Origin: Lobosporangium transversale
Taxonomy: Eukaryota > Mortierellomycota > Mortierellomycetes > Mortierellales > Mortierellaceae
Assembly (NCBI RefSeq): GCF_002105155.1
Contig: NW_019029006.1
Location: forward strand, 372,001-436,000
Direction: 5' to 3'
Length of the DNA stretch: 64,000 bases
The stretch's first letter is position 1; each line of letters begins with the position of its first letter. Position numbers and translations under genes: made by a program. Positions 1 through 64,000 of this stretch are shown here, in pieces. Below the pieces are notes generated by a model. That model was not told where the DNA came from and made no database searches. It saw nothing but the letters and a program-made list of their open reading frames with translations.

Positions 1-1559
1 AGCGGGTCAAAACAAAAAAAAAAAAAAAAAAAAAAAAAAAGATGCAGTGTGGTCTGAGTTGGCTTTTATTCATTTATTTAGTTTTATTAATGTACTTTAT
101 TGTCCCACCATTGATGAGTTCTTCTGAAAACAAAGATCCTCTCAAGAGTGGACACGTACGCCGTTCCGTTCAAGATTAGGCTTTATTGAGGGATGAGCTG
201 CAGTTGTCTCCTCGTGTGTCCCTTATTCTCATTCTCTCTAGTCTATAAGTTTCTAAGCATGCTTTATTTTAGTCCTGACACTAAATAAATGATCATTATT
301 AGAGATGGAAAGATACAGGGACCAGGGACAGAGGCAGGAACAACGACAACAACAATACATTATAGGTCCCATCTCTCTCTCCTTCTCCTTTTCTGTCATC
401 AGTTATCAGTTATAACGTTAAAAGCGAACGTTTTTTATTATATTATATTATTTTATTTTATTTATTTATTTTTGATAACTTGTTTTCTACCATTGGTTTG
501 ACCATGGCCCTGGTCGTTATCCTGCTCCTAATTCTATTTCTATGGTCTTCTGGTCTCTGTCCGGTTGTTGCCAATTGTTCCATCATCACAACTAGATATC
601 TAGTTCTGTTGAGAGGATGTTGACCACTTGGCATGTACCACATTCTTATCTGTGCAGACTATACCTATTATGACCATCCAAGGATAGAACAGATTGTTCA
701 GTCATAGTGTAAAAGTGTAAAGCATAAAGAGGGTAAGGGTAAGAAGAATATGAGAACGAAGAAAACGCTCCCATCCTTGACATGTACAGTAACATGTTAC
801 TGAACCATCTTTATTGTTTGTTTGTTTGTTTGTTTGTTTGCATTAATACTTTTTTTCTGACAATTTTTTTTAGAATACAAACGCACGACTGTTGGAGACA
901 CACATGCCATTCTGTGATTTATTTTAATACATTATTGTTTAAATGTATGCAGTAAACTCTAGTTCTCTAGTCCTCTAGTCCTGGCATCTCCACTTGCTTC
1001 CTTTCCTCCTGCTGTCGTTATCAATCTTGGCTCTCTCTTTTTTTTTTTTTTTTTTTTTTTTTTCCAGCCTTCAAGACGACTATCACACCATTCGGCATTT
1101 CTTTTTCTCTTTTTTATTTTTATTTTTTTTATTTTTTAATCTCTCTCTTTCTCTTTCTCTTTCTCTTCCCTTCGTTCCTTCCCTTTCCTTTCTTCATCTC
1201 TTTCCATCTCCTCCATCATCTCCATCTCATCCTGTCATCCTTCTCTCATCTCATTTCATCTATTTCGCTATTTTTTTTTTTTTTTTTTTTTTTTTCCATT
1301 TTGTTTAGTACTTATCACTCTATTGTCTTATTATAATATTTTATTTACTTTGTGTCCCTTTATAAATTTAATCTCATTATTTATTTATTTTTTTTTGCCC
1401 TGCACACCACGCGAGAACTCTTTCTCTTTCTTTCTCTTACTTCGTCTTTTCCTACATCCTTTACTCGTTTTTTCTTGTCCTGCTGGCCAGGACAATATCA
1501 TTTACTTTTATACTTAATCACTGTTTTACACAACACCCACTCTTCTTTATCACAAGTCA
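1..1559. other. Gene-free upstream region of the epimerase gene
   Basis: No convincing coding region is visible. The stretch begins with a long poly(A) tract near 14-40 and carries a TTTG microsatellite near 814-840. From about 990 to 1560 it becomes strongly pyrimidine-rich on the plus strand, with several T tracts and CT repeats. This CT-rich DNA directly precedes the epimerase start and probably is its promoter and 5' leader. Short open frames here are low-complexity only. Confidence 0.6.
814..840. repeat. (TTTG)n microsatellite
   Basis: About six to seven tandem copies of the tetranucleotide TTTG lie in non-coding DNA. Confidence 0.85.
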
Positions 1560-2891
1560 ATGACCATGCCACATCGCTCAGAAGACGAGAATACTATCTT
1601 GGTCACTGGCGGCGCCGGTTTCATTGGTTCGCACACTGTCGTTGAACTCTTGTCCCAGAACAAGCGACTGGTCATTATCGATAACCTCTGCAACTCTTCA
1701 GAAGAAGCCCTGCACCGTGCCAAGATCTTGGCTAATAACCGAGGCTCTCTGGTCTTTCACAACGTCGACATTCTTGATGCTCATGCATTGGAACGGGTGT
1801 TTGAACAATATAAATTCTCAGCCTGTATTCACTTTGCGGGATTGAAGGCCGTCGGTGAATCTGCCCAAATTCCATTGGGATACTATCAAACCAATGTTAC
1901 TGGCACTCTTAATGTTATTCAGCTTCTTCAAAAATACAACTGCCGGAACTTCATCTTTTCTTCATCTGCCACTGTCTATGGTTTGCCTATCTCTGATGAG
2001 CCCATCAAGGAGGATGCACCCACTGGAGCGTTGAACCCTTACGGACGCACTAAACAGTACATTGAAGAAATTCTTGTTGACATTGCTGCTAGTGAACCTA
2101 ATATGTGGAACATTGTCCTTCTTCGCTATTTCAACCCTGTTGGTGCTCATGCCTCAGGCTTGATTGGCGAAGATCCCAATGGCATTCCCAACAACCTAAT
2201 GCCTTTTGTTGCTCAAGTCGCCATCGGTCGCCGACCAACTATCAATGTCTTTGGAGCTGATTATGATACAAAAGACGGCACAGGAGTCCGGGACTACATC
2301 CATATTGTGGACTTGGCTAAAGGACATGTCGCTGCCCTGAATAAGATTGATTCCATGGTATCCGCAAAGACTCCTGTGGGTTGTGTAGCTTACAACCTTG
2401 GATCGGGTGTAGGCTACTCTGTCATGGACATGATCCATACCATGTCCAAAGCCGTCGGTCGAGCTCTCCCTTACAAGATTGTTGATAGGAGGAAAGGAGA
2501 TGTCGGTAGTGTGATTGCAGACCCCTCACTGGCAGCCAGGGATCTTGGCTGGAAGGCAGAAAAGACGTTGCAGGACATGTGTGACGATTTGTGGCGCTGG
2601 CAAACACAAAATCCTGATGGTTATGCTTCTATGAATGGAGGATCATCGCCTGGTACACCCACGCCCGCATCACGATCATCTGTTGAAACGCTTCCAACAA
2701 CACTCCTACCCATTATCGCCTCTGTTCCCAAGGCTCCTTTCAAACCCATTGTACTCGACATTAGTGCTAACACAGCACCAACCCTTGTCATGCCCTTCTC
2801 ACCCTCCAGCTCATCATCTAGTTCACCATCCATCTCACCGTCCGTTTCACCAGCTCCAGGACCCACCACCAACACAGCTACAACCTTCTAG
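1560..2891 (+). CDS. GAL10: UDP-glucose 4-epimerase (Gal10/GalE type), single domain
   Basis: Intronless gene of 443 residues. It should interconvert UDP-glucose and UDP-galactose in the Leloir pathway in the cytosol, using bound NAD. The N-terminus has the Rossmann dinucleotide motif TGGAGFIGSH. The short-chain dehydrogenase catalytic pair appears as YGRTK (YxxxK), about 155 residues in, after the SSSATVYG segment. The core ends near residue 350. It is followed by about 90 residues rich in Ser, Pro and Thr that are not part of the known fold and look disordered. Unlike baker's yeast Gal10 there is no C-terminal mutarotase domain. The start is the first ATG after a pyrimidine-rich leader and gives the expected N-terminus. 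Identification is firm; the exact role of the tail is unknown. Confidence 0.95.
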   Translation: MTMPHRSEDENTILVTGGAGFIGSHTVVELLSQNKRLVIIDNLCNSSEEALHRAKILANNRGSLVFHNVDILDAHALERVFEQYKFSACIHFAGLKAVGESAQIPLGYYQTNVTGTLNVIQLLQKYNCRNFIFSSSATVYGLPISDEPIKEDAPTGALNPYGRTKQYIEEILVDIAASEPNMWNIVLLRYFNPVGAHASGLIGEDPNGIPNNLMPFVAQVAIGRRPTINVFGADYDTKDGTGVRDYIHIVDLAKGHVAALNKIDSMVSAKTPVGCVAYNLGSGVGYSVMDMIHTMSKAVGRALPYKIVDRRKGDVGSVIADPSLAARDLGWKAEKTLQDMCDDLWRWQTQNPDGYASMNGGSSPGTPTPASRSSVETLPTTLLPIIASVPKAPFKPIVLDISANTAPTLVMPFSPSSSSSSSPSISPSVSPAPGPTTNTATTF

Positions 2892-4095
2892 AATCTTTGG
2901 AATCTTTGGAATTCTTTGAAAAAATGAGTCTTGGCGAGAAATAATCAAGAAATAGGGTGATATGATGACTGCCTTGGCTGAGACAACAAATAGAAATCCA
3001 TTATCGACTCTCTCTTTCTCTCTCTTCTTGACCCTGCTTATCAATCATGAAATAACAAGACAATTTAGAAAAAATAGAAAGAAAAAAGAAAAAAGAGAAA
3101 AGAGAAAAAAAAAGGAATATGGGAACTATTCAATAGACGCAATTAGATCTTTATTTAATGTCTATAGACTTCATGTTGCGCACGTATTCATTCACACAAT
3201 CTACTCAGTTCGCCAGGCTTTTAAAAAGATAGAACCCTTCTTACCCAGCATTTGTCATTAATCGCTTTCATACCAATAATATTATTCTACTAATAATAAT
3301 AGCACTAGTAAAAACATAACCAACATGATCATGATTTTTTTTTTTTTTTGATTTGATTATCAATGGTAAATATATATATATATATATATACATGAATATC
3401 CTTTCTAGATGCGGAGATGACAGTTGATACTCTCCCCTCCCCCCCCCCCGCTTGATCCAGCTTGGCTTTTTTTTTTAAAAAAAACCCCTTTTCTCTTTAC
3501 AGTTTCCCTACTTGCTTGTCTCCTTAAATTTGGTGGTTTTTTTATTTTATTTTTTTTATTTTTTCTGCCGACTGTAGTCATATAATACATAGAGTGAAGG
3601 GAACAGGGAAGGGGGGGAGGGTTGGTTAGAATAAGTTGTTAGTCTCAGTCTGGCGATAAAAATAGAATGACAAATATAAAATAACTGTTATCGTTTTTTT
3701 TTTTTTTTTTTTTTTTTTACGAAATCATTGGATTCTGATTAAAAAATGTTTATATTATATATATTATCTGAAATAAATAATAGAATAGAATGGGCAAAAT
3801 GGGACTTTTAAGGAAAGCCCTGACTTAGTGGCGCACGGTTTTTTTTCTTGTCTACATCGTACTGGACAATAATGATAATAAATGTGCTTAGTGTGAATGT
3901 TATTCACATTTTCCTTTGACTTTTTGGCTTCGCCCACCCATGTTTTAAATCATCGATTGTGCACGGCCAATTTCTCTCATATCCTCGTCACGCCAATATA
4001 AGAGCATTAAAGTGTCTGTGCAAACATCCTCTGCATTCTTTTTTTTTCGATTTATTTTATTTTTTCTTAAAAGTTTAGACTACAAGTAATGAGAA
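2892..4095. other. Convergent intergenic region
   Basis: This lies between the 3' ends of the epimerase gene (+) and the membrane-protein gene (-). It is AT-rich with several T tracts (3336-3349, 3695-3718) and a short TA repeat near 3369-3390. I see no gene or RNA here. Confidence 0.6.
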
Positions 4096-6480
4096 TCATG
4101 GCGTCCGGGGTGGAAAAGGTCCTGTCGAAAAGCGAGTAGAGGACACAGGTGGTGGAGAGGGGAACGATCGTAGGAGCGCAGAGTTGGATCGGTCCCCTCC
4201 TTCGCTACCACTATTACTAATGGACTGCAGAGGTGGTGGTGGAGGCAGTGGAAGGAAATCCTTTTCGTTTAAACTCTCTTCAGTACTTGAAGAGGAGGAG
4301 GCCATGGTAACCGCATGTTGGTCCGAGAATGGATTCATGTCCAGGAGAATCTCGTTTGAATCAAACGTCTGGAAGGGATCGTTCGTTGACGTCAATGACG
4401 GTGTGGCACTTGTTCGCCAACTGGGGGTCGTGGCCGTGGTCATGGTTTGGGATCGTCCACCCAGGCCCAAAGCTCCATCATAAGCAACCCCGTCCACAGT
4501 GCTCATGGTCGGGTTTTGGCGGTAGTAATGGCTGTAGTAGGCCATCTGCCGCTCTTCGCTCCGAAGGGACTTGATATTGAGATGATCGAGATATTCCGCA
4601 TTGATTGAGGCCCGGAAGCCGGGATGGCGATGCCAACTTTCATTATCGGTCAAGGAACCTCCTGTCTGGAGACTGGTCAAGCTCATCGACATGGATCGCC
4701 GAAGATATCCGTTGATCGAATTCATCGTATTTCGATAGTGGCGCTTGATAGGGCCTTCTTTGGTCAAGGGTAATGACCCAGTGCCGGAAGAAGCATCAAA
4801 GCTCATGATGTCTGCTTTCCGAGATTGGGAAGAGAAGGAGGGGCTACGGTACTGATTGTTTCCGGATACAGACCCCTCTTCATGATACTGCCTGGATGGA
4901 GGATGCCCCTCAAGGAGGCGCTCAGCCCGAGCAGCCATGGACGCTACCCAGTATTGCCGTACGACCGAAGAAGTTTCGTGGCTTGATCGCATCGAAGACA
5001 TTGTAAAGTCATCATCCGAGTACATGTACGAGTTCGAAGCTGACTTGCGCCAGGATGGACGGCCCAAGTATGCGTCTGCTGGGTAGATAAGGCTGGAATT
5101 CCGATCACGAGAATCACTCTTACTTCCAACCTCACTTGAGTATTTCTCTGAGGAACCCGCCTCAGAGATATCAAGTTGTTGACTTTTACGGTACTTGGCT
5201 ACAGCAGCAGCTACTTCACTATTGTAAGAATCTTGATCGCGTACAGCAGAATGCCTGTCGTCACCTTCGAATTTACCATGCTCATGGTTCTCATCGTCAT
5301 CTTCTTCTTCCCGCATCAGGTAGAAATCACGTTCACTTTGGTCTTTGCCTGAGCCCTTCATACGAAGACCTTGGATCCTTAATCTCTCTTTCATACTGCG
5401 ACCGTTTCCATACCTGCCATTACCATGCCCCCGTCGCCTCTGACGCCGCCGCCTCAAGACTAGCAATGAGATGATGGCGATAAGGGCAGCTGCAGCAGCG
5501 ATGCTTACGAATGTCGCCGTCATGCCCTTGACATTACTGGGACCACCAACGCTGCCACCGTTCACGTCATTCACATTACCGCCGTGGCCGCCTCCTGAAC
5601 CTGTACCGGTAACATCATCGTCTTTACCAGCGCCACTCGGCAGTGGAGGGAGTGGGGGCAGTGGAGTAAAAGGAAATGGGGAAGATGTAGTAGTGGGTGT
5701 TGATGAGGCGCCAGAAGTAGATGTCAAATGTATGGTTGATGTAGGAGAAGGATGGTTAGAAATGGATGGTGGTGTGGCTACTGGAGGTTTTGTCGCGGGC
5801 GGAGGTTGAGTCGGCGGATTGGACGTGACGACATTAGGCTTTGTTGTGGTTGGTTGTGGTTGTGGAGGAGGCTCAACTGCAACTGGATTCATGGTGAAGT
5901 AACATGCGGTATCATCACGGCTTGTGGATCCTTTGTTGACGGCGACTAAACGGATGGCGACGTCCCTAGCATAGGGGCCGCAATCTGGGACAGAGAACTG
6001 ATACTCCCCATTTGCGGCGACAAGCCCTCGGTTTTGAAACAACGTCGCGGCGGTCCTCCACATACCACCCTGGGAGCCTTGGTTATCCATACAGTATAGA
6101 GTAGCCGAAAGAGTGTCATAGTTATCGAGATCGCTATTAGATGCCTGCCAGGCCAAGACAGAGACTTGCCCTGGCTGGACCTTGGTATTGTATGTAGGAT
6201 TTGTGCATGAAACAGCCTCTACAAGGTAATGATTGGATAGATAAGGAGAATGGAGTGAGGCAAGGAAGACAAAAAGTGTGGAGAATGTAGAGAATAAGTG
6301 ACCTAGACGCCGGCGTGAGACATGTCGTGGGCGTGAAAGTGATGACATTGATAATGATGATAATGATGATGAAGACGAAGGTGAGGATGGCGTTGATGAT
6401 GTTTGGGATCGTGAATTGGTCATAAACTGTAGAGAGGTGAGATGGAGGAATAGTGGCACCATTGGGCCATTTGGTGCCAT
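4096..6480 (-). CDS. Single-pass membrane protein with Ser/Pro-rich ectodomain and long cytosolic tail
   Basis: Single-exon frame of 794 residues. An N-terminal hydrophobic stretch (about residues 60-90) can act as signal peptide or anchor. It is followed by a domain of about 110 residues with four Cys and a VQPGQVSVLAW-type strand pattern, resembling the Ser/Thr-rich Kre9/Knh1-like surface domains of fungi. Next come a Pro/Thr/Ser-rich linker, a Gly-rich stalk and one clear membrane helix (FVSIAAAAALIAIISLLVL) with an Arg-rich stop-transfer signal. About 450 polar residues rich in Ser, Asp and Glu follow, presumably cytosolic. The architecture resembles fungal wall-stress sensors or mucin-like receptors, but no specific family is recognised. 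The long N-region before the hydrophobic stretch makes the true start uncertain; Met20 (MTNSRS) is an alternative. Confidence 0.75.
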   Translation of the reverse strand: MAPNGPMVPLFLHLTSLQFMTNSRSQTSSTPSSPSSSSSLSSLSMSSLSRPRHVSRRRLGHLFSTFSTLFVFLASLHSPYLSNHYLVEAVSCTNPTYNTKVQPGQVSVLAWQASNSDLDNYDTLSATLYCMDNQGSQGGMWRTAATLFQNRGLVAANGEYQFSVPDCGPYARDVAIRLVAVNKGSTSRDDTACYFTMNPVAVEPPPQPQPTTTKPNVVTSNPPTQPPPATKPPVATPPSISNHPSPTSTIHLTSTSGASSTPTTTSSPFPFTPLPPLPPLPSGAGKDDDVTGTGSGGGHGGNVNDVNGGSVGGPSNVKGMTATFVSIAAAAALIAIISLLVLRRRRQRRRGHGNGRYGNGRSMKERLRIQGLRMKGSGKDQSERDFYLMREEEDDDENHEHGKFEGDDRHSAVRDQDSYNSEVAAAVAKYRKSQQLDISEAGSSEKYSSEVGSKSDSRDRNSSLIYPADAYLGRPSWRKSASNSYMYSDDDFTMSSMRSSHETSSVVRQYWVASMAARAERLLEGHPPSRQYHEEGSVSGNNQYRSPSFSSQSRKADIMSFDASSGTGSLPLTKEGPIKRHYRNTMNSINGYLRRSMSMSLTSLQTGGSLTDNESWHRHPGFRASINAEYLDHLNIKSLRSEERQMAYYSHYYRQNPTMSTVDGVAYDGALGLGGRSQTMTTATTPSWRTSATPSLTSTNDPFQTFDSNEILLDMNPFSDQHAVTMASSSSSTEESLNEKDFLPLPPPPPLQSISNSGSEGGDRSNSALLRSFPSPPPVSSTRFSTGPFPPRTP

Positions 6481-9400
6481 TGTGAATGATATGCACTTGG
6501 GCTAGTACGCGGGAAATTCGTTGTCAATGCTGTATTAAAAAAAAACAAAATAACTATAATAAAGAGAAGGAATTCAGGGGTAGAAAGGGAAGAGAGGGAA
6601 GCCTTGAGTTGGTCGGGTGAGAATGAGGGACAGGAATGAGATTCCTCCGAATAGGAATGAATGAAGAGAGAAAATAAAAAAATAAATAGAAAAGACAACC
6701 TGAAATGAGAGAGAAAAGGTAAATGGAGAGCAGAAGGATAGAAGAACTGGAGAAGAGTAAAAATGAAGGAAAAGAAAGAAAAAAGGAAGAGTGACTGAAG
6801 AGCTTGTCAAGAAACTTTGGTGCCGAAGGTCTAAGGTTCAGGAGAGGAATGATGCTGCATTCTGTGGATTGACAATCTAACAACCTGATTGGCATCAAGA
6901 TTCAGCTGCTATGTCCATATGCTTGTGATACGAGATATCGGGGGTTAGGGACAATGCGCCAGCGCCTTTCGGGCACATAGCCCAGCATCGACCACTTGAC
7001 CACTTGAACCATGAGCTACGAGTCAAAGACAGAATGACAAGGAAAGGGAGCGAAGGGGCGGATCCATCGCCGAACCATTGTGATCGAGAATCAAAGTAAA
7101 GTGTGCAGGGCTAATTCTCTTCCTTCACAAACCTGTTAGCAACAGCGCAGACTGAGCATAGGGGAAAAAAGAAAAGCCCTTTGTTTGTTTTCTTTATGCT
7201 GTACATTCAATGCTCTTATTCAATCCTGCCTCTGGATGAATAACATTCATTACTTTCTCTATTACGATATAGTTATCAATTCATATTTGTGGATTTGATT
7301 GGACAAGTTGACATGCTTGCGATCTTTCTGATCGCTTATCGCGAAGGCGGTCGGTGAGCCCTTGTGCAACATGGCGACCTAAACAATGCATTTCAGAGTT
7401 CATCTCTCTTCTCCATGCATATATATATTTTCTTGCTCGTTAGAAATTCCATTCAAAGCATAAAAAGTGGCGTAAAAAAAAAAAACAAAAAACTAAAACT
7501 CAATTGACCCAAATCTAGACTCGTAATGTTTCTTGAATACAAGTAGAAAGTGGAGGAGTTTAATAATGACCCCTCACCATTATCTCTCAGTCGAAATTCA
7601 ATCTCCAATGCCAGCTTTACATGGTCGCTGTCTCCGAGGGAAATAGGTCTAGATTAAGGTAGAGGATAGGCTTTAATTCACTCCCAAAACCGGAGAATGA
7701 AGAATTATGTTCTCAATTCTTTGGAGTTGAAAAAACGCGTTCTTGGACAATAAATAAGGTATATATGCATCATAATCGCAGAGAAATTAAGTGAGCCCTG
7801 CTCCTCCCATTTTTTTCTCCGTCCCTCGCTCTTCCTCCACATCATTGTTTATATCTTTTGTGTATGAATATGTCTAGCTTGACCAGGAGACTCAGTATTC
7901 TGGAAATATTTTATGATAATGATGATTATAATGACAATCAAGGTCAAGGGCGATCAGGGTTAAGGTCAGGACTAGGAAATCTGAATTGAAAGGGCCATAA
8001 TCAAAGACAAGATCAAGATCAAGGGTCCTCTATTTTCTTTCTTTTGTTGACCTCAAATCTGAGGAATGAAATGCATAGTTTGCAATCCATTTGTTTACGC
8101 AGCATCTCGTAATCGAATCTTTGCCTTAATATATTAAATCATCGCCATTTCAACAGGGACTATTAATTGATGAACAACAACAATAAAAATAACCGTAAAT
8201 AAATAAATCTGCGTTCCCTTCGGCATCTAGGCATTTAGAGAACGCGTCCTTTTACGCTATCCATTCATGGATATGTCAAAACTGCACCATCCTAAAACTA
8301 ACACACACATATATATATATACATAAAAAAAGAGCTTAAGGAAGGGACCTTAAATTATGTAGCTCTTCTAGAAGGGTGTAGCTTTTAGCATGCACCTCAT
8401 AATTCAAGACAATACATGTGCCAATAGTGTATCCTGGATTTTTTTCAAAGGATAGGATAACTTCATGCATTGATGTAGTAAAGTGTGGGTTACTTATAAA
8501 TGTGTTCTGTAGTATGCTCCGCCACGCTGTCAAGTTCTCTTCATTTCTATTTCACAAGTATATACTGTGGGCATCCTTCGGCCTACACCCTCAACCATGT
8601 CCAATTTAATTTACAGATCTAGCAAAAGCGTGTTGTGTCGGCTCCTTTCAAATCCATACTTTTATAAATGTACGGCGACCACGGCTTTGTATCTATCTAT
8701 TGTTTCGTCTTCTTATCGAATTGCAATACAAAACCTTTCAACAAGAAAAGGATATTATATCCTTATTTTTATGGTCTTATTGACAATCCCAATCGGTGAT
8801 CGGGATATGTTTACATATTTCCAAAGTACATTTACAACATCCCCTCTGGTCAGCTGCACCATGTTGTGCATCGCCCAGGCTAAGAAAAGAAGTAAAAACA
8901 AATGACGGTTTATATTTCATTTTGTGGATGTATGCATGACACGACATTACAGTTACATGAAAGAGCTGGATGACTATGAACCGCTTCGTTTCTCCGCTGA
9001 AATGCTCATTAAACTTCCATGGTATCCAAGAGGACTCTAAGACAGAAAACAAAAGTGATGTGAAGACAGAAAGCTCCGACGCGTCTTAATTGCAAGCTCA
9101 TCGGCTTTGCTGCATCATCATGTCATCTGGTTGGCATGGCTCTTGATAAAAAATAAAAAATAATAAAAAAAAAAAGACCTTGGTCAGGGTCACCGCTCAC
9201 CGTTGCCATTGTACATATATTTCCTCTCTAGGAGATTGCGGCGGTGCAGTCCATCCTTTCTAGACCTGAAAGGTGGCATCTTTCATGTCATAAATGTGAG
9301 CCATGAACAATGAACAAATAAAAGATCAAGTCTTTTTTTCTATTTTGCTCATTATTTCCTCTGGTTTTCTGATCACGCCTTTCATTGGAGGAGATGAGCT

Positions 9401-9833
9401 TTAAACATTACTGTCACAGGCAACCTTTTAAAAAAAAAAAAAAAAAAAAAAAAAGCAAAAGCAAAACCATAGATCCTCTAGTAGATTACAAGTAATAGTT
9501 GCAATAGGGGAAGAGGACACGCCGATGATATACACGAATCAGCTATTTTGACTTTCCCATGAATCATTAATTTAATATACATTTTAATTACAGCAGTATA
9601 TGAAGCTGAATCACCTGTTTTTCAATCCCCTACCACGGAACTCAAGTTTACTTTTTCGTTTTGTCAACGCGTCGCTAGCCAAGCAGTATTTTAAAAAGGT
9701 GTTTCTCTGTGAAACTTCTATGCAATCATCAGCTATATCGTTCGCCTTGTTTTTGAATATTTACTGAGTTTTATTATAGTACAAGGCTTTGATTTTCACA
9801 ATCATATGGAGATATGTCTTTTTTTTCTTGGTA
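6481..9833. other. Long gene-free stretch
   Basis: About 3.3 kb without a supportable gene. The part next to 6480 is the presumed promoter of the membrane-protein gene. The rest is AT-rich with homopolymers (for example A tract 9430-9454) and a short TA run near 8310. Open frames around 8336-8905 have no coding character and no family resemblance. The part near 9500-9833 includes the rhodanese 3' region. Confidence 0.55.
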
Positions 9834-9999
9834 TTATTGGCCCTTGCTCTTAGCCTCATAATCAAGCCAACTTCCAGAGTAGTTGCGTACACCATTGTAT
9901 CCCTGTCCCTTTGCATAGTCGAATGCCATCCCTGAGCGTCTTCCTGATCTGCAATAGAAGATAACCTCATCGTCCTTGCCAAACTTTTTAAATCCTATT

Positions 10000-10030
<31 letters not shown>

Positions 10031-10890
10031 TTTAGTCAAACGTCTTTATATTTGAGAGTCCACGTGCACATGACGACCTCATTGAGCTCTGAGGCATTCA
10101 TCTTTTTTTGTCAATCCGAAACTCTATCCAAAAATGTCTGGTGTACATATTCCTTTCCCACGGATAGAGAAAGAAAAATAAATTCTCCTCTCCTTATTAA
10201 AACGTAATATCCTTCTTAAGCCCTGAGTCATATTTCCTCCCCTTGATACTATTGTTTTTTGAGCAATAAAAAAAGTCTCCATGGTGTAAAAGAAATCCTA
10301 GTTTCCGATCCCGTGATCCTGCGCCTTTTCCTTTGACAGTCCATTTTCTAGCGCCATACTTGATATATATCCTTCCCGAATTTATATCGTCCTCATGTAT
10401 ACGAAGAATGAAACAGAAAAAGTACAAAATAAAGAGTTGGAAGAAATTGTCCCTATCTTTTTTTTTTTTTTTTTTTTTTTATTTCACTCACCATATCGAT
10501 GCTCAAACTCTTTGTCAGGCAATGAAAGAGCTTCTTGGATGTTAGCCAATGGGACATGATGGGAGGTAGGAATAACACCCTGAGCGACTTCATTCGCGTC
10601 GCGAACATCGATCAATACTACATTCTATATTGGAAATAAATAGAATGATTTTTTTTAATGTCAATAATAAATCTAAACGTCTAAAGATATTATTTTGTCA
10701 TGATCCTTTTTTTTTTTACCTTATCCTTCTTCTTGATTAGACTATCAATCTCTTCAAAAGTGACCACTTCAGGTTTCTGTGAGGTTTTGACAGAGAATTG
10801 GGCCCGGCGAAGCGCAGTCATCGAGCGTGGAGCAAACTGACGCGAAGTTTGGTAGAGCGCAGGGATAGCCAATGAAGTGAAGGAAGGCAT
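9834..10890 (-). CDS. Single-domain rhodanese (thiosulfate sulfurtransferase), probably mitochondrial
   Basis: Three exons on the minus strand: 10720-10890, 10492-10624 and 9834-9994, giving 154 residues with matching phases and GT/AG borders. Residues 1-35 are Arg/Ser/Ala-rich without acids (APRSMTALRRAQFS), typical of a mitochondrial import signal. The rhodanese domain starts at VTFEEIDSLI. It has the conserved VLIDVRDANEV strand-loop, a GVIPTSHHVPL segment and the active-site loop CRSGRRS, with the catalytic Cys in exon 3 after DEVIFY. Size and plan match yeast Rdl1/Rdl2-type enzymes, which move sulfane sulfur between donors and acceptors such as cyanide or glutathione. Intron 2 contains long A and T homopolymers. 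Confidence in the fold is high; the physiological substrate cannot be read from sequence. Confidence 0.92.
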
Positions 10891-11630
10891 ACTGTATTAT
10901 TTTGCAAGCTATATGTATTAACAAAGATACGTATGAGGAAGGAAGACTTGATGAATTTAAGAAAGAGATTGAGAATGAGAATGAAAGAGGGATGTAGTTA
11001 ATGTTTGATGAACAATGGGTGAAAAAAAGAAGGTATAGGTGTGAAAGGAGCTTGATTTCTTTTAAAAGACTTGATGCAATATGCGAGTGGAATGTCGCAC
11101 CCTGCACTCCGTTATTTCGATCTCCAGTCAAATTTCGCCCTGATAGAATTGCGCCATAGGACAGTCACTAGGGAATAGGACGTATGCCTGAATTAGAAAG
11201 CTCAGTCCATACTCGATTTTATGAATTTATGATCAACTTACACGAGATGATAGATCATCTCACACAAGTAAAATCCACAGCAATGATGAGTTTGTAACAG
11301 TAGCATATATTATATAAATCTTCGGAGGATCGTCCACGTTTTTCAGGATAAGGCTGCATAGAGAAACGCAACAGACTAACAAAAAACGTCGGGTGCTTTC
11401 ATGACCTACAATAATCACCTCAAAACCAGTTCTAATTATATCACCTTGGAGAGTTAAGGAAAACAAAGGCATTGCAGGTTTAAGTAAAAGCTATCAGCTA
11501 TCTGTTGATCTGTACGGTTTTTAAGTTAGTCCAGAAATTCAGGGGCAAAAGATTAGAGAGGATACAGGGGACGAAAATAAACAGAACTTACAAATTTTTT
11601 GTGGGTGTGCCGGTACCCAAATACTTGTGT
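10891..11630. other. Rhodanese promoter side and Fanzor 3' flank
   Basis: Non-coding as far as I can see. The 10891-11100 part is the presumed rhodanese promoter. The 11200-11630 part lies just 3' of the Fanzor reading frame. In other TnpB/Fanzor loci the guide (omega) RNA comes from this kind of flank, so it is the place to look for one. I could not define its border or structure by eye. Open frames here show no family features. Confidence 0.45.
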
Positions 11631-14019
11631 CTAGCGTCGTGCGCGCTTTGCAGCCGGAGCAGGCGACTCTTCCGTGGGCTTGTACTTTGCAGGTCTCTCT
11701 TGCCTCTCAATTTGAGCAAGACCGATTCTTGCGATGTTTTCCGCCCCTACTGCGTCACGGTCGAAGAATGCCTTACATGCCCGGCAATATTTAGAGCGAG
11801 GGTACACCGTCTCTAAAAAGCTATCGCAGAGGGGTCGGGGACAGCGGGCGCTGGTGTAAAATTCGTGCGCTCCTACAGCGAAGTGTCCTCGTGCTTTGAC
11901 CTAAGCGTTTCAAATGGCAGTCGTTTATTAGCAAGGGTTCTATGGCTTTCCAGCTTTTCTTACTTTTTTTAAAAAAAGCCATACCTGTGTGACAAGGTGT
12001 CTCGTTATAGCAGTGTGCTTGCTGGGAACTCCTTTACTACTTTCAAAGGACCCTAGGCCGACGACAAGCACTCCTTTTTCCCCGAGCATCTCCAACACTC
12101 GTTGTACCACGTAGTCGAACGTAGCTCGTTGAGCCTTTCGTAGGTCCCATTTTTTTTTCAGGTACCATCTGGACTCGTAGAACTCTTGAAGCACATCCAA
12201 ATTCTTTGATCCTATCTGTGTCTGGGACTCCTCGTTCATCCATTGAAAGCACTCATTGTACGTATCCCTTCCAAACACAGGGATGGCGCTCTCAACCTCA
12301 ATCATTCCCCTTTCACGCTTCCTTTTGTTCAACAGGTGATTGAAGCGGAGGACGGGGAGGTACAAGAACCTGCTTCTCACCTTTACCGTTTGCCGCAAGT
12401 TAGGGTTGTGAGGATCCAGGGAGGAAAACGTAAGGACGTTAACAATACCAGGATCGCATCCGACGATAGTTGTGGTGTTTGCGAATGGGCACCGCCCTGG
12501 TTTGTTAAATGTGAGCTCAACGTTTTCAAGCAGTTTGGAGCTCCTCTTCCAGTTTATGTTTGCATAGTCTTCATCTGTCAGGTCTTCACCGGCTGCCTTT
12601 GAACACATCGTGTTGAGAAATCCCTGAGAAAGCTCCAGTTCTTGGCTGGGGTCTTCTTCATCTACGTCAGACTGCTGCTGTCTCTTCGTCTGGGTTGTGT
12701 CATAGGCAAGTAGATTCAGAACTAGACCGTTGGTAGAAATCGTTCCCTTGAGTTTGAACCGAGTTAAATCTTTGTCCTGTGACTGCAGGGATACTTTGTC
12801 TCGATATCCAAGAACCATGCGATCGCCTCCAATGTCACAAAAGAGAGCCTGAATCAAAACCCCTTTTGTTCCCTGTACACACTCAAACATTGCAGTCTTG
12901 GAAGGATTGTCGAGAGGCAGAATACGCTCCAGCAGCTGCTTGTATCTTCATTCGCCCAGAGGATGTCAACTAGGGCGTGTTCAGACAGATACACATACCC
13001 GGGTGACCAGGGGGACGTAGGAAAGTCTGAGTATTTTTTCACTTTTTTGTTCTCCCGCAAAAAAAAAACTCAATGTCGCTCATATCTTCGTTTGTTTTCT
13101 CGACATCAAACTAGAAAAAAAAAAAAGAAAAAAAAAAAGAGTCTGAATAAAGAGCATTTGATTGCAGAATATACATGAAAATATCCTACACAAGCTATAC
13201 CATTGCGTTCCTGTAGTGCTGCCTTAATGATGTCTGTACTTGGCCCATTAGTAGCTCTGACGCTCTTGGAAATGAGATCTTTTTGGGATCAAAGCCTTGC
13301 ACGTCCCCCAATGTGATGTCTATTTCCTTTATTGGGGAAAGTTCAGTGGTGGCCTTGAAATGTTCATAAGCGAGGAGGTAATGGGGCGTTTCTACCGCCT
13401 TTCCTTGTTTTTTTGCCCTCGCGTAAGCTGAATTGGGGCCACCTTGACCACTTAAAAGAAGGGTGGCGAGACGGAAGGAATAATCATTGCTATCCAAGAC
13501 CTCGTCCAGTGCCTTTTTCCTCGACTTTGCTGCCCCTGGTAACCGCATGATCCTCTCAATGTCCAAGGCAATCGCCCAGTATGCATAGCGGCGTAGTCGG
13601 TTGAGGACAATAACTGCCCCTCGGATCTGGCTTGCAATACTATCCCTTTCATCTGCGTCCAGTCCGCCTTCCCTTGCCATGGAGGCCTTAAGGGACCCAA
13701 TTGTTAAGGCCTTGATAGGGTGCTTACTGCTGTAGCTGTGATCAACCTTCGTAGCATCCTTCAAGTTCCTAATTGGTGCACCTTCTTTTTTAGCCCTGTG
13801 AGGCTTCTTGTCTTTGTGCTTCCGCTTTTGTTTTTTCTGTTGCTTCTTTTTTGCCTTTTTCCGACGTGGTGGATGCTTAAGGCCAGGCCTATCGTGCTGA
13901 CGGCAGTTACTGATATCAACTGTGCGCCCATTCAATATGCTCGCCTTGTCAGAAAAGATGGGCCGGAACTGGTTCCTATGTGACCCTTTCGCTATATAGA
14001 ATGATGGTGTGTCTCTACA
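11631..14019 (-). pseudogene. Fanzor (TnpB-like RNA-guided nuclease), frameshifted copy
   Basis: Three exon blocks on the minus strand: 13201-14019, 11985-13110 and 11631-11900, with GT/AG introns at 13111-13200 and 11901-11984. The first block opens with a Lys/Arg-rich nuclear-localisation-like region (about 13720-13880) and a helical part. The RuvC-I motif is VGCDPGIVNVLT. The RuvC-II region reads VVGLGSFESSKG, where the usual Glu is absent; a Glu occurs instead in AHEFYTS, just before the zinc knuckle CPRPLC...YCRAC. RuvC-III is FFDRDAVGAENI. The C-terminus, AAKRARRR, is a second nuclear signal. This order (split RuvC, inserted Cys4 finger, displaced Glu) is that of Fanzor proteins. Two frameshifts disrupt exon 2: one at a 10-base T run (coding strand, about 13058-13067) and one near 12947-12952. 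No in-frame ATG precedes the basic region. Catalytic residues otherwise look intact, so decay is recent. Confidence 0.82.
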
Positions 14020-14035
14020 TTATCCAAGAAAGGGA

Positions 14036-14097
14036 CTGACGATTAGTATTGGGGACGTTTGGTTTCAAGGTCAAAACTATAGCTTGAGCTTTCTTAC
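14036..14097 (-). other. Candidate intron joining the FEN1-like and Fanzor frames
   Basis: On the minus strand a GTAAGA donor lies directly after the last Arg codons of the FEN1-like frame. A TACTAAT branch-point match sits a few bases before a CAG acceptor, 62 nt in total. Splicing it out continues the upstream frame as T-P-F-L-G and then a TAA at 14020-14022, which is in the same frame as the Fanzor block. All signals are visible in sequence; use of the intron is inferred. Confidence 0.5.
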
Positions 14098-15035
14098 GTT
14101 CTGCGGCGCTGCGTTCGCCTTTGCTGAGCCATTCTATGGCGAAGATCCTTTCCATTGAGTAGACGCTGCTTGAAGTTATCGAACTCATTGTTTGATGGTA
14201 ACGCTTGGGCCGACGTTTGATGGCCGGAAGTAAAAATGCGGAGAGCTACTCTGAAACGGCCTTCTTCAGAGGCTGCGTTCCTTCCCAACACCTTACTAGC
14301 TTCCCTTAGGTAGTCCCGAAGCATTTTATTGTAGTTCTCGTTCCACGCAACCTTTCGAATTAATCGAAGATTATTAACCGGGCCTAACGTCTCGAGGTTC
14401 CTTGAGTAGTCATTGCCTGCGATGGCACAGAATAACACCGGATGCGCGTGTGATGGCAGTCTTAGTGCTTGGATAACGTTGTCTACATCGTAAACCCCAA
14501 ACTTCCGTCTACGGTGCGGAAGGGGTCGCACTAGGAAGCAGACTCGTTCGTACGCAAAAAAATCAGAGTCTTGGGATATCACGATTCTATCATTCTCCTC
14601 ATTATGGCACCCTATGCATGGGTCCGCTTCATATGCACACAGACAGACATCGAAGACAGAGCTAAGGCCTGTTGCCTGAACCTTGTCCTGGACGCTCAGG
14701 GTGTGGACTTCTCGAAGACCCTTCTGGATGCGCCTCATGACTTGAGGACGAGTCCATACCCCACTCCGAGAATTTCTCTCGAAGGTGCTCATATCGTTCT
14801 CCAAAGCATCCATATTTTTTTCTCTTATGGCTTGCCATTCTGTCCTTGCTTTTTCTTTCTCAGTACAAGGTTCCCCATCAATATGTATAGTCAGATTGTC
14901 CGTTATGAAAAGATCCTTTATTACGAGAGCCAGGGACCTTCCTACATCAATGATGGTTTCGTTTTTCATCTTTGCATGGACGACTCTGCGGAGGATGTCG
15001 TAATAGAACGTACCGAGGAGATCTATCATTTTCTC
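14094..15035 (-). CDS. FEN1/XPG-like flap endonuclease (PIN fold), N-terminus missing
   Basis: Open frame of about 313 residues beginning at a possible acceptor (TTGTCAG) at 15036; the first Met lies at 15029. It matches the XPG/FEN1 nuclease plan. The N-region strand with Asp is MIDLLGTFYYD, and the second acidic site is HIDGEP with following basic residues. The I-region has YEADPCIGC, ISQDSDFFAYE and the helix-hairpin-type GNDYSRNLETLG. All the acidic positions that bind the two metals in FEN1-type enzymes seem present. The usual MGIxGL N-terminal segment is not visible upstream, so the 5' exon is lost or too diverged. The frame ends in a basic tail (TQRRRT) only 74 bases before the Fanzor frame opens. 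Such proteins cut branched DNA; here it may act with the Fanzor as one mobile-element system. Confidence 0.78.
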   Translation of the reverse strand, partial: EKMIDLLGTFYYDILRRVVHAKMKNETIIDVGRSLALVIKDLFITDNLTIHIDGEPCTEKEKARTEWQAIREKNMDALENDMSTFERNSRSGVWTRPQVMRRIQKGLREVHTLSVQDKVQATGLSSVFDVCLCAYEADPCIGCHNEENDRIVISQDSDFFAYERVCFLVRPLPHRRRKFGVYDVDNVIQALRLPSHAHPVLFCAIAGNDYSRNLETLGPVNNLRLIRKVAWNENYNKMLRDYLREASKVLGRNAASEEGRFRVALRIFTSGHQTSAQALPSNNEFDNFKQRLLNGKDLRHRMAQQRRTQRRRT

Positions 15036-15540
15036 CTGACAAGCGTCTACTTTTTCTCGACAAATGTTTACTTTTTTCTCGGTCGGTCTCTCTTCTTATT
15101 AATACATTCTCGACAGCTGTATTTGATTCTCCACAACAACAAACCACAAATCAACGTAATAAATAATAGGACATTAACCATTTCTCAGAACGTGCAAAGT
15201 GATATGACTCACTCCGTTAATTGTATACTAAACCCATTAGAAAATATAATAATAACAATAATAATAATAGCGTAGTCTTTATTTTGGTAAAAACAACGTC
15301 TGGCACTTCCTTTTAGGAACTGAAATGAGGGGAGTGCAGCTTAATAGTTGATCAAGGAAAACCAAAAACCACACAGTCAGACTAAGGGCCAATGCCTTCA
15401 ATAATAGAGCAAGGCTTCTTCAAGCCCGTTTGGGTTGCAGACGTTTGCAAATGTTTTTTGAGATATTTTTGCACGGGGCCGTACGAATAAGGTGCTTACG
15501 AGCGACCTCATCTAAAAAGAGGAAAAATTTTCAAAAGAAA
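15036..15540. other. Gene-free flank between FEN1-like gene and tRNA-Pro
   Basis: This is the upstream side of the FEN1-like frame. The lost or diverged first exon and one end of the element should lie here, but I could not identify either. There is an AT-rich stretch with an AATA-type run near 15241-15272. The part next to 15540 holds the T4 run that would terminate the tRNA-Pro transcript. Confidence 0.45.
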
Positions 15541-15612
15541 GGGCCGAACCGGGAATTGAACCCGGGACCTCTCGCACCCTAAGCGAGAATTATACCACTA
15601 AACCATCCGGCC
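15541..15612 (-). tRNA. tRNA-Pro (AGG)
   Basis: A 72-nt cloverleaf on the minus strand. The 7-bp acceptor stem is GGCCGGA pairing with TTCGGCC (one G-U). The D arm contains TGGTTTAGTGGTA. The anticodon stem CTCGC/GCGAG closes the loop TTAGGGT, giving anticodon AGG (Pro). The T arm reads CCCGGGTTCAATTCCCGG. A TTTCTTTTG stretch downstream gives a Pol III stop. No intron. An identical 72-nt copy lies at 34089-34160. Confidence 0.97.
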
Positions 15613-15718
15613 TGTTCACATGGCGGTTCAAAAATTTAAACTATATATTTCTAAATCAGACGCGTGGCTAAACACGTGACACAAGCCTGTTGTAAATAGT
15701 AGGTGTATCTTTGCTTAA

Positions 15719-16434
15719 GGGGCAAAAAGATAGACACGAGCTCAATGGCTGAGTAGTATACTCGTCAGGGCACCCTCCTGTCTAACCCAGGGGCCGGGTT
15801 CGAGTCCTGGTTAAGGCACATAAAGTGAAGCAAACATGTGCCAGGTCAGGGATTTGCTTGAGTTTTTATACTTTCTCTCCGAGACAGCCTAGTGTTCTCC
15901 GCTAAGGCTAAGATCGTGGGTGCACTACCCTAAGTCGCCTGGCTGGCCACATGTCTTAGGCATTTATTCCACCCCCCAGCCGAACCAGCGGTACATCTGG
16001 CAGCACATCCCCCATCCACCCACTTGACTAGGACAGCGATGATCACAAAGTTTGACGGAGTCCAAAGTAGAAATTTCAGACCAATTCCGCAAGATTTGGG
16101 TCCACATGCCAGTGGATTTGATCGAATAGAAAAAATTAAAAGTCGTCCTTAGCTAGAGTCGGCACGCCAGCCTCCGCGGCTTTTCACGGGCGCAACAGGC
16201 CACATCGGAAGGATGGACTTCGAGTACCGATCACGGTGTACATTGGTAGAGAAAAACATGGATACGAATCGGCTCTTCACAGCCATCCCGTGCGAACTTT
16301 GAGAGTTTCGCTTGTTTCATAGTTGAGGGCGATATCATTACTTTAGAGCGAGATTATGAAATAAAATTCCTCACCTCTGTGGGTTCTTGTTAACAGGAAA
16401 AAAAAAAAAAAAAAAGGGGCAAAAAGATAGACAC
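15719..16434 (+). mobile_element. Full-length tRNA-derived SINE with 19-bp target-site duplication
   Basis: The string ggggcaaaaagatagacac occurs at 15719-15737 and again, unchanged, at 16416-16434. Between them (15738-16415) lies a retroposon. Its tRNA-like head has a perfect A box (TGGCTGAGTAG, 15746-15756) and a perfect B box (GGTTCGAGTCC, 15797-15807), the internal Pol III promoter. The body runs to a 3' end GTGGGTTCTTGTTAAC-like motif and a poly(A) tail of about 19. Direct repeats of this length, a Pol III head and a 3' A tail are the hallmarks of LINE-mobilised SINE insertion. Related 3' ends occur at 17345-17561 and 34200-34471. Confidence 0.88.
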
Positions 16435-16689
16435 AAAATCAGGAAAGGACAGTACAAAGAGTGTCAACAAGAATAACAAGAGAAAATAGAGGCAAATAAC
16501 CTTGACGACAAACAGCGCCATAGATGCCAAAAGAGAAGATGGGAGCTTTATAGATGAGCTCACAAACTGAGTTACCGGAAGACGGGAAAAGATAAATGGC
16601 AAGGGTAAAACTAAAGCTTGGAGAATCAAACCTGATAAATTAATAATGGACTGAGATATAACGAGACAAGAATGAGGATCTTTATTTTC

Positions 16690-16726
16690 ATAATAGAAAA
16701 GAGTATTTATACCTCTTTTCTATTAT
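16690..16726. repeat. Perfect 14-bp inverted repeat (hairpin)
   Basis: ATAATAGAAAAGAG, a 9-nt spacer (TATTTATAC), then its exact complement. It could form a stable stem. It lies 256 bases past the SINE target duplication and belongs to no recognised gene. Confidence 0.85.
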
Positions 16727-17344
16727 TGTATGTCACGGGTATTAATATTAATGTAAATTAGCTATATAGAGGTTTTAGGTGATTATGGCGCAAAGCTTAT
16801 GGGTAACTAAAGGTCTGTGGATAAAACTAAAGACTTTATTGAGGAAGAAGTTCTTTGGCTTTTATAACTTAGCCTACAGGCCTGACTGTGGTGCTTTCTA
16901 GGTGAGGCGGACTCACCTATAGCTTAAGGCTTTGCACAAAGGTTCTTTTAACTGTGGATCGACAGAATGTCCCGATTAGTAGATACAAAGCAAAAATAAA
17001 ATAGTTATAATTAATTTATATAACTATTAATGACCAGCCACAACAAGCCTGCGACAGCAACGGCTGGACAAAAATCCTCATGACCTCGTGGGTCCCAGAG
17101 CCAATCACTGCTATGAGCAAACGCGCCAGAGGACGCAACTGTGTTGGGGAGCACAGAGGTAGTAGCAATGATTTCCTTGTCCTTTCCCTCAGACAAAGAC
17201 AGAAGCTGAATGTAAAAGAGATCTACAAGATCGCGGATAACCGAGTCCGGGACAGTTACCTTGGGAAAACCAAACTGGACGTGATGGAGCGGCTAGGTGG
17301 AATGAAGTCTTTGATGACTATGGATAGTGGATAATTTGTCGCGT

Positions 17345-17532
17345 TGCGCAACAGGCCACGTCGGAAAGGTGGACTTTGAGTACCAACCATGGCGGTCAGG
17401 GTTTATGAAATCATGGATGCAGCGGCTCTCGCCGTTTGTGCAGTAATAACTGTTTATTGACTATAGTTTCTGGAGCATTTTGTTCATAGAGTGTAGAAAA
17501 TAAATCCCATGACCCTGAGGGTCCTTGTTATC

Positions 17533-17561
<29 letters not shown>
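17345..17561 (+). mobile_element. SINE fragment, 3' portion with poly(A) tail
   Basis: It shares the body of the 15738-16415 SINE from the GCGCAACAGGCCAC motif onward (copy 1 near 16190). It ends with GACCCTGAGGGTCCTTG, then TTATC and a 29-nt A tail. A 5' end and a target duplication are not visible, so it is probably truncated or fused with older repeats. Confidence 0.75.
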
Positions 17562-17563
<2 letters not shown>

Positions 17564-17573
17564 GGGTAAACCC

Positions 17574-17655
17574 GGTGGGCGAGCTCTTGGCGTAGCCTTA
17601 AGGCTTCCAGGCCAGCAACCGAAGGTTGTCGATCCAATCCCTGGCGGGGGAACAA
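17574..17655 (+). mobile_element. Probable tRNA-derived SINE head
   Basis: Directly after the previous A tail comes a tRNA-like segment. It has an A-box near-match (TGGCGTAGCCT) and a degenerate B box (GGTTGTCGATCCAATCC). Its spacing resembles the full-length SINE head at 15738. It likely begins another insertion whose 3' limit I could not define. Confidence 0.5.
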
Positions 17656-19724
17656 GCTTACTACACTAAATTGAGCCAATATCTCAATGGAGGAAGTCGA
17701 AGGATAGGATCTGCTCTATGGTCTGGAGATAATGAACCTCTCGGAATGCCGCTCGGAACGACCCTGAAAGAACAGCCGAACACTAGGCGGAGCAGACATT
17801 AATCCCCACTATCTATGTTAATATTATAGTTCGCACGCAATGTTGTCCCTGCTCAGAAATGTGCGATAGAAAAAGACCCTAAATGGTTAAAAATGTCAGA
17901 GGTACTACTAGAATAAAAAATATATCGGTGGGAAAACAAACTGTTATATGAAAAAAATGGTGGAAATCATGAAAAAAATGGGGCGATTCCTTTCCTGTAG
18001 CAGTATGTTTTCGACGTTAAACACGGTGATGAGCTGTGGCAATAGTCGTGCGGCGCCCGAAGAACCTACCTAAGGAACGTGACTAGACTTATGGCGACTG
18101 TAAAGCGATCCTCCCCGGAGAATGGGATATCAAATACACTCTGAACTAGATAGTTTTCCAGTTCTGTCGCGATGTTCGTTTAAAGAGGCAAACTTCTATA
18201 TAAAAAAAAACTCGTATTGGTGGCAACAGCTGTCTCTAGAGAGTATTCTCTTAACCTCGCTTATCAATCTGTATAATGTGAAAAGTTATTGCCAGATGAG
18301 TAGACAAATTGTAAAGTAAGTGACATTTCCTGATATACAAGGAGCATGTACCGTATCTATTTATAAGATGACATGGGTTTGTTCCACAATGTCTTGTCAT
18401 AGGTTTATCGCGTCAATGTGTATCGTGCGTTATTGCCACTGAGTTCTACTGCCAAGCTTTTTTTAACGTTCGGTAATTCTCAGTGTATTTTTCTAGCTTG
18501 GCCTCCATAATATTGCGTACTGTGAAATATGCAACAATAAGATGTAGGCCCATACCCGTAGGGTATTTATTGAAGTTTTTTTTTATTAGCGTATCAAAGT
18601 ATAACTATAAGTCTTTCTGTCTACAAGTAAGATAGATAGAGCACATCCATGGTGGATATTTCCTAAGAGATGTATATATATTTCAGAAAACTATCTGACG
18701 TGTATCCATAATACAAGATATATGCTCATCAGTAGAAAAGTATAGATATTTTGATTTTCTTTAATCTCTTATGCTACAGGCGTTCTGTGAAATATGCAGC
18801 GGCCTTTTGGATGAGAAGATGGATTCTTGAGTGACCGAAGCAAGAATTTCTTCTATGTCCCCTTCAACCTTATTAGTCTCTCGCTGGGCTATCGTCCGAG
18901 CGAGATCGTAGTGCTTCTGGTTATTCTCAATCAGAATTCTTCATCGCTATTTGCATCAAAATCCATGGTTAACGGGGAAGACGGAAGGGGAATTGGACGG
19001 TGGATGTAAATGCAAATAAAAAAAACATAGAAGGGAAAGATGTGAGGCACAGCCAAAGGATATCTACTTCAGCATATTTCGCAGCACGCGTAGCTACGTG
19101 ATGGAAAAAGTAATACGCTAAAAAACTACGCAATAACAGAATGGACCATGTTATTCCCTAGATGTCTGTGGATATATACGCCATGGATGTGGCGCGTGGA
19201 CTTATATTGGCACTGACCAAGGTGTTCAGAAGGTAGGGTACCAGTGACATAATGGTAAGTGGGTCTGATTGTTATAGTGTTAGTATGTATGGGTATTTTT
19301 TCAAGACTTCAGCGCATCAAATTAAGCTTTTCACTCGGCATTGCTTGGAGGGATCTTCATAAACTGTTATTGACTTCATATTTTAAAAGATCGTTATGTT
19401 CAGTTATATGTAATGTTGGCGATTACAATCAAAGTCAAGCGTAAAACACTTAAGAGATTATGGAATTCATTACCAATTACTCATCATGCTCGGGTCCTGA
19501 TGAGAAATACTACCATGGGTTAGTAGGAGAAGGAACAGCGAGGGGAATGGGTGTCTTTTTCTCAACCAATATTCTTGATAGAGAGGAATTCTGGTATATT
19601 TGGCCATACAATATTTTTGTTATATTTATTTCCTATTCGTGCTGTTGTTCCTTTGGACACGACTCTTTTCTTTTTTTCTTTTTTTTTTTTCATTGCCGAC
19701 TTTCAGTTTATACAACACGATACC

Positions 19725-20136
19725 ATGGTCTTCAAGTTGGGACTTATTCTTTGGCTTGCAACATGTGCAGCAATGGTGGCAAACTCCGCTGAGGCTAAGC
19801 GCATAACTAAACGTACTGCGAATGAACGAATGGATAGTTTTTAGTGAAAAGTATTCTTTACCCACAACATTAACAAAGCTTTTTTGTTGCAACGCAGCAT
19901 ACGACTGTTATGTGGTATTTGGAAAGATTCAGCGATGTTACGATGGGCGAGCGAATGATTTGACGCAGTGTGTCTTCTCGAGCAATCTTCCTTCGGATCA
20001 GACGAGATATGAGCCTCGTTCCATGGGTGGTCAGTCGTATGATTTTGGTACGTCTGTAGTCACATTGCAGACCGTGGACGGAAAGACGGAGAAGACCACT
20101 GTTGCCACATTCCCTGGAATATGCAAAAGTTCGTAA
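19725..20136 (+). CDS. Small secreted cysteine-containing protein
   Basis: Two exons, 19725-19836 and 19898-20136, would give about 116 residues. The first starts with a typical signal peptide (MVFKLGLILWLATCAAMVA, cleavage probably near NSAEA). It is followed by a KR-containing segment that may be a propeptide site. The second exon has four Cys (YDCY, QRCYDG, TQCVF, GICKSS) and no membrane helix. The intron acceptor (TTGCAACGCAG, after a pyrimidine stretch) is good. The donor GTTTTT is weak; an alternative donor GTACTG 25 bases earlier would also keep the frame. No family is recognised. Size, secretion signal and paired Cys fit fungal small secreted proteins. It sits at the edge of the repeat island. 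Confidence 0.55.
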
Positions 20137-20230
20137 AACGCGCGCGCTACGCACTTTTAATAAAAGTAACAAAACATCAGAGACAAATGATCACAGAGTG
20201 AAACATTTTTTTTAAATATGTGGGAGGTCA

Positions 20231-22479
20231 ATGAGTACGAATGGCGCCACTTCCTTCTTTGCTCATTACCCATTACCCACAACCCAATTCGATTCAATGC
20301 TGCGACAAGGCCTGCCAATGTATTTCAATACTAGGCTTCGACCTACACTTCCCATGAAACAGTTTGCATCTGTTACTCGTCTGACACAACGATGGAATAG
20401 CGCTTCAATGAGTCATATACGATGCATGTCCTCAGCCTTGAATGCAAAAGGCCAACCTGAGGTGAATAGCCAGGCTTGTATCAATGCTTGTAGAAGCATC
20501 AAAAGGAAGACAGGATTATCATAGCTAACTTGTATTCCGAATGTTTTTTGTCGAGTAAAGCTCAAAGATCCGTCTTTGATTAAAATCGCCGGGTTCATTG
20601 ACAATGAATATATCCATGCCACGAATGATGGGAAAACTTTCCCGGTTTTTGGTATGCTTTGTTCATTGATTTTCTATTCCATGTCAGTACAAATTGTGAT
20701 ACGCGCAGTATTCATAAGGTTTCATGATTCGAATAGATCCGGCACAAGGAACCGAAATTGCTAACTTTCCAGAAATGGGAGTTAAAGAAGCAGAGCAAGC
20801 TATTCAGTCAGCGAAACGCGCCTTAACTGAATGGAGACAAACGACTGCTAAAGAGCGTGGTACTATCCTTCGAGATTGGTATAATCTTATGCGTGAAAAC
20901 GAAGAGGATCTGGCCAAAATCATCACCTGGGAAAATGGCAAGACATTGTCTGAGGCCATTGGTGAAGTTCGATACAGGTAAGAAGCCGCTAAATGAGGAC
21001 CAAATGATTATGATGCAAACCTGCCTCCTATAAGGCATCAGCAATAAACATTTTATTATACCATATAGCGCCAGTTTCCTTGAATGGTTTTCGGAAGAAG
21101 CCAAAAGACTTTATGGTGAATTTATTCCAAGCCCTATAAAAACTCAGCGCATCATCACAATTCGACAACCCATTGGTGTTGTTGGCATCATTACTCCATG
21201 GAGTATGTCAGCACATGGTCTAGAATGCCATGAGTATCAGCCTTGGCTTTATTTTACTAATGTTTTTATTGTTAGTAACTGATTGCATCTTTTTTTTCCT
21301 TTTCTTACCTGTAGACTTCCCAAGCGCCATGATAACGCGTAAATTCGGCGCTGCTTTGGCTGCTGGATGCACGGCTGTAGCTAAGCCTGCCTCCGAGACA
21401 CCGTTTTCGGCACTAGCGCTTGCTGAACTGGGGATGAGAGCAGGGTTACCAAAGGGGGTTATCAACATCGTGACGACACATAGCAACACCAAGGACGTTG
21501 GAAAGTATCTGTGTGAGAGTCATGATGTAGCGGGAATTTCTTTCACTGGATCAACAAATGTGGGAAAGCATCTGCTGAAGCAAAGTGCAGACACGGTTAA
21601 GAAGATGTCTTTGGAGCTCGGAGGCAATGCCCCGTTTATTGTCTTTGGCGATGCAGATATTGACAAGGCAGTTGAAGGTAAAATAGTTACTTATAGTAGA
21701 GACAAGGATAAAAAATACAGGCATGATTATTTATTTATGTTTATAAATGCTGGGGTTATTAGGTGCTATTGCGGCCAAGTTCCGTAGCAGCGGTCAGACT
21801 TGCATCTGTGTGAACCGACTCTATGTCCATTCATCCATCAAGGAAGAATTCAGCAAGCGTCTTCAAGACAAAGTTAAAAAGTTCCAAGTTGGTTCAGGCT
21901 TTGACAAGCAAACAACCCATGGACCGTTAATCAATAAGGGTGCGGTTGAGAAAGTACGCTCGCATGTCGAAGATGCAATTAAACATGGAGCCACAGTTGT
22001 GGCTGGAGGAGATAGTGGAGCCACAACAAACGGCTACTTTTACCCTCCAACTGTTCTTATTGACATGAAAAACAACATGAGGATCGCCAGTGAAGAAACA
22101 TTCGGTCCTGTGGCTGCTATCTTTGAATTTGAGACCGAAGAGGAAGTCTTGAAGGCCGCCAACAATACTCGGCTTGGTCTTGCGGGATATTTCTTCAGCC
22201 GTGATATTTCAAGATGCTGGAGAGTTGCCGAGAAGTTGGAAGTAGGTATGGTTGGTGTAAACACTGGTACCATATCATCCGAAGTATTCCCATTTGGAGG
22301 TGTAAGTACATTTGCTTCAACACCATTCTAAAATAAGAAATCGAATGAATAGCCATTAATCTGTTTTTATCTCTTCATTTGATGTTCATCAGATCAAAGA
22401 GTCAGGCATGGGCCGTGAAGGTGGTCGACAAGGTCTGGATGAGTATACGCAGTATAAGACTATCAACATGGGCATTTAG
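20231..22479 (+). CDS. UGA2: Succinate-semialdehyde dehydrogenase (NAD(P)+), mitochondrial type
   Basis: Seven exons: 20231-20461, 20561-20651, 20737-20977, 21069-21202, 21315-21677, 21763-22301 and 22393-22479, all with GT/AG borders and compatible phases, 561 residues. It oxidises succinate semialdehyde to succinate, the last step of the GABA shunt. Residues 1-75 are rich in Arg, Ser and Thr and look like a mitochondrial presequence. Aldehyde dehydrogenase motifs follow in order: TPWNFPSAMITRKFG, the NAD loop FTGSTNVGK, the general-base motif LELGGNAPF, catalytic Cys in SGQTCICVNR, EETFGPVAAIFEF and FGGIKESGMGREGG near the end. The PWNFP and ITRK motifs favour the GabD/Uga2 branch over other aldehyde dehydrogenases. 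The start could also be one of the later Met codons in the presequence. Confidence 0.93.
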
Positions 22480-22586
22480 GATATGATGCAATGATATTCC
22501 ACCAATAAAAGGGATGTACCAATAAGACAAAGCAGAAGACCAAGATTGTGACAGAAGATTGTGAATCGAGTGATTTTTTTTAGAAT

Positions 22587-22628
22587 AGCCCGATTCCTAG
22601 AAGAAGATGACAGCAATCAGATCGGGCT
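22587..22628. repeat. 8-bp inverted repeat in the 3' region of the dehydrogenase gene
   Basis: AGCCCGAT and its complement ATCGGGCT flank a 26-nt loop, about 110 bases past the stop codon. It could fold in the 3' UTR. Function unknown. Confidence 0.6.
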
Positions 22629-22738
22629 CTATGGACGCCCACACAGTCCAGTAAAAAAAAAATAAAAGATGTAAAAGATGGCAGCATCTTCTACTCATTC
22701 AAACCATTTCGCTTCCCCACACTCACGACTTTACACAA

Positions 22739-23377
22739 ATGAGCTACACTATCCGCCGCTCAACAACCCCTGAAGATCTAGCGAAATGTCATGAGGGTAA
22801 ATTCACTCGTTGAAGTTAATTGATCAGTTGCAATCTTTTTTTATTTTTTACTGATTGCCGCACAAAATTCGTTTATGAATTTGTAATATAATGTATTAGT
22901 CCGTTTCAAAGTGTTTATTGACGAACAAGGATACGATGCAGCCATTGAAGTCGATGAGTATGATCGCCGAAAACAACACTTTACATGAACTGCAATTGTA
23001 TTTCATTATCAATTTGCTCCTGACTTTTTTTATCTTGAAATAGTATTGACTCACAGTGTCTCCACTGGCTAGCAGTTGACCAAAGTGATCAAGCAGTGGG
23101 CACTGCACGACTTTATAAGTATTCGCCTACTGTTGGGAAAGTAGGAAGAGTTGCTGTCCTGTCGAGCACTCGTGGATCTGGTCTTGGTCGGTTACTTATG
23201 GAGGAGATTGAGAAGTATGTAGTTGAAAACACAGAGTTTGAAAAATTGGCCCTATCAAGCCAGGTTCCCAGAAAAGGATTCTACGAAAAAGTTGGATTTG
23301 TTGCACAGGGTGAGGTTTATCTGGAGGAGGGTCAACCTCATGTCTTCATGGAGAAGAAGCTGACCCACAAAGCATAA
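22739..23377 (+). CDS. GNAT-family N-acetyltransferase
   Basis: Three exons, 22739-22796, 22900-22957 and 23044-23377, give 149 residues. The fold order is clear: an N-terminal strand (SYTIRRSTTPEDL), helix 1 with VRFKVFIDEQGY, a conserved acidic segment EVDDIDSQCLHWLA, strand 4 VGRVAVLSSTRG and the acetyl-CoA pyrophosphate loop RGSGLGRLL. The end has the typical KGFYEKVGFVAQGEVYLEEG and HVFMEKKL. This resembles the small fungal/bacterial GNATs with an FxxEQG motif; the substrate is unknown. Spacing to the dehydrogenase stop is 259 bases on the same strand. Confidence 0.88.
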
Positions 23378-23904
23378 CTAAAATAAATAAAACCTAAAGC
23401 CGCAAGCAAACGGCCAGGACATGACAAAAAAAGAAGACACGTGTAATAATAAACGCTGGTATAAATGTTGTCTGTTGCATTCTTTGCAGACTGTCATCAA
23501 GGGTTTTCATATTCATGCTGCATCTTGATTCACCTTTTTACAGTAATCTGATTTTTGCCAATCCTAGGAAGAGAGAAAATGATGAATTGGAGACTGATAA
23601 GGCGAAGAAGATTCGATCCTATCCTCGAACATGATCCCACGTAATTTTTCTAGGATGGTTATCGATATTTAGCATCATTACCATCATACCTGCTCTGCCG
23701 TTTACATAATACCTAAGACTATTCATCATTAAAATAACTCTCTAGCAAGATCAGGAGCATGGCTTGTTGTGTCTCTTTGCTTTTCATGCTTCTGTTTGCA
23801 TCGACTTATAAAACTACCCATCTCTTCATCTAGTCCATCAAATTGTATGCTACAACATTTTATAATTTTCGTGCAGTACCCATTTCTGAATTGTAAGCAC
23901 TGCA

Positions 23905-23935
<31 letters not shown>

Positions 23936-25337
23936 CTGGGTCCTGATCGCCCGTCAAATTCATTTTTGTACAGTAGAGGGTATAAGAAAGACTTAATATT
24001 TACAGCACAAATGCGAGTCCACCTATTCCTGTCCCCTTGTTTGAGTGTCTCATGACAATGCATTTCAGTTCATTCCACTTTACTCCATTCCCAACAGGCC
24101 GCATTTTGGCTTGGTCCTTTCCAGGGCTATAGTTTTCGTCACAAGGGATACTGTGCCGCGTTAATAGCTTATAATGTCTTTAAACCATCATAATACTAAT
24201 GTAGACTACAGAAGAAAGAAAGCATCTTCACAGAGTCACCTTCACGGGGATATGCTCAACCACACATCCATTGAGATACTATCCATAATAAACTTGAGTG
24301 AACAGAGGTTAGACCAGTTCAAAAGAGGCGGTGAGGGGATTTTCGTGGCGGTAGATGCCAAGTTCCTATTCTAGGACTGATTTGTCTCCTAGGCGCGATG
24401 TTGACGCGACAGAACTAAAAATAATTCAATCTGATACCTACCTTCAATTACATCATTGCTGGGCGCAATCACACATGGGAACCTATTCTTTCCAAGTCAC
24501 CCCGCTTCATTCACTCCTTGCTCTTATCTCTTGCGCAAAAATACTCATCTTTGCATTTTTATTAATATATTGTTAATGATGGTGCCATTAGATATTTAGG
24601 CCACATCATATCCACAAATATCATAATGACCTTGGCTATAGTGTACCATAAGTGCAATGAAAGTAGTCATCTGCTTGGTTGCAGATCTAAGAGTATGCAA
24701 CGATAACGAAATGAATTTAATGTTTTAAAAAAGCTGATGAATCCTTAATACTGCCATTCTTTTTAATATTTTTACTCTCTGTGGTATGAGTTAAGGGACA
24801 GCGCTACTGCTTCGCGCAATGATCACCCGTCATTAATAATGTTTGATTATCTGAATCCTTTTAAAATGCTCGCCCTGAATCATCCTCTCTTAGGCCTGAC
24901 GGCCTTCCTAGGTCGCGACTTATGGAGCGTTTATCAGACTTATATCTTTTATTATATCGATCTCCTCCCCCTCCATAACAAGCATATTGAACTGACAGCG
25001 ACTTCATCATTCTATAAGCTCTAGCTCCAGCCCAACCCATCCTGTCCCCGACCGCTACCCAAGCTTTGAGCACAGGTTAGAAGTAGATACTTTCTATTTG
25101 ACATCCATATATCCATTGGAGCATGCTCCTTCATCATCCATTATCTCAGCTAAACAATCCTTTTTTGGACACACCTCTCGACTCTTGGTTCTGTTCAGTA
25201 GTGATCTATTTGAAGGTATATCTTCTTGTCCTTCAAGTGGTCAAGGCCATAAGCTATCTATAGATCGTAATCTTGCAGAGGAAAGTATATGCTGATAGAG
25301 GTCTTTGTTGGTGAATTCTTTACGGAGCACAGTCAAA
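23378..25337. other. Gene-free stretch
   Basis: About 2 kb of AT-rich DNA with one long T tract (23909-23935). No open frame has coding character on either strand. The last few hundred bases are the presumed promoter of the ThrE/Prm10-like gene. Confidence 0.55.
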
Positions 25338-28337
25338 ATGGCCAGTTCTGAATGCATTACGAGCCTTCCAAATAATTACGCTACTTCCCTGTCAAGATCA
25401 CTATCCCTTGAGAGCTCGGACCAGGCCACGATTGAAACTCATGAGCCAAAGGAGCCGCGACAACAGGAAATATGTCAAATAGGTAATGACTATATAACTT
25501 TGTGAACCAAAATGTGCATTGTTACACCCTATTTTTGTTTCATTTTCTAACCTTATGCGATCCATCATTTAGCTGATCTTCAGCAGAATCAGAAATACCA
25601 TCCAACATTAAGTGGCTTCACAGAAGAAGAAAAAGAAGGAGTCAACATTGGGCGATGTTCTAGACTGATGAAAAAAACTGAAAGGCATAAGGCGCGCAGG
25701 CCCAACAGCAATCAACACATTCGATATGGTGGCTATAGCCCTGACCTAGATCTAGAGCAATTTAGCTCTTCGAGGACCTCACTGGACCTTCCCCACACTA
25801 CCCCAAGCAACCATCTAAGTAACGATACCTTGCATTCAAGTAAGGAAACTCAGACGACCCCACAGGAGTCGGCAAATGCCGCTACGGCCGCGCCTTTACC
25901 GGGCCAGGCCATATTTAGCCTCCTTTCCTTCAAAAGCAGCTTTCTAAGTCGTCTTTCTGGCTCAGAGGGCACCTCTGGCACTGATGGACCAAAAGCGACC
26001 CATGGCCGTTCAGATCCATCCGCTTTGGTCCACAGCAGCGAACATAGTGAAGGAAATGGACAATATCAGGAATTTCAAAAATATAGGGATTCAACAACTA
26101 TATCCTCACGAAGATCTTTGCCTCTATTACCACTTCAGCCCCATGCGTCCATGGAAAGCTCCTCATTTTATCGCCATGCCAATCGAGAGGAGCGTGTCGA
26201 AAGCTTGACCCGTATTATAACTTCCAATAGGGTTCTGGCATCGCGCTCAGGCGGCATTCTCTCAAATTTACTCAAACTTCAGAGGCTCTCAATGCCGCCA
26301 TCATCACTCTCACAGCATCATCATCACCAGCGCCATCGAAGGCAGTGCCGCCTTCACTGCGCACAACAGGGCCACAACTATAGCCATTACCAGCGACAAA
26401 GAAGAGTGAGTCGAAAGCCATCTGTTGCTTCCAAGCTTATGCCACATATGAGACCTAGTCGGCACATGCTTTCAAGCCCCTGTGTTAGCGCCCTTTCGCT
26501 CCCAAGCCTATTCATGGCAGCCACTTCAGGGGCTGGTATGCCGCCTTCTCCCCATCTCAGCTCCAGGCCCGTCTTTCCTTCCCCATTGGCACTCAATTCA
26601 AAAGCGTCTATATTTCCGAATATACCCGTGGCCAAGAGCAGGCCCTGCATCACAACTTCTGGAGCTGTAGCAGTAGAAATGTTTCCAGATCATGGTTATC
26701 ATCAACTTTATGGGCCTAGTGGTGATGAACGTTCAAATGACCGTTTATTTATGGTCCCAAAAGACATCAGTCTATTGCCCAATATAGTGACTGTTGGTAC
26801 TCCAGCAAAGGAGAATACATCCGTGTATTCAGAGGCCACTCAAGGTCCATTCGTCACCGCGATCCGATCAAGTCAGCAAGCCGAGTTGACGGAAGCAATG
26901 ACAGAGATTCTGTTGCAACAGGACCTATTGATTCGGCTCTGTAAGAGCCTAATCTGGTATGGAGCCCCATCTCATCGAATCGAACTAGCTATGGAGGCCA
27001 TGTGCAGAACCTTTGAGCTCGATGGGTCGTTTGCGTTCTTACCTGGGCTGATGATGATCTCCTTTGGAGATTCAGATACACATCTAATCAAATGCACTCA
27101 AGGATTTGATATGAACCGGTTAGCTAAAGTGCACAAGGCTACCCGGGCATTGATGTACGACGATTTGACACCAGCGGAAGGTTTAACCATACTCAAAGCC
27201 ATCAATAATGAGAAACCCATTTACAACATGTGGGTGACGATAATTTCATTTGCTGGGTCCAGTGGATTTATTGCTCCATTAATCTTCAAGGGTAGTTGGA
27301 TGGACATGTTGGTCAGCATGATCCTAGGCGTGATTGTCGGCTTAATGACCCTTCTAGTCAACCGTTATTCGATCTACTCGAGCGTATTTGAAGTCAGCAT
27401 CAGTGTCTTAATTGCATTCGTGGCTAAGGCTCTAAGAAGCTACGTTTGCTTCACAGGCGTGGTCCTCAGTGCGATTGTTCAGCTTCTGCCAGGCTTATCG
27501 CTCACGACCGCGATCATGGAATTATCCTCCAGATTTATGATTACGGGATCTGCGAGGATGTTTTATAGTCTGATCTACTGTCTCTTTTTGGGATTCGGTC
27601 TCTCGATTGGGTCGAATCTTTGGGATGTTTTCCAAGAGCCTCCGTCTGAGGATTTAAAGATGGGGCATTGTATCCCAGCGAACGAACCCTGGCGATGGAT
27701 CTTGTTCCCACTCATGGCCATTTCATTTAATATCCAGCTCTATGCGAGCCCACGCCAGTGGCCCGCCATGCTCATCTGTAGCTCTGTCGGCTATGCGATT
27801 AGTGAGGTTGGAGGCATACATTGGCCTCGGTCCCTTCATATCGCTGCGGCTATGAGTGCATTTGTGGTGGGCCTTTTGGGTAATATTTATGAGCGGATCA
27901 CTCATGAGCTTGGTAAGCCTCAACCAAATGCATGCACAACTATGTTTGGTCTCTTAGATTCTATTAAACTTATTCCTCTTTCTTTTTTTTTCTTATTCGC
28001 CGCTCATTATATCACCAAGCCTTTGTGCCGATATTGGGTGCCATTCTTTTGATTGTTCCTGGAGGAATGGGCGTCCGCTCAACACTATTGCTCTTGGACG
28101 AGTCAGGGCACGCATCTCAGGGGAGTGCGTTTGCTTTGCAGATGATCATGGTCGCTCTTGGAATCGCCATTGGGCTCTTTGCTGCCACTCTTGTTGTTTA
28201 TCCTCGTAAGTGTAGGGACGAAAAGTTTGGCATATCAGGAGAAATTCACGTCTATTTGTTGGTTTACAATTAGCACTAATTATTATCCTTTTACATATGT
28301 AGTTGGTAAAAAGCGAAACACTCTTTTAACGTTCTAA
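25338..28337 (+). CDS. Prm10/ThrE-like membrane transporter (DUF1212 plus ThrE_2)
   Basis: Four exons, 25338-25482, 25573-27912, 28020-28205 and 28303-28337, give 901 residues. The first 400 or so residues are Ser/His/Arg-rich and unstructured. The DUF1212 core starts at LLQQDLLIRLCKSLIWYGA, with PSHRIE and the FLPGLMMISFGD motif. About ten membrane helices follow across the paired ThrE domains, including the second-domain motifs VPGGMGVRS and the end YPLGKKR. Bacterial ThrE exports threonine and serine. Fungal members such as yeast Prm10 are pheromone-regulated membrane proteins of unknown substrate. Every splice junction restores the family motif order, which supports the model strongly. 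The start at 25338 is the first ATG of the frame. Confidence 0.9.
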
Positions 28338-28806
28338 TTTGCCTGCAGCCTCGACGAAAGAAAAAACCTCCCTTTCTCTCCTTCCACACATAAACTTATA
28401 CAAAATATAAAAGGCTTTATCTATCTAACAACAAATGTAACATAAAGCCATAATGGTATATATTCTGACCATAAATGCATTGAATAATGTATAATGAAAA
28501 AGAACTTCTATTTTGCAAGCTTTGCACCGTCCAATCTTTATGTGGTTTTTTTTTCTTCCTCTTCATGCTAAAAAGTGGACGATTATTAATGAACTTCTAG
28601 TATTAAATGAGAAGAATGGAAGGAGAAATAAATGAAACAAATGATAGATGCAAAAAAAAAGAAAAGAAAAGAAAAGAAAAGAAAAGAAAAGAAAAAGAAA
28701 AAGGATATAGCAAAGAACATAAACATGGGTACAGTACTATTTACTCTTCTACCCTTTCTGCAACCTTTGTATCTATTTTGTTTTACAAAGGAGCTGCTGT
28801 AGGTTA
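28338..28806. other. Convergent intergenic region
   Basis: This lies between the 3' ends of the ThrE/Prm10-like gene (+) and the VMP1-like gene (-). It contains an AAAAG microsatellite and otherwise nothing I can name. Confidence 0.6.
28652..28703. repeat. (AAAAG)n microsatellite
   Basis: Tandem AAAAG units flanked by A-rich DNA in the convergent intergenic space. Simple repeat only. Confidence 0.85.
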
Positions 28807-31169
28807 TCATTTCGACTTAGTCAATGGCGGTGACGTTGGTGAATAAGGAGATGATGGTGCTGGCGATGATGGGCGTTTCTTTGTAGTATCGCCAAATCCC
28901 TCTGAAACTGCTACAAAAAGTTCCTTAGTATCGCCACTACGGATCTTGCCCTCTAACTCTACAATCTCTTGGTCGTGTCGTCTCTTGATCTGCGCCAGCG
29001 CCATTGTCTCGACGATCGACAGCAAGAAATAGGAGATCATGATGAAGATGATTGTGTTCCAGATTAGCCCAACAAGACTGGTCGAGTTCTCCAGCTCGTC
29101 TTCCGAAACTCGATCCTTTCCATGCAGAGCTCCCTTCTGTGAGTTGATGCCGTCAGCCAAGTATCCGTGGATCAACGGGACCGAAGTCTCGAGCCATCCC
29201 ATGAAAGCAGCCAATGTATCAGCTGAAAACATGAGGATTACAAAGAGTGTCTACAATAGGAGAGAAAAGAACTTGGTCAGCAGAGCGGTCTAAAGAGCTT
29301 TTTTTTTTTTTTTTTTTTTTTTCTTTTTTTTTTTTTGCACAAAGAGCATAACCACGTTTTCTTGCGAGTTGACGGAAATTTCGTTTTACCTGGATTGATG
29401 ACTTCACAACAGCCTTTCCGAGGAAAGTGGCGCCAAAGAAGGTCGAGAATGGGATCAAGAAGTGGCCACAGGTGATCCCTGCGAGATCAAAAAGAGGGTT
29501 GGGGATCTAAAGGACCATCGAAAAGAGAGTAAAAAAAGAAAAGAATGGTCAGCCGTCAGTAGGATGGTTAGGGGTGGAAGATACCTTTATCCTCTGATAG
29601 CTAAGTAACAAAAAAGAAAGCATCTCCACAAAGAAAAAGAGTATAGCCGGCCATAACTACGACTTACGGAGGCGCACAAAAAGATACCAAAGAATCCTAA
29701 ACGCTTCATTCCTTCGTGTACCATGAGCAGAATACGCTCCTTATATGAGACTGAGTCGGGTTTCTTCTTGAGCAGGTCCTCAATAGCAGCCAATTCCTCA
29801 TTCCTATTCCCTGAGAGTGCAGCAGCCCTTGCAACAAAGTATGGCGGTAGTTCACCAATGGCAGTTCCAAAACCCCAAAAGAAACTCTCCCATTGCACGG
29901 CTCGGAAAATGGCATAAATTGTGAGGCTGACTACATCAGCTTCTGACGATTTACAAATAAATCTATATTACCAAACAGAAAAAAGGAGGATTAACAAAGT
30001 GAAGTTCCAACTGTGTGTGTGTGTGTTTTTTTATATGTATATAGTACACTCCTAAATACCTTTGATCACCACGAACATCAAAATTTGTGTTTCCACATTT
30101 GTAGGCAGCAAGCGTTACCTCCGCAATGTGTGGGCCCAAGAACAGGATGAATGTGTGCAATCCAGTGCCCAATCCAACAGATGAGGCAATTCCCAGTAAT
30201 GTCCAATATCCGTACCAAATTAATCCAGACTCTGCGTGCTTGAGCAGCTATTGAAATATATAAAATAGACCGAAATTTTCATTAGAATAAAACGCTAGCA
30301 GACTAAAGCACAAAGAGGATGAAGAGTTTGGCTGTTGTGACAGTTAATAGAATGTGATTTCCACTTCGAAATTTCTAAAAATACTGCAACCTTACCGGTT
30401 GATGAGCACCGTCCGTCTGGTATACAAAGTAGACCACTGCCGTGAGAAGTGGTAACGCTACTAGAAGGTACTGCTGTGATACAATCCAGACAAGAAGCAT
30501 GCGGAACTCATGTAACAGGTACAGCACAAAGTACGATAAGACGGTCAATGGCGAGGTGTACACCGAGATCTCCTGTCGCTCTGTTTCAAGTGCAATTCGC
30601 CTACGGTTGATGAATTCTATGTACACGTGGAGAATGTATACATGAGTCAGCGTAAATAAAACCACACAATATGGTTCGCCATTCAATCTCCTTCCATCTT
30701 CTACTATCATGCTTTCTGACTCTAAGTTACCTGTAAAATGAGTTGAGAAGCTATTTGATCGTGAAGAGATTCTGGATCGAAGGGGATGCGTCTGCTTTTT
30801 ATGATTGCTATTATTGTCTTTCGATCTTCCAAAATTCTCTGTTGCCTTTGATTCCGCAAGTGATCCCCCTTTGGATAGTGATGATAACTCTGACTCCTCT
30901 TTCATTTGTGCCGCATTTGTGTGCTTTGAATCCGAGATTTGAATTGTGGTTGCTGCTTGCGCAGGCGATCCCTCTGGCTTTGAAGCCCGGTCCAAATTTT
31001 TGAGTCGCTTCTTCAATGCTGCTTTGTTCCCAGTAGTGAGTAGACCACGCTGATGACAAAGTTCTCGTAATTGTGGCAAAGAGTAGTTGCTCCATGGATA
31101 TGTCTGGTGGATACCGATCGCACCCAAGGTGTTAGATGTAGAGTCGGAATCGTCATCGTCCATGCTCAT
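28807..31169 (-). CDS. VMP1: VMP1-like ER autophagy protein with SAP-like N-terminal motif
   Basis: Six exons on the minus strand: 30731-31169, 30396-30616, 30060-30247, 29668-29962, 29390-29506 and 28807-29250, 567 residues. Family motifs are unmistakable: [59 protein letters not shown] and [20 protein letters not shown]1 is a multispanning ER scramblase-type protein with the VTT/DedA fold. It is needed for autophagosome formation and ER contact-site remodelling. Unusually, residues about 25-60 form a SAP-like helix-turn-helix motif ([14 protein letters not shown] then [12 protein letters not shown]). After this comes a polar linker before the membrane region; animal VMP1 is about 406 residues. 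The start at 31169 (MSMDDDD) follows a TTCATAG acceptor-like site. An in-frame upstream Met at 31298 would add 43 hydrophobic residues and is less likely. Confidence 0.92.
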
Positions 31170-32697
31170 CCCATGACTTGCATCACTATGAATTAGCAGA
31201 AAAAAGGTGTTCCAATAACACAAGAATAGAGTAAGGAACGAGGCAAATATTAAGAAATTGTCCGAGAGAAGGGGAAGCAGGCACCCCATATCCTCCATTC
31301 ACCCCTTGCAAGTATAGACCGGTTCCTTTTTTTTGCGTCCTTTATCTAGTCCATTATAACAATACTCTATGACGATGTGTGTTGCATTACCTATGGATCA
31401 AATGATTAAACATGTTGTTCTGGTAATAAGTCATTATGAAATGTTGATCAGTCTACAGTTGTGTCTTGACTAACTAACTGACTGTGGTTGTTGTTTGTTG
31501 TTTATTTGTTATTTGTTTGTTGGTTGTCAATGGTATATAATAAGGCTAGCGAAGACAATTTCGCTGGAATGGGAGAATACAATGCAGCACGCACACAGAG
31601 CTGGCAATGAGGTCTTATGCGGCCTACTTGGAAGCTACAGCAATCAAATAAAAATAATAAAGACCCTTTTTATGGCCTTTTTATCTTCTGCTTAGGTGAG
31701 CAATTGAACAGAGACAGAAGACCAAGGAGAAAAGAGAGAGAGAAGCTGAATAGTCTAAGGGAAAAAACAAGAGGAGGTGTGAGCAGTAAAGAAGTAGTTG
31801 AGCAAGCTGATCTTTTTTGGAATGTAAAAAAAGGGAGTAAAAGTAGTAAAGTAATGAGCAAAAGATATTAATGGATGAGATGCACAAAGCACCATGCAGC
31901 CGATGAGGAGTTGGAAAAAGAAGGTTGGAAGGAGATGAAGAAAAAAAGAAAAGAGAGAGCTAGACGTATGCATGCCAACAGTCGAGCATCCGTGCCTGTA
32001 TCAGACCAATTTTTGGTTGGATGGACTAAATGGACAGGCTTTCTTCCTGGACAAAGCAGTGTCGCCTCATTGCGTGATCATTGGTCTCTTTCAGGGACTT
32101 CAAACACATTCACACATGTTCAACAACAACAATGTTCATGTGTATCTTTGAGCTGATGTTTCGACGTGCTGGATATGAACTCATGCATGAACTGTAAAAA
32201 AAAAGAAAAAAGAACGTCCGATCACCCGAAGATTATTTTAGAATGAAAGAGTAAATCAAATGGCTTGATGGCGGACTTCTTAGAGTTCCTTCGTTTCCTT
32301 CTTCACTCCTGAGTAAAGTGAGCGAGTTCACTTTATATTACTTTGCAATGCATCGGATCAGAGACTACTCAATGTAGAGCCGCTCTTCCTAATCTGCTTG
32401 CTACTGGATAATGTGTATAGACAAATCTATCAATTAATCAATCATGCGGGGCCCCTTATGCTTCAATGAAATGTATGAAATTATCCGTCGCATTAAATAG
32501 TTAATACAGGGTCATGCAGTAAAAAAAAAGACCATGCTAATGCTTCCCCTTTTTTGCATGCATGTATACCTTTTTATGTGTCTGTGTATCATAATATGTC
32601 ATGTACTCAACTCCAGTTACAAGAAATTAAAGCACAAAAACAGTAAAGGCCTTTTCCTTCAACTTCTACATTCAAAAAATCTATAGAACTAATCTAG
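31170..32697. other. VMP1 promoter side and gene-free DNA
   Basis: No supportable gene. It includes the presumed VMP1 5' leader and promoter. Open frames around 31617-32156 and their antisense are low-complexity or lack family features. Confidence 0.5.
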
Positions 32698-32812
32698 TTG
32701 GCAGCCCAGGTGCCAAATATAATCAACTTTGAAGACTCTCTTTGGCAGCCTAGTTGTCAAGGAACACCCTCATGATTTGCCTGGCAACCTATCTAGCGTT
32801 ATTTGACCTCTA
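32698..32812. repeat. Fragment of the TTTGGCAGCC-palindrome element
   Basis: It shares about 110 bases with the left arm of the element at 33335-34042 (matching 33361-33473), in the same orientation. Both have a TTGGCAGCCC...TGCCAAATATAATCA block, an AAGACTCTCTTTGGCAGCC block and an AGCGTTATTTGRCCTCTA block. It is probably the solo left part of a second, damaged copy. Confidence 0.75.
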
Positions 32813-33330
32813 TTTCTTGTTTTATTATAAAAACTCTCGTATCTCGTTCACTGAGAATAATCCTGTATTGATGAGAAGCACAGGAGCTATTGTTTGAACT
32901 TGTTGACATCTAACAAAAAAAGGCTCATCAAGCTTTTTGATCGTGATATTCAGCTACAATCCAGACAGAGGCGCATCAACATATTTATGCGATCCTAATG
33001 CTTCCTGTCTATTGACGTTTTTATTGAGAGAAAGCCCACCAATTAAAGGCGGGTTTTTTACTTGAAAGACTGAAATAATAAAAAATCGGAGCCGTGCAAA
33101 TGTCTTTTTTCTTCTTTATTTAGTCCCAGAGTCGCATGAAGAATATCAACATCTACTCTGGGTTACGTACGACCTTAAGAAGATAAATATCCTGGCCAGT
33201 ATTTGATGCTTGGGTATCGGCTCTGGATCTGAGCTTGTGTCGTGGAAGGCTTCCCGGTAGTGGTATCTAACTGAATTAAAGACCCTGTATAAATAAAAAA
33301 AGATCCCCCGTGCAAATATCTTTGGATTAA

Positions 33331-34046
33331 TCTATTTGGCAGCCTAGTTGCTAAATATTATTTGGCAGCCCATTGCCAAATATAATCAACTTTCAAGACT
33401 CTCTTTGGCAGCCCAGTTGCCAAATAACATTCATTATTTACTTGGCAGCCTACCCAGCGTTATTTGGCCTCTAACTATTTTTTTTTTTTTTTTTTTTTTC
33501 ATTCCTAGGAACCGTATATGTGTATAACGCTCATACTTTAAATTAATAAAGCTCCCATCTTCTACGTCATGGTTATGTGTAGTGACATTGTCTTGTCTCA
33601 TTGAAAACTAATGACTTTTTTTTTCAAGTAGGTCGCTCATACAGTTTTGGAGGTGCCATTTGGAGATCAATGCCTATGAGAGGTTTTCGCTCGGAGCAAA
33701 CGCGTCTCACCTGCTACCTAGACGTCTTCAATAAATCATTCCCTAACCGTGTACATTGAAGGCTGTTTTGTGAAGATGTCATCGTCGCTGCCCTTAGTAC
33801 CTCCGGTGGCATTAGCTGTGCAAGGCAATGTATCCACAGAACGCTGCCTGTTTTACCACTGATGTTATGACCCTGTTATCAAAAAAAAAAAAAAAAAAAA
33901 AAAAGTAATGTATTTGGCAGCCCAGCTGCCACCCAAGAGTGCGAAGTTAAGTGGCAGCCCCCAGAAGTAGGCTGCCAAATAGAGGCAAAAATTACTATAA
34001 TTGGTATGGGCTGCCAAATAATATTAGCAACTGGCTACCAAATCTA
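33331..34046. mobile_element. TIR element of TTTGGCAGCC palindromes, TCTA duplication, nested retroposon
   Basis: The left end (33335 onward) and the reverse complement of the right end (to 34042) match over about 40 bases with few differences. Both read TTTGG(C/T)AGCC, AGTTGCTAA and ATTATTTGGCAGCCCAT in order. TCTA flanks both ends (33331-33334 and 34043-34046) as a candidate 4-bp target duplication. The arms hold repeated TTTGGCA...TGCCAAA palindromes in both orientations. No open frame is present, so it looks like a non-autonomous DNA element. A different retroposon ending in TGTTATC and a poly(A) tail (33881-33904) is inserted inside it. Confidence 0.7.
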
Positions 34047-34088
34047 TAATCTAACGAGTAGAATAATGGTTACAAAAGGCAAAAGAAA

Positions 34089-34160
34089 GGGCCGAACCGG
34101 GAATTGAACCCGGGACCTCTCGCACCCTAAGCGAGAATTATACCACTAAACCATCCGGCC
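34089..34160 (-). tRNA. tRNA-Pro (AGG), second identical copy
   Basis: Identical over all 72 nt to the gene at 15541-15612: same acceptor stem, anticodon loop TTAGGGT and T arm. The trailer also has TTTCTTTTG. The 5' flank on the minus strand is similar but diverged for about 60-80 bases between the copies, so the duplicated unit was longer than the tRNA. Confidence 0.97.
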
Positions 34161-34199
34161 TGCTCATATGATGTTTGGAAAATTCATACAATATATTCT

Positions 34200-34471
34200 T
34201 AATTTCTATCAGCAGTGACACGTGATATAAGTCAGCGACAGTAACGGCTTTAAGCCACACATTGGATCAAGAGGTGACTGGAGCAACCCAGTCGTGCCAC
34301 ACAGTATGACGATGCGCCTTCCGATTATTGGACACGGCTTTATTTGCGACCCCAGTACCAGTAATGGGGCAACCCATTTATAGAGCTAACATCTAAATAA
34401 ATCCTACATGACCTCGTGGGTCCTTGTTATCAAAAAAAAAAAAAAAAATCAAAAAAAAAAAAAAAAAAAAA
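34200..34471 (+). mobile_element. SINE copy, 3' portion with poly(A) tail
   Basis: It ends with CATGACCTCGTGGGTCCTTG, TTATC and a long A tail interrupted once by TC (34433-34471), the same 3' end as the copies at 16376-16415 and 17508-17561. The tRNA-like head is not recognisable. Its upstream part overlaps sequence similar to the fragment near 17036-17100. Confidence 0.68.
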
Positions 34472-34790
34472 GTCTCCAATCTATGGGTCGCCCAAACGCA
34501 CACCTTTCCTATTGGAGACGGTTCCAAACTCTCAAGCAAGTGCCGGCTTTAGTATTTCTTCATCCCATTGCTCCATTACTGTACTAGTGGCAAGCCTATT
34601 GCTAGCGTAACTTAATTCATTTATAAATCTGCAAAAGCCTTGCTGTATTATTATTCATGTATTTTTTATTATTTTTTTCCTATTCTATTGGGTTTATTGG
34701 AGGCCTAATGTACAAAGTAAAAGAAAAAGAGGAGGGGGGTTTTTTTTGTGATATATAGTATATGAACAGGATGGGTGAAGGATTGACTAT
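34472..34790. other. Short gene-free flank
   Basis: AT-rich DNA between the SINE tail and the stop codon of the AVT3/4-like transporter. It presumably contains that gene's 3' UTR. No other feature is seen. Confidence 0.5.
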
Positions 34791-36917
34791 TTACTGAAAA
34801 ACAGAGCAACGATCCAAGTCAGCATCAGGAGCTGCGGCGACAACCCAGCTGCGGATCGTGATATAGAGTGTAAAGACCATAGCTACCACACCTACGACGC
34901 CCAAGATGATATCCAGCACCTTGGCCTTCAACGTCTTGGCACAGGCCTTGTAATGAAACATGGCAGGGAAGATGAAGCACAATGGCATACAAGCAACCGA
35001 TCCTACAAATGATACAAATTTATCCAAGTTGGGACCTCCGACCACAAAGCTGACAAGGGCACAAACGCAGATCAAGATGACACGAAGTGCATTCTTTTGA
35101 ATCTTGACCTTAATGTCCAATCCACCCGATTTGGTACCAAAGATACCGTGTTCAAGGATCTTGGAGGCAGGGGACAACATCAAGGGAATTGAAAGAATCA
35201 TTGCAAGTGAATACAAGAACTCGACTGTGATGGTCCAACCAGATTGAATAGGAAGGTTCAACAACACAATTGTCTGTACATTGCTACCAAAACTGGCATA
35301 GCAGAGTGCACCCACGCTCATGAAGATTACTGCAACAACTGTGATGGTCAATGCAAGCACGCGAGGGAACTTTTCAGGCTCCGCCATAGATTCTGTAATG
35401 GGGATAACTGTAGACGAGATGAAGGTTAAAAACGAGAAAAAAAAAAGTCAGTTAATATGTTCGAATGATGGCCTAGTTATTGCTCTTCAAAGGGCGTCAA
35501 TCAAACAAAAAAAAAAAAAAAAAAAAAAAAAAGTGCCACTCTAACATACCAAGGCCAATTCCCTCGAAAGAAAAGACTGCAGTTCCGATAAAGAGCGCAA
35601 AGTCATCGCGGTTGAAGAGAGTAATGTTGGGCCCAGCACCATTGACAGCCAAGTTATTGATACTGAAGTACCATAAGTAAACAATACCAAAGACAATAAA
35701 TAGGTTGGCCAGCATACTGGGGAGGGAGAGGATGGACATTCGACGGATGAGGACTAAGGGAATCAGGATAATGAGGGTCATCAAGATGTAGTATTTCTCC
35801 TTGATTGCATGGAACTGGCACCGTGTGAACGTTTCGACCACAGCATTGATATTCTGAGAGACAAAGATCAAATAGGCACAGCAGAATCCAACCTGGGATA
35901 AGGCCACCGAGACAAGGACAGCCAGACGCACATATTTGCCAAATAAAATAAGACCAATGTCCTGGAACGTCTCACGCACCACTAGACGGACCTTAACCAG
36001 CATCAAGAAGGAGACGCAGCAAACGATAGCGACAATGGCTAATAATAAGCATGAGAAAAGAATTCCTGACAACGAGCAAGTAAAATGAGAGAGTGGGGGA
36101 AAAAAAAGGTCAGAAGAGATTACCAGAGCAAGGATGAATTGCAGAAATAGAACAGAAGTAAAAAGCATGATTTCAGGCATAGAAATATGTAAATAAGAAG
36201 GCATTAGAACATACCTCCATTCATGAAAGCTTTTGGTAAGAACAAAACACCAGTACCAACAAAAGCTTTTCCGAGTAGGAGACTGGCTTTCCATGGGGTG
36301 ACAGTGCCGCGCTGTGGAGTCTCCTCAGTCGACCTTAAACTATCCGTCATCATATCCTCGTGGATCAAGGAACCTGGATGGGATGGTTGCTGCTCCATCG
36401 TCATACTAGGGGCGTCTTTATGAATAGCTGACTTCTCGTTCGGAGGAGTAGCAATGTACGATGGACCTCTAGAAGCTTTTGGGCGGATTGTTGAAGCATC
36501 AGAGGGACTGGAATGAGAGGCACCCTTCTCGGCCAGCGAGACACTGTCTTCCTCAATATCAGAGGGAGCGGCACTATGGGATCCTTGACCACCATAGTTT
36601 TCAAACATGTTGGCATATTCAGAGTTGGTTCGAGCCAACCATGATACTGGGCGTGAACCAGGGCGTGAACCAGGGCGTGAGCCAGGACGTGAGCCAGGAC
36701 GTGAGCCGGGTCTAGAGGATGTGTGTTGCCTTGTGCGGGAGTTAGCTCTGGAGCCAGGATTAGATTGAATGGGTGGCAGAGTAATGTTGTTTGCATTCGT
36801 TGGAGTGTTCAGGAATAGACTCCGGCCGCGCTGTGGCTGGGATGAAGGCGGTGGTGATGGAGATGCGTCCTCTGCAACATCAACGCGAGGCACATTGTTC
36901 TGATCAAAGACGCTCAT
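34791..36917 (-). CDS. Vacuolar amino-acid transporter, AVT3/AVT4-like (AAAP family)
   Basis: Three exons, 36215-36917, 35550-36065 and 34791-35407, give 611 residues. The first 205 or so residues are polar and contain a tandem Arg-Pro-Gly-Ser repeat (36646-36716 region). The membrane core begins at TPWKASLLLGKAFVGTGVLF, matching the first helix of AAAP/SLC36-type carriers. It has further motifs FVGSVACMPLCFIFPAMFHY near the end and FSFEGIGLVIPITESM in the middle, with about ten to eleven helices. Yeast Avt3 and Avt4 export neutral and basic amino acids from the vacuole; a long N-terminal tail is typical there. Intron 2 carries a 26-nt A tract. A second AAAP gene follows upstream on the same strand at 39581-41900. 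Confidence 0.88.
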
Positions 36918-38911
36918 TGGGTTTTATCGATTTATTTGAAGGATTAGGAAGATAGTGCAGGAAATGTGAGCCAGGAGGAATGGGTATCAAATATGGCTGG
37001 TTTGATCGTGAGAAAATTATTGATAGAGGACGGAAGAGGTCAGGAGATAAATCAGAAGAGGGGGAGGAATGAAGAAGAGGAATAGGTATAATGTACGTCG
37101 GATAGATCAAAGTTAGGTAACGATGCTTAGGAAAGGAAGATGAAAGGATAAAAAAAAAAGGATGGGATGGAGGGGTAGATGAAGGACATTTTATAGGTTC
37201 AACTGGTATTGTAGACTTAATTTGGACTAGAGCTAAAAAAGAGTTTAATCAGAAGTACTAAAAAAGGATTCTTCCCCTCCTGGCCCTTGTTATTTATTCA
37301 TGGTATTCATTACAGCATAACAGAGAAGACGATCTGGCAATGTGCCAAAGCCCCGGTCCCTGTGTTTGTACGTAATTCCTCCCCCCAATATAGTTTATCG
37401 TAAAGAGCATCCATCATGGACGTATGCATGATAATTTAAGGTCTCATGAAGTTGATCATCAGAGATAAGAACCTGACTTGAATCATATGTATATCTATAC
37501 AATCATCTTATTTTCCCCTCCATTAATCCTGAGAGCTCTCTTCTTACAACTATAATAAGCTATGGACAATAAGCCGCAGAGTTTTGAGTTCGACCAAGAA
37601 CCCAAGTCATGTCAGTCTTTTAGGATTTCGAGGGACACTCATTGTCCTATATGACATTAGTTGCCCATATCCAAATTTATGATGCTTATTTGCAAAAAGC
37701 AAATGTCCTTTATTAAAACAGTTGCTTTTGTCTTGGATCGAAAGGACAAGAGAATATGTATCTACATATTCATGTAAGCATTTCAACCCAAGATTGTGAC
37801 AAAAAGGGTGGAGGATAGTGTAGCATAAATCTGCAATGAGGGGGAAATCCATATTTCTGCCTTCTGGCCCTTTTTTCATTGTCGTGCCGATTACGGAAAA
37901 TGACTTTTTTAATGGGCGTAAACAAGCGAAGGTCGTCATCATAGACAAGGTTCACTGATTACATATATATATGGCCTACACAGGAGCTATCACGGTACAG
38001 TACATATAACTGTATATACTAGAAGGCATATTATCGTAGTAAAAAAATAAAAAAAAAAATGGATTTAGGGTGTAACATCGTTTGAATGGATCAACGACAT
38101 TCCATGGGCATCATGATCATTTTTCCCTCTTTCCTTAATAGCACAAACAACATAAAAGAGAAGAATGAAAATCCCTCGTTCGGGATCCGGGGTGAGAAAG
38201 TTCACGTACTCCCGGACAAATGGTAGCTAGTTAAAATCCATACTCATATGCACTAGTCTGATCCATGGAGTCCTATAGAAACTATAGAAAAAGAGGAAAA
38301 AAAACCAAAATAGAGTACTTTCAAACCGCGATCAATAGTAGCTTTCTCTCTATGTCTCTTGCTAGTCACAGCCTAGCAAGTATAATATGCTCCAGTTCTC
38401 TAATCCAATCGTAGCGAAGGAAAAAAAAAAAAAAAAGCAAAAAAGAAAAAAGGACAAAACGGCCATTCTGTGAATATGGTTACTGCACTGTAGGCGTTTC
38501 GCCTCTTTGTCTTCAAGTTGTCTCTTGCTCTCTCTCCCCAATGTACACTTCGGGTTTCTCCCTTTTCGTTCTTCCTCTCATACTTCTTGTAATGACGAAA
38601 CATAAAAAGGAAAAGAAGGAAAGCTCTATGAGACATTTTTTTATTTCTCAAATCCTTTTCCTTGCACATCCCTGCCACTCTTGGAAGTATTCTAGAAAGA
38701 AAACTAATAAGAAAAAAAAGAAAAATAAAAAGGAGAAAAGACAATGAAATGATGGGCCCTTTTTTTTTTTTTTTTTTGTGATCAATAATAAAAACCTTTG
38801 GTTTTTAGAAAGCTGGACCGTGCCGTTGAACTGTGGTTTGTTGTTTACGTTTTGGAGGAATGCTGTGTTTAATTGTAAAAAATAACTAAATAAATAAATA
38901 AATTATAAATA

Positions 38912-38943
<32 letters not shown>

Positions 38944-39580
38944 CAAATAAGTAAAAATTTGTATATATTACAGTTTTTGCTTGTTTGTCCATTACTCCCC
39001 AACGACATTGCATTGCCTTTTAGTCTTCTTCTTGTGCGTGAGTACATTTCCTAATTTAATGATGATATCACTGTGCTTGATCACCAATCCATAAATTTTT
39101 CCACGGTCCTAAAAAAATATAAAAAAAAAAAAAATGCATGTAGCCAGTCTAGACCAAAAGAGAAATGATTGCTCAGTTTGAGTTCCCTGATCCGAAGGCT
39201 TGCACATGGCTAGACAACATGGAGGAAGTACAATTGGACAAAAGTGAGTCCCCGATCCACCCTGTTTCGCTCTCTTTTGGGGTATTCCACGTCATAAAGT
39301 CATTATATTAACTATGTATATATACATGTATGAACAGAGAAGATCACAAAAAGTGTGCTATATTCGTTATCAGTCTCGCTATGGTGAACATGAGCTGCTG
39401 ATAAAGAAACTTTAAGATTCTTTGTGGTTCATCATCAAAATATAGACCTATGAATGGTATGGTGACTATATTGTTTATTACTCTAAGGCATTAAAGGGAG
39501 CAGCCATGACGCTGCACGTTATTTTTGAGATTCTTCTTTTTTTATATTTATATTTTATTTGATCAAAGAGATGGAAGCGT
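36918..39580. other. Gene-free stretch between the two transporter genes
   Basis: About 2.7 kb without a supportable gene. It includes the presumed promoter of the AVT3/4-like gene, A/T homopolymers and a TA microsatellite at 38911-38944. The 113-codon frame at 37607-37948 on the minus strand shows no family features. Confidence 0.55.
38911..38944. repeat. (TA)n microsatellite
   Basis: A run of TA dinucleotides within AT-rich intergenic DNA. Confidence 0.85.
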
Positions 39581-41900
39581 TCAATGGTGCTGAATATCCT
39601 CTATTAGATGTTTGGTGGCATCATAGGTGCCTACTACTATGACGACCATCCCCACAACGAAAATAAACCATATCCACATCTGATTCAGCCAGAATACATT
39701 TTTCATCCCTCCTAATCGATAGTAGAACAAGACAGGCATCACATACACCAAAAGGCAGGTTGCGAGGGCTCCCAACAGATCCATCAGGTCGCCAAAATAT
39801 GGAAGCGCTGACGCAACTAATCCCGCGAAGAGGATGACGATTGTCCTGGAAGTTGCTCTTTTTAGAAATTGTTGGGATTTTGTTCCTTGTTCAAAGGCAG
39901 GGGCACGTGCAGCGATCGAGTCCTCGATCATCACAGCAAATGAAGCCAAGAGAATCGGCGCAGCAAGGAGCACGTGTAGAGTAATGAGTGAATTGGCCAA
40001 GGTAGACCATACGCCTAATAATTATAGTGACAAAAATGACAAGAATAATATATATAGTAAATTATTAAAAGCTCAAGGAATGTTCCTTCATGCACGTATG
40101 TATAAATGATATATTTATACGCTAGTTTAGTCAAGTTCAGTTTGTCAGATTTTAGAACATTAGTATAAACATATTTATACTTTTTTTTTTTTTTTACCAT
40201 GAGGAAGATTCTCCAAGATCGGATTCATGGTTAAATTCCCAAATGCAAGATATCCAGCCACAGCAATCGAGATATACATCACAAAGCAGGTCGAGAGCGC
40301 GAGCCACAAGGCAGTTGACCATTTTCGTGGGTGTTTCATGGTCTGTTCCACTTGTGGATACACAACATTCCCACCATATGCATAAGACATGGTTGCTAAC
40401 GAAAGCGGAACCTTGGACCAATCAGCGAATTGATGAGTCGCTGCAACAGCTTCTACGGCTCTATGGATGACCATCTCTGCAGAGACTCCTACAGTGATCA
40501 TAACAACCCCAACTGTCGCACCTGCGCCAATCAGACTTGTATCCATATATTATATATATTTTATAATCGTGTTCTTGACTTATTAGCGTGCCAAGAAAAT
40601 AATATTTATAAAAAAAAAACTCGAAATACCTGAGAACGGCAATCTCTTTCATAGACTTTGTGAAAATCAAGCAGACCCAGACAAAGAGCGAACATCCTAT
40701 GAAAAAAGTAGAGGGTGGGACACTGGGATCGTTCGGGTTTGCTACCATGCCGTGAATCAGGGTTGAAGCCAAGATAATGTACAAGATGGCGCATCCAAAA
40801 AGATTGATACCGACGGCTCCAACAGCAATATAATGACCCATACTTCCGTATGCATCCCGTGCAATTTGTTGAAATGAACTACGCCTCCTATCGCTGTTAT
40901 TTTTTTTTTTTTTTTACAAGTCGGTTCATTATTAATGCCAATTTAGTTCAAAAATACGCGACTTTTTTTTTTTTTTTTTTTTTTTTTTCGTGAGTAGATC
41001 AAGATACAAAAAAAAAAAATTGTACACGTTACGTGTTGAGATAGAGACATTGGATAAGCATATTTCCAGTGGTTGTGGACATGAATAAGGCCAACATAAC
41101 GATCACAACCCCTAACCATCCAGATTGTGCAACCGCATAAGGCATACTCAGTGTACCTGTCCCCGCGACCATGCACCTTGTTGGAAAGGGAAAAGCAAAA
41201 ATACATGATGCATATATTAGCTTCAAAGCAATGAACGTAAGGTTAAGGATATATCCAGACATATAAAGTAAATGAAAAGGAAAAAAAAAAAAAAAAAAAA
41301 AAAGTTCACATACACTAATGATGTGGCAATCTTGAGCGTGCAAACACCTTCAGCACGATCAACTCGCAGATCCATCCTATGTTTGTGCATATTCACTTTC
41401 CCTTCTTCCTCTTCTTCTTCATCTTCATTGCCCTCTCCTCCTCCCCTCACTCTCACTCTACCTATTTCTTGAGCTCGGGCCTCTCCACTACGGTTTCCTT
41501 GCCCATCAATATCATCATACGTCGATGATGGCAATCCTTTTTCATTTTTCATTTTCTTTTCCTTCCTCTCATTTTCCTTTTCATTTCCATTTCCGTTTCT
41601 GTTTTCAGTAAAATGTTCAATCAAGTTGGAGTTGCGCTTCACGAGCAAAATAGCAGAGTCGATTGTCTCGGTCGATCCGCGATGAAATCTCCAAAATTTG
41701 AGCCGATGTTTTATAATCCTGTATTTGTTTTTATTGTTCTCGTTCTTTGGCGATCTCAGGCAGTTGCCGTTGTTGTTGTCATTGTTGGTATAAAGGCCCT
41801 TTAGACCCCTTCCATTTGCACTCCTGTCCTCATTGTCGTTGCCATTACTGGGATTGCCTCTACCTGCATTGGGATTTGGTAGTGCCGATATTCTTTCCAT
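39581..41900 (-). CDS. Vacuolar amino-acid transporter, AVT1-like (AAAP family)
   Basis: Five exons, 41314-41900, 41033-41176, 40630-40887, 40198-40535 and 39581-40014, give 586 residues. The first 190 or so residues are hydrophilic, Asn/Gly/Glu-rich, with an acidic run. The carrier core starts at ATSLVCMVAGTGTLSMPYAV, the classic first-helix motif of AAAP proteins. It continues with SFQQIARDAYG, LSLATMSYAYGGNVVYPQVE and about eleven membrane helices. AVT1-type proteins move neutral amino acids into the vacuole by proton antiport. It differs from the AVT3/4-like neighbour in helix sequences, so the pair is not a recent tandem duplicate. Three of the four introns hold long A or T runs. All junction phases fit. 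Confidence 0.87.
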
Positions 41901-41930
41901 TTTCTTTTTTTTTTTTTTCTTAAGGATGAT

Positions 41931-41971
<41 letters not shown>

Positions 41972-43295
41972 GAGTACAAGATTGAATAAAGCAACCTTGA
42001 AAGGAGGTTAATTGAGAACTATATATGTATATATGTAAAGAGATCTACGAAAAAAAAAAAAAAAAAAAAAAAAAAAACTATAGTATCAGGATGACCAGGA
42101 ATGCGGAATGTGAGGAAAAGTAAAAAAAAATGAAGTTTTGGGACGAAGAGGGTGTTAAATGGGTAAAGTGCCTAGTTGGAACGAGCGAAATAACAACAGC
42201 AGTTACAGTAACAATGGTAACAATAATAAAGAGGTCAAAGCGGAGTGGGGAATATCTTATCTCAGATCGTTAGATCAGGACCACCTCGAATGACGAAGGG
42301 CAAAAAGACAAAAGGGAAGGAAATAAAAAAAAAAAAAAAAAAAAACGCGCTGTGGTGTAGAAAATAGCTATGCATCAATTAAAGCACAGACGCCAATTTT
42401 ATTTTTTGTGCGACACAAATATATATAAATATATTATCTCTTAAACCGTCAACCTGCCAGGATTTTTTTTTTACCGTGTTTTTCTAATAGATTATAAAAG
42501 TACGCAAGCTGTTGCACCCATGGTTGCTACATTAATCACTCCTCATTCATTAGCTAAATCTCGCTCAAAGTAAGCATTAGTTACCAATCATTACACTCAT
42601 AAGCTCATCTACTTCATCATTCGAGACAGTTCGTTTTAGAGCTAGCAAGAGGCGTGGTATTGACTTCAGATGGAAAGTTGATGACCTGAAATTTAAGAAT
42701 ATGGCCCAACGCCGTTGCTCCTACAAAATCTGATACTTCCAATGTCAAATTCGAAAATGCCATATGATTTCTAATGACTCTTACTTTTCATATCTGCATC
42801 AAGAAGAAAGGTTGCTGTACGATATATGTATTAGAGTATCTATTGAACATGGCTTTTTATACAAGCGGATCAGAGCTAGCCAACATCCATGGTAATGCTG
42901 CAAGTTCTCGTTGGGATATTAAAGTAAAAGCAAAAGGAAACAACTAAAACATTCACTCAGTTTTGTGCGTTAGTGTATTTATATATATGATGGCTTCAGA
43001 TCACTATGGTACAATAAATAACTTTTTAAAAAATCTAATATATTCTAATGTAATTACGACTTTCATTCTCCCAATACCTCCTTCTGCTTCATCTTATTAA
43101 ATGAACCTTCTCTTCCTCATAGCAGTATTGTAAATAAATAAAATAAAATAAAGCGAAATGAAAATGAAAATGAAAATCAAAAAGTGCTATAAAAAAAATC
43201 TGTCTCCCTTCCTTGTACGGATACCTACATGAATATTTGCATGTATCCTTCAGACTTAAATATAATGCCATTAACTACCTTTGCGTCTCTTTTTT
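41901..43295. other. Gene-free stretch
   Basis: The presumed promoter of the AVT1-like gene (with T/A runs at 41935-41970, 42050-42077) and the 3' region of the kinase gene. A small open frame at 42617-42763 on the minus strand is not supported by anything else. Confidence 0.5.
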
Positions 43296-43757
43296 TTACT
43301 GATCTCGACTACGCACCCATTCTGGTGGGTCACCCACAGACATTGTCACAGGATCGACTAGTCCATTATAGTTCTCATAAACTGTATAATCAAATGTCGT
43401 GAATTCGCGATCGATCAGCGCCATCTGGTATGCAATCTTTTCTTTTCGTGACATGTTGCTTGGTGGTGTCAAGGGTGCAGCATCCGCAGCAGTAGGACTT
43501 TTGTTATTATTGGCAGCAGCAGCAGCGGCAACGGCAGCGATAGGTGCAGGAGATGATTGACGCTGAGATGTTGGTGAATGTGGCAGTTGTTGTTGTTGCT
43601 GATATCCACCTATTCTTTGTTGTTGTTGTTGTTGTTGCTGCTGCTGCTGTTGTTGGAGTGGTGTCGTGCCTCGCATTGGCAACGGATGAGGTAAAGGATT
43701 TCCTCCGCCGCCACTACCACTAAGGGACGAGGATGAGGATGTCGATGTGGATGTATA

Positions 43758-43799
<42 letters not shown>

Positions 43800-45241
43800 A
43801 TATTGAGCATGATACTGTGATGAGGTCGGCACCGGTGGTTGGCCTGGGAAAGTTCTTCCTGTTACATCATTCTCATCGTAATATGCTTTTTTAGACTTGA
43901 AGTGTTGAAACTGAGCAGGAGTATTATGTGACGACGAGTGGTTATGGCCTCTTTTCCCCGATGGTGAAGACGAAGATGTAGAGGATGGGACCGCGGGCTT
44001 GGACAGATATATGGCAGTGACCCCATGGCTACTCTGTTGGTTTGAGATCTGATAAGTATATCCGCTAACGGTGCTTCCGGATGCTGCAGCAGTACTGACA
44101 GGGGAGTTCAGTCCTTGATGTTCGAGCGAGGGTTTGGATGGATAAGATGAGCTTTGCTGCTGTTGTTGTGGTTGATGATATTGGGATGAGTTTGATGGGT
44201 AGCCCTGGATGGGTGACGATGGTAAGGAGGTACCCATGTGTGAATAATGGCGGGCACTACCACTGCTACTGCTTGTCCCACTGTTGTTATAAAAGCCGTG
44301 ATGGACTTGGTTGCGAATATATTGACCTGATTGACGGGAGGCTGAGGGAGGAGGAGGCATAGGGAATGGCGGCGGTGGTGATGCTGGTATGGTCATTCCC
44401 CGTCCACTACCTGATCCTTCTCCAGAAACTTTGGGTATCGACTGCTGCTGTGATCTTGTCTGTTGTTGTGCTGTGTGATGTTGCTGCAGCTGCTGTTGTA
44501 GCAGCTGTTGTTGGTATTGCAAGTATGGCTGGGATGTCGAGAGTGGTTGCGATAAGTGAATATGACTACTGTTTGCACTACTCGTATTGCTATTGTTCTC
44601 ACTGTCCTTCCCTCCCGGTCCTCCCGGTCCTCCCGTTCCTCCACCACCACCACTGCCAAAAAAGACTTTTGATTTTTTCTTTGCAATCTTTTGAGCTTTG
44701 TCCTTGGATCCTTGGTGCTGCTGCAGGTAATATTGCTGTGAATTTTCCCAGCTATTGTTGCTATTATTATTATTATTATTATTGTTACTGTTATTATAAT
44801 TATTGTTGTAGTGACTGAGGTGATGGCTATTGTATTCGTCTGCAGAGACAGCCATAGCCTGCATCGCCAAATCTGCAGCCGCAATTGCAGCCTCATGTTC
44901 TGCCTTCAACCGCGCATTCTCTTCCTTCAATGCCTTGTCCTTTTCCTTCTGCATCCTCTGTGCTCTCTTGCGAGTGGATCTATAGGTCAGAGGTTCATCG
45001 TCCAGCAGCAGCTCTTCTAGATCGTAAGTGGCATCAAAGTTGTTATATTCTGATGAAGGCTGGAATTTTGGTGTCAACTGCTTTGACTCTAGCATATACC
45101 ACCAGTTATCGGGGTTTCCTTGATATGCTCCAGCTAGGAAAAAAGGATGTTGTCGAATTGCATCCATTCCACCTTTGATGCCCAATCTCTCCTTGACATC
45201 TCTTGTAAGAAACTGGTTTTGTAGAAAGGTTGTATCATGAC

Positions 45242-45278
<37 letters not shown>

Positions 45279-45809
45279 TATATTTTTTTAGTATAAGAGC
45301 ATTAGACTTTTTGTTTTTTTTTTTTTTTTTAAAAAAAAAAAGAAACTTACTCCACGCATGGCCGAGATACACTCCTGTGAGAGTCCATCCTTTTCGGGAT
45401 ATTCTATCTGTTGAGTTGGGATAGCCTTCTTGAGTTGATTAACACTATCAGTCTGAAAGGGTCGTTTGCTGTAAATGGCCTCATAAAACAACACGCCGAG
45501 GGCCCACCAATCAACACTCGTTCCATATCCGGATGCTGTAAACACTTCTGGGGCCATATAGGCTGCTGTTCCTGATTGTGAAGTCAAGAAGGGTTTCTGA
45601 GGGGTAAGTTTACATCCAATGTTGAAATCGGTCAGGTGAGCATGTCCCTTTTCGTCCAAAAGAACATTGTCGGGTTTTATATCTCGATGTACAATCCCTA
45701 AAGAGTGAAGGTGTGTAATGGCTGAACAGAGTTCTGCAATCCAAAACCGAACCACATCCTCACCAAATTGTTGCCTATTCAAATGGAACCGCAGATCGCC
45801 TCCCATCCT

Positions 45810-45846
<37 letters not shown>

Positions 45847-45902
45847 GTATTGTAAAAGAAAGCTTTCTTAGGATGACAATGTTTATAGTTTTTTACAATG
45901 AT

Positions 45903-45937
<35 letters not shown>

Positions 45938-47362
45938 CAAAGATAGGATAGTAGAACGACGACTTACATTAGATCCATACACATATACATGTATTCATCG
46001 TCCTGGAATGCAAAACGCATATTGACTACAAAGGCATGATCTAGTGTCTCTAAGATCTGCCGTTCGCGCAATACGTTCCTGACGGCATCCATCTTTATAA
46101 CCTGGGACTTTGATATGTATTTGAGTGCATAGATCTTCCCTGTCTCTCGCCTCTCTACCATGCGGACCTAAATTGTTTTTGAAGCAACAGGAACGATTTA
46201 GTTTTAGAAATATAAATATAAACATAGAAGAGAAACGCGAGTGGAGGAGACAGGGGATGTTCAGCTCCAATGCTCTTTCTTTCTTTTTTTTTTTTTTTTT
46301 TTTTTTTTTACGTCATGACGGAAAATGGATCCGTGTGCAAATAAAAAAAAAATTAGACAGAATAGTAAAAATATTCGATGGTGAACAAGCGTGTTATTTC
46401 TTCCTTGTCAACCCAGTCCAATCAGATGAAGGAAGGAAGAGGGGGGATGGGAATAAGCTATCTTTTCCTTTTCCATCTCTCCCTGTCCCTTTATCCCCTG
46501 TCCTGTTCCCCCTGTTTCCGCAACTAGCATATGTTGTAATTACTCTCTGTCCTGTAACCAATGGTTCCATTTACGCCGACTGAACAAAAACAATAAATAA
46601 AGAAAAAAAAATAAAAAGGAAAAGAGAGGGAAAAAAAAGTCCGGATGGGTAGCTTGTTGCCAAAGAGAGGAAAGAAAGTTTTGTTTGGCAAAGTATCTCC
46701 TTTCCCTGTCGCACGATTTAAGGTTGCTTTTTTGATACAAATCCCACACCACACGCCCTTCTCCCTTCCTCCAACCCAACTCACGAGAGCTCACAACAGT
46801 TACTGGAATGCAGTTTTTTTTTTTTTTTTTTTTTTTAAAAGGTATATATATATATAAATACATATACATAGAGGTGTGTATGTTATTAGGTTGTACGAGA
46901 GAGATAGAGAAAGAGAAAGATAAAAAGGAATGTGTTGTAAATGAAAAAGACGGTTTCTAAAGGGGCGGGAACGAAGAGTTTTTAATCTCTTTTTTTTTTT
47001 TTTTTCGTGATGATTGTAAGATAGTACATGTTACATGTATGCTGATCCTATCTTTGTCCGTCAATTTCTATTTTTTATATTCATTTTGCCACCATTGTAA
47101 TGCAATGCATAACTCATTCAAATTACCTTGCCAAACGATCCTCGGCCAATGACCCTGAGTAGTTTGAATTGGAAGAGGTTAACTATATACATGTGTTTTT
47201 TGGTAATGGAATGGCAACATTAGATGGATGTTTATAATGTCATTAAGATCAAAAAAAAAAAAAAACTTTTTTTTTTTTTTTTTTTTGTTGCTGCATCACT
47301 GCCTGATCCTTGCCTTCATTGTTAAAGATATCTTCCTGATCTCTGCTTGTCCCGTTTCCCAT
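43296..47362 (-). CDS. AGC-class Ser/Thr kinase, STK32/YANK-like, with poly-Gln tail
   Basis: Exons on the minus strand: first exon from 47362 (3' border uncertain), 47127-47182, 45968-46167, 45351-45807 and 43296-45212. The start MGNGTS is a good N-myristoylation signal, as in animal STK32. Kinase motifs in order: P-loop GRGSFGK|V, catalytic Lys in IYALKYISK, hinge MDLMMGGDLRFHL, HRDIKPDNVLL, LTDFNIG, MAPEVF and SVDWWALGVLFYE. The metal-binding loop is DFN rather than DFG, a hallmark of the YANK group. The domain ends with RHPFFLAG-like hydrophobic-motif sequence (IRQHPFFL). The C-terminal 550 residues are a Gln/Asn/Ser/Pro-rich disordered tail with poly-Gln runs. The first intron begins inside a homopolymer, so its donor and phase are unclear. 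Membrane-linked signalling kinase; substrates unknown. Confidence 0.87.
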
Positions 47363-48286
47363 GACGAAGTTGATTGTTTAATATAATACAGCGGAAATCT
47401 CCTCTTTTGGTCGTGAGCGTGTCAAAGATGAGGAGGTCAAAGGAGGAGAGGGAAGGGGAGGGGTGAGGGATTAGGATAGGGAATAAGGGCAAAGTGGAAA
47501 GACCCTTTGTAGCGATATTAATGTTAATGTTAATGTTAATGTCAATATCAGAATTGAAAAGAGAAAAGACGTTGGAAGGGGGGGCTGGGCAATTGGGACA
47601 ATAAAAAAAAAGTGAGATGTTGAATCGTTGGAATGTCTTAAAATCGTATGAAATCGTGAAAACGTGAGTGAGATGTATGAGATGTGTGAGATGTGTGAGA
47701 CGAGACGTGAGCAAAAGAGAAAGATCTTTTTAAAATAAAAGGAGGAGTGATGCTCGATTGTTTCAATGGGGATGGACAGGAAAAAGAACGTAGTAAAACA
47801 CAAGAAGAGATCAAAAGAAAAAAAAAAAAAAAAAAAATGAAAATGAGAACGAAAAAGTAAAAAAGCGAAGAAGCGAAAAAAAAAAAAAAAGTGAAAAGGG
47901 TAGAAAGGGTATAAAGAAAAATATAGTTTATGTTTTTTTTTTTAATATTAAAAAAAACTGCATTTTGCATTTAGGAGAATTACACTCAGCAGTTTTCTAT
48001 TTTTGTGTGCTAGACCATAGTCACTTCACTCACCCTTTGACCTTTTTTTTTTTCTTTTTGCTTATTCATTCTCTCTTTGTCCTCATACATTGTGTCTTGC
48101 TTTCTTTAATTGTAATGAAATAAATTAAGGGAAAAAAAAAGACATTAACAAGCATCGCCAACGCAACATCGACAATGTGAAAGTCTTGTCTTGGCCAATC
48201 GCTGATAGACCGATAAACCGAGGAAAAACAATATTTTTAAAAAAACAACAACGATCGAAGTTCTTCTTTTCTTCCGTCCTCCCTTC

Positions 48287-48328
<42 letters not shown>

Positions 48329-48524
48329 GATAATTTGAAAAAAAGCCTTCAATAACGGCTTGATTACAAATGGTGGCTTCATGTCTATCGTGTCCATCAA
48401 TAGAATTTCGCGCGTAGTTCATTTCATAATTTTTAGGGAGAAGCAAGGGGGAATATGAATATCAATGTTGCACATGTTTAAGGAGAGAGAGACAGTTTTA
48501 TTCTTGTACTCTTGTAATCGTCTT

Positions 48525-48560
<36 letters not shown>

Positions 48561-50283
48561 CTTTAATTTTAGTTCACGTCATCAGTGTTTTCCCTTTGAG
48601 GAACAATGAATCGAGAAAAAGAAGGAGAAAGAAAAATCGAGGACGAGAATGAGAAAAAAAAAAAGAGAAAGAGAGAGCACCTTGACTTGACTAGAATTTG
48701 CTGTACACATGCTATTCTACATCATTGTCCAAAACGTGTATAGGTATTATACCTGTAGTAATATAGATAGATAGATATATATATAAATGTCTTTCTTATT
48801 ATTCTAATGTTCTAATGCATACATGAATCTGTATAACAGAATGCTCAATGCAATCGAGTAGAGAATTGTCAGGACGATTGTGTCAAGCTCTTTTTCAATT
48901 GTGCTCAATGATTTCCAAATCCATGGGTTTTAAATATAAACAAAATTTATTAAAGAATTGATACATCCACATGTGTTCCTGAACTTTTTTTTTTTTTTTT
49001 TTTTTTTAAGTCCGATGTAAATCCATCAGGGCCTGTGTAATCGTATAGCAGAATGAACATGTAAACATCTTTCCACGAACACATGTCTTTTCTTTCTCTC
49101 TTTCTCTCTTTCTAATTTTTTTTTTTTTTTTCCTCACTCTACATGTACTTTGCCTTAACTTCTTTTTACATGAACATTTTAAAAAAAGTAAGCGCTCTCC
49201 AAATTCAAAACGTGGCCTCGACACGCCTTTTTTTTTCTTTTCTTTTCTTTTCTTCCGCTCTAAAGTTTTTTTTTTTTTTTATTTATTTATTTTTTATATA
49301 TATATATACACTTTATTGGTGATCCTTTATCCTGTTGATCGCTGTACTTTAAAAAAAAAAAAAATGCTCCACTTTTCTTTTTTATGTATTAATCCGATCT
49401 CTTTGTAGGTTTTTTGAGCATAAACAGAACATGAACATAAATAAATAAACAGGGTGCAACTTTGGTTTATGTAAACCATGTTTCCGCTTGCTTCTCCCTT
49501 CCATCGTGTCTACATGTACATGTACAGACTGTACAGTTCAATAAAAAGATGCTCTCGCTATATGTATACATATATACATACATATATAGTATATATATAT
49601 ATATAATACACATATTGTATAATATTATATAAATATATATGTAATGGAGCTAGAAACTAAAAAATCTAAATAAACTAGAAAACTAAAAAACTATTAAAAA
49701 TATGCCTTCAATCAAACAGACAGCTAATCTGCGCACATTCTTTTTTTTTTCTTTTCTTTACTCTTCTCCGAGGTTTATAGTTCTTGAAGAAAATAAAATT
49801 AAAATGAAAAATCTTTTGGTGTTCGGCTAAAATCTCTCTAATATCTCAAAGAAATTTCGCCCAACTGTTGTTTGATCTTTGCATGGCCCTGTCCCCCCAT
49901 CGTCAACAAACCTAAACCTCTCTTCATTACACCAAGTTTCTTTGTTTTTGTTTATCACATTTCTCATTTGGAAAACACGACTCTGCAGGAGCTTGTTACC
50001 CTTTTTTATTATTGTTATTATTATTATTATTATTGCCGCAGAAGGCCCATGCACATCATTCATCAATCATCTCTCATCCATCTCTCATCACTGACTTTTT
50101 CTTTTTTCTTTTCCTTTCTTTGTTAGACATATACCTTTAATATTGAATATATTTTCATAGTCTATGGAAGGGTGTAGGGGTCAATATCAGTCTGAACCTG
50201 ATATGAATAAAGAAAGAGTCTTTTTCATGGCAATGATTAAAAAAAAAAATCCTTGTCCTCCCTATTACAAAAGTCTTTCTTCC
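47363..50283. other. Gene-free, homopolymer-rich stretch
   Basis: About 2.9 kb with the kinase upstream region, numerous A/T tracts (for example 48294-48324, 48531-48560) and TA-rich DNA near 49560-49640. No open frame has coding character. The right end is the 3' flank of the kelch gene. Confidence 0.55.
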
Positions 50284-50442
50284 TTAATGATTCAGTTGCA
50301 TTTGTTGTATCATTTGCGAGGCCTGTTCATATTCTACTTCTTCTTCCTCCTGATCAGTACGGCGAAGTAAAATCTAACTCATTTTTTTTTTTTTTTTTTT
50401 TTAAAAAAAAAGGTGTCGATTTGTTAAAAGATTTGAAATATA

Positions 50443-50473
<31 letters not shown>

Positions 50474-51135
50474 TTTCCTAGGTATCTGCAACCTCACCTG
50501 AAAGTCCGTGATCTGGGGCAAGTATGCACAAGTACTGAGGTCCAAGATGTAAATATCATCAAAGACAGTTTGACCATCATAGCCACCAAACACAAATAAC
50601 CTAGAGTCATACAGCAATGAAGCATGGTATCCCCGACCTGCAGGTGGAATCCCGAAAATCTTGCGAGTCTCCCAAGACCATGTCACTAAAGGAAAAGGAA
50701 AAAAAAAAATTGTTCCAACATGGATATAAGGAAGGTTAAAATATAAAATATCTCCATTATTTATATATACTACCTTGCATCCCCCCCCCTCCTTTCCCCT
50801 TTCCCTCTCAATAAGCTGCTGCAAACTATTGTAGTTCATGTAGTTCATGCAGCCTATTACAATCCATGCAGTCTTGCATTCTCAACCAATATCCCTTCTC
50901 TCGGCTTACCCAAGTTGAGCATCACGACATCGCAAGAGTACCGGTTTCCGTCATGTCCTCCGATGACAAACAAATATGAGCCTACTTGCGTGGACGTATG
51001 CGATAGCCGAGGTAATTGTCGATTGATTTCAACCTTGACCCATTCCTTTGTGTCTATATTCATCATGATCATTCAGGATCAATAGATAGTTAGTCCAAAA
51101 GTATTCTCTATTCATTGGTTCATTCATTCATTCAA

Positions 51136-51169
<34 letters not shown>

Positions 51170-53789
51170 CCTCTCACTACTCTCACTTACCAAGATCAAG
51201 CACATGTACATCAGCAAAGCACTCGTGACCATCGCTTCCTCCATATACAATGAACTGTGACTTTATAAGGTTACTAGTATGGTAACCTCGAGCAATCGGG
51301 ATTTGTCCTGTTGTCTTCACCTCACTCCACCTCATCTCGGCCAAATCCAATTTGTATATATCATTCAGTGCTTGCACTCCATCTCCTCCACCAAAGACAT
51401 AAATACAGTTGTTATACACACATGTTGTATGAGCTCGACGACGACATGGTTTATCTCCTGTCGTCTGCGGGTTCGTCCAAGTCAATGTGTCTATAAAGAA
51501 AAAGATAATAATAACAATAATAATAATAAAAATGAGCAAATGGAACCTCTTCCCCTTTGGTCAAAGTCGCATGCCTCAGATTGAAACAATAGGCTAAACT
51601 AAAAAAGCGTAGCAGGGTTTGCAATTGAAAAATAAAATAAAATAAAATAAAATAAAATAAAAAAGTTTCACGTACCTGTGTCCAGCATATACAACTCGTT
51701 AAAATAATGTGGACCGTCTCCACCCCCAAAGACATATAGTCGCTTATTATCCACTAAAGTCGATGAATGAGCACGACATGGTGGTGGGATCGATCCATAG
51801 GTCTTTGGTTGGGACCAGTGCATTGTATCTAATTGTTTCAAGATATTTGTCAAATAAAATATATAATATATAATATTAAAATATTATATGTATAAAACAA
51901 GAGGTTTACCATCAATAACATTACTGGAATTCATTCCACGGTACTTACCAGCATCGAAAATATACAAAGTGTTGAAGCAATTCTTGGTATCGCATCCTCC
52001 AAAGATATACACAGATTCCCCTACAAGATTGACTGTTTGCGCACGAAGTTCCTTTGGTGGGATCTGTCCATGAACTCGAGCCCTTGACCAGTACATTGCC
52101 GGTGTTGGTGCGGGCGGTACAGTCATGCTAGGTCTAGATGCATTAGCCGACTGGTTCTCTCCTTTGTTTCTATGCTTCCTTGAAGAGGATGAATGTGATC
52201 CCGACCCATGATGGTTACTTGAGGTCTGTGTTTGATGGTGGCTATGGGGATGGTTATGTTGACGGGTAGAGGATGAGGATGAGGATGACGCAGTGGCATT
52301 GTGATTATGTGTGTTGCCAGCTGACCCTGACCCTGACCCTGACCCTGACCCTGACCCTGCCCCTGCTCCTGATGCTGGTGCTGGTATTGGCGCAGGTGTA
52401 GGTGCAGATGCAGAAGCACCAGTGTTGGTGACCCTTGTGGAATCCGGATGTGAACTAGAAGTAGCTACTTTTCCACTTGAAAAAATCGCAGGATCTGGCC
52501 CAGGAATAGCTTGACCATCAGGATAGTTATTGGTGTTCTCTGAGGCCGAGGATGTGCCGTTACTGGCTCCGCCCATGTTAGGGACAATGGCCTCACCAGA
52601 GCCAACGGATGAGAAGGATGTGTTCATGTGTGATGGTAAGGATTGATTAGCGTTGTGTGAGGAGGGTGATGGGGATGTTGGATGTTGCCTTTGAGTACTC
52701 ATGAGTGGGCGACTGATCGAGGTGGAAGAAGCAGGTGAAGAGTTTGCACTTTGAGCATATTGTAATTGTTGAGGCTGTTGTTGCTGCTGGTAAGATTGCC
52801 CTGAGGTGGGGCTTGCGAGCGCTGACATGGTGCCCGTGGAAAGACCACGACTGTGTTTGACAGTAAAAAAGCTATTGTTGCTATTTAGACCTCCGCCACT
52901 TCCGCCACTACTATTATTGTTGGTATTGGCAAGAATACTCTGATTGACAGCGTTGTTGAGAATGCTGTTGCTGATGATGGCTCCTTCTCGTGTCATCGTA
53001 CTATTGAAGCTAGTATAGCTGTGTGAGCTACCGATGCTATTACTGCTCGTGTCCGCTCCTGGAGGCGCTGCTGCAGAAGTGGAGGTAGTACTTGTAATTG
53101 TAGCCGTGGCTGTTGTTAATCCTGGAATTTGTATTTGCGCTGATGAAGGTGAAGAAGGCGAACGCTGTGAAGCCTGTTGTGGTTGATGGCGTGATGATGA
53201 TCTTGAGGGAAAGGGTGGTGGAGAGCCTTGTTGTTGGTATTCTTGACTAATGTTGGCACGAGAGCTCCCTGAACTTCTTGCTGTGATGAGTGGAGGTGAC
53301 TGGACCCTGGACCTTTTTGTCGTTGTCGTTGTTATTGTTGTTATTGTTATTGTTTTAATAAATGTAAAACAAAATGGAAAGTTGCGAGTGAAATAGTCCA
53401 AGCAAAGAATAAAATCAATTAGTTTGTCAGTTCAATGTCATGCATTCAAGTAGCACGGTGGATGTGAATGAAACTTTGAAAGAACAATTGTATGGTGATA
53501 AAATGTAGAAAAGGAACAGCGATTTTTTTTTTTTTTTTTCTTTTGGATACTGATGCACTGTCCATTACAAGATCATTCTCTTTCTCTTTCTCTCTCTCTC
53601 TTTCTTTCTTTCTTTCTCTTTTTTACTATCTTTGCACTCTGTAGTTGCCTTTGTCTACCCCATTGTCCATCTTTAGATTAAATTATAAAAAAAAAAAAAA
53701 AAAAAATTCTAATTCGATCGCATCCTCGACCGCATTCCTGAAAAAAAAAATGCAACAACTTCCCATACTTAATGACGCACTGGCATCTC

Positions 53790-53825
<36 letters not shown>

Positions 53826-53909
53826 TTCTTCTAACCTCAATGGCAGACCTGCCGCAACACTTGGACTAGCGGGTGGTGTCTCATCTAGCGGAGCAGTAGA
53901 TCGTGGCAT
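50284..53909 (-). CDS. Kelch-repeat protein with long low-complexity N-terminus
   Basis: Seven exons: 53836-53909, 51949-53312, 51676-51828, 51191-51490, 50910-51053, 50498-50685 and 50284-50373, 770 residues, all phases compatible. After about 430 residues rich in Ser, Gln, Asn and Gly come six kelch repeats, one roughly per exon. Each has the FGG or GG strand, for example VYIFGGCDTKNCFNTLYIFD, LYVFGGGDGPHYFNELYMLD and LFVFGGYDGQTVFDDIYILD. They should close into one beta-propeller for protein binding. A short acidic tail with a QMIQQMQLNH end follows. A GSGSGS run is coded by a CTGACC-type repeat near 52321-52353. No BTB, coiled-coil or catalytic domain is visible. Fungal relatives act in cell polarity or as scaffolds, but a role cannot be assigned from sequence alone. 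Confidence 0.88.
51628..51664. repeat. (AATAA)n-type microsatellite in a kelch-gene intron
   Basis: Tandem AAAAT pentamers within the intron between the exons at 51676-51828 and 51191-51490. Confidence 0.85.
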
Positions 53910-54043
53910 TGGTAGATGATGATGTGATGGAAAAAAAAAGGAAAAGTCAAATGGAGTGGGTACAAAATTGCACTCTTTTAAAATGATAGGTCGGTAAAGA
54001 AAAGGATGTATAAGGTTGGTTGAATGGGCTTGGTGGCAAAAAG

Positions 54044-54076
<33 letters not shown>

Positions 54077-54424
54077 CGGCTCGGATAGCAGGAGAAAAAA
54101 AAAAGTTGAGTTGGGAGCTTGGAAGAATAAAAGACGGCGAAAACGTTTAGAAACGAGTCTAACAGAAAGGGATCATCCCAATCCATCGTGTCGTGTGTAG
54201 CACGAAGCTCTCTTTTTTTGTCCAACATAGAAAAAATCAATTACATGAGCTTTTTCCGCAGACGCATGGCATTCTTCTTTAATGACAAAGGACACCCATG
54301 CTTGTTTGTTTGAGGCAGGCGTCATCGATTTTTTTACCATGCCTTCACCTTTCATTACATATTATTATTAGGAAAGCATTTGACATGGCTATTATTACAC
54401 ATTTGTATTAGGTGATTTTTTTAA
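53910..54424. other. Intergenic region between kelch and arylesterase genes
   Basis: About 500 bases with A tracts near 54045-54078. It holds the presumed kelch promoter and the arylesterase 3' region. Open frames on the minus strand are low-complexity. Confidence 0.55.
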
Positions 54425-56106
54425 CTATGGGGCGATGTTGCAATCCAAAAATCCCTGCTCATAGTGGCTCGAGACCAAGACGCGGTTGTTAGCGACGGCG
54501 ATGGCTGAAGGTGATCCAAACTCCGATCCATCGTGACTGATCACGGGCTCAAGGAAGAGTTGGTACTTGTATTTGCGGGGTCTCTCTTCGGGATCAAATA
54601 CCACGTCCTTACGAGGTTTGGGACGCGTCTCACCTACGCGAACAGGGTATTTGTTGCCACGGGAGATGATTAGACCAGCCTTCACAGAGGGATTTACATC
54701 CTTGTTTTGTAGTTTATCCTTTGCAACCTGCAAATAGTTATTCCATTTGGGGTGCGAGACCGTGACCAACGTCTTGGTTTCCTGCTCATAATCAACTCCA
54801 ACATTTACGACCTTGGTGTGCATGACCTCCTCGTTAAGCATACCAGGCCACGTAATAGTGATGGGCTGGCGAGTATCCGCACTCAAAATTTTTTGCTCTT
54901 GATGCTCTGCAGAGAAAGTATGAGATTTGTAAAGGTCGATCGTCCCACTCTTGCCTTGTGCAATCCACACAGAGTCGACGTCATGTGAAGAAACCAATCC
55001 AGTAGGCATCTGAAGACGCCATCCAACCTCCTGTGCCTTATCTGCACGAGCGTTATAGTATACGAGTGAAGATGCAGGAAGGTTGTACTTTTCTTCATAT
55101 TCACGCTTCCAATCCGTGATGTTGTAACCGTGGTCGTTTACGATATGGAACGAAGGAGTATCATCGTACTGATGGACCGTAGGCGAACTTGAGGCTGCAA
55201 TCTTGTTGGCAGCGAAAAAATGCTCGCTTGAAATGGTCTTTTTGTAGACAAGACTTTTACGTGCGGGATAATAATAAAGCACCTCGACACGAGGAACCTC
55301 CAGAGGAACATGATTCACAACCAAGATAACCACACGAGCGGGGGTACCGTCTTCTGATGTGGGTGCAAAAGTGATACCGCTCGGATGAAAGGGCCCGTCA
55401 AATCCCTTGATGGAAAGTTTTTCTGCAGATGTTCCTGGCTAGTGCCAATAAAGAGATATCAAATAGTGGTTATGAGTACCATAAAGGATATTTTAGATAA
55501 AATAAGTACAGACAACAAATACTGATTAGCGAATCGATACCTTATTAAGATCATATAACCAGAGTGCGCCATTCTCTTGGATCTTGGATTCATCGAAAAC
55601 ACTAGCAGCAAAATTGCGATAAGGCAGTGAAGGATCGCAAGCCAAGAATCCAAGGTTGAGGTTTCGTTGAATGCGGACGTCATCACAGTAAGCAGGGCCT
55701 ATAGGGAATGTGAATCATCAGAAATTATCACAATGTCAGCAAAAAGGAAAAAAAGCGCGAGATCGAGGATTCCATCTGCATTGATATTCACTCCTACTCA
55801 TAACGACTAGTGTACTCTTTTATGTCCATCACCATCGCTTTCTTTTTTTTTTTTTTTTTTTTTTTTTTTTCGTTGTCGTTCATGCTCTCAACTTACCGGA
55901 AATACGTTGACACCGCTCCATACCAAAGTTTTCAACAAATGCTGGCCCTTCGAGTAACGATTTAGTCCTTTGCACTATTTAAATCAACGAGTCCCGAGAT
56001 AGATATAGAAGCAAAAAAAAAAAAAAAAAAAAAGACATTCAAGGAATCTGAATTAGGTGCACAAGTTCATTTCTTTTGTTATTGCATAAACTAATTCACA
56101 TTACTT

Positions 56107-56142
<36 letters not shown>

Positions 56143-56219
56143 CACTTACTAGGCAAATAGACTGCAACACTGACAATGGCTGCAAGAGCACTCACAGCGA
56201 TGAGTGTGGTGGATGGCAT
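54425..56219 (-). CDS. Paraoxonase/arylesterase-like six-bladed beta-propeller, ER or secreted
   Basis: Four exons, 56150-56219, 55897-55974, 55541-55698 and 54425-55438, give 439 residues. The N-terminus is a signal peptide or anchor (TTLIAVSALAAIVSVAVYL), retained uncleaved in animal PON1. A segment with MERCQRISGPAYCDD follows, where the acidic pair and Cys fit the PON entry region. Then FHPSGITF (the PON HPHGI motif), VVILVVNH, the FHIVNDHG motif with the calcium-ligand Asn and catalytic-type His, and a final strand NRVLVSSHYEQGFLDC. Animal paraoxonases (about 355 residues) hydrolyse lactones and aryl esters with two calcium ions. This protein is longer by roughly 80 residues, mainly in blade loops. 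Function as a lactonase is likely by family but not shown. Confidence 0.8.
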
Positions 56220-57170
56220 CGTGTATATATTTATATAATTGTATCCTTATGTCTTAGAGTATGATAATTCCTGAACCTGGATCAGACAAGTCGACAATTC
56301 CGTTTGTGCTGCTAGGCTGGGTCGTGTTAAACGAATGAAGGCGATGAAGTTATGGGAAGGGAAGATGAGAGAAGAAAGAAGTTCTTCATTGTAGTTCGAG
56401 TTTTTTTTAAGCTTTTTTTTTTTTTTTTTTTTTTTTTTTGCCCTGATTATGATTGTGATTTGGGAAGCTTGTTTGGACGAGTCAGAATGCAAGGTTATTA
56501 CTGTGAAAATAAAATACACATGTTCACACAATATTTGATGTCCATCCATGCACTCAAAAAGTATACAAAAAGAGCATTGTGTTTGACCAATGTGGATGCC
56601 CCAGCACCACAAAAGAATAAAAAACTTTCATTTGTTTGCTCTCTCTTTCTCCCAAGCAGTAATTGCTCTTCTATAATCCCTGATTGGGGGCGTGAGAAAG
56701 CAACGGTTGGATACAATTTGCAGTTACAACAGCTTGACTGGAACTAAAGCTAGATAAAATAGTTGTATATTTTACTAGCACTTTGAAAGTCGTAACTGCA
56801 CAAAATATTCATGGTTAAACCGTTGTGATATGCCCACGGCGTATTGATGAATCTACTCGTTTGGTCGCAACCATTTTTCCACTTTCAAACATTCTCGGGG
56901 CAGCATCCGCGGATCAAGTGTTGTTTTTTGCTTGTGTAGCAATCGTTGGTGCTCTCTCTGCTCTCTCCCATCAACTATGCCTGGTCACACAGCATCTTTT
57001 TTTCTTTTTTTTTCTTTTTTTTCTCGTTCATCGAGGTATATATATAATTACTTGCGATTTTAAAATCAAATCATGTTGGGTAATAGAAAAGCAAGAGTTT
57101 TTCTTTGTTATGAAACTACATACATGGATACTACATAAAGGATTGTTATTTGAAGCTTTCGCGGACTCTT
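56220..57170. other. Gene-free stretch
   Basis: The presumed promoter of the arylesterase gene and the 3' flank of the next gene. T tracts occur at 56413-56439 and 57000-57021. The frame at 56825-57229 overlaps the next gene's end antisense and is not supported. Confidence 0.5.
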
Positions 57171-60100
57171 TTAATGGCGATGATGGCGATGTCCTGATCC
57201 TGGCTCCTCCTTCGCAACACGCACATTAGGCTCGAATTTCTCTCCAAGCTTTGAGGCCTTATCCTCTACTTGCTCTTTCGTCTCCTTGAGCGTATCACGT
57301 ACTTTGTCTGTAGCAAATTGGATATTGCCTCGAACTGAATCATCATTCTGATTCTTGAGTTTAGCACCTGCACCAGCAACAGTCTCGGAGGCTTCCTGGA
57401 GCTTCTTCCTAGCTTCCTTCTCGGCTTCCAATGCCAACTGGCGTGTCTTCTCTGCATACTCGCGTGACTTAGTATCAGCCTGGAGCCAAATGTCATTCAC
57501 CTGCATCAGCAACTCCTGCGACTTGGCACGAGTATCCGAACCTGCGGTCTCAAGCTTACTCTTGGCAAGTTCCTCAAGCTCAGCAAGTTTAGCTGTCACT
57601 GTCTTTTCATCCTTTCGGCTGCTCGTGTCCTTAAATACACTCAACTCAGAAGCCGCTGTCTCCTTCGAGGCTGCAAGGCGATCGGTCAAAAAGTTCTTGA
57701 GACCAGTCAAGTAGACCTCGACATTGTTAGAAAGCACCTGGACTTTTGACTTGGCCGTTTGTTGATCCTTCTCGGATCTCTGAGTAATCTGCTTGACGTA
57801 TTCCTGAGACTTCTCGCTCAACTTGGAGAGTCGACCTTCAAGGTCACCATCTTGGTTGCGCCAATCACGAACATAGGACTCGAAGCTCTCGTAAGCCTCG
57901 CGGTTGGCTTTTTCGAGGTCTTTTGCAGACTTCTTGGCCCCAGTAAGATGTTCATCGATAGCGCCTTGTAACTTGGCCCAAAGGCTCTTAGATTCAGTAT
58001 CCTCGTATTCGTGGAAGCGACCAAAGATCGATTCAATGCTAGTTAGCATAGCAGTCAAAGACGTCTTAGTGGCTTCTTGGGCATCGTGAGCCTTGTTCTT
58101 GATTGTTTCGCCAGCACCCTTAGCTTGATCTACTACATAGTCTTTGGCCTTGTTAGCATTCTCAATTTGAATGTTGAGCTGCTCTTTGCCGTCCATCACA
58201 ATTTGGTCTGTTGATCCTTTCAGTCTCTCTGTCTGCTCCTTTGCAAGGTTTTGAGCGTAATGGATGTTCTCTTGCGCAGACTTCTTCATACCCTCGGCCT
58301 GTTCGCTAACATGCTCGCTTGCAGCCTTTGCATTTCCAACAACCTTGGCCTTAATATTATCAGCCTGGTGTCCAGCGGTATCGTATGCTTTGTGAGCATG
58401 GTATCCAGCGGCATCGTATGCTTTCTGAGCCTGGTGTCCGGCGGTATCATATGCTTTCTGGGCTTGATGCGAGGCGTCGTTCGCAGCCTTCTTTGCATCC
58501 TTCTCCTTCTCCCAGACAGCTTGCTTCAACGCATCAGCTTGTTCCTTAGCAGTTCGCTCCAGCTCTTCCTTTTTCTGACCAGCAACCTTGGCGGCATGTT
58601 CAGTGTGCTTGTCAACAGTGTCCTTGGCGTCGTGCGACGCCCCAATGACGCTATCAACAATGTTGGCGCCCTTCTCCTGGGCCCACTCAACCTGCTCATG
58701 AGCAGTATGGCGGATATTCTCTGCCCGACGTGCGATAGCCTCCTGAGCCTCATGTGCCTTCTCGATCACAACCTTCTTGATGTGGTCCGACATCTTGCCA
58801 GCTTCGTGGACCTTTTCATCCTTGACCTTCTTAAGGTGTTCGGATTCTTCGGTGACGGTCTTTTGAGCATCTTGGCCCTTCTTGGCAACATTGGCTTTCA
58901 CATCATCCACAAACTGCTCTGCCAGCTTCTGAGCATTCTCTTTCTTCTCATTAGCAGCAGCCTTGATCTCTTCTGCGTTTGGGATAGCCTCTTTCTTTTC
59001 AGCAGCCTTAGAAGCAACTCCACCAGCCATACCAGCTACTGCTGCCTTAATTGAGTTCGAATAGTCGCTCGCCATCTTTTGAGCTCCCGCGACAGTATCA
59101 TGGAAAGCTCTGTTGATGTCCTCAGTGCTGGGGATAGCCAACTTTTGTTCTTGGACCTTCTGTTCCGCTGCTTTCTTTGCCTCTTGCGACTTACCGGCCA
59201 CAGATTCTTTGACTGCCTCTGCATACTCGCTGGCTGCCTTTTGAGCGCCTGCAGCCTTCTCGTAGACTGTATCCTTGACATGCTCAGCCTTAGGAATAGC
59301 GGTCGCCGACTGCTTCTCTGTAGCTTCCTTGGCCTCATGTGACTTGCCGATCACTGCAGCCTTAATTGTATCAGCGTATCCCAAAAGCTTATCCTTGAGA
59401 CCCTCAGCCTGAGCATTCGTCTCAGCTTTGGCATCCTTAGCAGCTTCTTGGGCCTTGAAAGCGGTTTGGCCTGCCTTCTTTTTAGCTTGATCAGCAGCTT
59501 CATAGGCCTTGGCCTTGGCCTGACCTGCCTTCTTTTCAGCCTCCTTGGCAGCTTCATGGACCTTGGCCTTGGCTTGGTCTGCCTTCTTGGAGGCGCGATT
59601 GGCAGCGCGACCGAGCTTAGATTTGTTCTGCTTGCTGAAATGGGTACCCCAGATCTCATCCGTCTGCCTTGCAAAGCTCTCCTTCATGTTCTCCGCAGTA
59701 TCCCGGACCACTGCGAACGTCTGTTGAGCATAGGGATTGATATGCCCCATGTAGAGTACAGTAGCGCTGTCATAGACGTGCCTGAAATGGGGCGAGATCT
59801 TATTGATCGTGGGCTGAACATGAAGCGAGTGCAGATGCCAGGCGTGGTCACTGGCATCTTTGGAGGCCTTTTTGGCGTAATTAAGATGACCATGAGCTTG
59901 ATTACGATATCCATGGAAAGTCTTTTGAGCATTCGAGATATGATCCTTGACCTTGTCGGTATAAATTGCATTGATAACTCTATGGACATGGGGGTGAGCA
60001 TACTGGTTGTAGGAGATCTTGGCCTTCTCGGATGCAGACTTGATAGTGGGATGGGCCATCTCGGTGTAGTACTTCTGGCCTTGTTTATACAATGGGCGAC

Positions 60101-60788
60101 CATACCGATCCACATAGGGTTCCGCATAGGCGCGATAGGTTTGGTCGACAGAGTGGTAGACGGGCTCTGAATAAGGGCGAAGCCAGTCATGAAGCTTTGT
60201 TGCACCTTCACAAATGGCATTCGAATCCTTCGATGATTCTTTAGGACAGACGAAGAAGAGCGTGTAGCCCAGATAGAGTATGAAGATGCGGGTAATGAAA
60301 CGACGGGTGGAGTAGCCCCTGGCGCCCACAGACATTGGAACGGCAGCTCGAATGAGATCATGGCGATCTGAAATCGTTGGAGGCGGATGAGTTGCAGGAG
60401 CAGCAAGAGCAGGCTCTTTCTTTAAAGTCACACTCTTGTTGTTAGAGCGAGCGCGTGTCACACCAGGTGGGGGTGCCGCGCTGGGTGTGATCAATTCAGC
60501 CTTCTCATGACGTGGAGAAGCTGATCCTCGGTTCTGAGCCAGCATTGGTGCCGGAGGCAGTGAGGGGCTAGATGTAGGCGACTATTTTACACAAATTGAT
60601 GTCATCGTGAGTTAGATAAAATTCATATTAATCAATGAGTATACAAGATGATGGCTCGTGTGTTTTCTCAATTTTTCACAAATTCTCACGGAGCCACAAA
60701 ACACAATGAATTATTCTGTTGCACATGTTTTTATTTAGCTTACACTGTTGGTTCTTGAGCCTGCTCGTCTTTGTTTTCCTGACGACAT
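57171..60788 (-). CDS. Large membrane-anchored protein with LEA/apolipoprotein-like amphipathic helices
   Basis: Two exons, 60744-60788 and 57171-60581, give 1151 residues. The first 105 are polar and Pro-rich. One membrane helix follows at about residues 110-127 (FITRIFILYLGYTLFFVC). Then come repeats rich in Tyr/His/Pro (residues about 150-300, for example YAEPYVDRYGRPLY). A very long Ala/Lys/Glu region to the end has about 11-residue periodicity (for example KAKAYEAADQAKKKAGQ), like group-3 LEA proteins and apolipoproteins. Such helices can lie on lipid surfaces or form rods. There are few Cys and no catalytic motif. No named family is recognised. Possible roles are a membrane or lipid-droplet coat, a stress protectant or a tether. 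The His-rich end is GHRHHRH. The gene lies head-to-head with cyclin L. Confidence 0.82.
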
Positions 60789-61554
60789 GGCTATGGGGGG
60801 GTTTATATACACGTCACAATAGCTAGTGATGCAAAACTTGGAATAACTGGTGTTGAAATGAAATGAGAAAAAGGAATTGTCAAAACAATTTTTTTAAAAA
60901 AGAGAAGAGAAACGTCGCTTGTCTAACAGTAATTGGTATGCGTTTGAAAAGAAAGAAAAAAGGGGGCGGGGGGAAGGGAGGGTTGTAGAAAAAAAACGGA
61001 ATGGTAAAGTATATGAGGATATGGAAATAACAACAGGAAAAAAGTTGCCAATGGAGAAATAGAAAAAATGGAATAAAAAAAAGTTTTTCTTCTTGATAAA
61101 GGATGGAAGAAACTGGGTTGTTTAAATATGTCTCGCTTATTGACCCTACTCTTACCTCAATGCTCGATTATGCTCGTGTGTGTGGCATCATTTTTCTTAA
61201 TCTTTGGTTATTTTAACCAGAGACTGGAAGTGATGTGATGATGATTGGGGAATACAAACAACGTAACGTTCTTTTTCCTCATAGCTTACACGTAGAACGG
61301 GCCTTCGGCCAAGCGATTTTTAGCCTGTTAAAGTCCATCACCACAAGGATCATAGCATGATTTCATATTTCCTTGATGACCGCATTGTGACATTTCTTTT
61401 TTTTTTTTCTTTTTGGTTGGTTTAGGATGATCCACGTGACACGGGATCTTAAAGCAGCCTAATCCTATTTTGAAACAAGGAAAGCACAGGACAACCCACC
61501 GATTACCGAGCCGCGCATTTTCTTTTTGATTCTCTCCCATTTTTTTACTCGGAC
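60789..61554. promoter_or_regulatory. Shared divergent promoter region
   Basis: 766 bases between the starts of the LEA-like gene (-) and cyclin L (+). It is AT-rich with short A and T runs. No individual element is assigned, but both genes must be started from this interval. Confidence 0.5.
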
Positions 61555-62984
61555 ATGTCTCAGAACAAACTGTCGCTTCAGAATGCTCTCTTGACCCTCG
61601 AGCAGTTACAAAGAACGCCTTCTCGTGAAGATGGAATTTCAGAAGAACAGGAGGATCACATGAGGCAATATGGTTGTCATCTCATCCAAACGGCTGGCAT
61701 ACTTTTGAAGTTGTAGGTCACTTTTATTATAGGCTTTTAGAGATCAAGGAGATGATAAAGGGACAAGAGACTATTCATGGATAAATTTTTACCTTTATTT
61801 TTACAATTCACGGATAATAAGAAAAAATACAAACCAAAAAAAAGCTCCGCATTATATGAAAAGATATGACGCCTTTATCTTTGATAATTGATTCTAAAGA
61901 CATTACGCTTTTCTCTCTTTTATTTTTTGTTGCTATTCTTTTCATTATCATGAAAAAAAAAAAAAAAAAAAAAAAAAAATAGACCGCAAGTAGCAATGGC
62001 AACGGCACAAATTCTTTTTCAGCGATTCTTCTATCAGGCATCGTTACGTAAATTTGCCATTCGAGTAAGTTACAAGGTTACGGAGCATATATGAAAGGAA
62101 GCGAGGAAAAAGTCGTTCGAATATGAGTTTTCTGCCATGGCAAGTAACAATTATACGTTACACTTTTTTGTTTTGTTTTTAATTTTAGGATATTAGTATG
62201 GGTTCTGTATTTTTGGCATCAAAAGTCGAAGAATGTCCTGTACGAATGACGGATCTAGTCAATGTTTTTGATCATTTACATAAAGTCTTTCGACGTCGTC
62301 CAAGGCCCATTGATCCATTGGTTCTCTTTGGACAGGAATTTTATGATCTCAAGAACGCGGTCGTGATTGCAGAGATGCAGATTTTGAAGAAGTTAGGGTT
62401 CAATGTCCATGTTCAGCTTCCATATGCCATCATGGTCAATTATCTCAAGGTCCTTGAGCTTACTGAGCATCCTACAATCCCACAGCGAGCTTGGGGGTTC
62501 TTGAACGATGGGTAAGTAAATAGATGAATAATTTATAACAAAAGCAGAAAAAAAAAAAAAAAAAAAAAGAGTAACGACACAAATAACCTAAGATAGCCTG
62601 GCGTTTACTTTTTTTAGGTTAAGGACAAGTGTTTACATTTGCTATCAGCCGCCAGTTATCGCTTGTAGTGTGATATGGCTGGCTGCACGAGAGGCAGGTG
62701 TACCATTACCGACAAATCCGGCTTGGTGGGAAGTATTAGACTCGGACTTGGAGGATATTGAAAACATCGCTGGACATATTAAGTCGCTCTATTATAGGAC
62801 ATTACCCATCCCTGATCTACCGTTTACAATTACTGAAGTAGAACCGTATCTCCAACAACAACAACAACAACAACAGCAACCAAATTCGAGTACAGAAGTA
62901 GATGCCAAAACGACAAGAACGACAGATACAACAACCACAGCTCAAGTTCCACCAAAGACTACAAGAATATCTCGCTTTTCATGA
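61555..62984 (+). CDS. Cyclin L-like transcription/splicing cyclin
   Basis: Four exons, 61555-61712, 61983-62064, 62189-62511 and 62618-62984, give 309 residues. The first cyclin fold starts at YGCHLIQTAGILLKLPQVAM, the signature of cyclin L. It continues with ATAQILFQRFFYQAS, MGSVFLASKVEECP and NVFDHLHKVFRRRP. The second fold follows with ILKKLGFNVHVQLPYAIMVN, RTSVYICYQPPVIACSVIWL and AAREAGVPLPTNPAWWEV. Cyclin L partners CDK11-type kinases and couples transcription to pre-mRNA splicing. Animal cyclin L ends in an Arg/Ser domain. This protein instead has a short poly-Gln/Thr tail of about 55 residues and lacks an RS domain. Introns 1 and 3 carry long A tracts. Confidence 0.92.
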
Positions 62985-63515
62985 ATGGATTTTTTTTTAT
63001 TTGTTAATTAGATTAGGCTTTTGTATTATTATTAATTCTCATACCCTATTTGGTATAATCTTTTTTAAGAAATGATTTGTGATCCCATGTGATTTAAAAG
63101 GAGATCGTGCGAAACAAAGTCAACTTTCCTTTCTTTAATACGATGTGCAAAAGCAAAATTGCATGGACCGTGCTTGGTGTTCTGTGGAGAAACATGCAGA
63201 ATCCTTGTAATAATGGACTGTGGAGAAGAAAGGATGAGAGCGGTAAAATGAGCTGACTTTTGAATCGATTCAAGACATAATTATCCGTGCTTCTATCTAT
63301 TATATTCTAATATTACGAATCATCAGGCTTATCACATCATTCAATACCCCCTCCAATTACCATCACGATCATCATCAGAATCATTACCAACATCATCACA
63401 CTAAAACCATTTTCGAGCCCAGACCAAAAAAAAAAAAAAAAAAAAAAAAAGGCGAGCTGCGCCTTGGCGAACATGCGGACGGACATGAATGTTACGCACA
63501 GTCACAAAGCAATTA

Positions 63516-63549
<34 letters not shown>

Positions 63550-63765
63550 CCACTCCGCTCCACTCCACTCCACTTCAGTTCATTCTCATTTAGATTCTTT
63601 TTTATTTTTTATTTTTTATTTTTTTTTCGCAAAAAGAGACTCGGAATTATTTTTCACTCTATTCCTCTATCTTTCTACTGCCCTTTATTTTATTTTATTA
63701 TATCTTACTTGTGGTCTCCTCCTTTTGAGGCCATATCTTTACAACCGAAAAAAATAATACATAGT
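62985..63765. other. Intergenic region
   Basis: It holds the cyclin L 3' region and the presumed promoter of the gene running off the right edge. It contains a long A tract (63427-63450), a T tract (63519-63546) and T-rich DNA. No other feature is seen. Confidence 0.55.
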
Positions 63766-64000
63766 ATGCCACATATCATCGACTCAAAACCTGCATCTAC
63801 AGGCCCCGCAACAGCAGGGATAGGAATACATGCAACCGCAACCGCCTCCCGCACAACAATCATTGCCAAACATCAATCCTCATCCCCTCTTGCGAAAGAA
63901 ACCCCTGTTGCCGCAGCAAGCAAAACAATGGATATCGGGTCCGAGTCCGAATCCGAGTCCGTGTATTCTTTGTACACGGATGATTCCGAACTTGATGAAA
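63766..64000 (+). CDS. Start of an unidentified Ser/Ala/Thr-rich acidic protein (cut by window edge)
   Basis: Open frame from an ATG at 63766 with no stop through the last base, 78 codons. It begins MPHIIDSKPASTGP. The middle is Ala/Thr-rich, and an acidic run SESESESVYSLYTDDSELDE begins near 63940. Codon use resembles the neighbouring genes. The sequence is low-complexity and the family cannot be recognised from this fragment. It could also be a first exon only. Confidence 0.6.
   Translation, partial: MPHIIDSKPASTGPATAGIGIHATATASRTTIIAKHQSSSPLAKETPVAAASKTMDIGSESESESVYSLYTDDSELDE

Follow-up and report, generated by a model that had tools for sequence, protein, structure and literature searches.

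The closest described systems to the locus analysed here are the Fanzor1 nucleases (SpuFz1, PpFz1 and GtFz1), which, like the nuclease described below, sit in DNA transposons, some of them without a transposase of their own (accessible portion of PMC3627910). The RuvC-I motif DPG is given as a Fanzor criterion in the accessible text of PMC10711439, and how the eukaryotic TnpB/Fanzor nucleases benefit their transposons is posed as an open question in that of PMC10432273; an N-terminal 5′ nuclease is not mentioned in the accessible parts of the Fanzor papers. Comparison with its relatives marks our locus, in the soil fungus Lobosporangium transversale, as a fungal transposable element, one of many copies and now decayed. 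At the N-terminus of the protein predicted from its gene is a 5′ nuclease of the XPG/FEN1/EXO1 type; a basic linker joins this to a C-terminal Fanzor, a class of omegaRNA-guided RuvC nucleases, with its TNB zinc finger. Gene structure, conservation, domain identity and element context are all read from the sequence.

Positions refer to the window, that is, the whole 64,000-nt stretch analysed, and all features of the window copy lie on its minus strand. A sequence-only reading had reported a FEN1-like frame with the full set of acidic motifs, followed 74 bases on by a Fanzor. The first frame is found at 14094-15029 (MIDLLG, HIDGEP, YEAD, SQDSD, GNDYS), and the gap to the next open frame (14019-13198) is exactly 74 bases (14093-14020); the Fanzor RuvC motifs and Cys4 finger are present too, but they lie in later frames, at 12947-11943 and 11900-11634, and not in the adjoining one. 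Together these frames belong to a remnant of a family A element (11499..15025) with an intact 3′ end (..CCGTACAGATCAACAGATA) and without the 5′ non-coding region, which measures 1.4–2.2 kb in other copies. Exon 1 (14098..15029, the first 4 bases being flanking DNA) encodes the XPG/FEN1-like nuclease domain, its N-terminal MG.. start lost, and is followed by the phase 2 intron 1 (14015..14097, 83 nt; GTAAG..TACTAAT..TGTAG), whose donor creates the stop (ACG TAA) that closes the FEN1 frame. Exon 2 (13201..14014) encodes the Lys/Arg-rich linker and the Fanzor N-terminal part, with 107 residues free of in-frame ATG downstream of a conserved FY..G start; beyond intron 2 (13111..13200, 90 nt; GTATAG..TTTTCTAG), exon 3 (11985..13110) carries the WED, RuvC-I (CDPG) and RuvC-II part, and beyond intron 3 (11901..11984, 84 nt; GTATGG..CTAAT..CTTAG), exon 4 (11631..11900) carries the alternative glutamate (HEFYTSARCP), the Cys4 TNB finger and RuvC-III (FDRDAVGAENIA). 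Three of the exons share the Fanzor coding part, and the four together appear to be a single gene. Its 3′ non-coding end (11499..11630) includes two blocks that are nearly invariant among the 14 copies compared.

Set beside other copies, the window copy is evidently dead, being 5′-truncated and frame-broken. Its nuclease is short of about the first 35 codons of family A copies, since homology to 18 of the 19 other fetched copies starts at 15025, and the same comparison assigns the ATG at 15029 to flanking DNA rather than to the element. Relative to five other copies, two slight changes in length between 13110 and 12945 break the exon 3 frame.

By itself the FEN1-like frame of the window matched yeast RAD2 structures (E 7e-4), and a four-row profile of its family (A6, one row of which blends two copies) matched FEN-1 (1a76, E 7e-8), RAD2 (2e-5), ERCC5 (2e-4) and EXO1 (2e-3); because of the matches to the RAD2 structures and to FEN-1 1a76, we consider the resemblance above chance. 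The Pfam model XPG_I matched weakly in three of the four profile rows (best 0.016, below cut-off), and XPG_N was not among the matches for this part. The acidic motifs (D..IHIDG..E-A-D..DSD..NDY) are found in the window frame, in family B and in P0002, and in P0004 within the portion that it contains, with identity across the set of about 30–35%; P0003 lacks E-A-D, and the family A copy L018 has DSN in place of DSD. The GNDYS..LGP segment aligns to the corresponding stretch of RAD2, which we take to be the helix-two-turn-helix DNA-binding region of XPG nucleases. A host FEN1 gene lying here by chance was considered and rejected: five matches to PF00752 were read as four host loci, none of them beside a Fanzor. 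Selection was assessed from shared changes among family A copies, as N/S per site in the coding frame against other frames. Purifying selection was clear for RuvC (0.16 vs. 1.59) and moderate for the FEN1 part (0.47 vs. 0.95 and 0.79); none was seen for the Fanzor N-part (0.70 vs. 0.53 and 0.55), and the TNB comparison was uninformative (0.21 vs. 0.23).

As for the Fanzor part, the Cys4 finger of the window passed the PF07282 cut-off in a genome scan (28.9 bits; C49:383733-383897, window 11733-11897), as did spliced family B, P0003 and P0004; P0001 fell under the cut-off, and P0002 has no finger, its model ending before it. The RuvC-I motif reads CDPG in family A, GIDPG in family B and P0002, and GMDPG in P0004, while P0003 has GIEPG, with E replacing D. 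An alternative glutamate stands six residues ahead of the zinc finger in the window (HEFYTSARCP) and in family B, P0003 and P0004 (HEYYTSAKCP); the P0002 model stops before this site. Searches of solved structures with the RuvC part, or with P0004 alone, gave no real match, and the fused profile A3 gave EXO1/RAD2 at 0.006–0.015 and SpuFz only at 0.31. Against PHROGs, the Fanzor end matched transposases weakly, and two unknown families were hit as well.

That the two parts belong to one element, as first proposed, is borne out by their conserved pairing, which is far from unique to the window copy. Counting each place once (nested or overlapping fragments of one place left out), a Fanzor piece lies within 1.5 kb downstream on the same strand at 65 of the 77 FEN1-like places in L. 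transversale, and upstream on the same strand at 0 of 77, which rules out unrelated neighbours. On the opposite strand a Fanzor lies at one of the 77, or at 15 when we restore 29 family-A-like Fanzor fragments that the count left out (most of about 49–59% identity, with stops); the same-strand counts stay at 65 and 0. The 29 lie in opposite-strand orientation, within the 5′ regions of family B or within shorter derivatives. Among the 77, two places on C50 duplicate C48 places and another is the query copy; leaving all three out gives 62 of 74. The pairing is weaker when counted from the Fanzor side (65 of 112 loci), where many of the unpaired loci are truncated copies, shorter derivatives or members of families whose FEN1 part may have diverged too far for the query to match. 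In family B, at least nine of the shorter derivatives have no FEN1 match, yet have multiplied. The pair occurs in two further genera as well, giving the fusion a range of three Mortierellaceae genera, which is a lower bound because the last protein search yielded 2 proteins among 151 candidates. A profile search with A1 gave only P0002, probably because low-complexity words swamped it, and a single search for a relative of P0004 in viruses gave none at that sensitivity.

The sequence-only reading had envisaged the flap nuclease as a separate partner; the evidence, including a phase-matched intron 1, points instead to one spliced polypeptide, a conclusion we hold with high confidence. Intron 1 recurs in the same phase in families A and B, whose FEN1 parts share only about 30% identity, and the conserved Fanzor N-terminus has no in-frame Met over 107–151 residues in the five sequences examined, an argument that fails for P0002 because of Met residues near its Fanzor start. 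Annotated proteins of Benniella and Mortierella alpina cover both parts, and annotated fusions or junction-crossing gene models, all of them predicted proteins, come from three genera. Splicing by pattern was applied to three family B copies: L029 is open for more than 1,150 residues, another runs into a stop at residue 766 and the third is unjoinable. In the same way eight of the 20 family A copies could be joined (the other 12 could not); among the eight, L018 stays open beyond 900 codons and the remainder stop early. Among four decayed relatives, L033 alone keeps both donor and acceptor of intron 1. One predicted structure, of low confidence, matched EXO1/FEN1 in its N-terminal region and, along its remaining length, three solved Fanzors (mean pLDDT is low, 52 and 58, for both structures predicted). 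Neighbouring genes of one element, encoding two proteins that gene predictors have merged, would account for each part having its own open genomic frame with a stop between, and would suit the Met residues of P0002 and the fact that intron 1 splicing is predicted from sequence; given the Met-free N-termini, the phase-matched intron conserved between families and the gene models of three genera, we regard such merging as very improbable. Splicing of intron 1 would fuse the two parts, and an unspliced message, stopping at the donor site, would yield the 5′ nuclease alone.

The ends of family B resemble the TIR of L036, a transposase-bearing transposon, in 38 of 42 bases at the 5′ end and 13 of the first 16 at the 3′ end; the L036 protein matched NF033545 with E 6.9e-10 and 38.9 bits, against a curated cut-off of 100. 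Family B is probably mobilised in trans by the IS630/Tc1-mariner-type transposase of this TIR-sharing transposon. It is like IS630/Tc1-mariner transposons in that TIR and in starting and ending in TA, as seen in the two copies with both ends read (where, short of an empty site, a TA target-site duplication and TA-starting ends look alike), and unlike them in that no transposase was seen in the copies read. The ends of family A agree in 10 of the first 16 bases, a local score not above shuffles, and neither a significant TIR nor a transposase was identified for that family. Helitrons have a CTRR 3′ end; the element has none, and that class, also considered, is not supported. The 3′ non-coding end is a candidate omegaRNA region, with RNA folding no better than shuffles in family A and a z of –1.7 in family B.

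The explanation we favour as a whole, at a probability of roughly 55%, is a one-gene transposon encoding a 5′ nuclease–linker–Fanzor fusion whose break processing favours recombination. RNA from the 3′ end of the element would guide the Fanzor part to cut a matching site that is empty or from which the element has been excised; the 5′ nuclease joined to it would then take off 5′ flaps or resect 5′ ends at the cut, steering repair to homologous recombination with the element-bearing copy, by which the element would be restored or spread. In this scheme we infer that the gene is spliced in the cell, that RNA guides the Fanzor, that the nucleases are active and that resection occurs. For the role of the 5′ nuclease at DNA ends, taken singly, we would give slightly under even odds, and more tentatively we suggest a natural RNA-guided ‘cut-and-resect’ enzyme that commits the host to element-copying homologous repair, with intron 1 splicing switching between free and fused 5′ nuclease. 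Instead of processing breaks made by the Fanzor, the nuclease may serve transposition itself, mending gaps, flaps or ends where an element has newly inserted, in an accessory role like that of the nuclease of AcademX, a nuclease-encoding lineage (accessible portion of PMC10045372). The TIR that family B has in common with an IS630-type transposon would fit, but the nuclease precedes a Fanzor at so many places, the three scanned frames of L036 gave no XPG-like match, and derivatives without the nuclease multiplied too, so we think this unlikely.

Somewhat less probable again is an XPG/PIN-like domain acting on RNA or RNA–DNA hybrids, in omegaRNA maturation from the element mRNA or in R-loop clearing. 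The wider PIN-like superfamily includes RNA nucleases and the invariant 3′ non-coding blocks could be guide RNA, but the best matches are DNA enzymes (FEN-1, RAD2, ERCC5 and EXO1), and the GNDYS..LGP alignment falls on the presumed DNA-binding region of RAD2. We give little credence to the FEN1 part as a degenerate passenger, without enzymatic role and at most a DNA-binding or stabilising module: the weak selection signal within family A, the loss of E-A-D in P0003 and the existence of derivatives without this part agree with it, but A, B, P0002 and P0004 (in its contained part) have kept the acidic motifs despite their divergence.

No description of a Fanzor–XPG fusion was found in a literature search covering titles and abstract openings, mainly of open-access journal papers. 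That three Mortierellaceae genera have a Fanzor with a 5′ flap/exonuclease of its own suggests that these nucleases also help to control how breaks are repaired, and the fusion offers a direct handle, each active site being separately mutable. Copies whose 5′ end is intact share with XPG/FEN1/EXO1/RAD2 nucleases an MG N-terminus; acidic motifs, profile matches and a fold match also link the element protein to them, from which it differs in being transposon-encoded and apparently joined to an RNA-guided nuclease. With Fanzor1 the element protein has in common the RuvC DPG motif, the alternative Glu before the finger, the TNB Cys4 finger and the fold of P0004 residues ~325–1040; PpFz1 has instead a RuvC insertion (FRI) domain that binds cyclophilin (accessible text of PMC11423790). 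The engineered Cas9–EXO1 ‘exonuclease editor’ is likewise described as coupling a programmable nuclease to a 5′ nuclease favouring homology-directed repair (PMC11107001); it is man-made from unrelated nucleases, whereas the fusion is natural and its function is one that we infer. The Mortierellaceae protein would be a natural counterpart of such engineered nuclease–exonuclease fusions, and possibly a model on which to build an editor biased towards homology-directed repair.

Both frames that the sequence-only reading had described in the window, one FEN1-like and one Fanzor, were found there, as was the 74-base gap between them (the FEN1-like frame stops at 14094 and the next stop-free frame runs from 14019). 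The FEN1 identity was upheld by the match of the window frame by itself to yeast RAD2 structures (E 7e–4) and by that of a four-row family profile to known 5' nucleases, namely archaeal FEN-1 (7e–8), RAD2, ERCC5 and EXO1. So was the Fanzor identity: DPG, the alternative glutamate (HEFYTSARCP) and the Cys4 TNB zinc finger, given as Fanzor fingerprints in the accessible portions of PMC10711439, are all in the window copy. The proposal of a flap nuclease as a separate partner gained no support, since a phase-matched predicted intron would join both frames into one apparent gene.

In this predicted minus-strand gene the FEN1-like frame forms exon 1 (14098–15029) and the Fanzor exons 2–4 (down to 11631). 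The stop of the FEN1 frame in the window arises from the splice donor (..AGAAC/GTAAGA), and removal of intron 1 (14015–14097; 83 nt, holding TACTAAT and ending TGTAG) makes the two frames continuous, in phase 2. Family B, a second element family with ~30% identity in the FEN1 part to the window copy's family A, has its own version of this intron, position and phase unchanged (..CCCAG/GTAAG .. CTAATTAG/ATTC). With three introns removed, L029, a copy from family B, reads without a stop from MGIKGLYSYL to past the TNB finger; a second copy runs into a stop at residue 766, and the exons of the third could not be joined. Pattern-based joining was achieved for eight family A copies, among which L018 alone was open for >900 codons, ending in a frame break; intact copies are a minority among those spliced by pattern. 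Among decayed relatives, donor and acceptor of intron 1 were kept in one of four (L033). In a further copy (L017, C41:532499–533863) a natural deletion takes out intron 1, giving one 512-codon FEN1 + Fanzor open frame.

The conserved N-terminal part of the Fanzor would need an upstream exon, because it has no Met for 107–151 residues past the conserved start in five sequences (families A and B and the annotated proteins P0001, P0003 and P0004); in P0002, Met residues occur in the corresponding stretch. Database protein models agree with a single gene predicted to span both parts. Both are present in P0003 (Mortierella alpina, 1404 aa) and P0002 (Benniella, 1160 aa; 34% over 94%, zinc finger missing), P0004 (M. 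alpina, 1053 aa) begins within the FEN1 part, and P0001 (L. transversale), five pieces of which match C1:66–2896 at 93–100% identity, begins a little ahead of the intron-1 junction, which it crosses. By predicted splicing, the FEN1-like and Fanzor frames are apparently one gene and not two.

The 42.7-Mb Lobosporangium transversale (Mortierellaceae) genome (127 contigs, the window being C49:372001–436000) held 119 matches to the FEN1-like frame, 14 of them read as near-complete family A copies at 86–100% identity to it (the window's own counted) and 15 as family B copies at 29–30%; Fanzor pieces come after the FEN1-like copies in unchanged order. Merging nested hits left 77 places, and at 65 of these a Fanzor piece begins ≤1.5 kb downstream on the same strand, bearing out the claimed pairing in one mobile element. 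In controls, a Fanzor piece lay ≤1.5 kb upstream on the same strand at none of the 77, and on the opposite strand at one, or at 15 with dropped family-A-like fragments restored, these being a common piece of the family B 5' region. Of the 12 unpaired places, four had a TNB finger 2.0–2.9 kb downstream, at one a Fanzor lay 3.4 kb downstream, and the other seven had none within 5 kb. From the Fanzor side, a FEN1-like place lies ≤1.5 kb upstream at 65 of 112 loci. Equal-scoring, matching FEN1/Fanzor relics, inverted relative to each other, lie on two contigs (C48:481371–509038 and C50:28862–56549), representing either a duplicated segment or redundant assembly.

Family A elements span 4.3–5.8 kb, starting TATCC.TT and ending ..ACAGATCAACAGATA (both ends found by pattern in 11 of 20 copies); the end sequence occurs 38 times in the genome with ≤2 mismatches. 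Their TIR was not significant, and their flanks showed no visible duplication longer than TA. Two copies were read for frames, and in neither did the 5' region ahead of the gene hold one of >115 residues. Two family A copies with complete 5' ends (L010 and L018) have a common 3' flank (~2 kb; 97.8% across the joint alignment) and unrelated 5' flanks; this could reflect one-ended copying, transduction or later rearrangement. Family B elements span 5.6–6.7 kb in eight copies, paired by eye via 16-bp ends (TATAGCCCGTTCCATT / TATAGTCCGTCCCATT). At their 5' end 38 of 42 bases match the TIR of L036 (C37:189780–196960), a ~7-kb IS630/Tc1-mariner-type transposon with a perfect TIR, ≥60 bp long (all 60 bases compared are identical), whose 621-aa protein matches an IS630 transposase model under the curated cut-off (E 6.9e–10) and whose two other scanned frames gave no convincing family match. 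Transposase-less Fanzor elements with ends resembling confirmed transposons are known (PMC3627910, accessible portions). Near the 5' end of three family B copies (L029, L030 and L031) lies ~0.6 kb of reversed family A-like Fanzor DNA (85–86% identity), on the opposite strand ~0.4–1 kb upstream of the FEN1 exon; in the genome search most other family B copies have a similar reversed stretch nearby.

For changes common to at least four family A copies, N/S per site was 0.16 in RuvC (other two frames, both 1.59), 0.47 in FEN1 (0.95 and 0.79), 0.70 in the Fanzor N-terminal part (0.53 and 0.55) and 0.21 in TNB (one other frame, 0.23; only five changes). All-pairs ratios, 0.39 (0.95 and 1.01), 0.65 (0.88 and 0.73), 0.68 (0.55 and 0.73) and 0.56 (0.64 and 0.83), respectively, agree for RuvC, FEN1 and the N-terminal part. 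Within family A, the signal of selection on FEN1 is thus only suggestive, and by N/S none was seen there on the Fanzor N-terminal part. The stronger argument is the persistence of the acidic motifs at ~30–35% identity, in A, B, P0002 and, for the part it contains, P0004; P0003 has lost one.

The window copy itself is, judged by its sequence, a relic. Its homology to 18 of 19 other fetched copies begins at 15025, so that it lacks the element 5' end and the MGLKSFFK.. start, its ATG being flank, and two breaks interrupt its Fanzor frame, both between 13110 and 12945. Truncated and frame-broken, it serves well as a pointer to the system, not as a working example. Around it are two minus-strand tRNA-Pro(AGG) genes (15541–15612, ~0.5 kb upstream of the truncated element end, and 34089–34160) and three large host frames: 794 aa at 4096–6480 (minus; no Pfam match), 794 aa at 25668–28052 (plus; ThrE exporter domain) and 1124 aa at 57171–60545 (minus; an apolipoprotein-like stretch below the curated cut-off).

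At the sequence level, these data show mobile elements in which a 5'-nuclease domain and a Fanzor occur in a conserved and apparently fused arrangement. A guide RNA would come from the element 3' end, where family A has two blocks nearly invariant in 14 copies and a predicted fold that was not significant; the Fanzor part would cut the target, and 5'-end or flap processing would favour recombination with an element-bearing copy. Nine derivatives, family B-like and shorter, retain both the TNB end and the family A-like 5' fragment, yet have no FEN1 match (C59:421–3214, C53:482024–484817, C87:229190–231979, C85:108972–112049, C24:582088–585566, C117:744223–747711, C33:633577–636332, C36:5827–8582 and C102:114212–116799). 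That at least nine such derivatives multiplied as well counts against a FEN1-dependent mechanism; perhaps they did so in trans, using the fused protein.

We class the apparent FEN1-Fanzor fusion as a Fanzor variant not met in the literature searched, where subscription papers and preprints were mostly outside the search and no paper was found naming both Fanzor and XPG; the accessible portions of PMC3627910, PMC10432273, PMC10711439 and PMC11423790 mention no such fusion. A parallel exists in the engineered Cas9-EXO1 fusion, which, according to the accessible portions of PMC11107001, raised HDR and lowered NHEJ. This parallel makes cutting with 5'-end processing plausible here, and by analogy the natural FEN1-Fanzor fusion may likewise process breaks toward recombination.
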